Assembly (NCBI RefSeq): GCF_009766065.1
Contig: NZ_LMUE01000002.1
Coordinates: 618,514 to 682,513 of the forward strand
Direction: 5' to 3'
Origin: Dyella sp. S184
GTDB taxonomy: Bacteria > Pseudomonadota > Gammaproteobacteria > Xanthomonadales > Rhodanobacteraceae
Length of the DNA stretch: 64,000 bases
A program made the position numbers and the translations under genes. Under the pieces are notes generated by a model. That model did no database searches. It was not told where the DNA came from and was given only the letters and a program-made list of their open reading frames with translations. Positions within the stretch are counted from its first letter, which is position 1; every line of letters starts with the position of its first letter. Below, one piece after another: positions 1 to 64,000 of the stretch.

Positions 1-1
1 G

Positions 2-277
2 GAGAAACTCAGCGGCCCGATCAGCTTCACTGCCGCCGCCAACAAGTACTCGACGGCGATGCAGCAGGGCCAGTTGCTGGCACCGGCCAAGACGCCAGCC
101 GCGATGCAGCAGATCGTCACCAACAACTATGTCGACATGACACTTACCGGGCTGTTCATGCTGCTGATCGTGGCTATGCTTGGCTTCTCGCTGCGCGCGC
201 TGATCCGCGCATGGCAGACCAATCACCCGACTGCGCACGAAGAACCTTACGTGGCACTCAGCAGCGTCGCCAGTTGA
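2..277 (+). CDS. cstA: Carbon starvation protein A, C-terminal end (5' truncated by window)
   Basis: This is the last 91 codons of a gene that begins left of the window; the open frame runs from base 2 to the TGA at 275-277. It holds one clear hydrophobic helix (around DMTLTGLFMLLIVAML) followed by a short charged tail, as at the C terminus of CstA, a polytopic inner-membrane peptide/pyruvate transporter induced on carbon starvation. The call rests mainly on the gene immediately downstream, a YbdD/YjiX family protein, the usual partner of cstA. The downstream ribosome binding site (GAGGA, 276-280) overlaps the stop codon, so the two are probably co-translated. Confidence 0.8.
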   Translation, partial: EKLSGPISFTAAANKYSTAMQQGQLLAPAKTPAAMQQIVTNNYVDMTLTGLFMLLIVAMLGFSLRALIRAWQTNHPTAHEEPYVALSSVAS

Positions 278-287
278 GGACACCGTC

Positions 288-491
288 ATGAACAGGTCGA
301 TGCAAATGCTTGAATCGGGCTGGAAGTGGGCGGTACAAACCGCCCGCCTCTGCTGCGGCGTGCCCGATTACGAAGTCTACGTGAAGCACCTGCGCGAACA
401 TCATCCGGAACGCGAGATACCCAGTTACAAGGAGTTCTTCCGCGAACGACAGGTGGCGCGCTACAAGGGGACTGGCGGGCGCTGCTGCTAA
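288..491 (+). CDS. YbdD/YjiX family protein (DUF466), CstA partner
   Basis: Small 67-residue protein of the YbdD/YjiX family, the standard companion of CstA/BtsT carbon-starvation transporters; it is thought to be needed for transport activity, though its mechanism is unclear. The sequence shows the family features: a CCGVPDYE-type segment near residue 23, a central H-x-x-E-H-H-P region and a basic C terminus rich in K/R/G and ending in CC. The ATG at 288 follows a GAGGA Shine-Dalgarno and lies 10 bp after the cstA stop, so the pair forms an operon. Confidence 0.9.
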   Translation: MNRSMQMLESGWKWAVQTARLCCGVPDYEVYVKHLREHHPEREIPSYKEFFRERQVARYKGTGGRCC

Positions 492-504
492 AAGCGGCAC
501 TCTG

Positions 505-610
505 CCGTCGTCCCGCGAAAGCCAGGCTCCACTTTGCTGTCGCGAAGGGAAAATGGACGACCGCCACGCTGTTGATGATGCGATCCCGGCGTTCGCCGGA
601 ATGACGACGA
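505..610. repeat. REP-like palindromic intergenic element
   Basis: The stretch between ybdD and the cyanophycin cluster contains a palindrome CCGGCG-TT-CGCCGG (586-599), framed by GTCGTC at 507-512 and GACGAC at 603-608. The sense of CCGGCG...GAATGACGAC resembles the short extragenic palindromes scattered through many Xanthomonadales genomes. Only one copy lies in this window, so the repeat status is inferred from its form. It could also work as a weak terminator between the convergent transcription units. Confidence 0.45.
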
Positions 611-690
611 GGTAATTTCAGGCGCCTTCGTCGTGATGCTTTTTTCTTCAAATCTTCGCGACCGAAGCCGCCCCACAAGATGGCATGCGG

Positions 691-2451
691 TCACGGCAAC
701 GGCATGCCTGCGCGCCAGTCTGTCAATTGCAAACCATCCAGCAGCGCGACCACGGCCTGCCGTGCCTGTGCGCCATGTGTAGGCAGCACCAGCACATCGC
801 CGTCATGCGCCCAGTTGAGCAGGCCGCGTACGGCATCGAGTTCGTCGAGACATTCGATCAGCGCATCCGCTGGTACGCTCTTGCGCAGCAGTTCGTCGCG
901 CAGGATGTCGGCAACCTCACCCGACGCGCGACCGCGCATGAAGCCTTCGATATCCTTCAGCACCACGCGCCGGGGATGAAAGGCGGCAGCCACCATCGCC
1001 AGCTCGCGGATATCGGCGTCCTCGCGGTTGCCGGCCTGTCCCAGTACCAGACCAAGGCGCGCCGCACCCAGGGTTTGCGTTGCTACCTGCAGCAACCCGC
1101 GCAGCCCTTCCGGGTTATGCGCGTAATCGACGAATACCTGCATCGAGCCGTATCGCCAATGTTGCAGACGACCCGGGTTGTCGGCGTGTGCCTCACCGAA
1201 GCGTGCCAGCACGGCGGCAATGGTCGCAGCCGGGATGCCCAGTTCAGCAGCAGCCAGCGTGGCCGCCGCGATATTCGAGATGTTGTAACCGGCGCTCCCG
1301 GCGAAGCTCAGCGGCATCTGCACAATCGAACCGAGATCGTGATGGCTGCCTTGATGGAACAGGCGCAAATAACCCTCACGCACACCGCACGTACTGCCAC
1401 CTTGCTCGCGTCGCGCGCGCAGCAACGGATGCGCGTCGTCGAGCGCGAACCAGGCAAGTGGAACCGGTAGCCCATCGGCCTGCCTGACCAGCACCCCATC
1501 ATCGGCATTCAGCACCAAGGTGCCATCGGTGCCGAGTACGCGCGAGACAGTGAGCTTGACCTTAGCCAGGCCATCCAGATCGTGGATGCCATATTCGCCG
1601 AAATGATCGTCGCTGACATTGGTGACCACGGCTACGTTCGCACGCTGCACCGCGATGCCACGACGCAACATGCCACCGCGCGCAGTTTCCAGCACCGCCG
1701 CCTCGACCTGCGGTTGCCGCAGGACGACGCGTGCACCGGCAGGACCGGAGAAGTCACCGGCGTCGATTGTATGGCCGTCAACAAACACGCCATCGGTACA
1801 GCTGTGTCCGGTATGCCAGCCGTGTGCATGTGCCATCGCGGCGAGCAGGCGCACGGTAGTGGTCTTGCCATTGGAGCCGGTCACCAGGGCGACGGGGATG
1901 TCGTGCAACGACGACCAATCCACCGCGTCAGCTGCAGGCAGTTGCGACAATGGCCAGGCGCATGCACCCGTGCCCTCGCCGATCGACAACGCATCCTCGT
2001 CGATCAGCACGGTCAATCCACGTGCTTCGGCGGCCTGCACCAGTGCCAGCAGGTCCGGTCGGCGTTCGGCCGCGGCGAACGCACGCAAGGTATGCAGTGC
2101 GGAGTCTTCGTCCCAGGCAGCCGGATGACCCGGTGCATGCAGCTCCACGTCGAGTCCGGCGGCATCAGCCAGTGCCACCAGCCATGCCCATTCGTTCACT
2201 TCGGTGGCGCTGAACAGTTGGTCGATCGGTGCCGTGATCGCCAGCGCCGCGCCTCCGGCATGACGACGTACCACCAGTGGCGCATCCACCCAGCCGAGTG
2301 CCTGTCGTGCACGAACGACGTGCTTTCGCCATGCGCCAAGCAGCAAGTCATCGGGCAACACACCGACGGTTTCCAGCACCGCGCCGGCACCGTCGAAATA
2401 CAGATTGGTGCCGGTGAGGCGGCGCGAGTCGTCAAACGGCAAGGGAAGCAT
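691..2451 (-). CDS. Mur-ligase-family cyanophycin synthetase paralogue lacking the ATP-grasp domain
   Basis: This 586-residue protein starts 5 bp after the stop of cphA, so it is surely in the same operon. Residues 186-586 are a Mur-ligase module: P-loop GSNGKTTT (192-199), LETARGGMLR (254-263), the N-A-D-D turn (315-318), and DYAHNPEGL (442-450) before the C-terminal domain. Residues 131-160 match CphA 172-202 (same L-V-x-A-A-E-x-R run followed by an L/I-G-x-G turn), so the N-terminal part is CphA-like. The roughly 280-residue ATP-grasp region that lies between these parts in CphA is absent. CphA needs both modules: ATP-grasp adds Asp to the backbone and the Mur domain adds Arg to the side chain. 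This protein therefore cannot make cyanophycin alone. It may be a helper ligase, a ligase for another substrate, or a regulator. Its P-loop and DYAHNP motifs are intact, so catalytic activity is plausible. Confidence 0.85.
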   Translation of the reverse strand: MLPLPFDDSRRLTGTNLYFDGAGAVLETVGVLPDDLLLGAWRKHVVRARQALGWVDAPLVVRRHAGGAALAITAPIDQLFSATEVNEWAWLVALADAAGLDVELHAPGHPAAWDEDSALHTLRAFAAAERRPDLLALVQAAEARGLTVLIDEDALSIGEGTGACAWPLSQLPAADAVDWSSLHDIPVALVTGSNGKTTTVRLLAAMAHAHGWHTGHSCTDGVFVDGHTIDAGDFSGPAGARVVLRQPQVEAAVLETARGGMLRRGIAVQRANVAVVTNVSDDHFGEYGIHDLDGLAKVKLTVSRVLGTDGTLVLNADDGVLVRQADGLPVPLAWFALDDAHPLLRARREQGGSTCGVREGYLRLFHQGSHHDLGSIVQMPLSFAGSAGYNISNIAAATLAAAELGIPAATIAAVLARFGEAHADNPGRLQHWRYGSMQVFVDYAHNPEGLRGLLQVATQTLGAARLGLVLGQAGNREDADIRELAMVAAAFHPRRVVLKDIEGFMRGRASGEVADILRDELLRKSVPADALIECLDELDAVRGLLNWAHDGDVLVLPTHGAQARQAVVALLDGLQLTDWRAGMPLP

Positions 2452-2456
2452 CGTGC

Positions 2457-5252
2457 TCAGTCGTCACTCTCGCGGGAGAAGCGCACACCGCGCTCATCGC
2501 GCACCACATCGCCCAATCCGGCAAAGCTCGACTCGTCGAAGGATGCCTCCGTCACCGGTGGCGTGATCGGCGCCGCACTGGATTCCGTGCGAAGCTCTGA
2601 CATGCCTTCGGGACGGAACTTGATGATCTGCTTCCACGAGCGCACCAGCGCATCGGCGAATACCAGAAGCAGATCACCGGAGCGGCCCATGGCCAGTGCG
2701 GCATCGATCGCCTTCTGCTCGTCCGGGATGATCGAAATCGCCGCGTCGGGCACACCAGTCGCGCGCAGCGCGCGCGCCAGGATGCCTGGCACCTCATCAC
2801 CATCGCGGCCACGCAGGGCATCGTCACGGCGGCAGATATAGTGATCGAAGCGACCCGCCACCGCCTCGGCGATCGCCACCAGATCCTCGTCGCGACGATC
2901 GCCGGGACCAGCCAGCACCACGATGCGCCGGCCGGTCACGTCGAGACGCCCAGCCAGATCGGCCATCACCGCGACCGCGTGCGCGTTGTGGCCGTAATCG
3001 AACAGCACCTTGAACGGATGCTCGCTGTACACGTTCATGCGCCCTGGCGCCTGGAAGAACGTGGTGTCGAACGTGCGCAAGCCCTGGCGAATCGCGTCGA
3101 GCTTGATGCCCAGCGAGAACGCCATCGAGGCGGCGACCATCGCGTTCTGCACGTTGTGCAGCGCGCGCCCTTCCAGCGTGGCCGGGATCAGGTGCGTCCA
3201 CAGCAGCGGGATGTGACTGCCCTTGTCGTACAGCGTGATCATCGCCCCGTTGACGCCGGCCTCGAGCGCACAGGCGCGGCCACCGGCACGCACATGCTCG
3301 CGCACCAGCGCGTGCGACGGGTTCATGGTGACGTAGCAGATCACCTTGGCGTCGGTGTAGCCGGACATCTTCAGCACCAGCGGATCGTCGGCATTCAACA
3401 CTGCGCAATCGGTGGCCACCTCGATCACGATGCGCTTGACTTCGGCGAGCTGCTCCAGCGTGTCGATGCCCTTGAGGCCGAGATGATCGGACTGCACGTT
3501 GAGCACCGCACCGACGTTGACCTTGGTCACGCCCATGCCGGCACGCAACAGCCCGCCGCGCGCAGTCTCCAGCACGGCGATATCGATCTGCGGATCGGAC
3601 AGCACCATGCGCGCCGACACCGGCCCGGTCATGTCGCCCTCGACCGTGCGCTGACCGTCGATGTAGACACCATCGGTGGTGGTGAGACCCGGCGTGTAGC
3701 CAGCCATCTTGGTGATGTGCGCCAGCATGCGCGCGGTGGTGGTCTTGCCGTTGGTGCCGGTGAGCGCCGCGATCGGCACCCGCGCCGGCGAGCCAGGCGG
3801 AAACAGCATGTCGATCACCGGTCCGGCCGCGTCGCGCGGCGTGCCCTCGCTCGGACTCACGTGCATGCGGAAACCCGGCGCAGCGTTGACCTCGCAAATG
3901 CCGCCACCGATGCTCTTGTAACTCTCGGCGATATTGGTCGTGAGGAAATCCACGCCGCCCACATCCAGCCCGATCGCGCGGATCGCGCGCACCGCCATGT
4001 CGCGGTTGTCGGGATGGATGATGTCGGTGACATCGGTGGCGGTGCCGCCGGTGGACAGGTTCGCGGTGGAACGCAGGTAGACGATCTCGTCCGCCTTCGG
4101 CACCGACGTGGCGGTGTAGCCGACGCGCTCCATCATCATGGTCGCCTGCGCGTCCAGCTCGATCCGGGTCAGCACCTTCTCATGGCCGACGCCGCGACGC
4201 GGATCGGCGTTCACGACCTCGACCAGCTGCGCGATCGTGCGGTTGCCATCGCCGATCACATGACCCGGCGTGCGCCGCGTGGCAGCGACCAGTTCGCCGT
4301 TAACTACCAGCAACCGATGATCGTCGCCGCTGAGGAAGTTCTCCACGATCACCGAGCGCGAGTGTTCGCGCGCGGCCTTGAAACCTTCGATGACTTCCTC
4401 ATCGGTCATCAGGTGAATCGAGATGCCGCGACCATGGTTGCCGTTGAACGGCTTGGTCACCACCGGCACACCGAGCCGGCGTGCCGCGCGCAACGCGCCT
4501 TCCTCGTTTTGCACCAGCTCCTGCTTGGGCACCGGCAGGCCTAGCGAGGCGAGGATCTTGTTGGTTTCTTCCTTGTCGCTGGCCAGCTCCACCGCGATGT
4601 GCGGTGTGCGCCCGGTCACCGTGGCCTGAATGCGCTGCTGGTATTTGCCGTGGCCCAGCTGCACCAGCGACTGATCGTTGAGGCGCAACCACGGAATGTC
4701 GCGTTCCTCCGCTGCGCGCACCAGCGATGCGGTGGACGGGCCGAGCGCGCGGCGCTGCGCATAGCGGATGAACTCGTCGCGTTCGGCCGGCCATTCCCAG
4801 CCTTCCGGTACGTTGCCACGCACTTGAAGTTCCACCGGCAGCAACGAGGACAGCAGGCGCAGGGCCAGCTCGCCGGCGGCGACGCCTTCCTCCTTCTGCA
4901 CGTACTCGTAGACCACTGAATACACGCCTGGCTTGTCGACGCTGCGCGTCTTGCCGAAGGTGACATCCTCGCCGGCGACATTCTGCAATTCGATCGCCAC
5001 GTGTTCGAGTACATGGCCTAGCCAGGTACCGTCGCCTTCGCGCATGCGGCGGATGAAGCCGCCAGGCTCGCGGTACGAGCAGCCGTGTTCGGCCAGCCCC
5101 GGCAATGCAGCGATCAAACCGTCGACAAAGGTCGGTCCCAAGCGGCCGGTTGGCCATTGTTCCAGCTCACCCAGATCCAGCTCGAGCCGGATCACCGGGA
5201 AATGCGCATACAGCGACGGGCCTACAAAAACGGAACGTTCCAGAATGCGCAT
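2457..5252 (-). CDS. cphA: Cyanophycin synthetase
   Basis: CphA makes cyanophycin, a poly-aspartate chain with arginine on each side chain, from Asp, Arg and ATP in the cytoplasm. All three modules are present: the N-terminal domain (1-160), an ATP-grasp module (about 210-480, with KPFNGNHGRGIS at 267-278 and EVNAAPGFR at 454-462), and a Mur-ligase module (about 490-885, P-loop GTNGKTTT at 499-506, LETARGGLLR at 561-570, FDYGHN at 751-756). At 931 residues the length is normal for the family. ATG 5252 was chosen over an upstream in-frame ATG (5384) because it follows AAGGA at good spacing and gives the usual M-R-I-L beginning. It lies 55 bp after cphB and 5 bp before the ATP-grasp-less paralogue. 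Confidence 0.97.
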   Translation of the reverse strand: MRILERSVFVGPSLYAHFPVIRLELDLGELEQWPTGRLGPTFVDGLIAALPGLAEHGCSYREPGGFIRRMREGDGTWLGHVLEHVAIELQNVAGEDVTFGKTRSVDKPGVYSVVYEYVQKEEGVAAGELALRLLSSLLPVELQVRGNVPEGWEWPAERDEFIRYAQRRALGPSTASLVRAAEERDIPWLRLNDQSLVQLGHGKYQQRIQATVTGRTPHIAVELASDKEETNKILASLGLPVPKQELVQNEEGALRAARRLGVPVVTKPFNGNHGRGISIHLMTDEEVIEGFKAAREHSRSVIVENFLSGDDHRLLVVNGELVAATRRTPGHVIGDGNRTIAQLVEVVNADPRRGVGHEKVLTRIELDAQATMMMERVGYTATSVPKADEIVYLRSTANLSTGGTATDVTDIIHPDNRDMAVRAIRAIGLDVGGVDFLTTNIAESYKSIGGGICEVNAAPGFRMHVSPSEGTPRDAAGPVIDMLFPPGSPARVPIAALTGTNGKTTTARMLAHITKMAGYTPGLTTTDGVYIDGQRTVEGDMTGPVSARMVLSDPQIDIAVLETARGGLLRAGMGVTKVNVGAVLNVQSDHLGLKGIDTLEQLAEVKRIVIEVATDCAVLNADDPLVLKMSGYTDAKVICYVTMNPSHALVREHVRAGGRACALEAGVNGAMITLYDKGSHIPLLWTHLIPATLEGRALHNVQNAMVAASMAFSLGIKLDAIRQGLRTFDTTFFQAPGRMNVYSEHPFKVLFDYGHNAHAVAVMADLAGRLDVTGRRIVVLAGPGDRRDEDLVAIAEAVAGRFDHYICRRDDALRGRDGDEVPGILARALRATGVPDAAISIIPDEQKAIDAALAMGRSGDLLLVFADALVRSWKQIIKFRPEGMSELRTESSAAPITPPVTEASFDESSFAGLGDVVRDERGVRFSRESDD

Positions 5253-5307
5253 GGGCTTTTTCCTTGAGCCGAGGGCCCGCGTCAGAGAGTTTGGAACCGG
5301 ACCCGTT

Positions 5308-6243
5308 TCAGGCAATTTGTTTCGATGTCGCCAGCGTACCCGCCGAAGCGTGGCGCGTCTGCATGTTGAAGGTAGCACCAGCAATCAGTACATGAATGGT
5401 CATGCCCAGCATGCACACCGTATCGTGCTCGCCGGCATCGGCCATCGACGAGAACTGCAGATTGCCTGCGTCAAGCACGGTGACCGCGCCGCTGCCCTCG
5501 ACCTCAAGCGTATTGTCCGGGCGAATGAATGCCGCCGTGTCCTCGTCCAGACCGATGCCGACCGCGTAGGGGTTATACGCCAGCGCGGCCATCAGGCGAC
5601 CCAACCGGTCACGCTGGCTGAAATGCTGGTCGATGATGAAACGATTGGTCAGGCCCAGTCCGGGTGCCAGCCTTACGCTGCCGGCGGTGGGCGACAATCC
5701 CTCCTTGCCGAACGCGATCATGTGTTCACTGAGTATGCTGGCGCCCGCGCTGGTACCGCCGACGTGCACGCCACGTGCATTCAACGCACGGATTCGCTGC
5801 GCCACCGGCGTGCCACCGAGCATGGTCGACAAGCGCAACTGGTTGCCGCCGGTGAAAAAGATGCCCGTCGCCTGATCGAGCCTCTGCAACCGGTTCTTTT
5901 CCTCGGTATCGCGGCGCATGTCGAAATCAAGCACGCTGACTGCGCTGGCACCGAGACCAGTGAAAAGTCTTTCGTAACGCGAGCCGGTATCGGCAAGCTG
6001 GCTCGCCGTCGGAATCACCACGATATTCGCGTCAGCGCCACCACACAGGCGAACGAATCGTTCAAGAATGCGCGGGTCGTTCTCTTTCTCCTCCGCGCCG
6101 CCGATCGGTACGATCCATCCGCGCTGCTCCCCTTCCAACACCCTGCTGGGACTCATCCTGCCCTCATCAATTTTGTTCTCATCTGTTTTCGGTTTCATGC
6201 GGTTCTCTGAGTCTATTGGATCGATAACGGTCATCCGATCCAT
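5308..6243 (-). CDS. cphB: Cyanophycinase (intracellular)
   Basis: Serine exopeptidase of family S51 that cuts cyanophycin into beta-Asp-Arg dipeptides. The nucleophile elbow GGTSAGAS is visible with Ser at about residue 165 (counted from the first ATG), as is the family's FFTGGNQLRL segment (129-138). There is no signal peptide, so it acts on the cytoplasmic granule and is not one of the secreted enzymes that attack external cyanophycin. The start is uncertain: ATGs at 6243, 6234 and 6198 are in frame. The one at 6234 has the better-spaced AGGA, and the conserved fold begins only near residue 40. It sits 17 bp after iadA and 55 bp before cphA, so polymer synthesis and breakdown appear co-transcribed. 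Confidence 0.95.
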   Translation of the reverse strand: MDRMTVIDPIDSENRMKPKTDENKIDEGRMSPSRVLEGEQRGWIVPIGGAEEKENDPRILERFVRLCGGADANIVVIPTASQLADTGSRYERLFTGLGASAVSVLDFDMRRDTEEKNRLQRLDQATGIFFTGGNQLRLSTMLGGTPVAQRIRALNARGVHVGGTSAGASILSEHMIAFGKEGLSPTAGSVRLAPGLGLTNRFIIDQHFSQRDRLGRLMAALAYNPYAVGIGLDEDTAAFIRPDNTLEVEGSGAVTVLDAGNLQFSSMADAGEHDTVCMLGMTIHVLIAGATFNMQTRHASAGTLATSKQIA

Positions 6244-6260
6244 CCTGACGCATCAAACGT

Positions 6261-7433
6261 CTACACAGCGTTCTCAAACGTGCCACGATGTTCGATGTGG
6301 CCATTGCGCACATGCACGATGCCGCCGGCGATCACCTCGTGCGCAGCTCCCGCCTCGTCCAGCACCACCAGATCCGCATCGGCACCGACCTGTATGCGAC
6401 CTTTGGCCGGCAGCCGCAACAACCGCGCCGGATTGCTGGTGAACGCCGGCAGCGCGCGCTCCAGCGGCACGCCACGTTGCAGTACCTCATTCAGGGTTTG
6501 CAGCAGCGCACCGGACTCGCCCACGCCCATCCGACAGACGTGACCTTCGTGATCGAATACCGGCAGGCAGCCGCCGGCGTCCGAGCTGATCGTGATGCGT
6601 TCAGCCGGTGCGGCGCTGTCCAGGAAACGGATCAGGCCATCGGCCGCGCTCCAAGCATCCTCGCCCTCCTCGACCGGAAACGCGGTGAGGTCGATCGTGC
6701 AGCCTCGCCCGGCCAGTTCCAGCGCCTCGTCGAACAGCGCCTTGCGGCGGTTCACGTGGGTGGGATGGAACACGCGCGGCGGCAGTTCGCTCTGCTCCAG
6801 CGCGCGGCGCACCAGGTCCAGTCCGCGCGGACCATCGCCCAGATGCAGGTGCAGCACGCCGGCCTTGCCCGTCATCAACCCGGCGACATGCGCGTCGGCG
6901 GCCAGTCGCAGCAGCTCGTCCAGCGTTGGCTGGCTGGAGCGATGATCGCTGATCGCCACTTCGCCGATGCCGATCAGCGCCTCGATCAGCACCAGATCGC
7001 CGCGGACCGTGCCAGTGAGCGTTCGGGGTGGCACGTGATAGCCGCCGGTAAAGGCCAGCGCGCTCAATCCTTCCTCGCGCAACGCATAGACCGTCGCCAG
7101 CAGGTCGCGCGGGCCGCGCGCCACATCGTCCGTGCCGAGCAGGCCGATTACCGTGGTGATGCCGGCACGGGTAAAGCGCGACACGCCGAGCGGCGGCACC
7201 CGTGTGCGGAAACCCGCCTCGCCACCACCGCCGGTTACGTGCACGTGCGCGTCGATCAGCCCCGGAATCAGCCGGCGTCCCTGCAGGTCGATGGTCTCCA
7301 CCGCCAGTGTGGCCGGCAGATCGAACAGCCCCGTTCCCATCCACAGGATGCGACCACCGCCCAGCAGCAGATGCTGCTGCCCCAGCGGCTCGGGCGCATG
7401 GACCTGCGCGTTGCGTAAAAGCATGAGATTCAT
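6261..7433 (-). CDS. iadA: Isoaspartyl dipeptidase
   Basis: Metal-dependent amidohydrolase (390 aa) of the IadA family that hydrolyses beta-aspartyl dipeptides. Visible features are the HVH metal motif (H63 and H65 in LIDAHVHVTGGG), the AISDHRS segment, a lysine in the TGKAG region likely to be the carbamylated metal bridge, HPTHVNR, and the SSDAGG aspartate. Family members split iso-Asp dipeptides. Next to cyanophycinase, its inferred job is to split beta-Asp-Arg into free Asp and Arg, completing cyanophycin catabolism. ATG 7433 was chosen because the conserved beta strand begins there; an upstream in-frame ATG (7538) would add 35 residues of unlikely composition. It is the first gene of the cluster. 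Confidence 0.93.
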   Translation of the reverse strand: MNLMLLRNAQVHAPEPLGQQHLLLGGGRILWMGTGLFDLPATLAVETIDLQGRRLIPGLIDAHVHVTGGGGEAGFRTRVPPLGVSRFTRAGITTVIGLLGTDDVARGPRDLLATVYALREEGLSALAFTGGYHVPPRTLTGTVRGDLVLIEALIGIGEVAISDHRSSQPTLDELLRLAADAHVAGLMTGKAGVLHLHLGDGPRGLDLVRRALEQSELPPRVFHPTHVNRRKALFDEALELAGRGCTIDLTAFPVEEGEDAWSAADGLIRFLDSAAPAERITISSDAGGCLPVFDHEGHVCRMGVGESGALLQTLNEVLQRGVPLERALPAFTSNPARLLRLPAKGRIQVGADADLVVLDEAGAAHEVIAGGIVHVRNGHIEHRGTFENAV

Positions 7434-7611
7434 CGGTGCAGCGTGCCGATCACCCACGATGGCGTCAAGCAGGATCGGGGCTGGGGACTTATGGCAAGTA
7501 TCCGCGACCATACGCCACGAGCACCCCGACTCGACCAATCACGCCAAGACCGCCACAATGATCAGCTAAGCTCCTGAGTCCCCGCATGTCCGATACCCCG
7601 GCACTCCCTGC

Positions 7612-8097
7612 ATGAAGCAAACCCCGAAGCACGAATCCCGGCACAGCGTTGGCCTGCGCGTGATCGCGATCTACGAGGTGGTCAAGACGGTTGGCCTGAT
7701 CCTGGTGGCGATCGCGGCATTTCATCTGAACCGGACACAGAACTTCGAACATCTGGTGCACTGGCTCGAACATCTGTCCCTGGCCGACAGCAATGGCCTG
7801 CGCTGGAGGCTGGTCAACGTGCTGGAGGAGATGGGTCCCAGCAAGTTCGTCGCGATCGGCATCGTGGCGCTGGCCTATGCCGTGATCTTCGCCGTCGAAG
7901 GCGTCGGCCTGTGGCTGCGCAAGCCATGGGCGGAATGGTTCACGGTGATCACCACCGGCTCGCTGATCCCGCTCGAGATCTACGAGACATTGCACCACTT
8001 CGGCTGGCTCAAACTGGCCACCCTGGTGGGCAACGTGGTCATCATCATTTACCTGGTGCGCGTGGCCCTGCAATCGCGCAAGCCTCATACCTCGTGA
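7612..8097 (+). CDS. DUF2127 family membrane protein
   Basis: This 161-residue inner-membrane protein has about four hydrophobic segments, beginning with LRVIAIYEVVKTVGLILVAI near residue 15, and matches the DUF2127 pattern: an N-terminal helix with E-x-x-K, a central V-E-G-V-G-L-W segment and a P-L-E-I-Y-E segment before the last helix. Function is unknown for the family. It is divergent from iadA (178 bp apart) and convergent with the EamA gene, overlapping it by 13 bp at the 3' ends, so it is probably a single-gene unit. Confidence 0.8.
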   Translation: MKQTPKHESRHSVGLRVIAIYEVVKTVGLILVAIAAFHLNRTQNFEHLVHWLEHLSLADSNGLRWRLVNVLEEMGPSKFVAIGIVALAYAVIFAVEGVGLWLRKPWAEWFTVITTGSLIPLEIYETLHHFGWLKLATLVGNVVIIIYLVRVALQSRKPHTS

Positions 8098-8984
8098 TGC
8101 ACTGCTTCGGCCGGCAGTTCATCGCCGCGCCGCGGCATCAGTTCGACCAGGTACATCGCTGCCAGGATCAGGCCTCCGCCTACCAGCATCCGCCAAGTGA
8201 GCACATCACTGCCGAGCAGCACCGCGAACGCGGCGGCGAACACCGGCTCGGTGGTCATCACGATCGCGGCACGTGTCGCCGGCAGATGCGACTGCGCCCA
8301 GGTCTGCATCAGCATCGCACCGGCACCGGCGACCAAGGCCATGTACAGCACGGCAAACCATGCACTGCGATCAGGTGGCAGCGTCGGTCCGTGTGGTGCG
8401 GTAGCAAGCAGGCAGACCACGGCGATCGCCATCATCTGCACCGCCGACATGCCGAATGCCTCACCCTTGCGCGACCACTGACCGAGCCCGACGATATGCA
8501 GGCCGTACAGCGCGGCCGAAGCCAGCGTCAGCCACACGCCGAGATCGACCGAGACGCCATTGAGCGACAACAGCGCCAGTCCGGCGGTGGACAGCAGCAC
8601 CGCCAACCACACCACGCCGGCCATGCGCTGGCGCAACAGCAGCATCGCCAGGATCGGCGTGAACACCACATACATGCCGGTGGCGAAACCGCTGACACTG
8701 GGCGCGATCAGGGACAGCCCCCAAGTCTGCAGCAGCTGCCCCGCACCGTAGATCACGCCGAGCAGCAGGCCGCGCATGACCTGCTTGCGGCCAAGCCGCC
8801 ACACCGGCCGAGCAAACAACGCCAGCATCACCAGTGCAGCGATGGCAAAACGCACGGCCAGAAAATCCGCCACCGGCATGCGCGCGACCACGTCCTTGAT
8901 CAGCACGAAGGTCGAACCCCATACCGCGGTCATCGCCAGCAGACCGATGGTCGCCAGGGTGGCAATCCGCCGTGAGGTCGTCAC
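8085..8984 (-). CDS. EamA/DMT-superfamily transporter
   Basis: A 299-residue integral membrane protein with ten predicted helices in two repeated EamA halves. The first half begins ATLATIGLLAMTAVWGSTF, with the typical W-G-S-T-F near its start, and the second half begins near LTLASAALYGLHIV. Such proteins export metabolites or amino acids; the substrate cannot be told. The GTG at 8984 is chosen because it overlaps the stop of the upstream glycosyltransferase as GTGA, which indicates translational coupling. The longer reading back to 9113 would run through that gene and is unlikely. Confidence 0.88.
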   Translation of the reverse strand: MTTSRRIATLATIGLLAMTAVWGSTFVLIKDVVARMPVADFLAVRFAIAALVMLALFARPVWRLGRKQVMRGLLLGVIYGAGQLLQTWGLSLIAPSVSGFATGMYVVFTPILAMLLLRQRMAGVVWLAVLLSTAGLALLSLNGVSVDLGVWLTLASAALYGLHIVGLGQWSRKGEAFGMSAVQMMAIAVVCLLATAPHGPTLPPDRSAWFAVLYMALVAGAGAMLMQTWAQSHLPATRAAIVMTTEPVFAAAFAVLLGSDVLTWRMLVGGGLILAAMYLVELMPRRGDELPAEAVHHEV

Positions 8985-9868
8985 CGGCGCGACAGCAATC
9001 GCCACAGCTGGCCCGGGATCTGCAGCACGAAATGTGCCCAGATGCCCATCCACACTGCAACAGTCACCAGCGGGTTGCGCGCGGCCGGATCGTGCTTGCG
9101 GAACCAGCGCCACATGCCGCGGTGCTTGTGCCGACTGACGAACACCGGCCGGTGGCGGCTGGAACCACCCTTGCCGTGCAACACGCGGACATCGCCAGCC
9201 AGCAATACCTGGTAACCCAGGTCACGGACACGGCGGCACAGGTCGAGGTCCTCGCAGTGCAGGAAATACTTCTCGTCGAAACCGCCGAGCCGCTCGAACA
9301 TGGCGCGTGGCAGCAGCATCACGGCACCCGACACCGCCTCGGCCTCGATCACTTCGGCGGGAATCTCCCCGTCGATGTTGACGCGCTCTCCGGCGCGCCC
9401 AAGCATACTGTTGAGTGCGCGATGCAACAGCGGATCGCGCCGCCACGAGGCTGGATCAGGATGGCCCTCGGCGTCGCATACCACCGCGCCGATCACGCCG
9501 GCCTTCGGCTTGCGGGCTAATACCGCTAGCAGCTGGCACAGTTCATTTTCCTGCAGCACACAATCGGGATTGAGCACCAGCAAGGCTTGCCCTCCGGCCT
9601 GCCTGGCAGCAAGGTTCACCGCCGGGCCGAAGCCGAGATTGCGATGGTTATAGACCACCTTCAGCCGCGCATCGTGCGCATACGCCCGCTCGATCGCCGA
9701 AGGCACGCCGTCATGGGAGGCGTTGTCGATCAGGATCAGCTCCAGCGACAGGCTGCTGCTCAACAGCTGGCGCACGCATTCGCGTAGCGCCGGGCCGCTG
9801 TCGGCGGATACCACGATCACACTGAGCGCCACCGAAAATGGCGAGCGAGGGTAGGCAGAAGTATCCAT
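8981..9868 (-). CDS. Family 2 glycosyltransferase (WbbL-like)
   Basis: A 295-residue GT-A glycosyltransferase. It begins with the usual SVIVVSADSG strand, then LILIDNASHDG, the NLGFGPAVN sugar-nucleotide segment, a VLNPDCVL motif carrying the metal-binding aspartate, and a later FLHCEDLDLCRR acceptor motif. This pattern is that of rhamnosyltransferase-like GT2 enzymes building cell-surface polysaccharide at the cytoplasmic face. ATG 9868 is preferred to 9895 because the extra nine residues carry no conserved sequence. It is coupled to the downstream EamA gene by a 4-bp overlap. No other polysaccharide genes are adjacent. Confidence 0.88.
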   Translation of the reverse strand: MDTSAYPRSPFSVALSVIVVSADSGPALRECVRQLLSSSLSLELILIDNASHDGVPSAIERAYAHDARLKVVYNHRNLGFGPAVNLAARQAGGQALLVLNPDCVLQENELCQLLAVLARKPKAGVIGAVVCDAEGHPDPASWRRDPLLHRALNSMLGRAGERVNIDGEIPAEVIEAEAVSGAVMLLPRAMFERLGGFDEKYFLHCEDLDLCRRVRDLGYQVLLAGDVRVLHGKGGSSRHRPVFVSRHKHRGMWRWFRKHDPAARNPLVTVAVWMGIWAHFVLQIPGQLWRLLSRR

Positions 9869-9962
9869 CGCGCAAGTATGCGCGGTGACACGCACTGGGA
9901 AAACAACCGGACACGAAATAATCGGAAAAATCCGCTACGCAAAATGGTCAGTCGGACCGAAA

Positions 9963-10718
9963 TCAGTCCTCGTCGTCGTGACCCAAAACAGCCGACAGTG
10001 CCAGCGGCATCTCGCCATCACGCCTGAACAACCACGGCTGCTCGCGATACCAGCCACACAACTGCCAGCCACGCAGGTGATGTCGCTGATCACGCTCACG
10101 ATCCCACAACACGATGCCGTGACCGTTGTCGGCGCGCAGCGCAAACCAGCGTCCACCCGGACTGAAACCGGCATCTGCGCCAACGCCATCGAGTCCACTG
10201 CCATCGGCAAAGCGATAACTGCCGTCGCGATGGATCGCGCCGCCACCACGCGGATCGATGAGCTCGGTCCCGGTCAATTGCCAGACCGGTGGTTGCAGCT
10301 CGATGATTTGCGCAATCGGGCCGATCGGTGCCAACGCCAGTTCGGGCCACTCGGCCGATGCCGACGAGATCGCCACCACCGGTGGGGACACACGGCGCAG
10401 ATCCCGATCGAGCCATGCTTCCAGTCCAGCCAACAGCGTGTATCCCACCAGCGCACCAAGCAGTGCCGCACCCCACGCGAACGCATCACCGCCAAGCCCC
10501 CGCTGCAATGCGAACAACATACCAGGCATGCCCCAGCGCAGTCCTTGCCGACACAAGGATGCATGCTCGACAGCCAGCCGGTGCTGCAGCAACAGCAACG
10601 CCGCCACCAAGGTGAGCAGCAGCGGCAAACACAGCCACCACGGCAGCAGCGCCAGCAATGCAACCCAGGCCAGTCCCGGCAGCCAGATGTTCCATGTCGG
10701 CCAGCGGCGCCGAGCCAT
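9963..10718 (-). CDS. Hypothetical membrane protein with soluble C-terminal domain
   Basis: A 251-residue protein with no recognised family. Residues 8-48 form two closely spaced hydrophobic segments rich in Trp and Leu, and a third hydrophobic stretch lies near 85-100 (WGAALLGALVGYTLLAGL). Residues 110-251 form a soluble part with repeated G-x-x-F-A-D/W-F-A-L type strands that look like a small beta-propeller-like or lipocalin-like fold; the domain identity is not clear. It lies 29 bp downstream of purL and 94 bp upstream of the glycosyltransferase on the same strand, so it may be carried on the purL transcript. Confidence 0.75.
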   Translation of the reverse strand: MARRRWPTWNIWLPGLAWVALLALLPWWLCLPLLLTLVAALLLLQHRLAVEHASLCRQGLRWGMPGMLFALQRGLGGDAFAWGAALLGALVGYTLLAGLEAWLDRDLRRVSPPVVAISSASAEWPELALAPIGPIAQIIELQPPVWQLTGTELIDPRGGGAIHRDGSYRFADGSGLDGVGADAGFSPGGRWFALRADNGHGIVLWDRERDQRHHLRGWQLCGWYREQPWLFRRDGEMPLALSAVLGHDDED

Positions 10719-10747
10719 GGCTCAGCGCTTCATCGCGCGATGTGCGA

Positions 10748-13700
10748 TCAGCCGCACCACACGCGGGCGTTGCGGAACATGCGCATCCACGGTGAGTCCT
10801 CACCCCAGCTGTCCGGATGCCAGCTCAGTTGCACGCTGCGGAACACGCGCTCGGGGTGCGGCATCATGATCGTCACGCGGCCATCGGCGGCGGTGAAGCC
10901 GGCCAAGCCACCCGGCGAGCCGTTGGTGTTGAGCGGGAAGTTCTCGGTTGGCTTGCCGCGGTTGTCGACGAAACGCACCGCACCGTTCGACTTGGACGGG
11001 CTGCACGCCTGCGGGAAGCTGACCCGGCCTTCGCCGTGCGCTACTGCCACCGGAATCCGCGAGCCGGCCATGCCCTTGAAGAACAGGCTCGGCGAATCGA
11101 GTACTTCCAGCGTGACCAGGCGCGATTCGTACTGCTCCGATGCGTTGCGCAGGAACTTCGGCCAGTGCTGCGCGCCGGGAATGATCTCCTTCAGCTGCGC
11201 CATCATCTGGCAGCCGTTGCATACGCCAAGTGCGAACTTCGTCGGATCGGCGAAGAACGCCGCGAACTGCTCACGCAGCATCTCGTTATACAGGATCGAA
11301 GTAGCCCAACCACGACCCGCACCAAGCACGTCGCCGTAGGAGAAACCGCCGCAGGCAGCGAAGCCACGGAAATCGGCCAGCTTGTAACGGCCGGTGGCCA
11401 GATCGGACATGTGCACATCGACCGCATCGAAACCGGCGCGGGTGAACGCGGCCGCCATCTCGGCCTGACCGTTGACGCCCTGCTCGCGCAGCACCGCAAT
11501 GCGCGGACGCGCGCCGCTGTTGACAAGCGCCGCGGCCACGTCCTCGGCCGGATTGAAGCTGAGTTTCGGCGTGATGCCCGGATCGGCATCATCGAGCCGC
11601 CATTCCTGTTCGGCATCGGCGCTCTGCGGGTTGTCGCGCAGGCGCTGCATCGCGTGGCTGGTTTCGTTCCACGCCTTGAACAATGTGATCCAGTTCCACT
11701 TGAACAAGGTGTCGCCCGCGTGGAAAAGCTTGATGCCGAGCTTCTCCTTCGGCCGGCCGATACGGTAGCTGATGCCAGCCAAGCCATGCTTGACCAGCAA
11801 CGCCTCGAACGCCTCGCGATTCGCTTCGGCCACCTGCATCACTGCACCGAGTTCCTCGTTGAACAGCGCGCGCAACGCGGCCTCGCCCCAGCCGTCCAGA
11901 TGGATCTCCAGACCGCAGTGACCAGCGAATGCCATCTCCAGCAGGGTGGTGATGACGCCGCCATCGGAGCGGTCGTGATAAGCCAGCAACAGGCCGCCTG
12001 CATTTGCCTCCTGCACCAGTTCGAACAACGCCTTCAGCTGCTTGGCGTCATCCAGATCCGGCGGCACACCGCCGCTGCGGTTGAACACCTGGGTCAAGGC
12101 GGAGCCGCCGAGGCGATCGCGTCCAGCGCCAAGATCGATCAGCCAGAGCTCCGAGTTGCCGCGATCAAGCCGCAACTGCGGGGTAAGTGTGCGGCGTACG
12201 TCGGTGACACGGGCGAAGCCGGTGATCACCAGCGATACCGGCGATACCGTGCGCTGAGGCTTGCCGCCGTCCTCCCACACGGTCTGCATCGACAGCGAGT
12301 CCTTCCCGACCGGGATCGAGATGTCCAGTTGCGGGCACAGTTCCATGCCGATGGCTTTCACGGCATCGAACAATGCAGCGTCTTCGCCGGGATGATTCAC
12401 CGCCGCCATCCAGTTCGCCGACAGCCGGATCTCGCCGAGGCTGGCAATCGGCGCCGCGGCGAGGTTGGTGATCGCCTCGCCGACTGCCAGGCGTGCCGCA
12501 TCCGCGCTGTTGAGCAGTGCCACCGGCGCGCGCTCGGCCATCGCCATCGCTTCGCCAGCGTAGCCATTGAAATCGGCGATGGTCACCGCACAGTCGGCCA
12601 CCGGCACCTGCCACGGACCGACCATCGGATCGCGATGATTCAGGCCGCCGACGGTGCGGTCGCCAATCGTGATCAGGAAATTCTTGCTGCCCACGGTGGG
12701 CAGACGCAACACGCGCAGCAACGCCTCGTCCATGCCGATGCCGGACAGATCCGGCAGCAGGTCGACGCGCGGCTTGATCCGCTTCGCATCGCGATGCATC
12801 CGCGGCGGCTTGCCGAACAGCACGTCCATCGGCAGGTCGATCACCGTCAGCTCGCGGCGCGGATCGGTCAGCAGCAGCCGACGCTCGACGGTGGCGTCGC
12901 CGACCACCGCATACGGGCAGCGCTCGCGCACGCACATCGCCTCGAACTCGGCCAGATTTTCCGGGCCTATAGCCAATACGTAGCGTTCCTGCGACTCGTT
13001 GCTCCACACCTGCATCGGCGACAGCGACGGGTCATCGCAGGGAAGCTTCGACAGGTCGATCACGCCACCGACGCCAGCGTCGTTGAGCAATTCGGGAATC
13101 GCGTTGGACAGGCCTCCCGCACCAACGTCATGCACGCTGACGATCGGATTGTTCTCGCCACGCGCGCAGCAGGCGTCGATGACTTCCTGGCAACGCCGTT
13201 CCATCTCGGCGTTGTCGCGCTGCACCGAGGCGAAATCGAATTCCTCACTCGACGCACCGGAAGCGACCGACGAGGCCGCGCCACCACCGAGGCCGATCAG
13301 CATCGCCGGACCACCGAGCACGATCACCTTGTTGCCCGGCTGCACCGCGCGTTTCAGCACATCGCCGGCACGCAGGTTGGCCAGGCCGCCCGCGAGCATG
13401 ATCGGCTTGTCGTAGCCGCGGCGCAGGCCCGCTTCACCGGTCTCGTGCTCGTAGCTGCGGAAATAGCCGCCCAGACACGGGCGCCCGAATTCGTTGTTGA
13501 ACGCGGCGGCACCCAGCGGGCCGTCGCGCATGATCTCGAATGCGCTGGCCATGCGTGGCGGCAGCGGGCGATTGACTTCCCACGGCTGCGGATGACCGGG
13601 GATGCGCAAGTCGGAGACCGAGAAACCGGTGAGGCCAGCCTTCGGCTTGCCGCCGCGGCCGGTCGCACCTTCGTCGCGGATCTCGCCGCCAGCACCAGTA

Positions 13701-14611
13701 GCCGCGCCCGGCCATGGCGCGATCGCGGTCGGGTGGTTGTGCGTCTCCACCTTGATCGCGAAATCGATGCGTTCCTCGTGGCCGCGCCACACGCCATCGG
13801 CCGGGTCGGCGAAGAAGCGCTTGCCAACGCTGCCCTCGATCACCGCGGCGTTGTCCGAATAGGCGGACAGGGTATGTGCCGGCGAATGCTGGTGGGTGTG
13901 CTTGATCATGCCGAACAGGCTCTTGTCCTGTTCCGCGCCGTCGACCGTCCAGCTGGCGTTGAACACCTTGTGCCGGCAATGCTCGGAATTCGCCTGCGCG
14001 AACATGAAGAGTTCGGCATCGGTCGGATCGCGGCCGAGTTCGGCGTAGCGCTCGACCAGGTACTCGATTTCGTCGTCGGCCAGTGCCAGACCCAGCCGTG
14101 CGTTCGCCTCGGCAAGTGCCGCACGCGGATCAGCGCCGAGCGCGACATGCACCAGATCGCCTGGCGATCCGGCCAGGAACAGCCCCTGTGCATCCTCGAT
14201 GCGATCCAGCACCGACTGCGTCATCGCATCGTGCAGCACCGCCATGATTGCGGCGTGATCCGGCGCCTCGGCCGCTGGCAGACCGGCGACCTGCCAGGCC
14301 AGCCCGCGCTCGACCCGACGCACGTCGAAACCGGCGCCATGCAGGATGTCGGTGGCCTTGCTCGACCACGGCGAAATCGTGCCCAGTCGCGGCACCACCC
14401 ACAGCGTGGCCGGCTCCGGCGCGGCATCCTTTGCTTCCAGCACGCTCAGCAGACGCTGGCGCAGCGCGCCTTCCGGCGTCGCATCGGCGTCGATGAAATA
14501 AACAAACCACGACGCCTGCACGCGCACGCCACGATGCAAGGCATCCAGGCGGGCATTGAGACGTTCGAGGCGGAACGGCGAGAGGGCGCTCTGCCCGTCG
14601 AGTGCGATCAT
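10748..14611 (-). CDS. purL: Phosphoribosylformylglycinamidine synthase
   Basis: Large single-chain FGAM synthase (1287 aa), step four of purine synthesis: it converts FGAR, glutamine and ATP to FGAM. The order is the N-terminal PurS-like domain, linker, two AIRS-type ATP-binding halves (HNHPTAIAP near residue 290, then [11 protein letters not shown]) and a C-terminal class I glutamine amidotransferase with the nucleophile in GVCNGCQ near residue 1131 and a later HGEGR/HPER histidine. Length matches the gammaproteobacterial long form. It has its own likely promoter just upstream. The antisense strand is open over most of its length, a GC-rich codon artefact. Confidence 0.98.
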
Positions 14612-14643
14612 GCGGGGAACGGCGCTATGCGATGGAAACGCCT

Positions 14644-14672
14644 ATTCTAACTGATGCTGCACTACGGCATAA
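14644..14672 (-). promoter_or_regulatory. Candidate sigma-70 promoter of purL
   Basis: Read on the minus strand, TTATGC (14667-14672) and TAGAAT (14644-14649) are separated by 17 bp and lie 33 bp upstream of the purL ATG at 14611. This is a good match in the otherwise GC-rich dsbC-purL gap. No PurR-like operator was recognised. Confidence 0.55.
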
Positions 14673-14702
14673 GCGTGGCCCGAAAGCCGCGCCAGAACGA
14701 CC

Positions 14703-15476
14703 TCAGCTGCCCGCCTGCAACGCCTGCAGCAGTTGATCCGGGGTGACGTAACCGCCCAGCGTGCGGCCATCCGGGCCATAGATCGTGGGCGTACCCTCGA
14801 CCCCCAGCTTCACGCCCAGGTTGAACTCGTCCTTGACCGGATTGGTGCAACTGGCCACCTTCGGCGCGTGACCTTCCTTCGCGGCGGTAAACGCGGCCTT
14901 GCGGTCATCGGCACACCACACGGACACCATCTCGGTATAGGTTGGCGTGGGTCGACCGGCAGTAGTGATCACGCCCTCGCGCGGCCACGCCAGATATTCC
15001 ACTGCGATCCCGGCCTTGTTAAATGCGGCAATCTGTTCATGCAATGCACGGCAGAAACCGCAATTGACGTCGGTAAAAACGGTCACCGTGTACTTCGGAT
15101 GCGGCGGCGCGAACACGATCCGCTCGGAAGCCGGCACCTTGGCCAGTTCAGCCTTGCGGAAGACAGCCCATGCAGCATCGTTGACATTCTCGTGTTTGCC
15201 CAGATCAATCAGATCGCCGTTCAGCAGGTACTTGCCGTCGGCACTGACATACACGATCTGGCCCGAGGCAATCACCTGGTAGAACCCCGGCAACGGCGCC
15301 GGCTCGATCGAATCAATCTCGGCTTTCGCCGACAGGGATTTGATCGCTTGCTGCACAATCTTTGCAGCGGCTGGCGTAACCGCCGGGCTATTGACTACGG
15401 TCGCGGCACTATCAGCAGCGCTGACATTTGACGCAAATCCGCCGACGCATAGCGCCAGCAACAATTTCTTCAACAT
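14703..15476 (-). CDS. dsbC: Thiol:disulfide interchange protein DsbC
   Basis: Periplasmic disulfide isomerase of the DsbC/DsbG family. The order is signal peptide (MLKKLLLALCVGGFASNVSA), DsbC N-terminal dimerisation domain, linker and thioredoxin fold with the active site CGFC at 139-142; the classical DsbC site is CGYC. A second cysteine pair (WC...SC) lies downstream, as in DsbC. The start at 15476 gives a standard signal peptide, whereas upstream in-frame starts would bury it. It lies 78 bp after xerD on the same strand, the same order as in other gammaproteobacteria. It would reshuffle wrong disulfides, for example in LptD, also encoded here. Confidence 0.94.
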   Translation of the reverse strand: MLKKLLLALCVGGFASNVSAADSAATVVNSPAVTPAAAKIVQQAIKSLSAKAEIDSIEPAPLPGFYQVIASGQIVYVSADGKYLLNGDLIDLGKHENVNDAAWAVFRKAELAKVPASERIVFAPPHPKYTVTVFTDVNCGFCRALHEQIAAFNKAGIAVEYLAWPREGVITTAGRPTPTYTEMVSVWCADDRKAAFTAAKEGHAPKVASCTNPVKDEFNLGVKLGVEGTPTIYGPDGRTLGGYVTPDQLLQALQAGS

Positions 15477-15554
15477 CACCAACCTCATCAATCCGATCGG
15501 CAGGCACACGGCCGACACTGTTCGCTCATTCTCGCACAACCGGCTGAACCGCCC

Positions 15555-16472
15555 TCAGCCGCGCGGATGATGCTGTGCATGCAACCGTTTCAGGCCTTCC
15601 TTCGCCACCAGCGTATAGATCTGGGTGGTGCTGAGCGAGCTGTGGCCGAGCAACATCTGCAGCGCGCGCAAGTCGGCACCGTGATTCAACAGATGGGTGG
15701 CAAACGAATGCCGCAGCACATGTGGCGAGATGCGTTTCGAATTGATGCCGACCTTCACCGCGTAGCGCTTCACCAGTGTCCAGAACATCTGCCGGGTCAT
15801 GCCCTCGCCACGCCGACTCAGGAATAACGCGGCCGGCTGGCGCCCTTTCGCCAGCTCCGGCCGTGCGCCGGCCAGATAGGCAGCGATATGTTCGAGCGCC
15901 ACTTCGCCCACCGGCACCAGCCGATCCTTGCCGCCCTTGCCGGTGACTCGCAGCACACCCTGGCGCGTATTCAGCGCAGCCAGCGACAATTCGACCAATT
16001 CGGATACGCGCAGGCCTGATGCATACATCAGCTCCAGCATCGCGCGATCACGCAGGCCCAGAGTGGTGGTTACATCCGGGGCGTTGAGCAGGCCTTCGAT
16101 CTCGCGCTCGGCCAACGCCTTGGGCAGGCTGCGCGGCATCTTCGGCCGCTCGATCAGCAAGGTCGGATCGGCAAAACCCGGCTCGTTGCGCGCGAGAAAC
16201 GCGTAATAACGCCGGAACGCCGACTGCCGCCGCGCGAGCGAGCGGACCGCTACCGCTTGCGCACCGTGGTACGCGGAAATATCCTCGCGCCGCGCCGTGT
16301 GCAGGCTTTGGCCGCGGCCAGCCAGCCAGCTGGCAAGCGCTTCCAGATCGCATCGGTACGCCTCCAGCGTACGGTCGGCCAGACCGTCCTCCGACCACAC
16401 CCGTTCCAGGAAACTGCTTATGCTCAGCCGATCGGCATCGGCGATACTGGTACGGCTTTCTTCCTTCTTCAT
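15555..16472 (-). CDS. xerD: Site-specific tyrosine recombinase XerD
   Basis: Cytoplasmic recombinase that, with XerC, resolves chromosome dimers at dif during division. It is 305 aa, with an N-terminal SAM-like DNA-binding domain (about 17-105) and a catalytic domain with all expected residues: R155 (GLRVSE), K179 (GKGGKD), H251 and R254 (HVLRHS), H277 (GHSSLS) and Y286 (TQIYT). The start could be 16472, 16490 or 16508; 16472 is preferred because it does not overlap the divergent RDD gene. dsbC follows 78 bp downstream, a widely conserved pairing. Confidence 0.95.
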   Translation of the reverse strand: MKKEESRTSIADADRLSISSFLERVWSEDGLADRTLEAYRCDLEALASWLAGRGQSLHTARREDISAYHGAQAVAVRSLARRQSAFRRYYAFLARNEPGFADPTLLIERPKMPRSLPKALAEREIEGLLNAPDVTTTLGLRDRAMLELMYASGLRVSELVELSLAALNTRQGVLRVTGKGGKDRLVPVGEVALEHIAAYLAGARPELAKGRQPAALFLSRRGEGMTRQMFWTLVKRYAVKVGINSKRISPHVLRHSFATHLLNHGADLRALQMLLGHSSLSTTQIYTLVAKEGLKRLHAQHHPRG

Positions 16473-16522
16473 GCGCACGATGCTGGGCATTGCGCGCGCA
16501 CTACGCAAGCGATCAACAACCG

Positions 16523-17026
16523 ATGCCGATCAACCTTGTCACCACCGACATCCCGTGCCCGCTGTGGCGTCGCCTGCTGGCACTGGTCTATGACCTGCTG
16601 ATCGTGGTGGCGATCGTGATGGTGGTCGGCCTGCTGTGCCAGCTGGCCACCGGTGGCCAGCTGATCCACACCGGCGTCACCACGGCGATTCCGATCTGGT
16701 ACCAGGCGCTGCAGGGTCTGGTCGTAACGGCGTATTTCATCAGCTCGTGGCGCCGGGGTGGCCAGACACTCGGCATGCGGCCGTGGCGCACCCGGGTGAC
16801 GCGCGACGATGGCGGTACACCGTCGCTGCAGCAGGCGCTGATCCGCGTAATGGTGGCCGGGGCACCGCTGGTGCTGCTGATGCTGGCGCCGGTAATCGGG
16901 CTGCGCGCGACGCTTTGGACCGTGCTGATCGTTTGGGCTTGCTGGTTTGCGGTGGGGCTGTTCGATCCGCGCCGACGTGCCCTCCATGATCTTGCCGCGC
17001 ATACCGAGGTCCGCCTGCTCGGCTGA
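16523..17026 (+). CDS. RDD family membrane protein
   Basis: A 167-residue inner-membrane protein of the RDD family. It opens with a basic RR-L-L-A-L-V-Y-D segment (the R-D pair that gives the family its name), has three to four hydrophobic helices and ends with the FDPRRRALHDLAAHT segment typical of the family. Function is undefined; some RDD proteins act in ion exchange. ATG 16523 is favoured over 16490 because conservation starts there and it avoids overlap with xerD. It is divergent from xerD by about 50 bp and 38 bp from the methyltransferase downstream. Confidence 0.85.
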   Translation: MPINLVTTDIPCPLWRRLLALVYDLLIVVAIVMVVGLLCQLATGGQLIHTGVTTAIPIWYQALQGLVVTAYFISSWRRGGQTLGMRPWRTRVTRDDGGTPSLQQALIRVMVAGAPLVLLMLAPVIGLRATLWTVLIVWACWFAVGLFDPRRRALHDLAAHTEVRLLG

Positions 17027-17064
17027 GTTTCACATTTCGCTCAGCGTGTACCAGATTCAATCCC

Positions 17065-17826
17065 ATGATGCCCAAACTTCGCACTGTCGAAAACCGCAAT
17101 GATGCCGAACTGATCCGCGCCAACCGCAGCTTCTACGAATCGCTGTGGGCCGAGGCCAGACTGATCGGACCGGAGCGCTTCAACACCTGGCCGCTGGTAC
17201 ACGAACTGACGAGTACGGCGTCGCGCCGACTTGAAGTGGCCCCTGGCCTGCGCCCACGCCTGCCGCTGCATGGCACCTGCTTCGTCGACCTCAGCCATGC
17301 CGCCTTGCAATGCCTGCATGCGTGTGGCGCCGATGCGGTGCACGGCATGATCGGTGCGCTGCCCTGCCGGGATGCCAGTTTCGAGCTGATCTGCGCACTC
17401 GATATCCTGGAACACGTGGCCGACGACGACAGCGCGCTGGCCGAACTGGCACGGGTGGCGACGCCCGGCGCCACCGTGCTGCTGTCGGTACCCCTGCACC
17501 CGGAAGCGTGGACGGCATTCGATGATTTCGTCGGCCACTGCCGCCGCTATGAGCCGGCGCAGATCGTCGCCCGACTGGCGCAGCACGGCTTCACCATCGA
17601 GCACAGCGCGGTCTACGGCATGCAGCCGAAGTCCTCACGCCTGCTCGATATCGGCCAGTGGTATCTGACCCATCGACGCCAGCGCGCGATGTGGTGGTAC
17701 AACCGGGTGTTCATGCCGCTCGGCCTGCACTTCCAGAAATCGCTGCAATGGCGCGCCGGACTTGGCGATACGCAGGGGGTCGACGAGGTGCTGCTGCACT
17801 GCCGTTATCGCCAAGTCACTGATTGA
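17065..17826 (+). CDS. Class I SAM-dependent methyltransferase
   Basis: A 253-residue protein with a Methyltransf_11-like core at about residues 50-160. The SAM motif I is a variant (RRLEVAPGLRPRLP, about 54-67) in place of a D-x-G-x-G, followed by FVDLSHAALQ as the acidic loop, an ALDILEHVADDDS motif and ATPGATVLLSVPLH as motif III. The variant motif I is shared by several proteobacterial methyltransferases and is probably functional. The substrate is unknown. It lies 38 bp after the RDD gene and 89 bp before the depolymerase. Confidence 0.85.
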   Translation: MMPKLRTVENRNDAELIRANRSFYESLWAEARLIGPERFNTWPLVHELTSTASRRLEVAPGLRPRLPLHGTCFVDLSHAALQCLHACGADAVHGMIGALPCRDASFELICALDILEHVADDDSALAELARVATPGATVLLSVPLHPEAWTAFDDFVGHCRRYEPAQIVARLAQHGFTIEHSAVYGMQPKSSRLLDIGQWYLTHRRQRAMWWYNRVFMPLGLHFQKSLQWRAGLGDTQGVDEVLLHCRYRQVTD

Positions 17827-17915
17827 TCTGGCACTAGCGTTTTGCGGCATCGCACCACACCGGGCTCAAACGGCGCTAAGATGGAAGCGTTTTCGTCCCC
17901 GGTCACCCTATTACG

Positions 17916-19169
17916 ATGCTTTACCAAATCCACGAATGGCAGCGCGCCTTCCTCGGCCCGCTGAGCTACTTCGCGCAAGCCAACGCGAGCATGCTCAACG
18001 ACAACAGCAGTCCGTTCGCGCAACTGCCGGGTTCCCAGCGCATGGCCGCCGGCTACGAACTGGTCCACCGGCTCGGTAAAGCTTACGAAAAGCCCGAATT
18101 CGACCTGCACACTGCCACCGCGCACGATCACGAGATCGCGGTGATCGAACGTGTCGCGCTGGCCAAGCCGTTCTGTCAGCTGAAGCGCTTCAAGCGCTTT
18201 AGTGACGATCAGGGCACGATCGAGAAGATGAAGACCGATCCGGTCGTGCTGGTGGTGGCGCCACTGTCCGGCCATCACTCCACGCTGCTGCGCGATACTG
18301 TGCGTACCCTGCTGCGCGACCACAAGGTCTACATCACCGACTGGGTCGACGCGCGCATGGTGCCCACGGCCGACGGCAGCTTCGGCCTGGATGATTACAT
18401 CGCCTATGTCGAGGAATTCATCCGCCATATCGGCGCCAGCTCGCTGCATGTGATCTCGGTGTGCCAGCCAACCGTGCCGGTGCTGGCGGCGGTATCGCTA
18501 ATGGCCGCGCGCGGTGAAGCCACCCCGCGCAGCCTGACCATGATGGGCGGCCCGATCGATCCGCGCTGCAGCCCCACCAGCGTCGACAACCTGGCCACCA
18601 ACCAGCCGCTGTCGTGGTTCAAGGGCAACGTGATCCATACCGTGCCACCGAACTATCCCGGTCGCGGCCGGGAGGTCTATCCGGGCTTCCTGCAGCACGC
18701 CGGATTCATCGCAATGAATCCCAATCGGCACCTCAACTCGCACTGGGATTTCTACCAGGACCTGGTGCGCGGCGACCTCGATGATGCCGAATCGCACCGC
18801 AAGTTCTACGACGAATACAACGCCGTGCTCGACATGCCGGCCGAGTTCTATCTCGACACCATCGCAAAGGTTTTCCAGCAGTTCCTGCTGCCACGCGGGC
18901 TATGGGACGTCGCCGGCGAACGGGTGAACCCGGCCGCGATCAAGCAGAGTGCCCTGCTGACCATCGAGGGCGAGCTGGACGATATCTCCGGCCTTGGCCA
19001 GACCCAGGCCGCACATGACCTGTGCAGCAGCATTCCGGCCAAGCGACGCGAACACAAGGTCATCGAAGGCGCCGGGCACTACGGCATCTTCAGCGGCCGT
19101 CGCTGGCGCGAGACGGTCTACCCGCAGGTGCGCGACTTCATCCGCAAGTTCGATCGCCCAGCGCGCTGA
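17916..19169 (+). CDS. phaZ: Intracellular poly(3-hydroxybutyrate) depolymerase
   Basis: A 417-residue alpha/beta hydrolase of the PhaZ/PhaZa1 type, which mobilises stored PHB granules in the cytoplasm. The nucleophile is a cysteine in SVCQPTVP at residue 183, as in Cupriavidus PhaZa1, rather than the serine of secreted depolymerases. There is no signal peptide. The catalytic Asp region (GELDDISG) and the histidine (GAGHYGIF) are near the C terminus. Family length is about 400-420 aa. No PHB synthase gene lies in the window, so the granule-forming genes must be elsewhere. It runs in the same direction as glsA, 54 bp apart. Confidence 0.93.
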   Translation: MLYQIHEWQRAFLGPLSYFAQANASMLNDNSSPFAQLPGSQRMAAGYELVHRLGKAYEKPEFDLHTATAHDHEIAVIERVALAKPFCQLKRFKRFSDDQGTIEKMKTDPVVLVVAPLSGHHSTLLRDTVRTLLRDHKVYITDWVDARMVPTADGSFGLDDYIAYVEEFIRHIGASSLHVISVCQPTVPVLAAVSLMAARGEATPRSLTMMGGPIDPRCSPTSVDNLATNQPLSWFKGNVIHTVPPNYPGRGREVYPGFLQHAGFIAMNPNRHLNSHWDFYQDLVRGDLDDAESHRKFYDEYNAVLDMPAEFYLDTIAKVFQQFLLPRGLWDVAGERVNPAAIKQSALLTIEGELDDISGLGQTQAAHDLCSSIPAKRREHKVIEGAGHYGIFSGRRWRETVYPQVRDFIRKFDRPAR

Positions 19170-19223
19170 CTTCCCGCAAATCCGCCATGATTCCCCTGCC
19201 CCGCACGGGAAGTACGCAAAGCC

Positions 19224-20141
19224 ATGCCTGACTACCAAGCCATCCTGGACGAGATCCGCGACGAGGTGCGGCCGCTGCTGCTGCAAGGCCGCGTGGCGGA
19301 TTACATACCGCGCCTGGCCGGTGTGCCGCGCGAGAAATTCGGCATGGCGGTGGTCACGCTCGATGGTGGCCTCTACCAGACCGGCGATGCGGTCGAGTCG
19401 TTTTCGATACAAAGCATCTCCAAGGTATACACGCTGACCCTGGCGTTGCAGTCCATCGGCGATGAACTGTGGCAGCGCGTGGGCCGCGAGCCGTCCGGCA
19501 ACGCCTTCAACTCGCTGGTTCAGCTGGAGCTGGAAAACGGCCTGCCGCGCAATCCCTTCATCAATGCGGGCGCGCTGGTCGTCGCCGATGTGGTGCTCGC
19601 CACGCGGGAAGATCCACGCGCGCAATTGCTGGCCACGATCCGCGGCTGCAGCGGCAATCCCGACATACGCGACGACCCGGAAGTCGCGCTATCCGAGAAG
19701 GCGAACGGTTTCCGTAATGCCGCGCTGGCCAATTTCATCCGCAGTTTCGGCAACCTCGAGCATGCGATCGACGATGTCCTGGATTTCTACTTCTACCAGT
19801 GTTCGCTGGCGATGAGTTGCGTGGACCTGGCGCGCGGATTCCTGTTCCTGGCCAATCAGGGCCGCTGCCCATGGAGCGGCGACCGCGTGCTTTCGCCTGA
19901 CCAGGCCAAGCGCATCAATGCGCTGATGCTGACCTGCGGCACCTATGATGCGGCCGGCGATTTCGCCTACCACGTGGGTATACCGGGCAAGAGCGGCGTT
20001 GGCGGCGGCATCGTCGGAGTCATTCCGAACCAGCTGGCGGTGGCGGTGTGGTCACCGGCACTCAACGCCAAGGGCAATTCGCTGGCCGGCAGCGCCGCAC
20101 TGGAACGCTTCACGGCCAAGACCGGCCTGTCGATCTTCTAG
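19224..20141 (+). CDS. glsA: Glutaminase
   Basis: Serine-dependent beta-lactamase-fold glutaminase (305 aa), which hydrolyses glutamine to glutamate and ammonia. The catalytic S64-x-x-K67 is visible in SIQSISKVYT, and the family strings NAFNSLVQLE, NPFINAGA, NGFRNAALANF and GIPGKSGVGGGI are present in order. Length fits the YbaS/GlsB type of about 305 aa, which is cytoplasmic. The gene follows phaZ by 54 bp, with an apparent ribosome binding site GGAAG shortly before the ATG. Together with the cyanophycin genes it points to nitrogen recycling. Confidence 0.95.
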   Translation: MPDYQAILDEIRDEVRPLLLQGRVADYIPRLAGVPREKFGMAVVTLDGGLYQTGDAVESFSIQSISKVYTLTLALQSIGDELWQRVGREPSGNAFNSLVQLELENGLPRNPFINAGALVVADVVLATREDPRAQLLATIRGCSGNPDIRDDPEVALSEKANGFRNAALANFIRSFGNLEHAIDDVLDFYFYQCSLAMSCVDLARGFLFLANQGRCPWSGDRVLSPDQAKRINALMLTCGTYDAAGDFAYHVGIPGKSGVGGGIVGVIPNQLAVAVWSPALNAKGNSLAGSAALERFTAKTGLSIF

Positions 20142-20242
20142 TCAGCAGCATCCCGCTGGATTTTGTTTGCACGCATAGCTACTAGCAGCTACTGGCAAAC
20201 CTGCGCATCCTTCACCCACGAGGGCAACCCATGCAGCTGCCT

Positions 20243-21370
20243 TCAGCGGCTCGACGCCATCATGATCGGCTTCTTGGTGTTGCGGTGGGCGAGCCTGGTC
20301 GCGCCGTGTCTCGGATGAACTGCCGGATGAGCTGCGAGGTTGCGACGGGGACAGCTGACACCCCGATGCGGAGTACAGGCATTGCGCGCGACAGGCTCCG
20401 ATTTGCCGCGGCGATGGTGGCGCTGCGGTGCCGGCATCGGTTCAGCCTCGGCATTTCCGATGGGCGACAACGCTGCCAAGACGCGGTGCGTCATGCTGGT
20501 GCCGGCGCCGCCGGCCTGGGCAACGAGGATCGCGGGGGTCTGGCGATTGTCAAAACCATCATCCAGCAACCGGGCCATCAGATTGTCGCGAGCTGCTGCG
20601 GTACGGCCGCCCATGACCACGGCGAACAGGCGCTGGCCATCCCTGACTGCGGTCGAGGCGAGGTTGAAGCCGGACGCATCGGTGAAGCCGGTTTTCAGCC
20701 CATCCATGCCCGGGTAGTGGTCCATCAGGTGGTTGTGACCACGCACGATCCGCCCACGGAATACAAATTCCTTGGTCGCGAAGTAGTGCGTGTCCTGCGG
20801 GAAGTCGTGGTACAGCGCCACCGCCAACTTTGCCATGTCGCGCGTTGTGGTCGAATCATCCGAGTTGGGCAGGCCGGTCGCATTACCGAAATGCGTGTCG
20901 GTCATGCCGATGCGTAGGGCTTGTGCATTCATCATGTCGACGAAGTGGCTTTCGGAGCCACCGAGGCCTTCAGCCACCACGGTCGCAGCGTCATTCGCTG
21001 ATTTCGTGACCATGCCGAGGATGCAATCACTTACCGAGATTGTCTGGCCAGCGCGCAGACCCAGCTTGGTCGGCGCCTTATTCGCAGCCCAGGCCGAAAC
21101 CGGCAACTGCTGATCGATCTTCAGCTGGCCGCTTTGCAGCTTCTGAAAGGTGAGGTAGAGCGTCATCATCTTGGCCAGCGAGGCCGGATGGTTCAGTTGA
21201 TCGGGGTTGACCGCGCTCAGAACCTGCCCCGTCGCCGGATTGACGACGATGGCGGCGTAGCCTGCATGGGCCACGCCCATGAAGCTGCTGAGGCCAGCCA
21301 GGATCACCGCGGCGAACATTCCCCGGAGCCGGTGCAGCGACCGTCCTGGCTTTATGAACTTGATAGCCAA
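20243..21370 (-). CDS. D-alanyl-D-alanine carboxypeptidase-like serine hydrolase (peptidase S11)
   Basis: Periplasmic S11 peptidase that trims peptidoglycan pentapeptides. A signal peptide precedes the mature part (cleavage likely after VAHA), then the three catalytic motifs: SLAK in NHPASLAKMM, SAN in TKSANDAA, and KTG in GLKTGFTDAS. The C-terminal PBP5-type beta domain and its amphipathic membrane anchor are missing. The last 65 or so residues are Arg/His-rich and unlike the rest, and a different frame there looks more protein-like, so a late frameshift is possible. The TTG at 21370 gives a basic n-region (AIKFIKPGRSLHRLRG) before the hydrophobic core; an ATG at 21319 or 21421 is an alternative. 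Confidence 0.8.
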   Translation of the reverse strand: MAIKFIKPGRSLHRLRGMFAAVILAGLSSFMGVAHAGYAAIVVNPATGQVLSAVNPDQLNHPASLAKMMTLYLTFQKLQSGQLKIDQQLPVSAWAANKAPTKLGLRAGQTISVSDCILGMVTKSANDAATVVAEGLGGSESHFVDMMNAQALRIGMTDTHFGNATGLPNSDDSTTTRDMAKLAVALYHDFPQDTHYFATKEFVFRGRIVRGHNHLMDHYPGMDGLKTGFTDASGFNLASTAVRDGQRLFAVVMGGRTAAARDNLMARLLDDGFDNRQTPAILVAQAGGAGTSMTHRVLAALSPIGNAEAEPMPAPQRHHRRGKSEPVARNACTPHRGVSCPRRNLAAHPAVHPRHGATRLAHRNTKKPIMMASSR

Positions 21371-21642
21371 CCTGTCACCCCGTTCCTGAACTGAAATATC
21401 GCTGCACGTGGGCGCGACCATAATGCATAGTCGCCGGAATATCCATAGGTAATGCACGAACTTCCCTTATCAACCACATGTTTTCAAATAGATTGTTAGA
21501 TTTGTGTATTTCACGTTACTTTAGGTGTGGATGTACTTGTCGCGACGAATATCCTTGACTGGCATGAGCAGTGCGGCGCTTTCGTTATCCGCCAATCCCA
21601 AGCACAGTCGCCAGCTGAGGCGGCTTTCAACAAGCCAGCCGC

Positions 21643-21654
21643 TACAATGGGCGG
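21643..21654 (+). promoter_or_regulatory. Candidate leaderless promoter (-10) of uup
   Basis: TACAAT at 21643-21648 is followed by exactly six bases and then the ATG of uup at 21655. A -10 element spans -12 to -7, so transcription would begin on the A of the start codon, giving a leaderless mRNA. No clear -35 was seen. There is also no Shine-Dalgarno before the ATG. Confidence 0.55.
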
Positions 21655-23538
21655 ATGTCTCTTATCCAACTGCAACGCGTCGACTTCAGTATCGGCGGTC
21701 CTCTCCTGCTCGAACACGTTGATCTGTCGATCGAAACGAACGAGCGTGTATGCATCGTCGGCCGTAACGGCGAAGGCAAATCCACCCTGATGAAGCTGAT
21801 CGACGGCGAGCTGCATGCCGACGATGGCGAAGTGCGGGTACAGAACGGCGTGGTGATCGCACGCATGGCGCAGGAGGTGCCGCAGGACACAGCCGGCAAC
21901 GTGTTCGACGTGGTCTCCGAAGGTTTGGGCGATCTCGGCCACCTGCTGGCGCGTTACCACCACCTGCTGCATGAACTGCACACCCAGGCCGATTTCGACG
22001 CACTGGGCGAAGTGCAGACACAGATCGAGGCGCAGCATGGCTGGGATCTGGATCGCCGGGTCACCGAGGTGCTGACCAAGCTGGAGCTGCCTGCCGAAAC
22101 CGATTTCGCCGCGCTGTCCGGCGGCATGAAACGCCGCGTGCTGCTGGCGCAGGCGCTGGTGCGCAAGCCCGATGTATTGCTTCTCGACGAGCCCACCAAC
22201 CACCTGGACATCGAGGCGATCGGCTGGCTGGAGAACTTCCTCAAGCAATTCGCCGGCAGCATCATCTTCGTCACCCATGACCGCAGCTTTCTGCGCGCAC
22301 TGGCCACCCGCATCGTCGAGATCGACCGCGGCTCGTTGACCGACTGGCCGGGCGACTACGACAACTACCTGCGTCGGCGCGAGGAACGGCTGCACGCCGA
22401 GTCGCAGGCAAACGCGTTGTTCGACAAGAAGCTGGCGCAGGAAGAAGTGTGGATCCGCCAGGGCATCAAGGCCCGGCGCACCCGCAACGAAGGCCGCGTG
22501 CGCGCGCTGAAGGCGCTGCGCAACGAGCGTGCCGAGCGGCGCAATCTCGGCGGCAACGCCAGGATGACGTTGGCCACGGCACAGGCGTCGGGCAAGAAGG
22601 TGATCGACCTCAAGCACGTCCATCAGGCCTACGGCGGCCGCGTGCTGATCGATGACCTGTCGACCACCATCATGCGCGGCGACCGCATCGGCATCATCGG
22701 CCCCAACGGCGCGGGCAAGAGCACCCTGCTCAAGATCATGCTGGGCGAACTGCAGCCGCAGCGCGGCGAAGCGGAAATGGGCACCAGCATCCAGGTCGCC
22801 TACTTCGACCAGCACCGCCTGCAGCTCAACAACGAACTCAATGCGCTGGACAACGTGGCCGAAGGCCGCGAGTTCATCGAGCTCAACGGGCAGCGCAAGC
22901 ACATCGTGGGTTACCTGCAGGACTTCCTGTTCTCGCCCGAACGCGCCCGCGCACCGATCACCCGCCTCTCCGGCGGCGAACGCAACCGCCTGCTGCTGGC
23001 CAAGCTGTTTGCGCAGCCGTCCAACCTGCTGGTGATGGATGAGCCGACCAACGACCTCGACGTCGAAACACTCGAACTGCTGGAAGAGCTGCTGACCGAC
23101 TACCAGGGCACCCTGCTGCTGGTCTCGCACGATCGTGCCTTCCTCGACAACGTGGTCTCCAGCACCCTCGTGCTGGAAGGCAATGGTCAGATCGGCGAAT
23201 ACATCGGCGGCTACACCGACTGGCTGCGTCAGCGACCGAACGCCGCCACGGCGGTTGCTGCAGCGGCAGCCAAGCCGGGGCTGACCCGCAACGAGCCCGT
23301 ACCGGCAGCGGCGACACCCAAACGCAAGCTGAGCTTCAAGGACCAACGCGAACTCGAACAACTGCCCGTACGCATCGAGCAACTCGAAACTGCGATCGCG
23401 GCACACGGCGAAGCGATGACCGCACCGGAATTCTTCAAGCAGGACAGCGCGACCATCACCAAGGCGAATGAAGCCGTGGCAAAACTGCAGGCGGAACTGG
23501 AAGTCGCCTATGCACGCTGGTCGGAACTGGACGCTTGA
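21655..23538 (+). CDS. uup: ABC-F family ATPase Uup
   Basis: Cytoplasmic ABC-F protein (627 aa) with no membrane domain: two ATPase cassettes joined by a linker and followed by a C-terminal coiled coil. Cassette 1 has GRNGEGKST (residue 37), LSGGMKRR and LLLDEPTNHLD; cassette 2 has GPNGAGKST (about 353), LSGGERNR and LVMDEPTNDLD. The C-terminal 90 residues (RELEQLPVRIEQLE region) are the coiled-coil, DNA-binding tail that marks Uup rather than EttA. Uup-type proteins affect ribosome function and precise excision of transposons. The ATG lies six bases after a -10 hexamer, suggesting a leaderless message. Confidence 0.95.
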   Translation: MSLIQLQRVDFSIGGPLLLEHVDLSIETNERVCIVGRNGEGKSTLMKLIDGELHADDGEVRVQNGVVIARMAQEVPQDTAGNVFDVVSEGLGDLGHLLARYHHLLHELHTQADFDALGEVQTQIEAQHGWDLDRRVTEVLTKLELPAETDFAALSGGMKRRVLLAQALVRKPDVLLLDEPTNHLDIEAIGWLENFLKQFAGSIIFVTHDRSFLRALATRIVEIDRGSLTDWPGDYDNYLRRREERLHAESQANALFDKKLAQEEVWIRQGIKARRTRNEGRVRALKALRNERAERRNLGGNARMTLATAQASGKKVIDLKHVHQAYGGRVLIDDLSTTIMRGDRIGIIGPNGAGKSTLLKIMLGELQPQRGEAEMGTSIQVAYFDQHRLQLNNELNALDNVAEGREFIELNGQRKHIVGYLQDFLFSPERARAPITRLSGGERNRLLLAKLFAQPSNLLVMDEPTNDLDVETLELLEELLTDYQGTLLLVSHDRAFLDNVVSSTLVLEGNGQIGEYIGGYTDWLRQRPNAATAVAAAAAKPGLTRNEPVPAAATPKRKLSFKDQRELEQLPVRIEQLETAIAAHGEAMTAPEFFKQDSATITKANEAVAKLQAELEVAYARWSELDA

Positions 23539-23540
23539 AT

Positions 23541-23564
23541 GGTTGAGCAGTGCGCTGCTCAACC
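23541..23564. terminator. Hairpin between convergent uup and ppc
   Basis: A perfect 10-bp stem GGTTGAGCAG / CTGCTCAACC with a TGCG loop lies between the two convergent genes and covers the ppc stop codon (23559-23561). It has no long T-tract, so it may act as a weak bidirectional terminator or RNA 3'-end stabiliser. Confidence 0.6.
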
Positions 23565-26264
23565 GGTGTTCTGCAAGCCTTGTGACACACCGTTGACGCA
23601 GGCGACCAGCGCCTGCAGCAGCGCATCATCCGCGCCATCACCGGCGCGCCAGCGCTGCAACAGGTCGACCTGCATGAGGCTCATCGGATCGACATAGGGG
23701 TTGCGCAGTCGGATCGACGACGCAAGACGTGGGTCGCCCTGCAGCAGGGCGCTGCTCTTCTTGAGCTGCAGCAGCCAATGCCGGGTGCGTTCGAACTCGC
23801 TGCGGATCAGGCCGAAGAACTCGTCATGCAGTGAGCCGGACAGTTTCGAGAACGCCTCGGCGATATCCAGGTCGCACTTGGCCAGCACCATCTCGACGTC
23901 ATCCAGCAGGTTGCTGAAGAACGGCCAGTCATGCGCCATCTCGACCAGCGCAGCCTCGCCGAACTCGGCCACACCACGCTCCAGCGCCGTGCCGAGCCCA
24001 TACCAACCGGTGATGATCGAGCGGCACTGGGTCCAGGCGAATACCCACGGGATCGCCCGCAGATCCTGTACGCCACGCATGCTGCGACGACTGGCCGGAC
24101 GCGACCCCAGGGTCATCCGCTCAATCACGTCGATCGGCGTGGCATGCCGGAAATATTCGACAAAGTGTTCGCGATCGACGAACTCGCGGTATGCGCGCCG
24201 GCTGCTCGCTGACAACTGATCCATCAGTTCGCGCCAATACTCCTCGCGTGGCTCGATCTCGCGTGGACGCAGGCTGGCACGCAACACCGCGCCGACGGTC
24301 TGCTCCAGGTTGCGCAGCGCCAGTGCACGGATGCCGTACTTGCGATGGATCACCTCGCCCTGCTCAGTCACCCGCAATACGCCGGCCACCGCACCGCGCG
24401 GCGACGACATAAGCGCCGGTGTGATGCGCGCACCGCCGCGGCTGGCCGAGCCACCGCGACCATGGAAGAACGCCAGCTGGATGCCTGCTTCGTTGGCCAC
24501 CTCGAGCAATTCCACCTGGGCGCGCTGCAGGCCCCAGCGTGAAGCCAGCGTGCCGCCGTCCTTGCCGCTGTCGGAATAGCCGAGCATTACCCACTGCTGA
24601 TTGTTACGTGCGGCCAGATGCTGCCGGTAGACCGGGTCAGCGAGCAGCGCAAGCAGGGTGGCTGGCGCGTTTTTCAGGTCGTCGACGGTCTCGAACAATG
24701 GCGCGATGTTGAGAGGCACGCTGTCGTTCTCGACCAGGCCGCCGTAACGCGCCAGCGCCAGAACCGCGAGCACATCGGCGGCCGAACGCGCCATGCTGAT
24801 GATGTACAGACCAACGGCCTCTCTGCCATAACGGCGACGTGCATCACCCAGGGTGGCGAACACGTCGTAGAGCGACGTGACCACGTCAGCATGGCTGATC
24901 GGGAAACGCGCGCTGCCGCTGGCGTAGTCGCGCAGTTGATGCGTCCGTTCGTCGGGTGCGAGCTGCGGCCATGTCGCGTTGTCCAGCAGCGCCGCCAGCG
25001 CATCGTCGTGCACGCGTGAATCCTGCCGTACGTCCAGCCGCGCCAGATGCAGGCCGAACGTGCGCACACGACGGATCAACCGCTGCACCGCATAAGCGCC
25101 AGCATGCAGGCCGTGATGATCGACCAGGCTCCCGGCTATCAGCTGCAAGTCGTCGAGCAATTCGGTCGCCGTCGTATAGCCTTCCGGATGGCTGTCTTCA
25201 AGGGTGGCTTCGAGGCGTGCGCCGATCACCGTAAGCAGGCTGCGATAAGGCATGTCGGCATGGCGCGGACGCACTTTTTTGGCGGCCACGGGAAAGCGCG
25301 TGCGGTAATCGTCCAGGCGCTGCTGCAGGCGCGCATCGATGGCCACACGGCCTTCGGTCTGGCTGAGCAGGCGAGCCAGTGAGGCGACGTCGGACACGTA
25401 ATGCTCGATCACATGCGTGCGCTGGGTCGCCAGGCTGGCGGCGATGGTGTCCGCGCCAACGTTCGGATTGCCGTCCATGTCACCACCGACCCAGGTGGCG
25501 AAGCCGAGCAACTGCGGCAGTTTCGCGGCCACGCCGTAAACCGTCTGCAGCGCCTCGGCCAGCGATTCGTACAGCGCTGGCACAATGCGATAGATCGGGT
25601 TGGCCAGATAGAAACCCACATGGTGGTGTTCGTCCTGCACGGTGGGCCGTACTGGCGAGGCCTCGGCGGTCTGCCAGCCGGAGGACAGCGCCATGTAGAT
25701 GCGGTCGTCGTCCTCTTTGCGTTCCTGCGGCGTACGGTCCTGGTCGAAACCGTCGATCAGCGAGCGCACGATCGCCTGCTCTTTTTCCAGCAGCGAACGG
25801 CGCATCGCCTCGGTCGGGTGCGCGGTGAACACCGGCTCGATCCACAGCCGGTCCAACCAACCCAGCAGCTCGTCCGCGCCGACACCTTGCGCCTTCAGCC
25901 GACCCAACACATCGAGCAGCGATTCCGGCTGCGGTGCGCTGCCCTCGCGCTGGTAATCGCGGCGCCGGCGGATGCGGTGCACCCGTTCGGCGGTATTCAC
26001 CGCCTGGAAATAAGTGGCGAATGCGCGCGCCAGCGCTTCGGCATCTTCGGCGCCCAAGCCGGCCAATGAATCGGCCAGTTCGTCCACCGAAGCGCCTTCG
26101 CGGCGCCGCCGGATCGCCGCGGTGCGCACCTGTTCGACCCGATCGAAGAAAGCTTCACCGCCCTGCTCGGCCAGCATGCGCCCGACCATCGCGCCAAGCC
26201 GGCTGACATCCTCGCGCAGCGGGCCGTCGTGCGACAGGAATTCGGATTCGCGGCTTTCTTCCAC
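23559..26264 (-). CDS. ppc: Phosphoenolpyruvate carboxylase
   Basis: Cytoplasmic anaplerotic enzyme converting phosphoenolpyruvate and bicarbonate to oxaloacetate, replenishing the TCA cycle. At 901 residues it is of normal length. Visible signatures are [13 protein letters not shown] with the catalytic histidine (about residue 159), [21 protein letters not shown] and the terminal QNTG shared by PEPCs, which is needed for activity. It is convergent with uup and divergent from ahcY, with about 240 bp to the ahcY ATG, which holds the SAH riboswitch. Oxaloacetate made here feeds aspartate, the cyanophycin backbone monomer; that link is inference. Confidence 0.97.
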
Positions 26265-26340
26265 GCGGTGACTCCAGTGCTTGGGTGAACGGCCAGCCTA
26301 CCTAATTCGGACACAGGAGGCATCAAACGGCATCTCCCGC

Positions 26341-26346
26341 TACAAT
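26341..26346 (+). promoter_or_regulatory. Candidate -10 element for the ahcY riboswitch transcript
   Basis: TACAAT preceded by CCGC resembles the -10 elements of uup and thiS. Its predicted start (near 26353) would place the whole riboswitch in the 5' leader. No good -35 was found. Confidence 0.5.
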
Positions 26347-26363
26347 GACAGGCTTGTACTGCC

Positions 26364-26454
26364 CGCCGAGGGGCGCTGCGACCGTTCGACTGCGGGTCCA
26401 TCCGTAGTCATAGACGGCCAGGCTCGGCGCGGCACGTTCCACAACGGCGCCCGG
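26364..26454 (+). promoter_or_regulatory. SAH riboswitch upstream of ahcY
   Basis: This leader matches the S-adenosylhomocysteine riboswitch in sequence and fold: CCGAG (26366-26370) pairs with CTCGG (26423-26427) to form P1, and GGGCGC (26371-26376) pairs perfectly with GCGCCC (26447-26452) to form the pseudoknot. The conserved CCAGGCTCGG block and the following CAACGGCGCCC are present. Known SAH riboswitches bind SAH and switch on adenosylhomocysteinase expression; the ahcY start codon lies about 50 bp downstream, fitting exactly that role. The helix between 26377 and 26415 is longer than the core and may vary between species. Confidence 0.9.
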
Positions 26455-26502
26455 TTGATTTGTATGCGAGTCCTTAGAGCCTCGCACTAACCGGAGACAT
26501 CC

Positions 26503-27942
26503 ATGAACGCCGTTACTAAAGAAACGAACCACGACTACAAGGTTGCCGACCTCTCGCTCGCCGATTGGGGCCGCAAGGAACTGGACATCGCCGAGCACGA
26601 GATGCCGGGCCTGATGTCGATCCGCAAGAAGCACGCCGCCACCCTGCCGCTGAAGGGTGTGCGCGTGACCGGTTCGCTGCACATGACGATCCAGACCGCC
26701 GTGCTGATCGAGACGCTGAAGGACATCGGCGCCGACGTGCGCTGGGCCTCTTGCAACATCTTCTCGACCCAGGACCACGCCGCCGCCGCGATCGCCGCCA
26801 CCGGCACGCCGGTATTTGCCTGGAAGGGCGAGACGCTGGAGGAATACTGGGACTGCACGATGGACGCGCTGTCCTTCCCCGATGGCAAGGGCGGCTTCCT
26901 TGGCCCGCAGCTGGTCGTCGACGATGGCGGTGACGTCACGTTGCTGATCCACAAGGGCTACGAGCTGGAGAACGGCTCGAAGTGGGTCGACGAGAAGGCT
27001 TCCTCGCACGAGGAGCAGGTCATCAAGAACCTGCTCAAGCGCGTGCATGCCGAGCGTCCGGGTTACTGGCACACCGTGGTCAAGGACTGGAAGGGCGTCT
27101 CCGAAGAGACCACCACCGGCGTGCATCGCCTGTACCAGCTGGCCGAAGCCGGCTCGCTGCTGATCCCGGCGATCAACGTCAACGACTCGGTCACCAAGTC
27201 GAAGTTCGACAACCTGTACGGCTGCCGCGAGTCGCTGGCCGACGGCCTGAAGCGCGCGATGGACGTGATGCTGGCCGGCAAGGTCGCCGTGGTCTGCGGC
27301 TACGGTGACGTCGGCAAGGGTTGCGCCCATAGCTTGCGTGCCTACGGTTCGCGCGTGGTGGTCACCGAGATCGATCCGATCAACGCGCTGCAGGCGGCGA
27401 TGGAAGGCTTCGAGGTCAACACCGTCGAGAGCACGTTGGGCCGTGGCGACATCTATGTCACCACCACCGGCAACAAGGACGTGCTGACGCTTGAACATCT
27501 GAAGTCGATGAAGGATCAGGCGATCGTCTGCAACATTGGTCACTTCGACAACGAGATCCAGGTCGATGCACTTAACGCGATGGCCGGCGTGACGAAGATC
27601 AACATCAAGCCACAGGTCGACAAGTACGTGTTCGCCGATGGCCGTGCGATCTTCCTGCTCGCCGAAGGCCGCCTGGTGAACCTTGGCTGCGCTACCGGCC
27701 ATCCGAGCTTCGTGATGTCCAACTCGTTCTCGAACCAGACGCTGGCACAGATCGACCTGTGGGCGAACAAGGACAAGTACGAACCGAAGGTCTACATCCT
27801 GCCGAAGAAGCTCGACGAGGAAGTCGCGCGCCTGCACCTGGAGAAGATCGGCGTGAAGCTGACCACGCTCACCAAGGAGCAGGCCGGCTACCTCGGCGTG
27901 CCGGTGGAAGGCCCGTACAAGCCGGATCATTACCGCTACTGA
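26503..27942 (+). CDS. ahcY: Adenosylhomocysteinase
   Basis: Cytoplasmic NAD-dependent enzyme (479 aa) that splits S-adenosylhomocysteine to adenosine and homocysteine, relieving product inhibition of methyltransferases. Visible are the N-terminal ADIS-type region, [28 protein letters not shown], the NAD-binding [10 protein letters not shown] (about residue 266), and the C-terminal KPDHYRY. The length includes the roughly 40-residue insertion found in bacterial and plant-type enzymes. The ATG follows CCGGAGACATCC. It is controlled by the SAH riboswitch in its leader and ends with a rho-independent terminator. metF follows, so methyl-cycle genes are grouped. Confidence 0.97.
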
Positions 27943-27983
27943 TCCCGAGGTCTGGCAAGGCACCGCCACTCGTGTGAACTCAA

Positions 27984-28017
27984 GAAAGGCCGCAATGCAA
28001 ATTGCGGCCTTTTCTTT
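27984..28017 (+). terminator. Rho-independent terminator after ahcY
   Basis: A 12-bp perfect stem AAAGGCCGCAAT / ATTGCGGCCTTT (27985-27996 with 28001-28012) with a GCAA loop runs into a T-rich tract. This is a classic intrinsic terminator about 40 bp after the ahcY stop. It separates ahcY from metF, so metF needs its own promoter. Confidence 0.9.
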
Positions 28018-28050
28018 AGGGATCTTGCCACTTTTAGGGATCTTGCCACT
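28015..28050. repeat. Perfect 18-bp tandem duplication upstream of metF
   Basis: The unit TTTAGGGATCTTGCCACT occurs twice back to back (28015-28032 and 28033-28050) just after the ahcY terminator. It lies in the metF leader; 18 bp is a multiple of three, so it only repeats a short peptide in one frame. It looks like a recent slippage duplication or a variable-number locus. Confidence 0.8.
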
Positions 28051-28174
28051 CGCTTTGCTCCCTCCCGTGCTGGCAGAGGGCATGGAACCGTATATCTTCA
28101 GTCCTCATCAATCCATCGCTTCATCGCGAAAGAGAGATATATACTTGCCAGCGACGCCACAAGGAAACTCTGCG

Positions 28175-28999
28175 ATGCCATCCATCAGCTTCGAATTCTT
28201 CCCGCCTAAAACCGAAGAGCAGCGCGCGCAGCTTGATCGTGCCGCCCAAGCGTTGAAGGCGTATCAGCCGGAGTACGCCTCGGTCACCTTCGGTGCCGGT
28301 GGTTCGACGCTCAGCTACACCGGTGAAACCGTGGCACGGCTGCATGCGCAGCATGGCCTGAACGTGGCGCCGCATCTGTCCTGTGTGGGCGGTACCCGTG
28401 CCGAGCTGGGTGCACTGTTGGACGATTATCGCGTCGCCGGCTACCGGCGCATCGTCGCACTGCGTGGCGACCTGCCCTCGGGCATGGCCACGCCGGGCGA
28501 TTTTCGGTATGCGGCCGAACTGGTCAGCTTCATCCGCGAGCACAGCGGCGACCACTTCCACATCGAGGTGGCGGCTTACCCTGAAACCCATCCGCAAGCC
28601 GACGACGCGCTGCGTGACCTGCAGCACTTCAAGGCAAAGATCGATGCCGGCGCGAACGGCGCGATCACCCAGTATTTCTTCAACCCCGACGCGTACTTCC
28701 GCTTCATCGATGATGTGCGCAAACTCGGCGTGAACGTGCCGATCGTGCCGGGCATCATGCCGATCGCTAACTACAGCCAGCTGAAACGCTTCTCGGACAT
28801 GTGCGGTGCCGAAATTCCGCGCTGGATAGCCAAGCGCATGCAGGCCCACGGTGACGATGCCGAGTCGGTGCGCGCACTCGGCGCCGAAGTAGTGGCGCAA
28901 CTGTGCCGGCGCCTGCTCGATGGTGGTGCACCAGGCCTGCACTTCTACACGCTGAACCGCGCCAAGGCGACGCAACTGGTGCTGCAACAACTTTCCTGA
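28175..28999 (+). CDS. metF: 5,10-methylenetetrahydrofolate reductase
   Basis: Cytoplasmic FAD enzyme (274 aa) that reduces 5,10-methylene-THF to 5-methyl-THF, the methyl donor for methionine synthesis. It begins SISFEFFPPKT with the catalytic glutamate motif, then VTFGAGGST, ALRGDLP and QYFFNPDAYFRF, and it has a C-terminal HFYTLNRAK. ATG 28175 follows AAGGAAACT and gives the family's usual N terminus. A longer open frame to 27974 would run through the terminator and tandem repeat and is rejected. It sits next to ahcY and supports the same methyl cycle, but has its own leader. Confidence 0.95.
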   Translation: MPSISFEFFPPKTEEQRAQLDRAAQALKAYQPEYASVTFGAGGSTLSYTGETVARLHAQHGLNVAPHLSCVGGTRAELGALLDDYRVAGYRRIVALRGDLPSGMATPGDFRYAAELVSFIREHSGDHFHIEVAAYPETHPQADDALRDLQHFKAKIDAGANGAITQYFFNPDAYFRFIDDVRKLGVNVPIVPGIMPIANYSQLKRFSDMCGAEIPRWIAKRMQAHGDDAESVRALGAEVVAQLCRRLLDGGAPGLHFYTLNRAKATQLVLQQLS

Positions 29000-29026
29000 G
29001 CGGGCGGGCGGGTATGCTGGCGCAAT

Positions 29027-29626
29027 ATGCCCCGGTTAGCTGCCCTGCTGTGCCTCATCCTGCTCGCCTGGGCTGTACCTGCCATCGCGCAGAACCCGAT
29101 CCATCGCTGCATCGGCGCGGATGGCGGCCCCTTGTTCACGGATCAGCCCTGCGCGGCATTGCAGGGCACCGCCGTGAGCCCCGCATCCGCGGCCACGGCT
29201 GGCGGCAACGGCCAACTCACCGAGCCAGCACACCTGCTGTGCGCCGCCAGTCTCGGTGCATTGCGGCAGAGCGTAATCGATGCGTTCGCCAGCCGTGACG
29301 CAAACCGGATGGCCGGCCTGATGCTGTGGGGTGGTTACGGCCGCAGCGTGGCGATTGCGGATATCCGTTCGCTGAGTTCGCTGATGAAGCAGCCGCTGCT
29401 TGATCTCAGCCCGACTGACGATCCGGCGCATGCTGGCAGCGATCCGCCGGCACCAGGCAGCAGCAGTGCCGACCCGTTTGACCCAAACCCACCCGCTAGC
29501 GCACCAGCCGCCGGCAATCAGCTGGTGCTGCATACGGCCGGCATGGATGGCAGCGGCAGCCCGCATGAGCTGCGCTTCGACATCGTGCGCCGCGCCGGCT
29601 GCCTATGGCTGCGCAACGCGGATTGA
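29027..29626 (+). CDS. Hypothetical periplasmic protein (DUF4124-like N terminus)
   Basis: This 199-residue secreted protein is not a recognised enzyme. Residues 1-21 form a signal peptide (MPRLAALLCLILLAWAVPAIA). Mature residues 22-45 (I-H-R-C ... G-G-P-L-F-T-D-Q-P-C) look like the DUF4124 pattern of two cysteines bracketing a T-D-x-P-C segment. After that comes a helical region with M-A-G-L-M-L-W-G-G-Y-G, a low-complexity Pro/Ser/Asp linker (about 125-155) and a small C-terminal beta segment with a cysteine. It lies 27 bp after metF and 51 bp before ilvE. Confidence 0.7.
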   Translation: MPRLAALLCLILLAWAVPAIAQNPIHRCIGADGGPLFTDQPCAALQGTAVSPASAATAGGNGQLTEPAHLLCAASLGALRQSVIDAFASRDANRMAGLMLWGGYGRSVAIADIRSLSSLMKQPLLDLSPTDDPAHAGSDPPAPGSSSADPFDPNPPASAPAAGNQLVLHTAGMDGSGSPHELRFDIVRRAGCLWLRNAD

Positions 29627-29677
29627 CGCCACACAGACTTCCAGCAGTTATCATAGGCGGTCCCCAGGAGAACTGAC

Positions 29678-30595
29678 ATGGCGCAGCAATACCCCGAGTG
29701 GATCTGGCAGAACGGCCGCATCAAGCCGTGGGCCGAAGCGACCACGCACGTGATGTCGCACGCGCTGCATTACGGCTCGTCGGTATTCGAGGGTATCCGC
29801 AGCTACGCCACGCCGGACGGTGCGGCGATCTTCCGGCTCACCGACCACCTGAACCGGCTGTACCAGTCGGCCAAGATCTATGACATGGTGCTGCCGCACT
29901 CGGTCGATGAGCTGGCGGCAGCCTGCCGCGAAGTGATCAAGAAGAATGGGCTCGGCGCCGCCTATCTGCGCCCGGTCGCGTACCGTGGCCTGGGCGGTTT
30001 CGGGTTGTCCGCCGAGACGCCGATCGATGTTGCCGTAGCGGCATGGCCGATGGGCCCGTACCTAGGACCGGAGGCGCTCGAGAACGGCATCACCGCATGC
30101 GTGTCGAGCTGGCAGCGCTTCGCGCCCAATACCATCCCGGCTGGCGCCAAGGCCGGCGGCAACTACCTGTCCGGCCAATTGATCGCACGTGAAGCGCGCC
30201 GCCTCGGCTTCGGCGAAGGCATCGCGCTCGCATCCAGCGGCCTGCTCAGCGAGGGCGCCGGCGAGAACCTGTTCCTGGTGTTCGACGGTGTACTGCATAC
30301 CACTCCGGCCAGTGCCTCGATCCTCACCGGCATCACCCGCGATACGCTGAAGACGCTGGCACGCGAAGACGGCATCGAAGTGGTCGAGCGCGACCTGCCG
30401 CGCGAATATCTGTATCTGGCCGAAGAGATCCTGATGTGCGGGACTGCCGCTGAAGTCACCCCGATCCGCGAAGTCGATGGCAAGCAGATCGGCAACGGTA
30501 AAGCCGGCCGTGTAACGCGACGCCTGCAGGAGCTGTTCTTTGGCCTGTTCGACGGCCGCACCCACGACAAATGGGGCTGGCTGGAATCGGTCTGA
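29678..30595 (+). CDS. ilvE: Branched-chain amino acid aminotransferase
   Basis: PLP-dependent aminotransferase (305 aa, fold type IV) that makes Leu, Ile and Val from their keto acids with glutamate. Visible strings are HALHYGSSVFEGIR, the basic IPAGAKAGGNY with the PLP lysine (about 159), SGLLSEGAGENLF, and MCGTAAEVTPIREVDG. The ATG follows CCAGGAGAAC at good spacing, and the gene ends at a strong bidirectional terminator. It belongs to the IlvE branch by length and motifs. Confidence 0.95.
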   Translation: MAQQYPEWIWQNGRIKPWAEATTHVMSHALHYGSSVFEGIRSYATPDGAAIFRLTDHLNRLYQSAKIYDMVLPHSVDELAAACREVIKKNGLGAAYLRPVAYRGLGGFGLSAETPIDVAVAAWPMGPYLGPEALENGITACVSSWQRFAPNTIPAGAKAGGNYLSGQLIAREARRLGFGEGIALASSGLLSEGAGENLFLVFDGVLHTTPASASILTGITRDTLKTLAREDGIEVVERDLPREYLYLAEEILMCGTAAEVTPIREVDGKQIGNGKAGRVTRRLQELFFGLFDGRTHDKWGWLESV

Positions 30596-30601
30596 ATCAA
30601 G

Positions 30602-30648
30602 GACGTCCATAAAAAAGCCCCGTAATACGGGGCTTTTTTATGGACGTC
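30602..30648. terminator. Bidirectional intrinsic terminator between ilvE and histidine kinase gene
   Basis: An exceptionally long perfect inverted repeat: 23-bp arms (30602-30624 and 30626-30648) around a single central A. The core is a GCCCCGTA/TACGGGGC stem flanked by A6 on one side and T6 on the other, so it can terminate transcripts coming from either ilvE or the sensor kinase. The perfect outer 7 bp (GACGTCC) extends well beyond the usual hairpin. Confidence 0.92.
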
Positions 30649-30657
30649 GGATTCGCA

Positions 30658-31941
30658 TCATCCGAATACGATGCTGGCAATCGCGCCATTCGCATCGCTG
30701 CGTGGACGCATCGAAACATCCCAGCCATACAATTCGCACAAGCGTCGCACGATTGCCAGACCGAGACCGGCACCGCTGCCGCCAGCACCTTCACCACGCA
30801 CTCCACGCTGGAACAGGCGCTCAGCATCCTCCGGCTTGATCCCAGGACCGGTGTCGATGACTTCAATACGACCCTGCCCCACTTCGACTCGCACGCTGCC
30901 TTCGAGCGTGTACTTGATCGCATTGCCGATCAGGTTGGTCAACGCCACTGACAGCACCGAGGCCGGTGCGTTGATGTTGACCGGCTCGTTGACGGTCAGC
31001 TCAATCGTCAATGGCTTGCCGCGCATCTGCGGGCGCTGGCTTTCGATGACGTCAGCAGCGACCTTGCCGACCTCGGTGGTTTCACCGCGGGTCGGGCCTC
31101 GGCGTTCGGCGCGCGACAGCAGCAGCAGCGCCTCGATCAGCTCGGTGGCCTGTCGTGAGGCGCGCTCGATGCGCTTCAGCCGCTCGCTCAGTTTTTCGGT
31201 GAGATCGGGCGAGCCTTGCAGCAGTTCGGTGGTACTGGCGATCACCGCCAGCGGCGTGCGCAACTCGTGGCTGACGTCGGAATTGAACTCGCGATCGCGC
31301 TCGACCATCGCGGTGAGCCGTGCCGAATATTCGTCCAGTGCGTGCGCAAGCTCACCCACTTCGTCGTCGGCGAAATGCGGCGCCAGTGGCTCGGCCTTGC
31401 CAGCCTTGCGAAAACCGCGCAAGCGATTGGCCAGATCGCTGACCGGCTTGAGTACCTTGCGTGACAACCACATGCCAAGCGCCAGCGAAAGCAGCCCGAA
31501 CAGAAAGACCGCCCCTATCACGCTGAGCAACAGCTGCTGTTTGCCCAATTCATCGCGCGATATGTCGTAGCGCAGAAAACTGATTACGCCATCCTGCCGC
31601 CGCACAGCCAGCTTGTAGCGTTTGACATGGCCATCGGCATCGGTTTCGGTGATGTCGTGCACACCGGTCGCCAGCTGTTGCCAGTTCAGCGGCGCCTTGT
31701 AGATCGTGCGGTCACTCCATGTCCACGCCTTGACGATGTTGAAATGCGGGATTTGCGAAGGGTCGGCGCGAACCTGCGCATTGAGGTTGTCGACCTCATC
31801 CTGCAGGCTCGCCGTGACCAGCTGATCCTCAACCTTGGTGCGAATGTTCAACGCAGCCACGGCAAACAACGCGCTGAGGCCGAAACCGAACAGCGCGAAA
31901 GAGACGATCAATCGAAACCGAAGCTTACGCCTGGACTGCAT
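30658..31941 (-). CDS. Two-component sensor histidine kinase
   Basis: Membrane sensor kinase (427 aa from ATG 31941). The order is a TM helix (about 10-30), a periplasmic domain (about 31-140, with a W-T-W-S-D region), a second TM (about 142-165), HAMP linker, HisKA with H in NSDVSHELRTP, and HATPase with NLIGNAIKYT, DTGPGIKPEDA and GSGAGLGLAI. The start at 31941 overlaps the end of the regulator gene by 17 bp, so the two are coupled. It resembles the PhoQ/QseC-like class, but the signal cannot be told. Its 3' end abuts the bidirectional terminator. Confidence 0.9.
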   Translation of the reverse strand: MQSRRKLRFRLIVSFALFGFGLSALFAVAALNIRTKVEDQLVTASLQDEVDNLNAQVRADPSQIPHFNIVKAWTWSDRTIYKAPLNWQQLATGVHDITETDADGHVKRYKLAVRRQDGVISFLRYDISRDELGKQQLLLSVIGAVFLFGLLSLALGMWLSRKVLKPVSDLANRLRGFRKAGKAEPLAPHFADDEVGELAHALDEYSARLTAMVERDREFNSDVSHELRTPLAVIASTTELLQGSPDLTEKLSERLKRIERASRQATELIEALLLLSRAERRGPTRGETTEVGKVAADVIESQRPQMRGKPLTIELTVNEPVNINAPASVLSVALTNLIGNAIKYTLEGSVRVEVGQGRIEVIDTGPGIKPEDAERLFQRGVRGEGAGGSGAGLGLAIVRRLCELYGWDVSMRPRSDANGAIASIVFG

Positions 31942-32611
31942 CCGGCTCGACCATTCGATAGCCAATGCCATGCCGCGTATGGATCAGCGGCTTCTCGAAC
32001 GGTTTGTCGATGGCCGCGCGCAGGCCGTGAATATGCACGCGCAGCGAATCGCTGTCGGGCAGCTCTTCGCCCCATACACGCTGCTCCAGATCCTGCCGCG
32101 TGACCACCGACGGGCTTGCTTCCATCAGTGCCTGCAGCAGCTTCAGGCCGATCGGGTTCAACTGGATCGACTTGCCCTCGCGATTCACCGTGAGCGTATC
32201 CAGATTGAAGGTGAGGTCGGCCACCTTCAACACGCGGCTCTGCGGACCCTTGCCGCGGCGCGCCAGCACTTCCAGCCGTGCGGACAATTCCTGCAGCGCG
32301 AACGGCTTGGTCATGTAGTCGTCGGCGCCGGATTCGAAGCCGGTCAGCTTCTGCTCCAGCGCATCGCGCGCGGTCAGCATCAGGATAGGCGTCTGCTTGT
32401 GCGCCTCGTGACGCAGCTTGCGCGCCACTTCCAGACCATCCATGCCCGGCAACGTGAGATCCAGCACGATTACGTCGAAATCATGCACCACGGCCAGATG
32501 CAGGCCAGTGACGCCATCGCCGGCGAAATCCACCACGTGGCCACGATCTTCCAGATAGTCGCCGATATTGGTCGCGATATCGCTATTGTCTTCAATCACC
32601 AGAACGCGCAT
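31925..32611 (-). CDS. OmpR-family response regulator
   Basis: DNA-binding regulator (228 aa) for the adjacent sensor kinase. Receiver domain 1-120: acidic pocket IEDNSD at about 6-11, phosphorylated D51 in VLDLTLPGMDG, T/S near LMLTARD and lysine at MTKPF. Residues 130-225 form the winged-helix with SIQLNPIGLKLL, VVTRQDLEQRVWG and the terminal VHIHGLRAAIDKPF. The gene is transcribed leftward from a short promoter region containing an 11-bp-spaced AAGCTT repeat, a possible self-regulation box. It overlaps the kinase gene by 17 bp. Confidence 0.93.
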   Translation of the reverse strand: MRVLVIEDNSDIATNIGDYLEDRGHVVDFAGDGVTGLHLAVVHDFDVIVLDLTLPGMDGLEVARKLRHEAHKQTPILMLTARDALEQKLTGFESGADDYMTKPFALQELSARLEVLARRGKGPQSRVLKVADLTFNLDTLTVNREGKSIQLNPIGLKLLQALMEASPSVVTRQDLEQRVWGEELPDSDSLRVHIHGLRAAIDKPFEKPLIHTRHGIGYRMVEPDAVQA

Positions 32612-32653
32612 GTGTTACTCCTGCGCAGCCGACACACGGGACGGCTGAGGGTG

Positions 32654-32672
32654 CAAGCTTAACAAAAGCTTG
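32654..32672 (-). promoter_or_regulatory. Candidate response-regulator operator (AAGCTT repeat)
   Basis: CAAGCTT-AACAA-AAGCTTG lies 43 bp upstream of the response-regulator start. The two AAGCTT units (32655-32660 and 32666-32671) repeat at 11 bp, the spacing at which OmpR/PhoB-type dimers bind. The site is also palindromic. It is a plausible self-regulatory box of the adjacent two-component system; no experiment is implied. Confidence 0.4.
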
Positions 32673-32726
32673 TGTGAACGAAGCGCGCCGCTTGCGACGC
32701 AAAGCTGAACGCGCCTTCGTGCGGGC

Positions 32727-32773
32727 AATAAAAAGGCCCAGATGGGCGACTCGCCGTCGCCACACCTGGGCCC
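32727..32773 (-). terminator. Rho-independent terminator downstream of the M56 peptidase gene
   Basis: On the minus strand GGCCCAG (from 32772-32766) pairs with CTGGGCC (32741-32735) around a loop with its own GGCGA/TCGCC stem, followed by a T5-A-TT run. It lies about 205 bp after the M56 gene end and upstream of the two-component operon, isolating the two units. Confidence 0.7.
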
Positions 32774-32977
32774 AAGCTACTGCCCCGATACCATCATCTG
32801 CCGTCACCCGCCCTCAGCGGTTGGAGTGCCATGCAAAAACAGTGTCATCTTTATAGGGGGTCCCGGGTTACGGTGCAGTTAACCGGTACTCACTTCGCCG
32901 TTAAACGTGCCGTGCAGTTCCACACCACCATCACGATGAGATATCGACGATATCAACTCAAGACCGTGCCCATGGAA
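32774..32977. other. Gap with no supported gene (M56 3' flank)
   Basis: Nothing convincing was found here. On the minus strand the M56 reading frame continues in frame past its TGA (32978-32980) for about 32 codons with coding-like composition, ending at a TAA near 32880, so this could be a remnant of a longer C terminus or chance. The remaining 100 bases hold an AT-poor stretch and the approach to the terminator. Confidence 0.4.
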
Positions 32978-34693
32978 TCAACCACCCGCACGCGCATCAT
33001 CCGGTTCACGACAGATATGCGTTCCCGTGACGATCTGACAGCTGGCCCGAGCCCGGATTTTCTGATCGGCCTGCGAATGAGATGTCACATTTCCGCTGCG
33101 CCCCGTATTCAACGTGAAAGCCAGCGTCTGACGATATCGTTGTGAAGTTGCGCCCGTTTCCGGCAATGCATACTTCCATGCACGCATCGCGTCGATCGCC
33201 GCCTGGTCGAACACACCCGCAGGCTGGGCACTGATGACACGCGGATCCCGCACGCCACCACCGGCAGACAAGCCAAACTCGATCACCACTTGTCCTTCCA
33301 CACCTTGCACAAGCGCTGCATGCGGATAGACCGGCTGGCGAATCTGAATTGGTGTCGGCGCCAGCGCCCTGGATGAAGCAGCGGGAACAGCCGGCTCGGC
33401 CACAACCACTATCGGCTCGTCATGACGAACCGGCGCCAGATCAGCAACCCGCAACGAAGCCACCTGCGGCAGCATCACACCAGTCGATTCAACCGGCAAC
33501 ACAGCGACACCCGGGTCGTCGGTATGGTCCGGCACCCGCGCCGCACTCTTGATCGGCCGCAGTGCCTCGACATGCCTCAAGGCCAGATCGGCCGGGTGCC
33601 ACGGCACATCAGCCAACGCCAACGGCAATATCGATGGAATCCACACCGACTGCAGTTGTGCGATCGCGCCCGTCAGGTTTTGCTGCAGATGGTTCTGCTT
33701 CCATTCGAGTCGCAACGTGAGCGCCACCAGCGCAGCACCGAGCAACACCGCCACAAAGCGGGCCGGCGTGCGCAGCAATGCACCTTCACGCTCCGGCGTG
33801 ATCATCTGCTGCACGCGATCCAGCAGCACACCACCACTGGCCGCCAGCAGCAACGAGCCATGCCGTTCACGCAATTCACCGAGCTCGGCCAACGCCGTTA
33901 CGAAGGCATGCCGGCTGCCGCCACTGATTGAAAGCGCCAGTTCGTCGCAGCAGATCTCGCGCTCATTGCGCACATCGCGCGAAATCCAGTGCACCACCGG
34001 ATGATAGAAACACAGCGTCTCGAGAACGACCTGGAATAGGTTGGCGAGCGGATCCCAGCGCCGCAAATGCGCCAACTCGTGGGCAAGGATCAGTTCGATC
34101 TGTGTCGCCGGGAAATTGCACACCACCGCCATCGGCAGCAGGATTACCGGCCGCATCCAGCCAACCACGGCCGGTGCGGCAATGACCTTGCTGCACAGTA
34201 CGGTGACGCGTCGACGCAAACCGAAACGATCAGCCATCGCGACGACTTGATCCTGCCATTCCGGGATCAGCCCGGCCATCCGCACGAGGGCCTTCAGTCC
34301 GCGCCATTGTCGCCATGCCCGCAGTGACAACAGCAACACACCGAGTGACCACGTCAACACGAGCCAGGGCAAAAGTGCGTCCAGATCGGCATCCCATGCC
34401 CAGGTCGTCGCAACGGCTGCCGCACCGTAACCCGTCGTTACCGGAGCCACCAGCCCAGCGTCTGCCGGTATTACCTGTGGCAGTGCTTCCAGCAACCGCC
34501 ACAGGGTCAGCAAAGGACACAGGGCAAGCGCCACCAGGATGGCCATGCCAAATCGGTAACGCGCCTCGCCACGAGGCAGCACCGCACGCGCCACCGCATA
34601 CAGCAATCCCAGCAATACCCCCTGCCAGACAAAATGCAGCAATACCCAGCCGACCACCCGGACACTCGCAAGCACCACCGGCAATACGTCCAT
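32978..34693 (-). CDS. M56 (BlaR1/MecR1-like) membrane metallopeptidase with C-terminal TonB domain
   Basis: Membrane zinc peptidase (571 aa) of the BlaR1/MecR1 family. Three to four TM helices are visible in residues 8-130, the zinc motif HELAH sits at 205-209 (LAHELAHLRRWD), with a following E-R-E-x-C-C-D-E segment, and another hydrophobic segment lies near 310-325. Residues about 440-530 form a TonB-like C-terminal domain (PVYPHAALVQGVEGQVV...DAAI-type) in place of the penicillin-binding sensor domain. The start overlaps the BlaI stop by 1 bp. In BlaR/BlaI systems the peptidase inactivates its repressor; here the sensing part differs, so the signal is unknown. A tail after the TonB domain carries a Cys-x(n)-TGTHIC pattern common in secreted Xanthomonadales proteins. 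Confidence 0.88.
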   Translation of the reverse strand: MDVLPVVLASVRVVGWVLLHFVWQGVLLGLLYAVARAVLPRGEARYRFGMAILVALALCPLLTLWRLLEALPQVIPADAGLVAPVTTGYGAAAVATTWAWDADLDALLPWLVLTWSLGVLLLSLRAWRQWRGLKALVRMAGLIPEWQDQVVAMADRFGLRRRVTVLCSKVIAAPAVVGWMRPVILLPMAVVCNFPATQIELILAHELAHLRRWDPLANLFQVVLETLCFYHPVVHWISRDVRNEREICCDELALSISGGSRHAFVTALAELGELRERHGSLLLAASGGVLLDRVQQMITPEREGALLRTPARFVAVLLGAALVALTLRLEWKQNHLQQNLTGAIAQLQSVWIPSILPLALADVPWHPADLALRHVEALRPIKSAARVPDHTDDPGVAVLPVESTGVMLPQVASLRVADLAPVRHDEPIVVVAEPAVPAASSRALAPTPIQIRQPVYPHAALVQGVEGQVVIEFGLSAGGGVRDPRVISAQPAGVFDQAAIDAMRAWKYALPETGATSQRYRQTLAFTLNTGRSGNVTSHSQADQKIRARASCQIVTGTHICREPDDARAGG

Positions 34694-35088
34694 CAGGATG
34701 CGTCCTTGTCAAGCTTGTTCAACAGGGCGCGGATCGCGCGCAACTCCTCGCGGCTGGCATGCTGGCTGCCGAGCGCATGCAGTACCAGTTGCGAAGATGA
34801 GCCGTCGAACACCCGCTGTACCAGATCAAGCAGAAACCGTTTCTGGGTGCGCTCCTTGCTCACCGTTGGCCGGTAAACATGTGCACGCTGTGCATCGTCA
34901 CGCTCAACCAGCCCCTTGGCGTGCATCAACTGCATCAATTTCAGCGTCGTGGTGTAACCGGTGCTGTCACTGGGACGGAGTACATCGTGCACTTCACGTA
35001 CGGTGCATCCATCACGCAGCCAAAGGACGTGGAGAATCTCCAGCTCCGCCCCGGTCGGCTTCGGATCATTGTCTGGTGGCAGTTTCAT
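34693..35088 (-). CDS. BlaI/MecI/CopY-family transcriptional repressor
   Basis: A 131-residue winged-helix repressor. The DNA-binding part (about 10-75) includes TGAELEILHVLW, CTVREVHDVL and TGYTTTLKLMQLMHAKGLV, the BlaI pattern; the C-terminal half forms the dimerisation helix. It is the first gene of the pair with the M56 peptidase, whose ATG shares one base with this stop codon. No target beta-lactamase gene lies nearby, so it probably regulates its own operon and unknown targets. No clear TACA/TGTA operator was identified upstream. Confidence 0.9.
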   Translation of the reverse strand: MKLPPDNDPKPTGAELEILHVLWLRDGCTVREVHDVLRPSDSTGYTTTLKLMQLMHAKGLVERDDAQRAHVYRPTVSKERTQKRFLLDLVQRVFDGSSSQLVLHALGSQHASREELRAIRALLNKLDKDAS

Positions 35089-35144
35089 ATCAAATCCTCA
35101 CTCGAGGCCAGGCACGCATTTCTGCCGTTCTTGGCATTATGCGG

Positions 35145-35651
35145 CTAGTGCCCGCTATGAGGAGAGAGAGAACTGCCCGAAGGCTGATTTGACTGCAGCA
35201 GCTGGTGTTGAAAGTCCTGTGCATTACGCTGCTCCAACTCGATTTCGCGATAGGTGCGGCAGGTCGTCCTCGGTATGTGGGAACCTATCGGCTCCACTGA
35301 CTCGCATACCAGCCGCTTGTCGTCACGGCGCGTCAGGATCGCGTTGACCGCTTCCTGATCGTTGAACAGCTGGACTTTGCTGCTCTGATCCATCTGCGCA
35401 ACAGTCCCGTACTTGTCGAACAGCGATTGCATTTCGGTGAAGTTCGTCTCGAGCTTGTCGCGCTCACCTTGTTGCACGAATTCATAGCGCCCGCCAGGTT
35501 GCATCTGTTGATGCACGGCCGCAACCACGGCAGTAAAGTCACCCTTGTTCTCGGCCTTCACAATGACTTCCGTCTTGTAGGCGTAAACAGCACTCGCCTG
35601 CAGCAGCGCCACGCCCACAACCGCACTCACCAGCCAGAACTTCTGTTTCAT
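35145..35651 (-). CDS. Hypothetical secreted protein
   Basis: A 168-residue protein with a signal peptide (MKQKFWLVSAVVGVALLQASAVYA). The mature part has a conserved-looking core (KAENKGDFTAVVAAVHQQMQ, then MQSLFDKYGTVAQMD) and a cysteine pair (VCESVEP...TTCRTYREIE) flanking a G-S-H-I-P-R segment, a motif that recurs in many Xanthomonadales exported proteins. The last 25 residues are Gln/Ser-rich. It lies 56 bp upstream of blaI on the same strand and may be co-transcribed with it. Function is unknown. Confidence 0.75.
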   Translation of the reverse strand: MKQKFWLVSAVVGVALLQASAVYAYKTEVIVKAENKGDFTAVVAAVHQQMQPGGRYEFVQQGERDKLETNFTEMQSLFDKYGTVAQMDQSSKVQLFNDQEAVNAILTRRDDKRLVCESVEPIGSHIPRTTCRTYREIELEQRNAQDFQHQLLQSNQPSGSSLSPHSGH

Positions 35652-35761
35652 GCCCCACTCTCCCCAGACCAGGCCGCGCTCCTAAGGAACACCCCACACC
35701 CGATCATCCTGCAATGGATGCTAGGTCAGCCTGCCAAGCCCTGTCAACGAAGATGTTCGTA

Positions 35762-36685
35762 CTAAACGCTTCGTAATGTACTCCGGCGCATGCGTGCGCC
35801 CCGCACCGTGTCACCCGCCTGTGCAAGCAACAGGTCCATGATCGCACCAGCCACATCGACGCCAGTGGCGGCCTCGATACCCTCCAAACCGGGCGAGGAG
35901 TTCACCTCGAGCAGCAGCGGCCCGCGGTTTGAGCGCAGCAAATCGACACCGGCGATACCCAGCCCCAGCGCCCCTGCCGCACGTATCGCGATACGCTTTT
36001 CCTCAGCGCTCAGCGTCGCGGCCATCGCTGTGCCGCCGCGATGCAGGTTGGCGCGGAACTCGCCCGGGCTGGCATCGCGCTGCATGGCCGCCACCACTTT
36101 CTTGCCGACCACGAAACAACGCAGGTCGCTACCCTTCGCCTCGGCGATGAACTCCTGCACCAGGAAGTTCGCGTACAGGCCACGGAACGCCTCGATCACG
36201 CTCTGTGACGCGCTGCGCTTCTCGGCCAGCACCACGCCGGTGCCCTGGCTGCCTTCGTTGAGCTTGATCACGTGCGGCGGATCGCCCAGCAGGGCCAGCA
36301 CGTCGGCGGTGTCGTCCGGGTTGTCGCCGAACACCGTGATCGGCATGTCGATGCCTTGAGCCGCGAGTATCTGCAGGCAACGCAGCTTGTCGCGCGCGCG
36401 CAGCACGGCATCGGAGGGATTGGGCGTGTACACACCCATCATTTCCAGCTGACGCAACACGGCAGTGCCATAGAACGTGCTGGTGGTGCCGATGCGCGGG
36501 ATCACCGCATCGATGTCGCGCACCTCTCTCCCCTTGTAGCGGATCGCCACGGCGCCCGGCGCGATGCGTACATAGCAGCGCAAGGGGTCGAGCACGCGCA
36601 CCACGTGGCCACGCTCGCGCCCCGCCTCGACAAGCCGCTTGGTCGAATACAGGCGCGTGTTGCGCGAGAGGATCGCAATTTTCAT
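35762..36685 (-). CDS. rimK: RimK-type ATP-grasp glutamate ligase (30S ribosomal protein S6 modification)
   Basis: ATP-grasp enzyme (307 aa) of the RimK group, which adds glutamates to the C terminus of ribosomal protein S6. Visible motifs are KIAILSRN at the N terminus, [27 protein letters not shown] (P-loop-like), [14 protein letters not shown] and [15 protein letters not shown] with the metal-binding residues. The start at 36685 gives the standard M-K-I-A-I-L beginning. The gene 10 bp upstream encodes a RimB-like retropepsin, as in rimABK clusters, supporting a role in ribosome tuning. It could have other ligase substrates. Confidence 0.9.
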
Positions 36686-36695
36686 ACAAGGGCCG

Positions 36696-37175
36696 TCATG
36701 AAGGGTCCGCGACCAGCAGCGGCCGTGACTGGGTATAGGAACGTGCCGGATCCACCGCAAAACGCCCGCTCAGGGCAGTGCGGCCGAGCAACAGCGGAAA
36801 CAGCATATGCCGCCGATCGGTCAGGTTGATGTCGACACTGAAATGCTGGCCGGCCAGTTGTACATCACTGCGGATGAACCAGCGTTCGGTGCGACGACCA
36901 CCCGTGTCAGTCACCGCGCGCCGATCCAGTGCCGGCGCCTCGCAGCACACAGGCACCGGCTGACGCCGGCCGACATGCATGGTGAAGCGCAACCAGGTCA
37001 CGCCGTCGCGCTGGAAAGCCTCGAGAGTATCGACATGCAGCGAACTGCTGCGCGCACCGGTATCGAGCTTGGCCTTGAGCATGCTGATGCCAAGCTGTGG
37101 CAAGGCCAGCCGCTCGCGCCAACCCAGAGTGACCAGATCTCTGTTGATCAGATCTGTGTTGATCAGATCTGCCAT
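36696..37175 (-). CDS. RimB-like retropepsin-type aspartic protease
   Basis: A 159-residue protein of the DUF785 (putative ATP-dependent zinc protease, now seen as retropepsin-like) family. The single catalytic motif K-L-D-T-G-A-R-S-S (D38) is visible, followed by MHVGRRQ...; the C terminus has [17 protein letters not shown]. The family works as a dimer like retropepsins. In rimABK clusters the RimB protease trims or controls RimK's glutamate tails. The first 15 residues come from a 15-bp DNA repeat (2.5 copies) and are repetitive (LIN-x-DLIN), so the true start may be later; no better in-frame ATG was seen than 37175. Confidence 0.85.
37135..37171. repeat. 15-bp tandem repeat in the RimB-like start region
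   Basis: AGATCTCTGTTGATC (37135-37149) is followed by AGATCTGTGTTGATC (37150-37164) and a further AGATCTG. The unit is in frame with the RimB-like gene and gives the N-terminal repeat; it may be a slippage-prone site affecting translation initiation. Confidence 0.7.
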
Positions 37176-37209
37176 GTGGATTCGGGATTGCTCGGTGGGG
37201 ATCGGGGAT

Positions 37210-37283
37210 TGGAGCGGGTGAAGGGAATCGAACCCTCGTCAGTAGCTTGGGAAGCTACAGCTCTACCATTGAGCTACACCCGC
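37210..37283 (-). tRNA. tRNA-Gly (anticodon CCC), with encoded CCA
   Basis: Read on the minus strand this forms the cloverleaf: acceptor GCGGGTG pairing with CACCCGC, D arm with GCTCAATGGTAGAGC, anticodon arm GTAGC-TTCCCAA-GCTAC with anticodon CCC, T arm GGGTTCGATTCCC, and the 3' CCA encoded in the genome. The sequence closely follows bacterial glycine tRNAs reading GGG. It lies 34 bp upstream of the RimB-like gene on the same strand. Confidence 0.95.
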
Positions 37284-37458
37284 CTGGGCCTGCGGATGGT
37301 AACCCGGGACTCCTGCGGTTGGAACTACCGGCCCTCCCCATCGCCGCACCTGGCCGTGCGACGAGTGCCAACCCAACGCCGCATGAATCACCGAAGGCTG
37401 CGGCCGTAACTGAGGCCAGCCCATGCCGCCGCAAATCGGTACTCGCCGTCACAGCCGC

Positions 37459-37470
37459 TACAATGGCCGG
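37459..37470 (+). promoter_or_regulatory. Candidate leaderless promoter (-10) of thiS
   Basis: TACAAT (37459-37464), preceded by GCCGC, is followed by exactly six bases and the ATG of thiS. As for uup, the predicted start of transcription falls on the A of the ATG. No Shine-Dalgarno is present. Confidence 0.55.
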
Positions 37471-37671
37471 ATGCACATTACGCTCAATGGTCAACCGCGC
37501 GACTGCGCTCCTGCCACCACCGTTGCCCAGCTGCTGGAACAGGCCGGTTACGGCGGCCGCCGCGTGGCGGTGGAGCTCAACCACGAGATCGTGCCGCGCA
37601 GCCTGCACGCCAGTCACATCCTGGCCGACGGCGACCAACTTGAAATCGTCCACGCCATCGGCGGCGGCTGA
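37471..37671 (+). CDS. thiS: Sulfur carrier protein ThiS
   Basis: A 66-residue ubiquitin-like protein that carries sulfur as a thiocarboxylate to ThiG for the thiazole ring of thiamine. The fold is M-H-I-T-L-N-G, then [24 protein letters not shown] and a C terminus ending in Gly-Gly, the modification site (here GGG). Start 37471 is preferred because the ORF's earlier ATG (37423) adds a non-conserved leader. thiG starts 54 bp downstream. The short leader is described in the promoter entry. Confidence 0.95.
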
Positions 37672-37725
37672 GTTTCCGTCGCTTCGCCGCCCATCGCCAC
37701 ACCCGCCCGCACCCCAGGCATCGCC

Positions 37726-38526
37726 ATGAATCGCAAGACCACCGATATCACCGATCCACTGATCATTGCTGGCAAGAGCTACGGCTCACGGCTGCTCACC
37801 GGCACCGGCAAGTACAAGGATTTCGACGAGACCCGTGCGGCCTCACTGGCCGCAGGCGCCGAGATCGTTACCGTGGCGATCCGCCGCGTGAACATCGGCC
37901 AGGATGCCGGCCAGCCGAACCTGCTCGATGCACTGCCGCCGGACCAGTTCACCCTGCTGCCGAACACCGCCGGCTGCTACAACGCAGTCGATGCGGTGCG
38001 CACCTGCAAGCTGGCACGCGAGCTGCTCGACGGCCACCAGCTGGTGAAGCTCGAAGTGCTGGGCGACCAGCGCACACTGTTCCCCGACGTGGTGGAAACG
38101 CTGAAGGCTGCCGAGATCCTGGTCGCCGACGGCTTCGAGGTGATGGTCTATACCAGTGATGACCCGATCCTGGCCAAGCGTCTCGAGGAGATCGGCTGCG
38201 TCGCGGTGATGCCGCTGGCCGCACCGATCGGCTCGGGCCTGGGCATCCAGAACCGCTACAACCTGCTGGAGATCATCGAGAACGCCAAGGTACCGATCAT
38301 CGTCGACGCCGGCGTGGGCACCGCCTCCGACGCCGCGATCGCGATGGAACTGGGCTGCGATGGCGTGCTGATGAATACCGCGATCGCCGGCGCGAAGGAT
38401 CCGGTGCTGATGGCGCACGCGATGAAGCTGGCGATCCAGGCTGGCCGCGCCGCGTTTCGTGCCGGACGCATCCCGCGCAAACGCTATGCCTCGGCGTCCA
38501 GCCCGATCGACGGCACCATTGGCTGA
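37726..38526 (+). CDS. thiG: Thiazole synthase
   Basis: Cytoplasmic TIM-barrel enzyme (266 aa) that assembles thiazole phosphate from deoxyxylulose phosphate, dehydroglycine or glycine, and ThiS thiocarboxylate. Visible are [23 protein letters not shown] with the Schiff-base lysine region ([19 protein letters not shown]), KLEVLGD and the phosphate-binding [23 protein letters not shown]. It is 54 bp after thiS and only 6 bp before trmB, so the three genes make one transcript. Confidence 0.97.
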
Positions 38527-38532
38527 GCGGAC

Positions 38533-39243
38533 ATGAGCGAACAACACGACCACGACGACACTGCGCCGGAATACATGCGCCGCATCCGCAGTTTCGTGCT
38601 GCGCGAAGGCCGCATGACGCCGGCGCAGCAGCGCGCGTTCGACACGTTGTGGTCGCGCTACGGCATCGACTATCACGGCACCCCGCACGACTTCCACGCG
38701 AACTTCGACCGGTACGCGCCGCTGGTGATGGAGATCGGTTTCGGTAACGGCGAAGCACTGGCTTGGGCCAGCGAGCACGACCTGGCGCGCGACTTCCTCG
38801 GCATCGAGGTGCATGGCCCCGGCGTCGGGCGGCTGATGAATTCGCTGGCCGCACGCGACGCCGGCAATGTGCGGCTGTACAAGCACGACGCGGTGGAAGT
38901 GCTCGAACACGAGATCGCACCGGGCATGCTGGCCGAGGCGCGCATCTGGTTCCCCGACCCTTGGCACAAGAAACGTCACAACAAGCGCCGGCTGATCCAG
39001 CCGGAGTTCGTCGCCCTGCTCGCCTCACGCATGGCGCCGGATGGCCTGCTGCATCTGGCCACCGACTGGCAGCCGTATGCCGAGCACATGCTCGAGGTGA
39101 TGGAAGCCGCGCCGGGCTGGCGCAACACGATCGGCCCTGGCCAGTACGCCGAGAAGCCCGCGTGGCGCATCGAGACGCACTTCGAGCGACGCGGCCTGAA
39201 GCTTGGTCATGGCGTGTGGGATCTGCTTTATCGCCGAACCTGA
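38533..39243 (+). CDS. trmB: tRNA (guanine-N7-)-methyltransferase
   Basis: Adds a methyl group to G46 in the variable loop of tRNAs. The 236-residue protein has [11 protein letters not shown] as the SAM motif I (about 59-69), [13 protein letters not shown], and the TrmB-specific [17 protein letters not shown] block (about 139-155) with the catalytic Asp, followed by the [11 protein letters not shown] region. It starts 6 bp after thiG. The 3' side contains a 14-bp tandem repeat. Confidence 0.96.
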
Positions 39244-39244
39244 G

Positions 39245-39280
39245 CATGCCTCCATGTACATGCCTCCATGTAATGGAGGT
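39245..39280. repeat. 14-bp tandem duplication and small hairpin after trmB
   Basis: CATGCCTCCATGTA occurs twice in tandem (39245-39258 and 39259-39272), and the second copy together with the next bases makes CCTCCAT-GTA-ATGGAGG, a possible hairpin. It may mark the transcript end of thiS-thiG-trmB. Confidence 0.7.
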
Positions 39281-39406
39281 TCACCAGCGGCCGCATCGGC
39301 ACGCTTATACTGCGGCAATCCATCCAGGGACGAATCGACGCAGCGTGAAGCTTCCACTGCCCCGCCGTAACCACCGTAGCCAGCCGCCTCTGCCGGACGT
39401 CAGCTA

Positions 39407-41248
39407 GTGGGACTCTCGCTCACCCCCGAAATGATCCTGGTACTCGGGCTGGTGGGCTTCACCATGCTGATGCTGGTGCTGGAGTGGATCCGCGCCGACA
39501 TGGTGGCGCTGCTGGTGGTGGTGGCGATCGGTCTGACCGGACTGATCCCGTCCGACCGCGTGTTCAACGGTTTCGCCGGCAACGCGGTGATCGCGATCAT
39601 GGCGATCATGATCATGGGCGAGGGACTGGATCGCGCCGGCGTACTCAACCTCACCGCACGTTTCGTGATGCGCATGGCACGTGGCGTGGAATCGCGCCTC
39701 GGCCTGGTGATCAACCTGGTCGCCAGCCTGTTCAGCGCAGTGATTCCCAGCCAGGCGCTGGCCGCGTTGATGATCCCGGTCAGCAGCCGCCTGTCCGCGC
39801 GTACCGGCGTGCCGCTGTCGCGGCTGCTGCTGCCGATGGCGTTCTGCATCCTCACTGCAACCAACACCACGCTGATCGCGAACTCGCCATTGATCGTGCT
39901 GAACGACCTGATTGCCAGCGCCAACGTGAACCTGCCACCGGGCGCGCACACGATCCCGAAGTTCGGCCTGTTCAGCGTCACCCCGATCGGCCTGGCGCTG
40001 GCCCTCCTCGGCGTGGCGTACTTCTATTTCTTCGGCCGCAAGCTGCTTCCCGGTCACGAGGACGAACGGCTAAAGGTGACGCCCGGGCGCACCGAGAGCT
40101 ACTTCGCCGAGACTTACGGCATCGGCGGCGAGACCGCCGAACTCACCGTCACCGCGGAAAGTCCGCTGGTCGGCATGAGCATCGGCGAGGTCGAGCAACT
40201 GCACGGCGCGCCGATGATCCTGGCGATCAAGAGCGGCAACGACGCACGCATGGCGCCACCGGCTGATCACGTGATCTGGGTCGGCTCGGTGCTCGGCGTG
40301 CTCGGCCCGCGCGATCAACTGACCCAGTTCGCCAACAACCAGCTGTGCCGGCTGTCGACCCGCATGCGCCAGCTCGGCGAGCTGTTCAACCCGAGCCGAG
40401 CCGGCATTTCCGAAGTGGTAATTCCGCCGGTTTCGCGCTTCATCAAGCAGACCGTGGGCGAGCTGCGTCTGCGCAAGCGTTTCGGTATTTCGGTGCTGGC
40501 GGTGACCCGTGGCGAGCATGTATTCCGCGACGACGTGCGCGGGGTGACTCTGCGCGCCGGCGACACGGTGGTGCTGCACAGCAACTGGCGCGACCTGTCG
40601 CTGGCAGCGGAAGACAAGGATCTCGTCGTCGTCACCGACATCCCGAAGGAGGAACAGCGCCCCGGCAAGATCTGGCAGGCGGTGGGCTTCTTCGTAATGG
40701 CCAAGTGTCTGGCGCTGTTTACCAACCTCGACCTGTCGGTGGCGATGATGACCGGCGCGATCGGCATGCTGCTGACCGGCGTGTTGAACATGGACGAGGC
40801 GTACAGGGCGATCAACTGGAAGACGATTTTCGTGACCGCCTGCCTGATTCCGCTGGGCTGGTCGATGGATTCCACCGGCACCGCTGCGTGGGTGGCGCAG
40901 GAGGTGTTGCAACATCTGGGTGGCCATTCGCACTGGCTGCTGCAACTGGTGCTGGCAATCCTGACCCTGCTGTTCTCGCAGGTGATGTCGAATGTCGGCG
41001 CCACCGTGATGATGGTGCCGATCGCGATCAGCGTGGCGGTCGCCACCGGCGGCAACCCGTCGGCGTATGCCTTGATCGTAGCGGTGTCCTCGTCCAACAC
41101 CTTCCTGCTCAGCTCCGGTCACCCCGCGCTGATGATGGTCACCGGCCCGGGCGGTTATCGCAGCAAGGACTTTTTGCGCGTCGGCATACCGCTGACCCTG
41201 CTGGTGCTCGTCGTCACCCTGGTCGCGATCAACCTGATGTTCCACTGA
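39407..41248 (+). CDS. SLC13/DASS-family anion permease with two TrkA-C domains
   Basis: Inner-membrane transporter (613 aa). The N-terminal half has five to six helices with the CitMHS/Na_sulph_symp pattern (IMAIMIMGEGLDRAGV, LMIPVSSRLSARTGVP, ILTATNTTLIANSPLI). Residues about 230-400 hold two TrkA-C domains (TVTAESPLVGMSIGEV; the second KQTVGELRLRKRFGISVL). The C-terminal half resumes with hydrophobic helices and SNVGATVMMVPIA. Such proteins move dicarboxylates or sulfate, and the TrkA-C parts may sense a ligand. The start is the GTG at 39407 just after an in-frame stop; ATG 39431 is an alternative. Confidence 0.88.
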   Translation: MGLSLTPEMILVLGLVGFTMLMLVLEWIRADMVALLVVVAIGLTGLIPSDRVFNGFAGNAVIAIMAIMIMGEGLDRAGVLNLTARFVMRMARGVESRLGLVINLVASLFSAVIPSQALAALMIPVSSRLSARTGVPLSRLLLPMAFCILTATNTTLIANSPLIVLNDLIASANVNLPPGAHTIPKFGLFSVTPIGLALALLGVAYFYFFGRKLLPGHEDERLKVTPGRTESYFAETYGIGGETAELTVTAESPLVGMSIGEVEQLHGAPMILAIKSGNDARMAPPADHVIWVGSVLGVLGPRDQLTQFANNQLCRLSTRMRQLGELFNPSRAGISEVVIPPVSRFIKQTVGELRLRKRFGISVLAVTRGEHVFRDDVRGVTLRAGDTVVLHSNWRDLSLAAEDKDLVVVTDIPKEEQRPGKIWQAVGFFVMAKCLALFTNLDLSVAMMTGAIGMLLTGVLNMDEAYRAINWKTIFVTACLIPLGWSMDSTGTAAWVAQEVLQHLGGHSHWLLQLVLAILTLLFSQVMSNVGATVMMVPIAISVAVATGGNPSAYALIVAVSSSNTFLLSSGHPALMMVTGPGGYRSKDFLRVGIPLTLLVLVVTLVAINLMFH

Positions 41249-41284
41249 GCGCGCTAACCGCGCGCCACACACTGCACCACTGCT

Positions 41285-42304
<1,020 letters not shown>

Positions 42305-42434
42305 GGCATACCCTCTTGTCAGGAAACCCCATCAGCTTGATCGGTCAGGCGGATGCGAGCAAGCCATCGCCGCAGCAAGCAGCCGATCAGTGAGCTGAGC
42401 TCCAGTAGTAGCATGACCAAATTCATGGTGCGCA

Positions 42435-44252
42435 GTGACGCACCCAAGGGCTCCTGTCGTCGTGTCGATCCTGCGTCTCTATCTGCGCGTACTCGGGCTG
42501 CTCGCGCCCGAACGGCGACTGGCGATCACGCTGGCACTGGCGAATCTCGCCCTGGCTGGCGTGTACTTCCTCGAACCGATGCTGTTCGGCCGCGTGGTCG
42601 ACGCACTGGCGGCACCCGGTCCGAGCCACGCACCGCGACTGATCGCGCTGTGGGCACTGGCCGGCTTCGGCGGCGTGATAGCGAGCGTGTGGGTGTCGCT
42701 GCATGCCGATCGTCTCGCGCACCGACGCCGGCTGGCCGCGATCGCCGCGTTCTTCGAACATGCCGCGGCACTGCCGCTGGCGTTCCACGGCGAGCATCAC
42801 ACCGGCCGGCTCGCGCGCATCATGAACAACGGTGTCAGCAACCTGTTCAACCTCTGGCTGAGCTTCTTCCGCGAACACCTCGCCACGCTGCTGTCGATCT
42901 TCGTGATGATCCCGGTCGCACTGGTGATGAACTGGAAGCTGGCGCTGCTGATGATCGCGCTGATGATCATCTTCGCGGTCTCCAATGCGATCGCCGTGCA
43001 GCGTACGCACAAGGCACAGGGCGAGGTGGAAGAACTGCATCACGAGATCGCCACCCGCGCCGGCGACGTATTCGGCAACGTCACCGTGGTGCAGAGCTTC
43101 ACCCGTCTCAGCGCCGAAGCCGCCGCACTGAAGGAGATGATGATGCGCGTGCTGGCGGCGCAGTATCCGGTGCTGCGCGGCTGGGCGATCCTGTCGGTGC
43201 TGAACCGCGCAGCCAGCACGCTGACCATTGTCGCGATCTTCGCGCTCGGCACTTCACTGCATGCGCGCGGCGAGGTGACGGTGGGTGGCATCGTCAGCTT
43301 CGTGGGTTTCTCGATGATGCTGATCGGTCGGCTCGAACAGTTCGCCAGCTTCATCTCCGGCCTGTTCTTCCAGACCCAGTCGCTGTACGACTACTTCGCG
43401 GTGCTCGACCGGCATCCGGCGATCGTTGAAGCGGCTGGCGCGATGGTGCTGCCACGCGTGCGTGGCGAGGTGGTATTCGACCAGGTCAGCTTCGGCTATG
43501 ACCCGGTGCAGCCGGCACTGCATGGGCTGAGCTTTCGCGCCGCCGCCGGCAGCACGATTGCGCTGGTCGGCCCGACCGGCGCCGGCAAGACCACTGCGCT
43601 CAGCCTGCTCTATCGCGCCTACGATCCATCCGAGGGATACATCAGCATCGACGGCCACGATATCCGCGCCGTCACGCTCGATTCATTGCGCCAGAATATT
43701 GGCGTGGTGTTCCAGGATCCTGGCATGTTCTACCGCTCGATCCTCGACAACCTGCGTGTCGGCAAGCCGGACGCCGACCTCATCGAGATCGAGAAGGCCG
43801 TCGCCGCGGCCGAGGCAGCCACGTTCATCGCCAACAAGCCCGAAGGACTGGAGACCCTGGTCGCCGAACGCGGCCGCTCACTGTCCGGCGGCGAGCGCCA
43901 GCGTCTGGCGATCGCCCGCGCCATGCTGAAGGATGCGCCGATCCTGGTACTAGACGAGGCCACCAGCGCGCTGGACAACGCCACCGAGGCACGCATCCAG
44001 CGCGCACTCGACACGCTGACCCAGGGCCGCACCACCTTCGTGATCGCGCATCGGCTGTCCACCGTGCGCAATGCCGACCTGATCCTGGTGCTGGATCAGG
44101 GACAATTGTTGGAACAGGGCCGTTTCGATGAGCTGATCGCACAGGGTGGCCTGTTCGCACAACTGGCCCAGGGCGGCAAGTTCACATCGGATGCGCAGGC
44201 GATCACCGATATCGACGTCGAAACCGCTGAATCACTCGCGATGCTGGATTAG
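42435..44252 (+). CDS. NdvA/ChvA-like glucan exporter (ABC membrane-ATPase fusion)
   Basis: A 605-residue half-size exporter: six-helix transmembrane domain (about 15-320) and an ATP-binding domain with Walker A GPTGAGKTT, signature SLSGGERQRLA, Walker B ILVLDEATSALD and the HRLST switch. Segments in the membrane domain (LSFFREHLATLLSIFVMIPV; LAAQYPVLRGWAILSVLNR) match the NdvA/ChvA type exporter of cyclic beta-1,2-glucan rather than MsbA. No glucan synthase gene lies here, so the substrate is inferred. The GTG at 42435 is used; a later GTG at 42462 is possible. Confidence 0.85.
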   Translation: MTHPRAPVVVSILRLYLRVLGLLAPERRLAITLALANLALAGVYFLEPMLFGRVVDALAAPGPSHAPRLIALWALAGFGGVIASVWVSLHADRLAHRRRLAAIAAFFEHAAALPLAFHGEHHTGRLARIMNNGVSNLFNLWLSFFREHLATLLSIFVMIPVALVMNWKLALLMIALMIIFAVSNAIAVQRTHKAQGEVEELHHEIATRAGDVFGNVTVVQSFTRLSAEAAALKEMMMRVLAAQYPVLRGWAILSVLNRAASTLTIVAIFALGTSLHARGEVTVGGIVSFVGFSMMLIGRLEQFASFISGLFFQTQSLYDYFAVLDRHPAIVEAAGAMVLPRVRGEVVFDQVSFGYDPVQPALHGLSFRAAAGSTIALVGPTGAGKTTALSLLYRAYDPSEGYISIDGHDIRAVTLDSLRQNIGVVFQDPGMFYRSILDNLRVGKPDADLIEIEKAVAAAEAATFIANKPEGLETLVAERGRSLSGGERQRLAIARAMLKDAPILVLDEATSALDNATEARIQRALDTLTQGRTTFVIAHRLSTVRNADLILVLDQGQLLEQGRFDELIAQGGLFAQLAQGGKFTSDAQAITDIDVETAESLAMLD

Positions 44253-44280
44253 GTTGCCGCAGCGAGCCCGCCCGGAACCG

Positions 44281-45381
44281 TCAGGCGTGCTTGCGGAAAT
44301 ACAGCCACGCCGCCAGGGCCAGGACCATGGCCGGCAGCAGATTGGCAACCAGCGGCGGGATACCGTAGACCGTACCGAAGCTGACCATCGCCTTCTGCAG
44401 GAAATACCAGCCGATCGCCAGCAGCATGCCCAGGAACATGCGCTTGCCCAGGCCGCCCGAACGCAAGGCACCAAACGCGAATGGCATCGCGCAGAGCACC
44501 AGCACCAGCACGTTCAGCGGGTACAGCGCACGCCCCCAGAACGCAATCGCATAAACGCCCGGGCTTTCGCCATTGGTCTCCAGATAGGTCATGTTGCGAC
44601 GCAGGTCGCGCATGGCCAGATATTGCGGCTGGATCAATGACTGTTCCAGCACATTCGGATCGAGCCGCGATTCCCAACGCTCGTTGACTGCCGTGGTGGT
44701 GTGCGTACCCTGGTTGTCCAGCGTGGTGCTGCGCACTTCATCGAACACCCATTGCTTGCCATCGTGTTCGGCCGTCTTGGCCCAGTCGAAACGGCTCAAC
44801 TGCCCATCGGGCGTCAGGGTGAACACGCGAACGTCCGCCAGCTGTACCGAACTATGTCCATTCACCGGTCGCAGCAGGCTGCTCTTGGCATTGATGAAGC
44901 GATTGCCGTCGCGTGCCCACAAGCCACTGCTGGTCGAACCGATACTGCCTGACGATTTCAGCCGAAGGTCCATCGCCTGCGCCTGCTGGTCGCCCCATGG
45001 CGCAGCGGTTTCGCCCAGAATCACCACTCCGACCATCAGCACCGCCACGATGCCGACGGCGGATGTCGCGATACGCAGCTTGGACATGCCGGTGGCACGC
45101 AATGCAGTCAGCTCGCCGGTGGAAGCAAGGCCACCCAGTCCCAGCAGACCGCCGATCAGCGCCGCATTGCCGAACATTTCGTATAGCCGGCGCGGGGTGG
45201 TCACCAGCACGTACACGATGGCATCGGTCAAGGTGTAGCCGTTCTTGCCGATATTGCCGAGCTGCTGCAGAAAATGCAGCACAGCGTCGAAACCGGTCAG
45301 CACCAGCCAGACCATCAGCAACGAACTGAGCACGGTGATGCTGACCAGCCAGTCGACCCGCTTGATCTGCATGACACTCAT
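44281..45381 (-). CDS. lptG: LPS export permease LptG
   Basis: Inner-membrane component (366 aa) of the LptB2FG exporter that extracts lipopolysaccharide. It has N-terminal helices (DWLVSITVLSSLLMVWL), a large periplasmic beta-jellyroll part (about 130-270), and two to three C-terminal helices (YPLNVLVLVLCAMPFAFGALR; GIPPLVANLLPAMVLAL). The family coupling-helix region near TGELTALRATGMS is visible. The ATG overlaps the lptF stop as ATGA (45378-45381), so the two subunits are made in equal amounts. The lptD gene later in the window completes the transport path. Confidence 0.95.
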   Translation of the reverse strand: MSVMQIKRVDWLVSITVLSSLLMVWLVLTGFDAVLHFLQQLGNIGKNGYTLTDAIVYVLVTTPRRLYEMFGNAALIGGLLGLGGLASTGELTALRATGMSKLRIATSAVGIVAVLMVGVVILGETAAPWGDQQAQAMDLRLKSSGSIGSTSSGLWARDGNRFINAKSSLLRPVNGHSSVQLADVRVFTLTPDGQLSRFDWAKTAEHDGKQWVFDEVRSTTLDNQGTHTTTAVNERWESRLDPNVLEQSLIQPQYLAMRDLRRNMTYLETNGESPGVYAIAFWGRALYPLNVLVLVLCAMPFAFGALRSGGLGKRMFLGMLLAIGWYFLQKAMVSFGTVYGIPPLVANLLPAMVLALAAWLYFRKHA

Positions 45382-46487
45382 CGGGCCGCCGCCTTGCGCG
45401 GTTTGCGCTCAACGTACTGGTCGCGGAACATCCATGCGGCAAACCCGAATACCAACAGGCTAACGAACCACATCGGACCGGCATGATGCCAGTGGCCCTT
45501 GGCAATTTGCCCGCGACAGAGCGCCAGCAGCAGGTAATACACATAGAAGCTGAGTACCGCCAGCAGCAGGCGGCCGAAACGCGGTTCGCGCGGAGTCTGC
45601 CGCGACAACGGCAGCGCCAGCATCAGCAATACCAGGCTCATCGCCGGCGCAATGGTGCGCCAGGCGAATTCCGCGCGTGCATCGGCGTTGTCGGCACCCC
45701 ATAGCGTCAAGGTATCCAGGCTCGCCGCAGGATCCTCGGTCGTGGCGTCGGACTGCACATTGGACAGCGAGGTGTCGTTGCGCTCGTACTGCATCTTGCG
45801 CCAGTTGTCGGCGCCCAATGGAATTTCGTACTGCCAGCCGTTGTAGAGCGCCAGGAAGCGATCGGTACCGCTGCTTTCCTGATACATCTGACCGTGCTTG
45901 CCGGTGATCAGCTTGATCTTGCGGGAACCATCCTTGTCGATGCGCTCGGCGGCAATGAAGGTATTGCCGAGTACGCTGCCATCACGGCTCAGGGTATCGA
46001 CAAAGATGATGCCGCCCTTGCTCGGCAGCGGCGTGAAGCGGCCGGCATCCAGGCCGGCGGCGATCACCGAACGGTTCGCTGCAGACACCAGCGCGTCGGA
46101 AGTGCGGTATGCCCATGGTCCCAGCCACAGCGATACCACCGCCACCAGCACCGACACCAGCACCGCCAGCAGCGTCATCGGCCGCAGCAGGCCACCCGCC
46201 CCCATGCCGGAAGAAGCCAGCACGTGCATCTCGCTTTCGCGGTACATGCGGCCGAGACCGTACAGCACGCCAAGGAAGGCCGAGAGCGGCAGCAAGGTGG
46301 GCAGCCCTTCGATCATGTTCAGGCCCAGCACCTGGAACATCACGCTGGCCGGGAAGCTGCCGTTGGCCACCTGCTTCAGCACCTGCGCGAAGGTGGTGCC
46401 GGACATGATCGCCAGCAGCACAATCGCGGTGGCAAGCATGGTCTGCCCCAGCTCGCGCAGGAAATAGCGGTCGAGAATGCTCAGCAT
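45378..46487 (-). CDS. lptF: LPS export permease LptF
   Basis: Inner-membrane partner of LptG (369 aa, YjgP family). It starts SILDRYFLRELGQTMLAT, has the SAFLGVLYGLGRMYRESEM coupling segment with a helix, a periplasmic jellyroll (about 120-280) and C-terminal helices (IAPAMSLVLLMLALPLSRQ). ATG 46487 was preferred to 46532 because the first conserved motif begins there. lptF precedes lptG with a 4-bp overlap and is divergent from pepA, a common gammaproteobacterial arrangement. On the minus strand a TAGACT -10-like element lies at 46539-46544. Confidence 0.95.
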   Translation of the reverse strand: MLSILDRYFLRELGQTMLATAIVLLAIMSGTTFAQVLKQVANGSFPASVMFQVLGLNMIEGLPTLLPLSAFLGVLYGLGRMYRESEMHVLASSGMGAGGLLRPMTLLAVLVSVLVAVVSLWLGPWAYRTSDALVSAANRSVIAAGLDAGRFTPLPSKGGIIFVDTLSRDGSVLGNTFIAAERIDKDGSRKIKLITGKHGQMYQESSGTDRFLALYNGWQYEIPLGADNWRKMQYERNDTSLSNVQSDATTEDPAASLDTLTLWGADNADARAEFAWRTIAPAMSLVLLMLALPLSRQTPREPRFGRLLLAVLSFYVYYLLLALCRGQIAKGHWHHAGPMWFVSLLVFGFAAWMFRDQYVERKPRKAAAR

Positions 46488-46585
46488 GCGATAAACTTGT
46501 CCGCTTACCCGTTGACCCGATCGGGCCGACAAACCATAAGTCTAGCCTGTCCGGCCATCGCCGGGCTCATGCAGGAACCACCCCG

Positions 46586-48073
46586 ATGACCCTCCAGTTC
46601 AGCCTCGGCACCGCCGCTCCCGAAACCGTTGACGCCGCCTGCGTGCTGGTCGGCGTGTACGAACACGGCATGCTGACCAGCGCTGCCGCCCGAGTGGACA
46701 GCGCCACTGATGGCCTGATCAAGCGCCAGGTGGAAAGTGGCGACATCAGCGGCAAAGCCGGCAGCACCACCCTGCTGTTCGCGCCGACCGGTATCACCGC
46801 GAAGCGCGTGCTGGTGGTCGGGCTGGGTTCGCAGAAGTCATTCGACGCGGCCCGCTTCCAGAAGGTCAGCATCGAGGCGGCGCGTGCCATGGGCAAGTTG
46901 CCGCTCACGGATGCAGTGTCGTATCTGACCGAAGTCGAAGTGCCGGGCCGCAGCAATGCCTGGCGCGTGCGCGTTGCCGCGCTCGCGAGTGATCACGCCG
47001 CCTATCGTTACACCGCTACGTTCAAGCCACGCGACAAGAGCAAGCAGCCAGAGCTCAACGCCATTACTTTTGCCGCCGGCGACGATGCGCAACACGGCCT
47101 TGACCAGGCCCGAGCGATTGCCGAAGGCGTGCGCTTCGCCCGCGACCTGGCCAACCTGCCGCCGAACATCTGCACCCCTGCGTATATCGCTGAGCAGGCA
47201 CAAGCCTTTGCCGAAGGCAGCGACAAGGTCAGCTGCAACGTGCTCGACGAAGTCGAGATGGGCAAGCTCGGCTTCGGCTCGCTGCTGGCAGTAGGCCGCG
47301 GCTCGGTCAACAAGCCACGGCTGATCGTGCTGGAGTACAAGGGTGGTAAAGAGGGTGACAAGCCGTACGCTTTTGTCGGCAAGGGCGTCACCTTCGACTC
47401 CGGCGGCATCAGTCTGAAGCCCGGCGCCGGCATGGAAGAAATGAAGTTCGACATGGGCGGCGCGGCCGGCGTGCTCGGCGCCTTTGTCGCTGCGGTGAAG
47501 ATGGGCCTCAAGCTCAACCTGGTCTGCGTGGTACCGAGCGTGGAGAACATGCCCGACGGCGACAGCTACCGCCCCAGCGATGTGCTGACCAGCTTGTCCG
47601 GCTTGACCATCGAGGTGTTGAACACCGACGCCGAAGGCCGACTGATCCTGTGCGATGCGCTCACCTACACCGCGCAGACCTTCCATCCGCACACCCTGAT
47701 CGACGCTGCCACCCTCACTGGCGCCTGTGTGATCGCGCTCGGCAAGCATGCCAGCGGCCTGATGAGCAAACACGACGACCTCGCCGCCGAGCTGCTCGCC
47801 GCTGGCGAAGAGACGCTTGACCGCGCCTGGCGCCTGCCGTTGTGGGACGACTACCAGGCGCAGCTCGATTCCGGCTTCGCCGACGTCGCCAACATCGGCG
47901 GCAAGAGCGCTGGTGCAATCACTGCCGCCTGCTTCCTGTCACGCTTCACGGACGGCCAGCGCTGGGCGCACCTGGACATCGCCGGCACCGCCTGGGACGA
48001 AGGCCGCAAGGGCCTCGCCACTGGGCGACCGGTAGCGCTGCTGGCGCAGTGGCTGCTGGATCGCGCTGGCTGA
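46586..48073 (+). CDS. pepA: Leucyl aminopeptidase
   Basis: Cytosolic M17 aminopeptidase (495 aa) that releases N-terminal amino acids and also helps Xer recombination at ColE1-type cer sites in E. coli. The N-terminal domain (1-165) precedes a catalytic domain with GKGVTFDSGGISLKP (metal-binding Lys and Asp), DMGGAAGV, the signature NTDAEGRLILCDAL and a following ATLTGA segment. Length is typical. It is divergent from lptF and followed 20 bp later by holC. xerD is also in this window, though not adjacent. Confidence 0.97.
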   Translation: MTLQFSLGTAAPETVDAACVLVGVYEHGMLTSAAARVDSATDGLIKRQVESGDISGKAGSTTLLFAPTGITAKRVLVVGLGSQKSFDAARFQKVSIEAARAMGKLPLTDAVSYLTEVEVPGRSNAWRVRVAALASDHAAYRYTATFKPRDKSKQPELNAITFAAGDDAQHGLDQARAIAEGVRFARDLANLPPNICTPAYIAEQAQAFAEGSDKVSCNVLDEVEMGKLGFGSLLAVGRGSVNKPRLIVLEYKGGKEGDKPYAFVGKGVTFDSGGISLKPGAGMEEMKFDMGGAAGVLGAFVAAVKMGLKLNLVCVVPSVENMPDGDSYRPSDVLTSLSGLTIEVLNTDAEGRLILCDALTYTAQTFHPHTLIDAATLTGACVIALGKHASGLMSKHDDLAAELLAAGEETLDRAWRLPLWDDYQAQLDSGFADVANIGGKSAGAITAACFLSRFTDGQRWAHLDIAGTAWDEGRKGLATGRPVALLAQWLLDRAG

Positions 48074-48093
48074 CGCGCCGGAACCGACCCTCA

Positions 48094-48516
48094 ATGCCCC
48101 GTGCCGATTTCTACCTGATCGACAAGCCACGCTTTCGCGAGCAGCCGTTGTTGCTGGTGTGCGAACTGGCGAAGAAGGCGTTTGCGACGCAGCAGCCGAC
48201 GCTGATCCTGACCCGCGATTACGCCCAGGCCGAAGCGCTCGATGAACTGCTGTGGGCGTTCGACGAGGACACGTTGATTCCGCATCAGCTGGCCGGCGAC
48301 GATGACGATGCGCAGACCGCCGTACTGATCGTGCCGCCGGGCATCGACAGCGCCGACCGGCCTCTGGTGATCAACCTGCGCGAGACCTGCCCTGACGGAC
48401 ACTGCCAGCGCGTGCTGGAAGTGGTCGCCGCCGACCCGGCCGAGCGCGACGGCTCGCGCACGCGCTGGCGCGAATACCAGCAACGCGGTTTCGAGCTGCA
48501 CAAGAACGACATGTAG
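48094..48516 (+). CDS. holC: DNA polymerase III chi subunit
   Basis: Clamp-loader accessory protein (140 aa) that links the loader to SSB during replication. The sequence PRADFYLIDKPRFREQP at the start, CELAKKAF, FDEDTLIPHQLAGDD and VINLRETCPDGHCQRVLEVV match HolC. ATG 48094 was chosen because the family start motif follows it directly. It lies 20 bp after pepA, the usual order. In many gammaproteobacteria valS comes next, but here a hybrid sensor kinase on the opposite strand occupies that place. Confidence 0.92.
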   Translation: MPRADFYLIDKPRFREQPLLLVCELAKKAFATQQPTLILTRDYAQAEALDELLWAFDEDTLIPHQLAGDDDDAQTAVLIVPPGIDSADRPLVINLRETCPDGHCQRVLEVVAADPAERDGSRTRWREYQQRGFELHKNDM

Positions 48517-48518
48517 GC

Positions 48519-51500
48519 TCAGGCGAGGTCGGTTGCCACCGGCACTGTGGCGACCAGAACCTGTGCCAGCGCAGCAGCCAGCTGTTCGCCGGTGAGTGGC
48601 TTGCGCAGAAAGCCATCCATGCCTGCCGCATGCGCGCGCGTTTCATCCTCGCTGCCCGAACGCGCAGTCACGGCAATGATCGGCAAGTGCGGTCCAGCCT
48701 GCTCGCGCTGGCGGATCAGTCGGGCGATCTGGAAGCCATCCACGCCTGGCAGGTCCAGATCCAGCAGCACCGCATCGAAACGCACCTGCGCCAGTTCGGC
48801 CAATGCAGCCAGTCCATTGATGACATGCACCACCGCATGCCCCTGTCGTTCCAGCAGACCACTGATGACCGCTGCCACGATCGTGTCGTCTTCCACCAGT
48901 AGCAGGCAGTAACTGCGGTCTTCGCCTGCATCCTTCGACGACGACGGCTCGACCGGCATCGGCTCGGCCAGCGGCAGGCGCACATGAAACGTGCTGCCAT
49001 GCCCCAGCTGCGACTGCAGCTCGATACTGCCGCCCATCATGCCCACCAGCTCGCGACAGATTGCCAGCCCCAAGCCGCTGCCGGCGCGTCGCTGCGGGCC
49101 ATCCTCCTGCTCGAAACGCTCAAACAGCCGGGCCTGGCTCGCTTCGGAAATGCCGGGACCGGTATCGCTGACGCTGAACTGCAGATCCTCATCCATCCGC
49201 TGCACGCGCAGCGTCACGCGGCCGCGTTCGGTAAACTTCAACGCATTGTTCGCCAGGTTCAGCAATACCTGCTTGATCCGCAGCACATCGCCGACCACCA
49301 GCATCGGCAGATCGTCGGCAATCTCCAGCTCGAAGCGAACATGTCTTGACTGCGCCAAGCCACGTTCCAGCTGCGCCACCTCCTTCACCAGTTGGCGCGG
49401 ATCAAACGGCGCCGGCTCCAGCTCCAGCTTGCCGGCCTCGATGCGCGCCAGATCCAGCGCATCGTTTAGCAGCTTCAACAGCATGCTGCCGGAACGCTGC
49501 ATGGCATCGGTGTATTCGTGCTGTTGCTGGTTGAGCGGTGTGCTCAGCAGCAATTCGGCCATGCCCATCACACCGGTCATCGGTGTACGTATCTCGTGGC
49601 TGAGCGTGGCCAGGAACTGGGTTTTCGCTGCGCTGGCCTGTTCGGCCAGGCTACGGCGCTGCTCGGCCAGCTGGATCTGGTGACGGTGTGCCAGCCGGCG
49701 GCGCCACGCCAGCAGCAGCAACCACGCCAGCAGCGCCACCAGCACGGCATAGATCAGCCACGCCCACCAGCGCGCCCATGGCGGCGCCTGCACATGCATG
49801 CGCAGCTGCGTGGTGCGATGCGTCCAGGTGCCACGCGCACCGGAGGCCATCACATCCAGTGTGTAGTCGCCGGCGCCGAGCCCGGTGAAATCGCGCTCAC
49901 CGCGATCGCCGGTGTCGACCCAGCTGCTGTCGAAACCGCGCAGCCGAAACCGGTAATGATTCGCCGATGGATTGACATAGGAGAACACCCGCGCCTCGAC
50001 CTCGAGCTGGCTATCCTGCCAGCCGATCTCCAGCGGCTTCTCGCCGATCGGCAACATCTGCGTCACGCCGTGGTGGCGCACACTGACCTGGGTGATCGAC
50101 AACTGCGGTTCGTCGGCCTGCGGGCTCACCCAGTCCGGGTCGAAGGCCGCCACACCACCCAGGGTGGCGGCATAGATATAGCCACTGGGCATGTAGGCGT
50201 AACCGCGCGAGAACTCGCCATTGGTCAGGCCGTCCTGCAAGCCGAACGAGCGGAAGTGTCCGGAGCGCGGATCGAAATACCACAAGCCGTCATGACCGAA
50301 GACCCACACGCGGCCGAGCGTATCCACCCGCAGATCGGTCACGTTGACCGAGGGCCAGCCGTGTGCCGCGTCAATCCGACGATCCAGTACCACACCCTTC
50401 CCGCTAAAACGGTAGAACGCGAGCTGGTCGGCATTGGCCATCCACAGGCCATCCTTGCCGAAATCGAACGCATCAATGGATTGCCCGGTCGGCGCGCCGG
50501 GCACCATCTCGAAGCGGTCATGCGCCGCGTTCAACCGCAACATGCCGCCGTCGCTGGCGTACCAGAAGACTCCGTCCTTCAGCGTCATCTGGCTGCCCCA
50601 CAACACCTTGTCGCTCGGGCCGTCCAGCGGCACCGAGGTCAGCACCAGCGTCTCCGGATCGACGCGGAACACACCCCGGCCGAATGTGCGCACATACATC
50701 TGGCCGTCCGGGCCAGGCTCGACTTCCAGCGGACTTTCAATCTGCTTGCCCTGCGGATCGACCTGGTCGACCTTGCCGTCCGTGACCCGATACAGCGCCC
50801 CGTGCACCGCCACCCACAGGCGCTGCTTGGCGTCTTCAGTCATGCCGACCACATCGCCACGCAGGCCGGACAGCACATGCTCGACCTCGCCAGTCACCGG
50901 ATCGAGTCGGTCGATCCGGCCATTGCGCTCGCCGACCCAGACGTGGCGGCCATCCCTGCCGCGCGCCATCGTGGTAGCAACCGAATCACGCAGGCTGCTC
51001 GCGTCGTCGGGAATATGGGTGAAACGGCTGAACCGGCTCCAGCCCGGTGCCAGATAGGCCACTCCGCCATCGTACATGGCCGCCCACAGGCCGCCCTCCC
51101 GGTCGACCATCAGCTGCCACACCCAAGTGCCAGGCAGGTTGCCATAGAGCACCGGCCGATCGCTCATCGCGGTCGTCGGGCCACCCGCCTGCGCCTGCAG
51201 GAACAGCCCCTTCTTGGTACCGACCCACAGGCGACCGGCGTTGTCGCGCACGCTGCTCATCACATCGATGGCGGGAATCACCGATGCGGCGAAACGATGG
51301 GCTATGCCATCCTTGCCGACGACCATCAGGCCATCGGTGGTCGCAATGCGCACTTCGTCGCCGTCGCCATCGATGCGCCACGCATCCATCCGTTGCTTTG
51401 GATCGTCCGACTGCACGCGCCGCAGCTGCCCGTCGGCCGCGCGCACGAACACACCATGGCTGCTACCGATCCACAACTGCTGCTGCGGATCGACATACAG

Positions 51501-52112
51501 CGCCGCGACCGCACCGAAATCCGCGGGCTGCGTACCCAGCAGCGGATTGACCATGTGTTCGAAGCCACGCTCGTCGGGTCGCAGGCGATCCAATCCACCT
51601 GCGCTGCCGACCCACAGACTGTCGTCGGCGGTCTGTGCGACCGCCCATACACGGTCGCTGGCGAGGCTGGCGGGATCGGCCGGGTCATGCCCCCAGTGCA
51701 GGAACCGGCCGGTAGATGCGTCATAACGGTTCAATGCCGCATTCAGACCGGCGGCCCACAGGCGACCCTGTCGATCGATCTGCAGCGTGGCGATACCGTT
51801 GTTGTACAACGAGCCCGGATCGTTCTCGACATGGCGGAACACCTCGAAGTCGACGCCATCGAAACGCGCAAGGCCGCCCTTGGTACCGAACCAGATTGCA
51901 CCGTCGCGATCCTGCACCACCGCATACACATTGGTGCTGGGCAGACCATCGGCCGTGCTGTAGCGACGAAACTGCGGTGTCGGCAACGGGTCGGCCCGCA
52001 ACGCGGGCATCGGAGCACCTGTTGCAACCAGCGCCGGAATTGCAGCCGCTCCCATCGCAGGCGCAGATGCACCCAACAAGATCAACATACACAGCAGAAA
52101 AGCCGCTCTCAT
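48519..52112 (-). CDS. Giant hybrid two-component histidine kinase with beta-propeller sensor
   Basis: A 1197-residue membrane sensor. Order: signal peptide (1-22), a large periplasmic double propeller (about 40-690) made of repeated Reg_prop units (W-F-G-T-K-G-G-L, W-V-G-S-A-G-G-L, W-I-G-S-S-H-G-V style), a Y_Y_Y domain (about 690-760), one TM helix (about 775-797), HisKA with the phospho-His in LATLSHEIRTP (about 837), HATPase (LANNALKFTERG; GSGLGLAI) and a C-terminal receiver with the acceptor Asp near 1119 (LLDLDLPGVDG). Similar kinases sense polysaccharide breakdown products in Bacteroidetes and Xanthomonadales. No substrate genes lie beside it. It is convergent with holC (2 bp apart) and divergent from the GTPase gene. 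Confidence 0.93.
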   Translation of the reverse strand: MRAAFLLCMLILLGASAPAMGAAAIPALVATGAPMPALRADPLPTPQFRRYSTADGLPSTNVYAVVQDRDGAIWFGTKGGLARFDGVDFEVFRHVENDPGSLYNNGIATLQIDRQGRLWAAGLNAALNRYDASTGRFLHWGHDPADPASLASDRVWAVAQTADDSLWVGSAGGLDRLRPDERGFEHMVNPLLGTQPADFGAVAALYVDPQQQLWIGSSHGVFVRAADGQLRRVQSDDPKQRMDAWRIDGDGDEVRIATTDGLMVVGKDGIAHRFAASVIPAIDVMSSVRDNAGRLWVGTKKGLFLQAQAGGPTTAMSDRPVLYGNLPGTWVWQLMVDREGGLWAAMYDGGVAYLAPGWSRFSRFTHIPDDASSLRDSVATTMARGRDGRHVWVGERNGRIDRLDPVTGEVEHVLSGLRGDVVGMTEDAKQRLWVAVHGALYRVTDGKVDQVDPQGKQIESPLEVEPGPDGQMYVRTFGRGVFRVDPETLVLTSVPLDGPSDKVLWGSQMTLKDGVFWYASDGGMLRLNAAHDRFEMVPGAPTGQSIDAFDFGKDGLWMANADQLAFYRFSGKGVVLDRRIDAAHGWPSVNVTDLRVDTLGRVWVFGHDGLWYFDPRSGHFRSFGLQDGLTNGEFSRGYAYMPSGYIYAATLGGVAAFDPDWVSPQADEPQLSITQVSVRHHGVTQMLPIGEKPLEIGWQDSQLEVEARVFSYVNPSANHYRFRLRGFDSSWVDTGDRGERDFTGLGAGDYTLDVMASGARGTWTHRTTQLRMHVQAPPWARWWAWLIYAVLVALLAWLLLLAWRRRLAHRHQIQLAEQRRSLAEQASAAKTQFLATLSHEIRTPMTGVMGMAELLLSTPLNQQQHEYTDAMQRSGSMLLKLLNDALDLARIEAGKLELEPAPFDPRQLVKEVAQLERGLAQSRHVRFELEIADDLPMLVVGDVLRIKQVLLNLANNALKFTERGRVTLRVQRMDEDLQFSVSDTGPGISEASQARLFERFEQEDGPQRRAGSGLGLAICRELVGMMGGSIELQSQLGHGSTFHVRLPLAEPMPVEPSSSKDAGEDRSYCLLLVEDDTIVAAVISGLLERQGHAVVHVINGLAALAELAQVRFDAVLLDLDLPGVDGFQIARLIRQREQAGPHLPIIAVTARSGSEDETRAHAAGMDGFLRKPLTGEQLAAALAQVLVATVPVATDLA

Positions 52113-52231
52113 GAATCCCCTTCATGCCCCCGACCAGGCGCGGCGGCCCAGTGGAATCGAGCCTCATCCCGGCCCGTTCTCCCGATGATGCCAAAACCAT
52201 CTGCCCACGGCGAGCGCGAAGTCGCAGCCGC

Positions 52232-52244
52232 TACACTTGTCCGC
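52232..52244 (+). promoter_or_regulatory. Candidate leaderless promoter (-10) of the DUF697 GTPase gene
   Basis: TACACT (52232-52237), preceded by GCCGC, is followed by seven bases and the ATG, the same arrangement as at uup and thiS. There is no Shine-Dalgarno. Confidence 0.45.
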
Positions 52245-53711
52245 ATGTCCCGTCGCCTGCGCTTGCTGTTCACTGCACTGGCTGTAGCAGCCCTGCTGTG
52301 GCTGCTGTTTGCCGCCGCCGAGCGTGCGCTGGCACTGGCGCAGCGATTCCTGGCGCTACCGACGTGGCTGCAATGGACCCTGGGCGGCGTGCTCACGCTG
52401 TTTGCGGCGGCCGGCCTGATGGTGCTGTGGTGGCTGCTGCGCCCGCGTCGCCGACGGCGCCCACTGCCGGCGCCCGATCGCGGCAGTCTGGAACAACGCA
52501 TCGACCAACTGCGCGAACGCGGCGCGGATACCGGCGCGCTCGCCTCGGAACTCGGCGAGCTCGATCGCCGCCGCACCAGCGCCCGTATCTATGTCGCGTT
52601 GTTCGGCGAAATCTCCACCGGCAAGTCCAGCCTGATCCGCGCGCTGGCACCCCATGCGAATGTCGTCAGCGACGCACGCGGCGGCACCACCCACGAAGTC
52701 GGCCACTACGACAGCGCGTTGCCGGATGGCCGCACGCTGGTAATCGCGGATGTGCCCGGCAGCCGCGAGGCCGGCGGTGAGGCGCACGAAACGCTGGCCC
52801 GCGACGAGGCCCTGCGTGCGCATGCCGTGATCTATTTGTGCGCCGGCGACCTCAACCGAAGCCAGGTGGACGAACTGCGCTGGCTTGCCGATTTCGGCAA
52901 GCCACTGCTGCTGGTGCTGAACAAGGCCGACCAGTGGAACAGTACCGAACGCGAACAATTGCTAGGACGCCTGCGTCAGCACACCCGCGGCATCGCCAGC
53001 GCAGTCCTGGCGATCAGCGCCGGCGGCAGCGAGCGCTACCAGCGCGAACTTGCCGATGGCAGCACCGAATCGGTCGAACGCCAGCGCAAGCCTGTGATCG
53101 AGCCACTGTTGCAGGCACTCGAGCGACTCACCGCACCTAGTGCCCGAGAGCTGGAGGATCTGCGCGAAAACGCCGTGCTGGCCGGCCTGCACGAACGCAC
53201 CGGCACGTTGGAAGCGCAAACCCTCGCCGATGAAGCACAACGCATCGTGCGCAAATACACACGCCGCGCGATCGTCGGCGCACTCGCCGCCATCGCACCA
53301 GGTAGCGACCTGGTGATCCAGGGCGTACTCGCTGCCGGACTCACCCGCGCCCTCGCCGCGGTGTACGGCGTGAAAGTCAGCGACGTGCAGATCGAGGACT
53401 TCGTACAGCAGGCCAGGCTCACGCTGCGCACCGGCAGCTCGATCGTACTGGCCGTCGCCGGCAACGCGCTGAAGGCGTTTCCCGGCCTCGGCACACTCGG
53501 CGGCGGCGTGCTGCACGCGTTCGCCTACGCACTTATCTTCGACTCGATGGGCCGCGCACTGGCCGCGTCGCTGGCCGAACGCCACACACTCGATCAGCAC
53601 GACGCCGGCACGCGCCTGAAGGAACTACTCGCCGATACCGGCGGCACACGGCTGCGTCAGCTCGCCACACTGACGATGGAAGCGGTACGCGAGCGCGACA
53701 AGCCGGAATGA
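52245..53711 (+). CDS. DUF697-type membrane GTPase
   Basis: A 488-residue GTPase fused to a DUF697 domain. Two hydrophobic helices lie near residues 6-30 and 40-65; residues about 110-300 form an Era-like G domain with GEISTGKSS (G1), a T-T-H-E-V switch, DVPGSRE (G3) and NKADQ (G4); residues about 340-470 form the DUF697 helical part (RAIVGALAAIAPGSDLVIQGVL...). This combination occurs in YcjX/YcjF-like stress proteins of the membrane. The function is uncertain. A longer open frame to the left is not coding. It is divergent from the hybrid kinase gene (132 bp apart). Confidence 0.88.
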   Translation: MSRRLRLLFTALAVAALLWLLFAAAERALALAQRFLALPTWLQWTLGGVLTLFAAAGLMVLWWLLRPRRRRRPLPAPDRGSLEQRIDQLRERGADTGALASELGELDRRRTSARIYVALFGEISTGKSSLIRALAPHANVVSDARGGTTHEVGHYDSALPDGRTLVIADVPGSREAGGEAHETLARDEALRAHAVIYLCAGDLNRSQVDELRWLADFGKPLLLVLNKADQWNSTEREQLLGRLRQHTRGIASAVLAISAGGSERYQRELADGSTESVERQRKPVIEPLLQALERLTAPSARELEDLRENAVLAGLHERTGTLEAQTLADEAQRIVRKYTRRAIVGALAAIAPGSDLVIQGVLAAGLTRALAAVYGVKVSDVQIEDFVQQARLTLRTGSSIVLAVAGNALKAFPGLGTLGGGVLHAFAYALIFDSMGRALAASLAERHTLDQHDAGTRLKELLADTGGTRLRQLATLTMEAVRERDKPE

Positions 53712-53773
53712 TCTCGCTCCCTTAGATGGGCACAAGCAAATCCAGCCGGGACAGAAACGACTGCCTCTGAGCC

Positions 53774-54568
53774 TTACGGCGTACCGGCAAACGCAGCCTG
53801 CAACCAGTCATGCATCAACCGGTAGCTGCGTGCGGCAGCACGCGCATCGTAACGGCAACCGGCCGAGTTCTCGCCCACCTCGGTGAAGCAGTGCACAGCG
53901 TGGCCGATCACCACGAACTGCCAGTCAGCCGGACTGCCGCGCATCTCGTCCAGGAACTTGTCGGCGTCCGGCATGGTGCCCTTGTCGTCGGCGCCGTTCA
54001 TCGCCAACACGCGTGCCTTGATGTTTTTCCCCAGCGCCGGGTCGTCGGTGGTCAGGCCACCGTGGAACGACACCACCGCGGCAATATCCGCGCCACTGCG
54101 CGCGAGATCCAACACGGCCGACCCACCGAAACAGAAACCGATCGCAGCCAGCTTGCCGGGATCGATCGGCGCACTGGACACCTGCGCCTTGAGCTGGACC
54201 AACGCCTCGTTTATCCGCTTGCGCATCAGTGCACGATTACCGTACAGCGGTTTCACCGCCGCCTGCGCCTGGTCTGCCTTGCCCTGCTGCGGGCGCACGC
54301 TGGCGCCATACATGTCGGTGAGCAGGATCACGTAATCCTTGCCGGCGATCATCTCGGCCTTCTGCACGGCCGCATCGTTGATGCCATACCAGTTCGGCAC
54401 CATCACCAGACCGGGCCGTTTCGCGGTGCTCGCATCGTCGTAAACCAGCACGCTGCGGAAACGCGTGCCATCCAGCGTCCATTCGACCGGACGGTGCACC
54501 ATCTTCGCCTGCGCGGCGAAGCTTGAACCGGCCAGCAACAGCAAGCAGCAAAGTCGGGCGGTGCGCAT
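53774..54568 (-). CDS. Dienelactone hydrolase-family protein, exported
   Basis: A 264-residue alpha/beta hydrolase with an N-terminal signal peptide (MRTARLCCLLLLAGSSFAAQA), so probably periplasmic. The nucleophile is the cysteine in IGFCFGGSA, with the family's Asp and the histidine in VIGHAVHCF. Such enzymes hydrolyse dienelactone or other esters; the substrate here is unknown. A strong AGGAGGAA lies before the ATG. It is convergent with the DUF697 GTPase gene. Confidence 0.9.
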   Translation of the reverse strand: MRTARLCCLLLLAGSSFAAQAKMVHRPVEWTLDGTRFRSVLVYDDASTAKRPGLVMVPNWYGINDAAVQKAEMIAGKDYVILLTDMYGASVRPQQGKADQAQAAVKPLYGNRALMRKRINEALVQLKAQVSSAPIDPGKLAAIGFCFGGSAVLDLARSGADIAAVVSFHGGLTTDDPALGKNIKARVLAMNGADDKGTMPDADKFLDEMRGSPADWQFVVIGHAVHCFTEVGENSAGCRYDARAAARSYRLMHDWLQAAFAGTP

Positions 54569-54626
54569 GACGGCTTCCTCCTAAGTTAAGTCTTGTGGTT
54601 TGTCCCGGTCGGCCGGGAAAAGAAAC

Positions 54627-55838
54627 TCAAAGTCCGGCAGCATGCCCGGCGATGCGCCGCTTCAGCGGTGCAAGGTGATCGAGCAGACGCACGCCGAGTC
54701 CGCGCGCGGCGACCAGCGCCGGCGACTGCCATGCATAGATGCGTGCAAGCGCGTCGAAACCCATCGCATCGAGTGTGTCGGCACTGCGCCGGCGTCGTGC
54801 GTAACGGCGCAGTACGTGCTCGGCGCCGATGCCACGACCGGCCGCGCGCGCAGCGAGCAAGGTATCGCGCAGCTCAGCCACATCACGCAGTCCCAGGTTG
54901 ACGCCCTGCCCGGCCAGCGGATGTACCGCGTGCGCTGCATCGCCAAGCAGCACGAAGCGATCCGCCTGATAGCGTTCAGCCAGTTGCAGTTTCAACGGAA
55001 ACGCTGCACGCGGCGTACTGGCGACGATGCGCCCCAGACGGAAGTCGCTGGCCATGCCGAGTTCATTGAGGAAGGTCGCGTCGTCCAGTGCCAGCACCCG
55101 CTGCGCCTCGGCTTCGGGCAGCGACCATACGATCGAGCTGCGGCCATCGGCCAGCGGCAGCAAGGCCAACGGCCCGCTCGACAGGAAGCGTTGCCAGGCG
55201 GTGTTCTCGTGCGAGCGCTCGGTAGCCACGTGTGCCACCACGGCGCGCTGCGCATAGTCGCGGCCATGCGTACCGATGCCGGCCAACTGGCGCAGCGGCG
55301 ACGCCGCGCCATCAGCGGCCACCAGCAATCCGGCAGCCAGTGTTTCGCCGTCCGCCAGTTCCAGCTGGATACGATCCTCGCGCGCCTCGAAACCCTTCAC
55401 CTCCGCCGGGCACAGGCGGCGCACGCCGGCCGCTTCCAGCGCCTGCCACAACGTCCACTGCACCAGGTTGTTCTCGACGATATAGCCGAGCAGTTCACGG
55501 CCTTCGCTGGGCGCATCGAAATCGATCGCGGCGCCGCTCTCGGCATCCCATACATGCATATGCGCATACGGCCCCGCACGCGCAGCGCGGATGGACGGCC
55601 AGACGCCCAGGTCATCTAGCAACGCCAGCGATGACGGCGCCAGGCCGACCACGCGCAGGTCCACTTCGTCGCCTGCGCTCCACGCCGTCGGCGCACGCGC
55701 CTCCAGCAAGGCGGTGCTGAAGCCGGCACGCGCCAGTGCCAATGCAGCAGCGGCGCCGACCATGCCGCCGCCAACCACGGCAACATCCAGTGCCGGTGCG
55801 CGCCGGCGGGTCGAGGCTTCCTGCAGCGGTGTGCTCAT
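54627..55838 (-). CDS. UbiH/UbiF-family FAD-dependent ubiquinone hydroxylase
   Basis: A 403-residue flavoprotein monooxygenase of the UbiH/UbiF/VisC/COQ6 group, which adds a hydroxyl to the ubiquinone ring. The N-terminal Rossmann motif is DVAVVGGGMVGAAAALALARAG, the second motif LLVAADGAASPLRQLAGI and the FAD-phosphate motif VLLGDAAHAVHPLAGQGVNLGLRD are plain. The exact ring position cannot be told; UbiF or UbiI are possible. The ATG overlaps the upstream ubiH-like gene by 4 bp as ATGA. Confidence 0.9.
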   Translation of the reverse strand: MSTPLQEASTRRRAPALDVAVVGGGMVGAAAALALARAGFSTALLEARAPTAWSAGDEVDLRVVGLAPSSLALLDDLGVWPSIRAARAGPYAHMHVWDAESGAAIDFDAPSEGRELLGYIVENNLVQWTLWQALEAAGVRRLCPAEVKGFEAREDRIQLELADGETLAAGLLVAADGAASPLRQLAGIGTHGRDYAQRAVVAHVATERSHENTAWQRFLSSGPLALLPLADGRSSIVWSLPEAEAQRVLALDDATFLNELGMASDFRLGRIVASTPRAAFPLKLQLAERYQADRFVLLGDAAHAVHPLAGQGVNLGLRDVAELRDTLLAARAAGRGIGAEHVLRRYARRRRSADTLDAMGFDALARIYAWQSPALVAARGLGVRLLDHLAPLKRRIAGHAAGL

Positions 55839-57064
55839 GGCAACCGCTCCAGCACGGCCAGCGGCGGTTCACCGCGAAAGCCCATGCCGCGTCGCGCGAA
55901 TGCGCGTTGCAGCGGTGGTACACGATCGCAGGCCAGCAGCGCGAGTGATCTCAATGGCGCCAGCAGCGGTTGTGCCAGGCAGGCCAGCCGCACCAGGCCA
56001 TGGCTCATCGCCATGGTGCCGTCGCGATCCGGCGCGCGGCGCGCGGCGTAGCGTGCCAACAGCTCCGCGGCGCCCGGATCGGGGGCGTCAGCCACCAGCT
56101 CGGCCAGTGTCAACGCGTCGCGCAGGCCGAGATTGAAGCCTTGCGCACCGATCGGATGCACGGTCTGCGCGGCATTGCCAACCAGCACCGCGCGCGGCCC
56201 GGTCAATTGCACCGCTGCGACGCGCTGAATCGCATAGGGATGGCGTTTGCCCGGCCGACTGAGGCGACCCAGACGCCAGCCAAAGCGGCGCTGTGCCAGC
56301 TCGACGAAGGCTGCATCGTCCAGCGCGGCGACCGCCGCCGCTTCGTCGGCAGCCACGGTGAGCACCAGCCCGCAACGACGTTCGGCCAGCGGCAGCACCG
56401 CGATCGGACCGTCATCGGCGAAGCGCTCGTAGGCACGATTGGCATGATCGCGTTCCGGGGTGACCGTGCAGACGAACAGAGTCTGCCGGTAATCATGCTG
56501 TTCGGCCTCGATGCCGAGCTGCACGCGCACGAACGACCCGGTTCCGTCCGCACCCACCAGCAATGGCGTATCGATGCTATGCACACCGGCCGCCGTTCTG
56601 ACCTGCGCACGCCAGCCGTCGGCCACTGGTTCCAATGCCATCAGGGTGGCGGGTGCGAGCCGGGTCAGCCGGGTGCATTCATCCAGACGGCGCAGCAGGG
56701 CCGCACCAAGCTCACGTGCCGGTAGCGTCCAGCCCAGCGCGTCGACACCGTGTTTGTCGGCGTCGATGCGTGCACTGCCGAATTCACCGGCCCGGCTCAC
56801 ATGGATATGCCGGATCGGGGTAGCACGTGTGACGGCGTGGCGCCAAACGCCGATCGCGTCGAGCCCGTTGACGGTGGCCCGTGCCAGCGCCAGGTTGCGT
56901 TCGTCGTAGCTGGGCTGGGCGTCGGCACGCGGCGCGGCGGTTTCGACCAGGGTCGCGGCGATACCGGCCGCATCCAGCGCGATCGCCAGGCTGGCGCCAA
57001 CCAGGCCACCGCCGATGATCAGTACACCGGGGCTGTTCAAGGCAGGGGATTCGGAGGCATTCAT
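55835..57064 (-). CDS. ubiH: UbiH-type 2-octaprenyl-6-methoxyphenol hydroxylase
   Basis: A 409-residue FAD monooxygenase of the ubiquinone pathway. It begins VLIIGGGLVGASLAIALDAAG, then GADGTGSFVRVQLGI and VLVGNAAQTVHPIGAQGFNLGLRD, the last matching UbiH closely (N-A-A-Q-T-L-H-P-I-A-G-Q-G-F-N-L-G). Start 57064 is chosen because a TATTAT -10 element ends seven bases upstream and no Shine-Dalgarno precedes it; an earlier ATG at 57091 would lie within the promoter. Coupled by ATGA to the next hydroxylase gene. Confidence 0.93.
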   Translation of the reverse strand: MNASESPALNSPGVLIIGGGLVGASLAIALDAAGIAATLVETAAPRADAQPSYDERNLALARATVNGLDAIGVWRHAVTRATPIRHIHVSRAGEFGSARIDADKHGVDALGWTLPARELGAALLRRLDECTRLTRLAPATLMALEPVADGWRAQVRTAAGVHSIDTPLLVGADGTGSFVRVQLGIEAEQHDYRQTLFVCTVTPERDHANRAYERFADDGPIAVLPLAERRCGLVLTVAADEAAAVAALDDAAFVELAQRRFGWRLGRLSRPGKRHPYAIQRVAAVQLTGPRAVLVGNAAQTVHPIGAQGFNLGLRDALTLAELVADAPDPGAAELLARYAARRAPDRDGTMAMSHGLVRLACLAQPLLAPLRSLALLACDRVPPLQRAFARRGMGFRGEPPLAVLERLP

Positions 57065-57071
57065 AGCGTCG

Positions 57072-57100
57072 ATAATACGCGTTGACCGCACCGATGTTGA
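57072..57100 (-). promoter_or_regulatory. Candidate promoter of the ubiH operon (near-leaderless)
   Basis: On the minus strand TCAACA (57095-57100) and TATTAT (57072-57077) are 17 bp apart. The -10 ends seven bases before the ATG at 57064, so the message would have no or almost no leader. Confidence 0.5.
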
Positions 57101-57151
57101 TCTGGCGGCCCTCGCATTCGGCTAGACTAGCGGTCTATTTCAGACGCCCAC

Positions 57152-57775
57152 ATGGAACCCCTCATGGTCAAGACGCTGACCCAACGCCTCGGCATCTTGC
57201 TTGCACTCGCGCTGCTGATGGCGGCCACCCGCACGCATCACTCGCTGCTTCATCATTTCGATGCGCTGCCGGATGCCTCCTGGGGCATTTTCTTCCTCGC
57301 CGGTTTCTGGCTGCGCGGCACCGGCCGCTGGGCGTTCCCGTTGCTGATGGCCGAAGCGGTGTTGGTCGACTACCTGGTGATCAGTGGCCAAGGCATCGAT
57401 TTCTGGAGCCACTACTGCGTATCGGTGGCCTACTGGTTCCTGATCCCGTCGTATTTCAGCCTGTGGCTGGGTGGCAGCTGGCTGGCCAAGCATCAGCTCG
57501 GCCTGCGCCTGCCCACCTTGGGGCTCGCCCTGGTGGCACTGCTGGTCAGTTGGGCCGCGTGCTATCTGGTCTCCAACGGCAGTTTCTACTGGCTCAGCAA
57601 CAGCGTACCGCTGCCACGCAGCTTCGCCAGCTGGTTTGCCAATCTGGGCGACTGGTACCTGCCCTTCCTGCAGACCACCGTCCTGTATGTCGGTATTGGC
57701 GCCGTGCTGCACGTGCTGGTCATCCAGATGGCGCGTGCGCTCAAGCATGCCGACCAGCCCAATCTGCCGCGTTAA
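57152..57775 (+). CDS. Hypothetical multi-spanning membrane protein upstream of the PduO adenosyltransferase
   Basis: A 207-residue protein with about five to six hydrophobic segments (LGILLALALLMAATRTHH near 13-30; WGIFFLAGFWLRG 44-56; FPLLMAEAVLVDYLVIS; YWFLIPSYFSLWLGGSWLA; LALVALLVSWAACYLVS; LQTTVLYVGIGAVLHVLVI). Its family was not recognised. It ends 6 bp before the cob(I)alamin adenosyltransferase gene, so a corrinoid-transport role (like an ECF-type S component) is possible. That is an inference from position alone. The start may be ATG 57152 or 57164. Confidence 0.8.
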   Translation: MEPLMVKTLTQRLGILLALALLMAATRTHHSLLHHFDALPDASWGIFFLAGFWLRGTGRWAFPLLMAEAVLVDYLVISGQGIDFWSHYCVSVAYWFLIPSYFSLWLGGSWLAKHQLGLRLPTLGLALVALLVSWAACYLVSNGSFYWLSNSVPLPRSFASWFANLGDWYLPFLQTTVLYVGIGAVLHVLVIQMARALKHADQPNLPR

Positions 57776-57781
57776 AGCGCG

Positions 57782-58354
57782 ATGGGTAACCGTCTCTCGA
57801 AGATCTACACCCGCACCGGCGACGATGGCAGTACCGGCCTGGGTGACGGTTCACGGGTAGCCAAGGATTCGCTGCGCGTGGCCGCCTACGGCACGGTCGA
57901 TGAACTCAACAGCACCATCGGCATGGTGCTCGCCGCCGATGGCGTCGATGCCGCGGTGGCCGATGTGCTCGGCCAGGTACAGCACGCCTTGTTCGATCTC
58001 GGCGGCGAGTTGTGCATCCCTGGCATGGCGATGATCGAGGACGCTGACATCCTGCGGCTGGAACAGGTGCTGGACGGCTTCAACGATCCGTTGCCGCCGC
58101 TGAAGGATTTCATCCTGCCCGGTGGCGGCATGGCCGCCGCCTGCTGCCATCTGGCACGCACGGTGTGCCGTCGCGCCGAACGCGAGGTGATCGCGCTGGC
58201 ACGGGTGGAAGATATCCGCACCCAGCCACAGCGCTACCTCAACCGGCTGTCGGACCTGCTGTTCGTGATCTCACGCGTGCTGGCACGCGCCAGCGGCCAT
58301 GGCGAAGTGCTGTGGCAGCACGAGCGCCGGCGCAAGCCCCAGCCTGCCGGATAA
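57782..58354 (+). CDS. PduO-type cob(I)alamin adenosyltransferase
   Basis: Adds the 5'-deoxyadenosyl group to cob(I)alamin, making coenzyme B12. The 190-residue protein is a helical bundle with SKIYTRTGDDGSTGLGDGSR (P-loop, about residues 6-25), YGTVDELNSTIGM, FILPGGGMAAACCHLARTVCRRAER and YLNRLSDLLFVISRVLA, all PduO/MMAB signatures. It follows the membrane protein by 6 bp and is 8 bp before the histone-deacetylase-like gene. No B12-dependent enzyme lies in the window. Confidence 0.96.
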   Translation: MGNRLSKIYTRTGDDGSTGLGDGSRVAKDSLRVAAYGTVDELNSTIGMVLAADGVDAAVADVLGQVQHALFDLGGELCIPGMAMIEDADILRLEQVLDGFNDPLPPLKDFILPGGGMAAACCHLARTVCRRAEREVIALARVEDIRTQPQRYLNRLSDLLFVISRVLARASGHGEVLWQHERRRKPQPAG

Positions 58355-58362
58355 ACCGCAGC

Positions 58363-59283
58363 ATGCTGCGGCTGTACACCCATCCCGCCTGTCTGCAGCA
58401 CGATCCCGGCCCGGATCATGCCGAGCGCCCCGCACGATTGCGCGCAGTACTGCAGGCGCTGGATCACGACCGCTATGCCACGCTCGACCGGATCGAGGCG
58501 CCGCTGGCCACCCGTGAACAGCTGCTGCGGGTGCATAGCGTCACCCATGTCGAACACATCCTGGCCAATGCCCCGCTGGATGGTATGTATCGGCTGGACG
58601 AGGACACCCTGATGTCGCCGGGCTCGGTCGAGGCGGGCCTGCGCGCCGCTGGCGCCGTGGTGGCGGCCGTTGATGCCGTGCTGACCGGCGCGACCCAGCG
58701 GGCGTTCTGCGCGGTGCGGCCGCCCGGCCACCATGCCACCCGCGATCAGGCGATGGGCTTCTGCTTGTTCAACAACATCGCCATAGGTGCCGCGCATGCG
58801 CTGGTGACACATGGGCTGAAACGGGTCGCGATCGCCGATTTCGACGTACACCACGGCAATGGCACGCAAGCCATCTTCGAACGCGAGCCGCGTGTGCTGT
58901 TCGTTTCCAGCCATCAATCGCCGTTGTATCCGGACAGTGGTCGCGAGGACGAACGCGGCGTCGGCAACATCGTCAACGGTACGCTGTCGCCAGGGGCCGG
59001 CTCGCACGAGTTCCGCGAGCTGTGGGATGGCCTGCTGCTGCCACGCCTGCATGCCTTCAAACCGCAGTTGGTGCTGGTTTCGGCCGGCTTCGACGCACAC
59101 CGCAACGACCCGCTGGCGGACATCCGGCTTGGCCAGGAAGACTATGCCTGGATCACCGAACGACTGACGGGAGTGGCACGCACGCACGCAGCCGGCCGGA
59201 TAGTGTCCACCCTCGAAGGCGGCTACGACCTGGCAGCGCTGGCCGCCAGCGTGGCGGCCCACGTCAGCATGCTGATGACCTGA
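58363..59283 (+). CDS. Histone deacetylase-superfamily amidohydrolase
   Basis: A 306-residue zinc enzyme of the bacterial HDAC/AcuC class. Visible are the metal and charge-relay motifs HDPGPDHAERPARL, RPPGHHATRDQAMGFC, DFDVHHGNGTQAIF with the zinc Asp and His, and the LVSAGFDAHRNDPLA with the second Asp. Substrates of bacterial relatives are acetylated polyamines or acetyl-lysine; the one here is unknown. It starts 8 bp after the adenosyltransferase, hence one operon. Confidence 0.93.
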   Translation: MLRLYTHPACLQHDPGPDHAERPARLRAVLQALDHDRYATLDRIEAPLATREQLLRVHSVTHVEHILANAPLDGMYRLDEDTLMSPGSVEAGLRAAGAVVAAVDAVLTGATQRAFCAVRPPGHHATRDQAMGFCLFNNIAIGAAHALVTHGLKRVAIADFDVHHGNGTQAIFEREPRVLFVSSHQSPLYPDSGREDERGVGNIVNGTLSPGAGSHEFRELWDGLLLPRLHAFKPQLVLVSAGFDAHRNDPLADIRLGQEDYAWITERLTGVARTHAAGRIVSTLEGGYDLAALAASVAAHVSMLMT

Positions 59284-59446
59284 CCTACCTGGTGCCGGCG
59301 CTTGCCCGAACCGTCATTCGAAGTTGGTCTTGCTCAACTTATGCCCATTCATGCTGAATCCTCGCACTGGCCGGATAAAGTTTGCCTGCCGTGCAGGAGA
59401 TGTTTCTGCTAGCTTAACCAGCCTTCAAAGCCGGCAGACTTCCATT

Positions 59447-61894
59447 GTGACGTCCAAGTTCCCTCCACGCCGCCTGTTGGCGGTTGCCGCAGCCCTTGCC
59501 CTGATCGGTGGACAAGCCGAAGCCAAGGGCCAGAATCCCAAAACCTCGCTGGACGGGTCGGAACAAGTGTGCCCGCTGGGATCGTTTCACTGCGAGCCGC
59601 GACCGTACAACTTCGCCATGTGCCGACCCAACGCCATGCTGGAGTTCTACGACCCGACCCTGCCGGCGGATTCCAACCTGCGCGATACCAGCACTGCGTT
59701 TGTCAGGTCAAAGTACTTTGAAAGTACCGACCAGGTGCTTTACCACTTGTCCGGGGATGCCTGGCTGACTCGCGACGACCAGCGAATACAGGCCGACACG
59801 ATCGATTACAACGACAACACCACCGACTACGACGCCCGCGGGAACGTCCGCTACCAGGAGGCGGGCCAGCTGATGGCCGGCACCCATATGCGCGGCAATT
59901 CCAATGATGGCCGAGGCATCGCGGACGATGTGCGCTATCAGATGCTCGATTCGCGCGGCAATGGTGTGGCGAAGCAGGGACAGATGCTGGATACCATGCA
60001 CAGCCGCTATACGCTGGCCACCTATTCCACCTGCGACCTCGGCAACCATGTGTGGGAGTTCCGCGGCAAGACGATCACGATCGACAAGGATACCGGCGTC
60101 GGTGTGGCGCGCGACGCCACGATGCGGATCGGCAAGGTGCCGTTCCTGTATCTGCCGTACTTCAGCTTCCCCGTCGACCACAGGCGCAAGAGCGGATTCC
60201 TGTACCCCACCTTCTCCAGAACCAGCCGCTCCGGTTTTGAGATCAGCGCACCGTACTACCTGAACCTGGCGCCGAACTACGATGCTACGCTGGATCCACG
60301 CATCTACAGCTCGCGTGGTCCGCTGCTCGCCGGTGAGTTCCGCTATATCGTGCCAAACAGCGCCGGCACAGCGCCAAGCAGCACCGGCCAGCTCAATGTG
60401 GAATACGTGCCGCACGACTCTGGCGAGAGTGACGGCCTGGCCAATACCCAAGGCACGTCCCGCTACCTGATCGACTACACCGACAACACCAAGCTTTGGT
60501 CGGGCTGGTCCTTGGTCGGCTCATACAACCATGCATCGGACAGCAGTTTCCTTTACGACTACGGCAACGCGCTGACGAAGACCGTGATCTATACCCTGAC
60601 CTCCAATGTCGCGATCGTCGGGTACGGCAAATGGTGGAATGCCTCGTTCGGCGGCTTGTACTACCAGAACACCAACCCATTCGTGACCGACTATGTGCTG
60701 CCTTATCAACAGCTGCCATACGCGAATTTCAACGTGGACTTGCCGCTGACGCGCTGGCTGCAATTCGGCATGAACGACACTGCCGGTGCGTTCCGCAAGG
60801 ACGGTTACGTCGAGGGCCAGCGGCTGGATCTTTACCCCTACCTTGCTGCCGACTTCGGTTCCTCAGCATGGTTTATACGGCCCAAACTGGCCTACCGCTA
60901 CACCGACTACCAGTTGAATGCTGGTTATCAGAACTATGGTTACTACGGACTGCTTGGCAGTGGCACCACCACGCCGTTCACCCAGCAGTCGCCCAGCCGC
61001 TCTCTGCCGATCGTCAGCATCGACAGTGGCCTGGTGTTCGACCGCAGCACCACGCTGTTTGGCCAGAACTTTACACAGACTCTGGAGCCGCGCGTGTACT
61101 ACCTGTACGTGCCATACCGCAACCAGAACAATCTGCCACTATTCGATACCGCCCTGATGTCATTCGACTATTGGCAGCTGTTCTCGCCAAACCAATATTC
61201 CGGCGCGGATCGCCAGATGAACGCGAACAACCTTACCGGAGCACTCACCACCCGCCTGCTCGACGACGACGGCGTCGAGCGGTTGTCGGCTAGTTTCGGG
61301 CAGATCCACTATTTCACACCGCAGCTTGTACAGCTGCCCGTCGGGGCGAACACGGTCACCCCTGCCACCGACTGGTCGGGTTCGGACTACGTGGCCGAGC
61401 TCGACCTGCAGCTCAGCGACCGGTGGCGCCTGAACAGTGAATACCAGTGGAGCCCTAACACCCGGGTGACCGACATGGCTTCACTGGAGCTACAGCACCG
61501 GCTGGGCAACGACGGCATCCTCAATTTCTCGTACCACTACCGCCGTGGCCTGATGGAACAATACAGCGTTTCCACGGTCTACCCGCTGTCCGAGCGCTGG
61601 CGCCTGCTCGGATCCTGGACCTATTCCGTTGCTGTAAAAAACATGATCCCGGCACCGACGGGAACGACCGAGGCAATGGCTGGCGTGGAATACGACAGCT
61701 GTTGCGTCACCTTGCGATTGGTCGACCGCAATTACGTAAACGAGGGTTACTACGGGGTAGGCCCGGTTCCCACCGGCACCAGCATCAACCTTCGCGACAA
61801 TGCCATCATGTTCGAGGTGGTCTTCAAGGGACTCGGCTCGTCAGGCGGCGAGATCGATCCCCTGCTACACCGTGATATTCTCGGCTATCAATAA
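59447..61894 (+). CDS. lptD: LPS-assembly protein LptD (start uncertain)
   Basis: Outer-membrane beta-barrel (815 aa from the chosen start) that inserts LPS. After a signal peptide (SKFPPRRLLAVAAALALIGG) come an OstA/LptA-like N-terminal domain (about 90-260) and a large barrel rich in Tyr/Trp strands. Cysteines near the N terminus (QVCPLGSFHC) and the DSCC pair near the C terminus fit the LptD disulfide system, likely matured by DsbC. The GTG at 59447 gives a normal signal peptide; an in-frame ATG at 59351 would add a non-signal leader. The gene is followed by surA and pdxA, as in many gammaproteobacteria. Confidence 0.93.
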   Translation: MTSKFPPRRLLAVAAALALIGGQAEAKGQNPKTSLDGSEQVCPLGSFHCEPRPYNFAMCRPNAMLEFYDPTLPADSNLRDTSTAFVRSKYFESTDQVLYHLSGDAWLTRDDQRIQADTIDYNDNTTDYDARGNVRYQEAGQLMAGTHMRGNSNDGRGIADDVRYQMLDSRGNGVAKQGQMLDTMHSRYTLATYSTCDLGNHVWEFRGKTITIDKDTGVGVARDATMRIGKVPFLYLPYFSFPVDHRRKSGFLYPTFSRTSRSGFEISAPYYLNLAPNYDATLDPRIYSSRGPLLAGEFRYIVPNSAGTAPSSTGQLNVEYVPHDSGESDGLANTQGTSRYLIDYTDNTKLWSGWSLVGSYNHASDSSFLYDYGNALTKTVIYTLTSNVAIVGYGKWWNASFGGLYYQNTNPFVTDYVLPYQQLPYANFNVDLPLTRWLQFGMNDTAGAFRKDGYVEGQRLDLYPYLAADFGSSAWFIRPKLAYRYTDYQLNAGYQNYGYYGLLGSGTTTPFTQQSPSRSLPIVSIDSGLVFDRSTTLFGQNFTQTLEPRVYYLYVPYRNQNNLPLFDTALMSFDYWQLFSPNQYSGADRQMNANNLTGALTTRLLDDDGVERLSASFGQIHYFTPQLVQLPVGANTVTPATDWSGSDYVAELDLQLSDRWRLNSEYQWSPNTRVTDMASLELQHRLGNDGILNFSYHYRRGLMEQYSVSTVYPLSERWRLLGSWTYSVAVKNMIPAPTGTTEAMAGVEYDSCCVTLRLVDRNYVNEGYYGVGPVPTGTSINLRDNAIMFEVVFKGLGSSGGEIDPLLHRDILGYQ

Positions 61895-61919
61895 TCGCAG
61901 CAGTCACCGGCTTTAACAG

Positions 61920-63272
61920 ATGAAGCAACCCATTGCATTTCTCCTGTTCGCACTTGCGAGCATCCTTCCCCTTCATGCTCAACTCCTGACACCGGCCGCT
62001 CCAGCGGCAGCAGCCAGGCAGCCACTGGATCGCATCGTGGCCGTTGTCAACGACAGTGTGATCCTGCAGAGCGAGCTGAATGACGCCGTGCGCTCGATCC
62101 AGCAGCAATACGCCAGCCAGCCCGGGCAGTTGCCGCCGATGAACGTGCTGCAGCAGCAGGTACTCGATCGACTGGTGCTGATGCGGTTGCAGCTCGAGAA
62201 GGCAGAGGATCAGGGCGTTCGCATCTCCAACGAGGACGTCGACCAGGCCGTTGCCAGCGTAGCCCAGCAGAACAAGCTCACGCCCGACCAATTGCGCGCC
62301 GAAGTGGAGCAGTCCGGCAGCAGCTTTGCGGCATTTCGCGAGCAACTGGCCGACCAGATCACCGTGCAGCGCCTGCATCAGAGCGTGGTGCACGACTCGG
62401 TCTCGGTTACCGACAGCGAGATCGACAACCTGTTGAGCAGCCCGACCTACAAGGCCGGCGAGGTGCATCTGGCGCATATCCAGATCAGCATTCCCGGCGG
62501 CGCCGACGCTTCCGCGATTCAGGCCAGCCAGGCCAAGGCCGAGCAGGCGCTCGCGGCGATCAAGGGTGGCATGGATTTCAATGCCGCGGCGATCCGCTAC
62601 TCCGATGCTCCCGATGCGCTGGATGGTGGCGACCTCGGCTGGCGACGGATGGACGAGGTACCGCCAGCCTTTGCCGACACGCTCGAGTCGATGAAACCCG
62701 GCGATGTCAGTGGGGCACTGCGGGGCCCGACCGGCTTCCACATCCTCAAGCTGATCGACCAGCGCCAAGCCGGCCGCAAGATGGTCACCGAGTTCCATGC
62801 ACGGCAGATCCTGATCGCACCGAGCGATCTGGTGACCCCGGCGCAGGCCGAGCAGCAGGCGCATGACCTGTATAACCGCATTGTCAACAAGCATGAGGAC
62901 TTCGCCGCTCTGGCGAAGGAATATTCCAAGGATCCCACCACCGCCAATGCCGGCGGTGACATGAACTGGTTCGCACAGGATCAGTGGGGCTCGATCATCG
63001 CCAAGCAGCTTGATGGACTGAAGGATAACCAGATCTCGCAACCGTTCCAGAGCGAAGCCGGCTGGCACATCCTGCAACGCCTCGGCACCCGCCAGAGCGA
63101 CCAGACTGTGCAGCTCGGACGCGACCAGGCGCGCTTAGCTATCGGCAACCGCAAGGCGGATCAGGCCTATGACGACTTCCTGCGCGACCTGCGTGCAAAC
63201 GCCTACATCAACATCCTGGTACCCGAGCTGCGTGATACAGACAACCAGGCTGCTGCCGGCACATCGCCGTAA
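61920..63272 (+). CDS. surA: Periplasmic chaperone and peptidyl-prolyl isomerase SurA
   Basis: Chaperone (450 aa) for outer-membrane proteins such as LptD. Order: signal peptide, SurA N-terminal domain (about 30-165, ending VLIMRLQLEKAEDQGVRIS), a first parvulin domain (about 175-275) and a second (about 290-385), then a C-terminal helix. Both parvulin repeats carry the LAKEYSKDP-type and A-G-G-D-x-x-W segments. It starts 26 bp after lptD. The parvulin repeats in tandem and the signal peptide fit the SurA family closely. Confidence 0.96.
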   Translation: MKQPIAFLLFALASILPLHAQLLTPAAPAAAARQPLDRIVAVVNDSVILQSELNDAVRSIQQQYASQPGQLPPMNVLQQQVLDRLVLMRLQLEKAEDQGVRISNEDVDQAVASVAQQNKLTPDQLRAEVEQSGSSFAAFREQLADQITVQRLHQSVVHDSVSVTDSEIDNLLSSPTYKAGEVHLAHIQISIPGGADASAIQASQAKAEQALAAIKGGMDFNAAAIRYSDAPDALDGGDLGWRRMDEVPPAFADTLESMKPGDVSGALRGPTGFHILKLIDQRQAGRKMVTEFHARQILIAPSDLVTPAQAEQQAHDLYNRIVNKHEDFAALAKEYSKDPTTANAGGDMNWFAQDQWGSIIAKQLDGLKDNQISQPFQSEAGWHILQRLGTRQSDQTVQLGRDQARLAIGNRKADQAYDDFLRDLRANAYINILVPELRDTDNQAAAGTSP

Positions 63273-63278
63273 GCCTGC

Positions 63279-64000
63279 TTGAACGCTGATCTCCCCCGGC
63301 TCGCGGTCACTGCCGGCGAGCCGGCGGGCATCGGTGCAGAGCTGCTGATCCGTCTGGCCGCCAGTCCACTGGCGGCCGACCTTGTGGCCATCACCGATCG
63401 CGCCTTGCTGGAGCGTGCAGCCGCACGCTGTGGCACGAGCATCAAGCTTGTCGATGATGACGGCAGCAGGCAGACCACCCGCCGCGCGGGCACGCTGCGC
63501 CTGTGTCCGGTGCCGCTGGCAGTCGCCGAGGTGCCTGGCCAACCCGACCCGCGCAATGCCCGGCATGTGCTGGCCACGCTGGCCGAGGCAGCCGATGGCT
63601 GCATGGCCGGTCGCTATGCGGCGGTGGTCACCGCACCGTTGCAGAAATCGTCGATCAACGAGGCCGGCATCCCTTTCAGCGGGCATACCGAATTCTTCGC
63701 CGAACGCGCGCACGCCGACGTAGTCATGATGCTGGCCAGCCCGGAGCTACGGGTGGCACTCGCAACCACGCACCTGCCGCTGGCGGCAGTCTCCGCCGCG
63801 ATCACGCGCGCCGTACTGACCCGCACACTGCGCATCATGCACGCCGAGCTGCAAAACAAGTTCGGTATCGCCGCACCGCGCATTGCCGTACTCGGACTCA
63901 ATCCGCACGCAGGTGAGGGCGGCCACCTCGGCCGCGAGGAAATCGATACGCTGATCCCGGTGCTGGACATGCTGCGCGGCGAAGGCATGCGCCTGCTCGG
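63279..64000 (+). CDS. pdxA: 4-hydroxythreonine-4-phosphate dehydrogenase (3' truncated by window)
   Basis: First 240 residues of PdxA, an NAD-dependent enzyme of pyridoxal phosphate synthesis, cut by the window end. Visible are the start LAVTAGEPAGIGAELL, TAPLQKSSINEAGIPFSGHTEF with the metal/substrate histidine, VVMMLASPELRVALATTH and LGLNPHAGEGGHLGREEID. No ATG is available at the conserved start; the TTG at 63279, seven bases after the surA stop, gives the family N terminus. The lptD-surA-pdxA order is well conserved in gammaproteobacteria. Confidence 0.93.
   Translation, partial: MNADLPRLAVTAGEPAGIGAELLIRLAASPLAADLVAITDRALLERAAARCGTSIKLVDDDGSRQTTRRAGTLRLCPVPLAVAEVPGQPDPRNARHVLATLAEAADGCMAGRYAAVVTAPLQKSSINEAGIPFSGHTEFFAERAHADVVMMLASPELRVALATTHLPLAAVSAAITRAVLTRTLRIMHAELQNKFGIAAPRIAVLGLNPHAGEGGHLGREEIDTLIPVLDMLRGEGMRLL

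Follow-up and report, generated by a model that had tools for sequence, protein, structure and literature searches.

Cyanophycin synthesis is commonly ascribed to one enzyme alone. In the cyanophycin synthetase CphA1, the G domain is reported to extend the chain by Asp, the M domain to join Arg to the side chain and the N domain to hold the polymer (PMC9262961, PMC9427784). A chain analogue sits between the N domain and Mcore in the structure described (PMC9427784), and a zinc-peptidase motif of the N domain, a Cys followed by HxxEH, is reported to make primers from existing chains (PMC9262961). CphA2 of cyanobacteria is described as having an N domain devoid of the peptidase motif (PMC9262961) and as using just one active site to polymerise beta-Asp-Arg (PMC10206079). 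Tandem copies of cphA are also already in print (PMC5178258; PMC10687191). Here we analyse a protein, denoted MUR, that consists of the N and M domains of a CphA with the core of the G domain deleted and a stub of it left. A search confined to the open-access literature found no description of a MUR-type protein among the papers listed.

Compared with CphA1 (7lg5, 7lgj, 7lgq, 7wae, 7lgn, 7lgm), MUR shares the N-domain fold, the start of the G domain and a complete catalytic Mur-type M domain, but has neither the ATP-grasp core nor HxxEH; in addition, the second Arg of the GDRR motif is replaced and one loop is longer by two residues. CphA2 (8fxi, 8fxh) is, like MUR, derived from CphA and carries an N domain without the peptidase motif. 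Its single active site is, however, the ATP-grasp site; no ATP-grasp domain was found in MUR, and the module that MUR has lost is the one active in CphA2. The shortened tandem copy of CphA, which we take to be the CphA' of Burkholderia-type clusters, is likewise a reduced paralogue beside a full CphA, but its loss is the opposite one: the short copy (730 residues at locus L154) keeps N and G and lacks the end of M. Together, MUR and this oppositely shortened copy suggest a recurring pattern in which the synthetase is duplicated and one catalytic module is then lost. MurE has the catalytic Mur fold and residues in common with MUR, yet MUR reaches only 90.3 bits against the MurE model TIGR01085 (cut-off 257.3) and its N part is CphA-like rather than a nucleotide-sugar domain. 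The genome's own MurE is encoded elsewhere (536 bits).

Operon and domain architecture

The window, a stretch of 64,000 nucleotides from Dyella sp. S184, contains four genes on the minus strand that are transcribed in the order iadA, cphB, cphA and MUR. They encode an isoaspartyl dipeptidase (iadA, 6261..7538, TIGR01975), a cyanophycinase (cphB, 5308..6243, TIGR02069), a full-length cyanophycin synthetase of 931 residues counted from MRIL (cphA, 2457..5252) and, as the last operon gene in the window, the 586-residue MUR (691..2451), a CphA-derived N+M ligase without ATP-grasp core defined by its open reading frame with ATG start, TIGR02068 and an AlphaFold model. Five nucleotides can be read between the cphA stop codon (2457-2459) and the ATG of MUR at 2451, the spacing given by the first-pass annotation. 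Scans for promoters and tandem repeats gave nothing useful. The operon CphA scores 1104 bits against TIGR02068 (cut-off 850) and is of the Acinetobacter/Tatumella type, matching 7lgm with 1044 bits and 7lgn with 1034, versus 768 for 7lg5. When the genome's own proteins were searched with MUR at E <= 0.001, the adjoining cphA product was the sole match besides MUR itself; the two share 35% identity in a Mur-part alignment of 377 positions. Among PDB sequences the best matches of MUR are five CphA1 (best E 1.1e-63, all inside residues 183-560), and Mur ligases rank after these.

The M domain occupies residues 183-586 (694..1905, minus strand; PF08245/PF02875; TIGR02068 477-849). With 63.5 bits for Mur_ligase_M (cut-off 24) and 40.9 for Mur_ligase_C (cut-off 28.4), MUR belongs to the Mur ligase superfamily, and these two domains are the only ones above their Pfam cut-offs. 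TIGR02068 matches residues 183-559 only, at 340.8 bits against an equivalog cut-off of 850. No ATP-grasp family was found in MUR among 5 Pfam families or the best 25 of 29 NCBIfam families, and PF18921, a sequence model of the CphA N domain, does not match. A match of PF21917 to residues 128-160 falls short of its cut-off (15.7 versus 23.9 bits). The matched families assign MUR no substrate of its own; a substrate outside cyanophycin metabolism had been named beforehand as counting against the first-pass claim.

The stub of the G domain, residues 107-182 (1906..2133, minus strand), was recognised by profile-profile alignment with hhalign. With 75 N-terminal parts combined into one profile, residues 107-162 pair with CphA 146-204 (score 32.8, probability 20%; E 0.0011 as a single comparison); under the same alignment 40 column-shuffled templates score at most 21.1 and the reversed template 14.3. 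An earlier, poorer profile of the N part had given E 0.014 and a probability of 1.5% against CphA, and residues 1-128 alone E 0.74; sequence support for kinship with CphA is confined to residues 107-162. This pairing bears out the first-pass proposal that residues 131-160 correspond to CphA 172-202. Of the marks that had been singled out there, the two glycines G158 and G160 are invariant in the family, whereas AAExR is not. About 285 CphA residues, from 203 to about 488, are gone from MUR and some 23 residues stand in their place, close to the gap of about 280 residues first estimated between the two parts; with a stub of the ATP-grasp module remaining, the word 'excised' used at that stage fits.

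The N domain, residues 1-106 (2134..2451, minus strand), was assigned from structure. AlphaFold models of full-length MUR (pLDDT 94.3, pTM 0.94) and of residues 1-182 alone (pLDDT 94.5) were obtained, and a PDB search with the latter returned CphA1 and CphA2 as its ten best matches, with E of 4.0e-5 to 4.3e-3 and prob 1.00. The same ten show moderate TMq values of 0.47-0.58 and rmsd of 5.6-7.6 A; the eleventh match is a designed protein (E 0.012, prob 0.87) and the rest are weaker. An N-terminal domain unrelated to CphA, the outcome named beforehand as counting against the first-pass claim, is ruled out by these matches. Thus, the predicted N-domain fold is related to that of the CphA N domain, not identical to it, and only the richer profiles together with the structure model settle the kinship of this part of MUR. 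Aligned with whole CphA1 chains, the full model gives TMq of 0.76-0.82 in the four best matches, with rmsd of 6.8-8.5 A; among the matches listed, other CphA1 chains reach 0.54-0.68 and MurE chains at most 0.53. This suggests that the N domain of the model is matched as well, roughly at its place in CphA1, the placement being approximate because of the high rmsd in these whole-chain matches.

Active-site residues and descent

For comparison across the family, 103 MUR reading frames were counted, of which 85 passed separate length and start filters and 71 remained after redundancy reduction; with the window this makes 72 rows, 71 of them distinct, as L001 is the window's own copy. The conservation alignment comprises 63 distinct rows, those carrying a DUF559 insert (see below) having been left out, unedited. 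It contains 57 invariant columns, and K196, E255, D282, H283, K299, R428, D442, H445 and N446 are invariant in 63/63 rows. The P-loop TGSNGKTT spans residues 191-198 (1858..1881, minus strand); its K196 aligns with K499 of TeCphA1, whose replacement by Ala is reported to impair the enzyme (PMC9427784). The catalytic pair D282-H283 (1603..1608, minus strand) aligns with D585-H586 of SuCphA1, which have been mutated to inactivate the M domain (PMC9262961). DYAHNP, with three of the invariant residues, lies at 442-447 (1111..1128, minus strand), so that both this motif and the P-loop, described as intact from the outset, are present in the translation. K299 aligns with the lysine of the genome's own MurE that is carbamylated in MurE. 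By strict patterns one MUR row is without the P-loop, one without D(Y/F)(A/G)HN and two without N-DH-G; all were kept. The operon CphAs retain the P-loop, DHLG and DY-HN in 60/60 rows each, and by strict patterns LE-ARGG in 51/60, GDRRDED in 53/60, one ATP-grasp pattern in 47/60 and E-NAAPG in 59/60. From these intact motifs, MUR is probably an addition to CphA and not a compensation for it.

Several positions set the whole MUR family apart from CphA. The loop at residues 493-506 (934..975, minus strand) lies at the place of the DNPR loop of MurE and exceeds its CphA counterpart by two residues: measured over the columns P493 to R506, it has 14 residues in 74/75 MUR rows and 15 in one, versus 12 in 84/87 CphA rows (60/60 from operons and 24/27 others), the remaining three having 11, 11 and, in a truncated protein, 0. 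In the genome's own MurE the matching stretch contains TDDNPR, the loop that sets the amino-acid choice of MurE. R787, the second Arg of GDRR, occurs in 87/87 CphA rows and in 0/75 MUR rows, where its position is held by E (30), D (19), S (9), G (9) or others (8), and E286, present in 96% of MUR rows, is mostly Leu in CphA. The differences in the loop, at R787 and at E286 point to a possibly altered donor or acceptor in MUR, with the limit that the loop also varies among CphAs. In the N domain, TEVNE (residues 83-87; 2191..2205, minus strand) lies on a modelled helix of residues 76-98 in which HxxEH is absent. TE(V/L/I)NE occurs in 72/72 MUR rows and HxxEH in none of the 72, whereas HxxEH is present in 60/60 operon CphAs, 55 of which also have the upstream Cys. 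By the order of secondary-structure elements in the model, we infer that the TEVNE helix is the counterpart of the zinc-peptidase helix of CphA1.

A tree built from 75 M domains places all 27 MUR rows in a single group, separate from 47 CphA rows, with 100/100 support. This split is present in every one of 200 bootstrap trees, a long branch divides its two sides, and the root is not fixed. The tree drew on one in three of the MUR and operon-CphA rows, plus extra rows minus the duplicates L112 and L113. None of the 47 CphA rows falls within the MUR clade, which rules out that MUR arose recently from the cphA beside it; MUR is, judged from these sequences, an old sister lineage of the sampled CphA M domains. 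Most simply, a CphA-type gene would have been duplicated long ago, and one copy would then have lost its ATP-grasp core. An ancestral fusion of N and M is formally compatible with an unrooted tree; the G-domain stub favours deletion of the G core over it.

Distribution and neighbouring genes

A search of genome contigs yielded 98 MUR relatives, of which 80 loci were kept. The first-pass annotation had suggested looking for the same two-part protein after cphA elsewhere, and it was found so in many genomes: cphA lies directly upstream on the same strand at 78/80 loci (76 found by script, and L069 and L076 from their coordinates). Of the two others, L051 begins at a contig edge and in L107 the genes are not adjacent. 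Within the fetched stretches cphB is present at 73/80 loci and iadA at 39/80. The gap between cphA and MUR is at most 55 nt in 60 of the 76 cases measured, and the five longest gaps (> 500 nt) are an artefact of the DUF559 insert. Of the genes next to MUR that were examined for a hint at its substrate none recurs, including none for another amino acid. MUR occurs in Xanthomonadales, in other Proteobacteria and in MAGs of Gemmatimonadota and Acidobacteriota. Matches in Holophagaceae and Geothrix MAGs, with 55-58% identity to MUR, possibly lie on misbinned contigs; those in other Acidobacteriota and in Gemmatimonadota MAGs have 42-49%. On plasmids of the alphaproteobacteria Ruegeria and Shinella, the order is cphB-cphA-MUR, with MUR annotated only as 'Mur ligase family protein'.

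Genome samples at four taxonomic levels, which overlap and each include the window's genome, gave a graded picture; in the order, class and phylum samples only three candidates per genome were scored. In the family, 31/197 genomes match, and each match is MUR, or MUR fragments, adjoining CphA or the cut-off end of CphA. In the order, 107/397 match at 1e-40, 96 of them at MUR strength including one fragment (G655). The other 11 comprise a MUR start behind cphA that is cut by the contig end (G668), a CphA that runs off its contig (G610), six genomes with no TIGR02068 match over the cut-off (G613, G633, G641, G649, G661, G665), two with a Burkholderia-type CphA pair (G698, G724) and G703, which has a CphA of the window's type (60% identity to the window CphA), behind which the contig runs on for 5.6 kb without a MUR. 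In the class, 26/377 match at 1e-60, 11 with MUR, all beside CphA, and 15 with CphA-type matches only; full-length MUR is found even in genomes of about 2 Mb. In the phylum, 5/398 genomes have full-length MUR, all beside CphA, and 24 more have a CphA-type match (E < 1e-80) without MUR. Two class-sample genomes (G1111, G1166) have CphA without MUR, and their congener G1046 has MUR. A strict partnership of MUR with this type of CphA is therefore not upheld by G703, G1111 and G1166. MUR was not seen beside cphA at L107, in G607 (separate contigs) and in G599 (only the end of CphA, at a contig edge).

Two neighbourhoods deserve separate mention. In the Thermoanaerobaculum MAG contig of L107 (3-14621), two cphA-cphB pairs enclose a MUR on the opposite strand that adjoins neither cphA. 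The Burkholderia-type pairs of G724 and G698 lie at L163 6294-11182 and L164 600-5371, and the congener G706 has MUR, as if the pairing with MUR and that with the short copy replaced each other in this genus.

Possible roles and related gene forms

The conservation of a second ligase across several phyla suggests that, in a large group of bacteria, a second enzyme handles the composition, initiation or turnover of cyanophycin. What the computations show for MUR is its architecture, its catalytic residues, its place in the operon and that it often co-occurs with CphA; its activity, acceptor and donor are inferred. The reading we favour, with a confidence somewhat short of an even chance, is that MUR is an active ATP-dependent side-chain ligase that acts in trans on chains made by CphA, with a changed donor or acceptor. 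Descended from a CphA-type enzyme by loss of the ATP-grasp core, it would keep the N and M domains that flank the chain end during the side-chain reaction of CphA1, and could thus bind a chain end and run this reaction without elongation. MUR would phosphorylate a free Asp side-chain carboxylate, be it of a naked, a de-argininated or the last-added residue, and would then join an amino acid to it. Since the loop and active-site positions differ family-wide, the donor or the state of the acceptor is probably not that of the CphA M domain. An altered donor is chemically plausible because CphAs can, as reported, incorporate lysine, ornithine or citrulline (PMC8050183). The operon CphA keeps its own M-domain motifs (60/60), so that making the polymer does not call for a second side-chain ligase, and the many genomes that have CphA without MUR (15 of the 26 matched in the class sample) also speak against a need for it. 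That the amino acid which MUR attaches to cyanophycin is not Arg, or is placed at a second position, giving many environmental bacteria a chemically distinct cyanophycin through two enzymes, CphA as chain builder and MUR as editor of the side chains, is conceivable from the sequences, yet we regard it as doubtful.

Of the roles put forward at first pass, an editing or finishing ligase and a changed side-chain amino acid are conceivable, and a mere regulator is disfavoured by the invariance of the Mur catalytic residues, which also bears on other readings. A partner subunit that forms mixed oligomers with CphA and changes how fast CphA works, in which oligomeric state it occurs or how it handles chains, with any catalysis by MUR secondary, would not require these residues to be invariant, and MUR is also encoded away from cphA (G607, L107). 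Such a role would suit the adjacent genes, whose short gaps make co-translation likely, and CphA1 is reported to be tetrameric, with the dimer or tetramer state affecting primer-independent activity (PMC9262961); all told we consider it rather unlikely. The same full set of catalytic residues would serve a starter enzyme that makes a primer for CphA by coupling free Asp, or a very short chain, with Arg or some other amino acid. This is, in our estimate, improbable too: the primer-making HxxEH motif of the operon CphAs leaves less need for a starter, and the retained N domain suggests a chain as substrate.

The longer loop and the changed M-domain positions might instead reflect another target under the operon's regulation, either the alpha-carboxylate at the chain end, which MUR would cap, or the beta-Asp-Arg dipeptides released by cyanophycinase, which it would modify. 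The position of MUR as last gene after iadA, cphB and cphA would agree with this, but the N domain is kept in a roughly CphA-like placement, and the stretches of L156, L157, Ruegeria and Shinella have cphB-cphA-MUR without iadA; we give this reading little credence. Decay to a functionless duplicate, for which degenerate CphA-like proteins elsewhere offer a precedent, is contradicted by the 57 invariant columns of 63 distinct rows, from Xanthomonadales to Acidobacteriota MAGs, and by the full-length genes kept in the small genomes, and appears very improbable. As a side-chain ligase, the favoured role, MUR offers a single-reaction module that can be assayed apart from polymerisation, and hence a means of learning how CphA picks the side-chain amino acid and a route to tailored polymers.

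CphA-like proteins of other make-up were also encountered. In genomes of one family (f95) of the same order, four loci (L215 5581-8028, L216 5403-8246, L217 3925-6411, L218 4310-6553) encode proteins of 750-950 residues whose Mur part bears its customary motifs and whose ATP-grasp part looks degenerate; these genomes have no TIGR02068 match over the cut-off, and the proteins are possibly a separate lineage losing its elongation module. A second CphA-like protein, showing a full Mur part and only weak matches to ATP-grasp models, is encoded on Deinococcus plasmids; it has 838 residues at L144 (4699-7215) and is split into two overlapping reading frames at L143 (5684-8183), there behind a cluster of cphA, isoaspartyl peptidase and cyanophycinase.

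Some MUR genes of Pseudoxanthomonas, Luteimonas, a Lysobacter MAG and relatives contain an in-frame element in the loop after the N-domain helix, at about residues 95-108 (L070 7290-7801; also L028, L029, L069, L074, L076, L077, L078 and L087). The three elements tested (L070, L076, L029) encode a DUF559 domain, a restriction-like endonuclease, and have terminal inverted repeats of 46-52 nt that are 86-93% complementary with 413-420 nt between; the other inserts of this type were recognised from translations. In these three, the greater length of MUR versions of 750-870 residues is due to the DUF559 insert and not to an ATP-grasp module in a larger gene. Despite the insert, the reading frame is open through the whole MUR gene.
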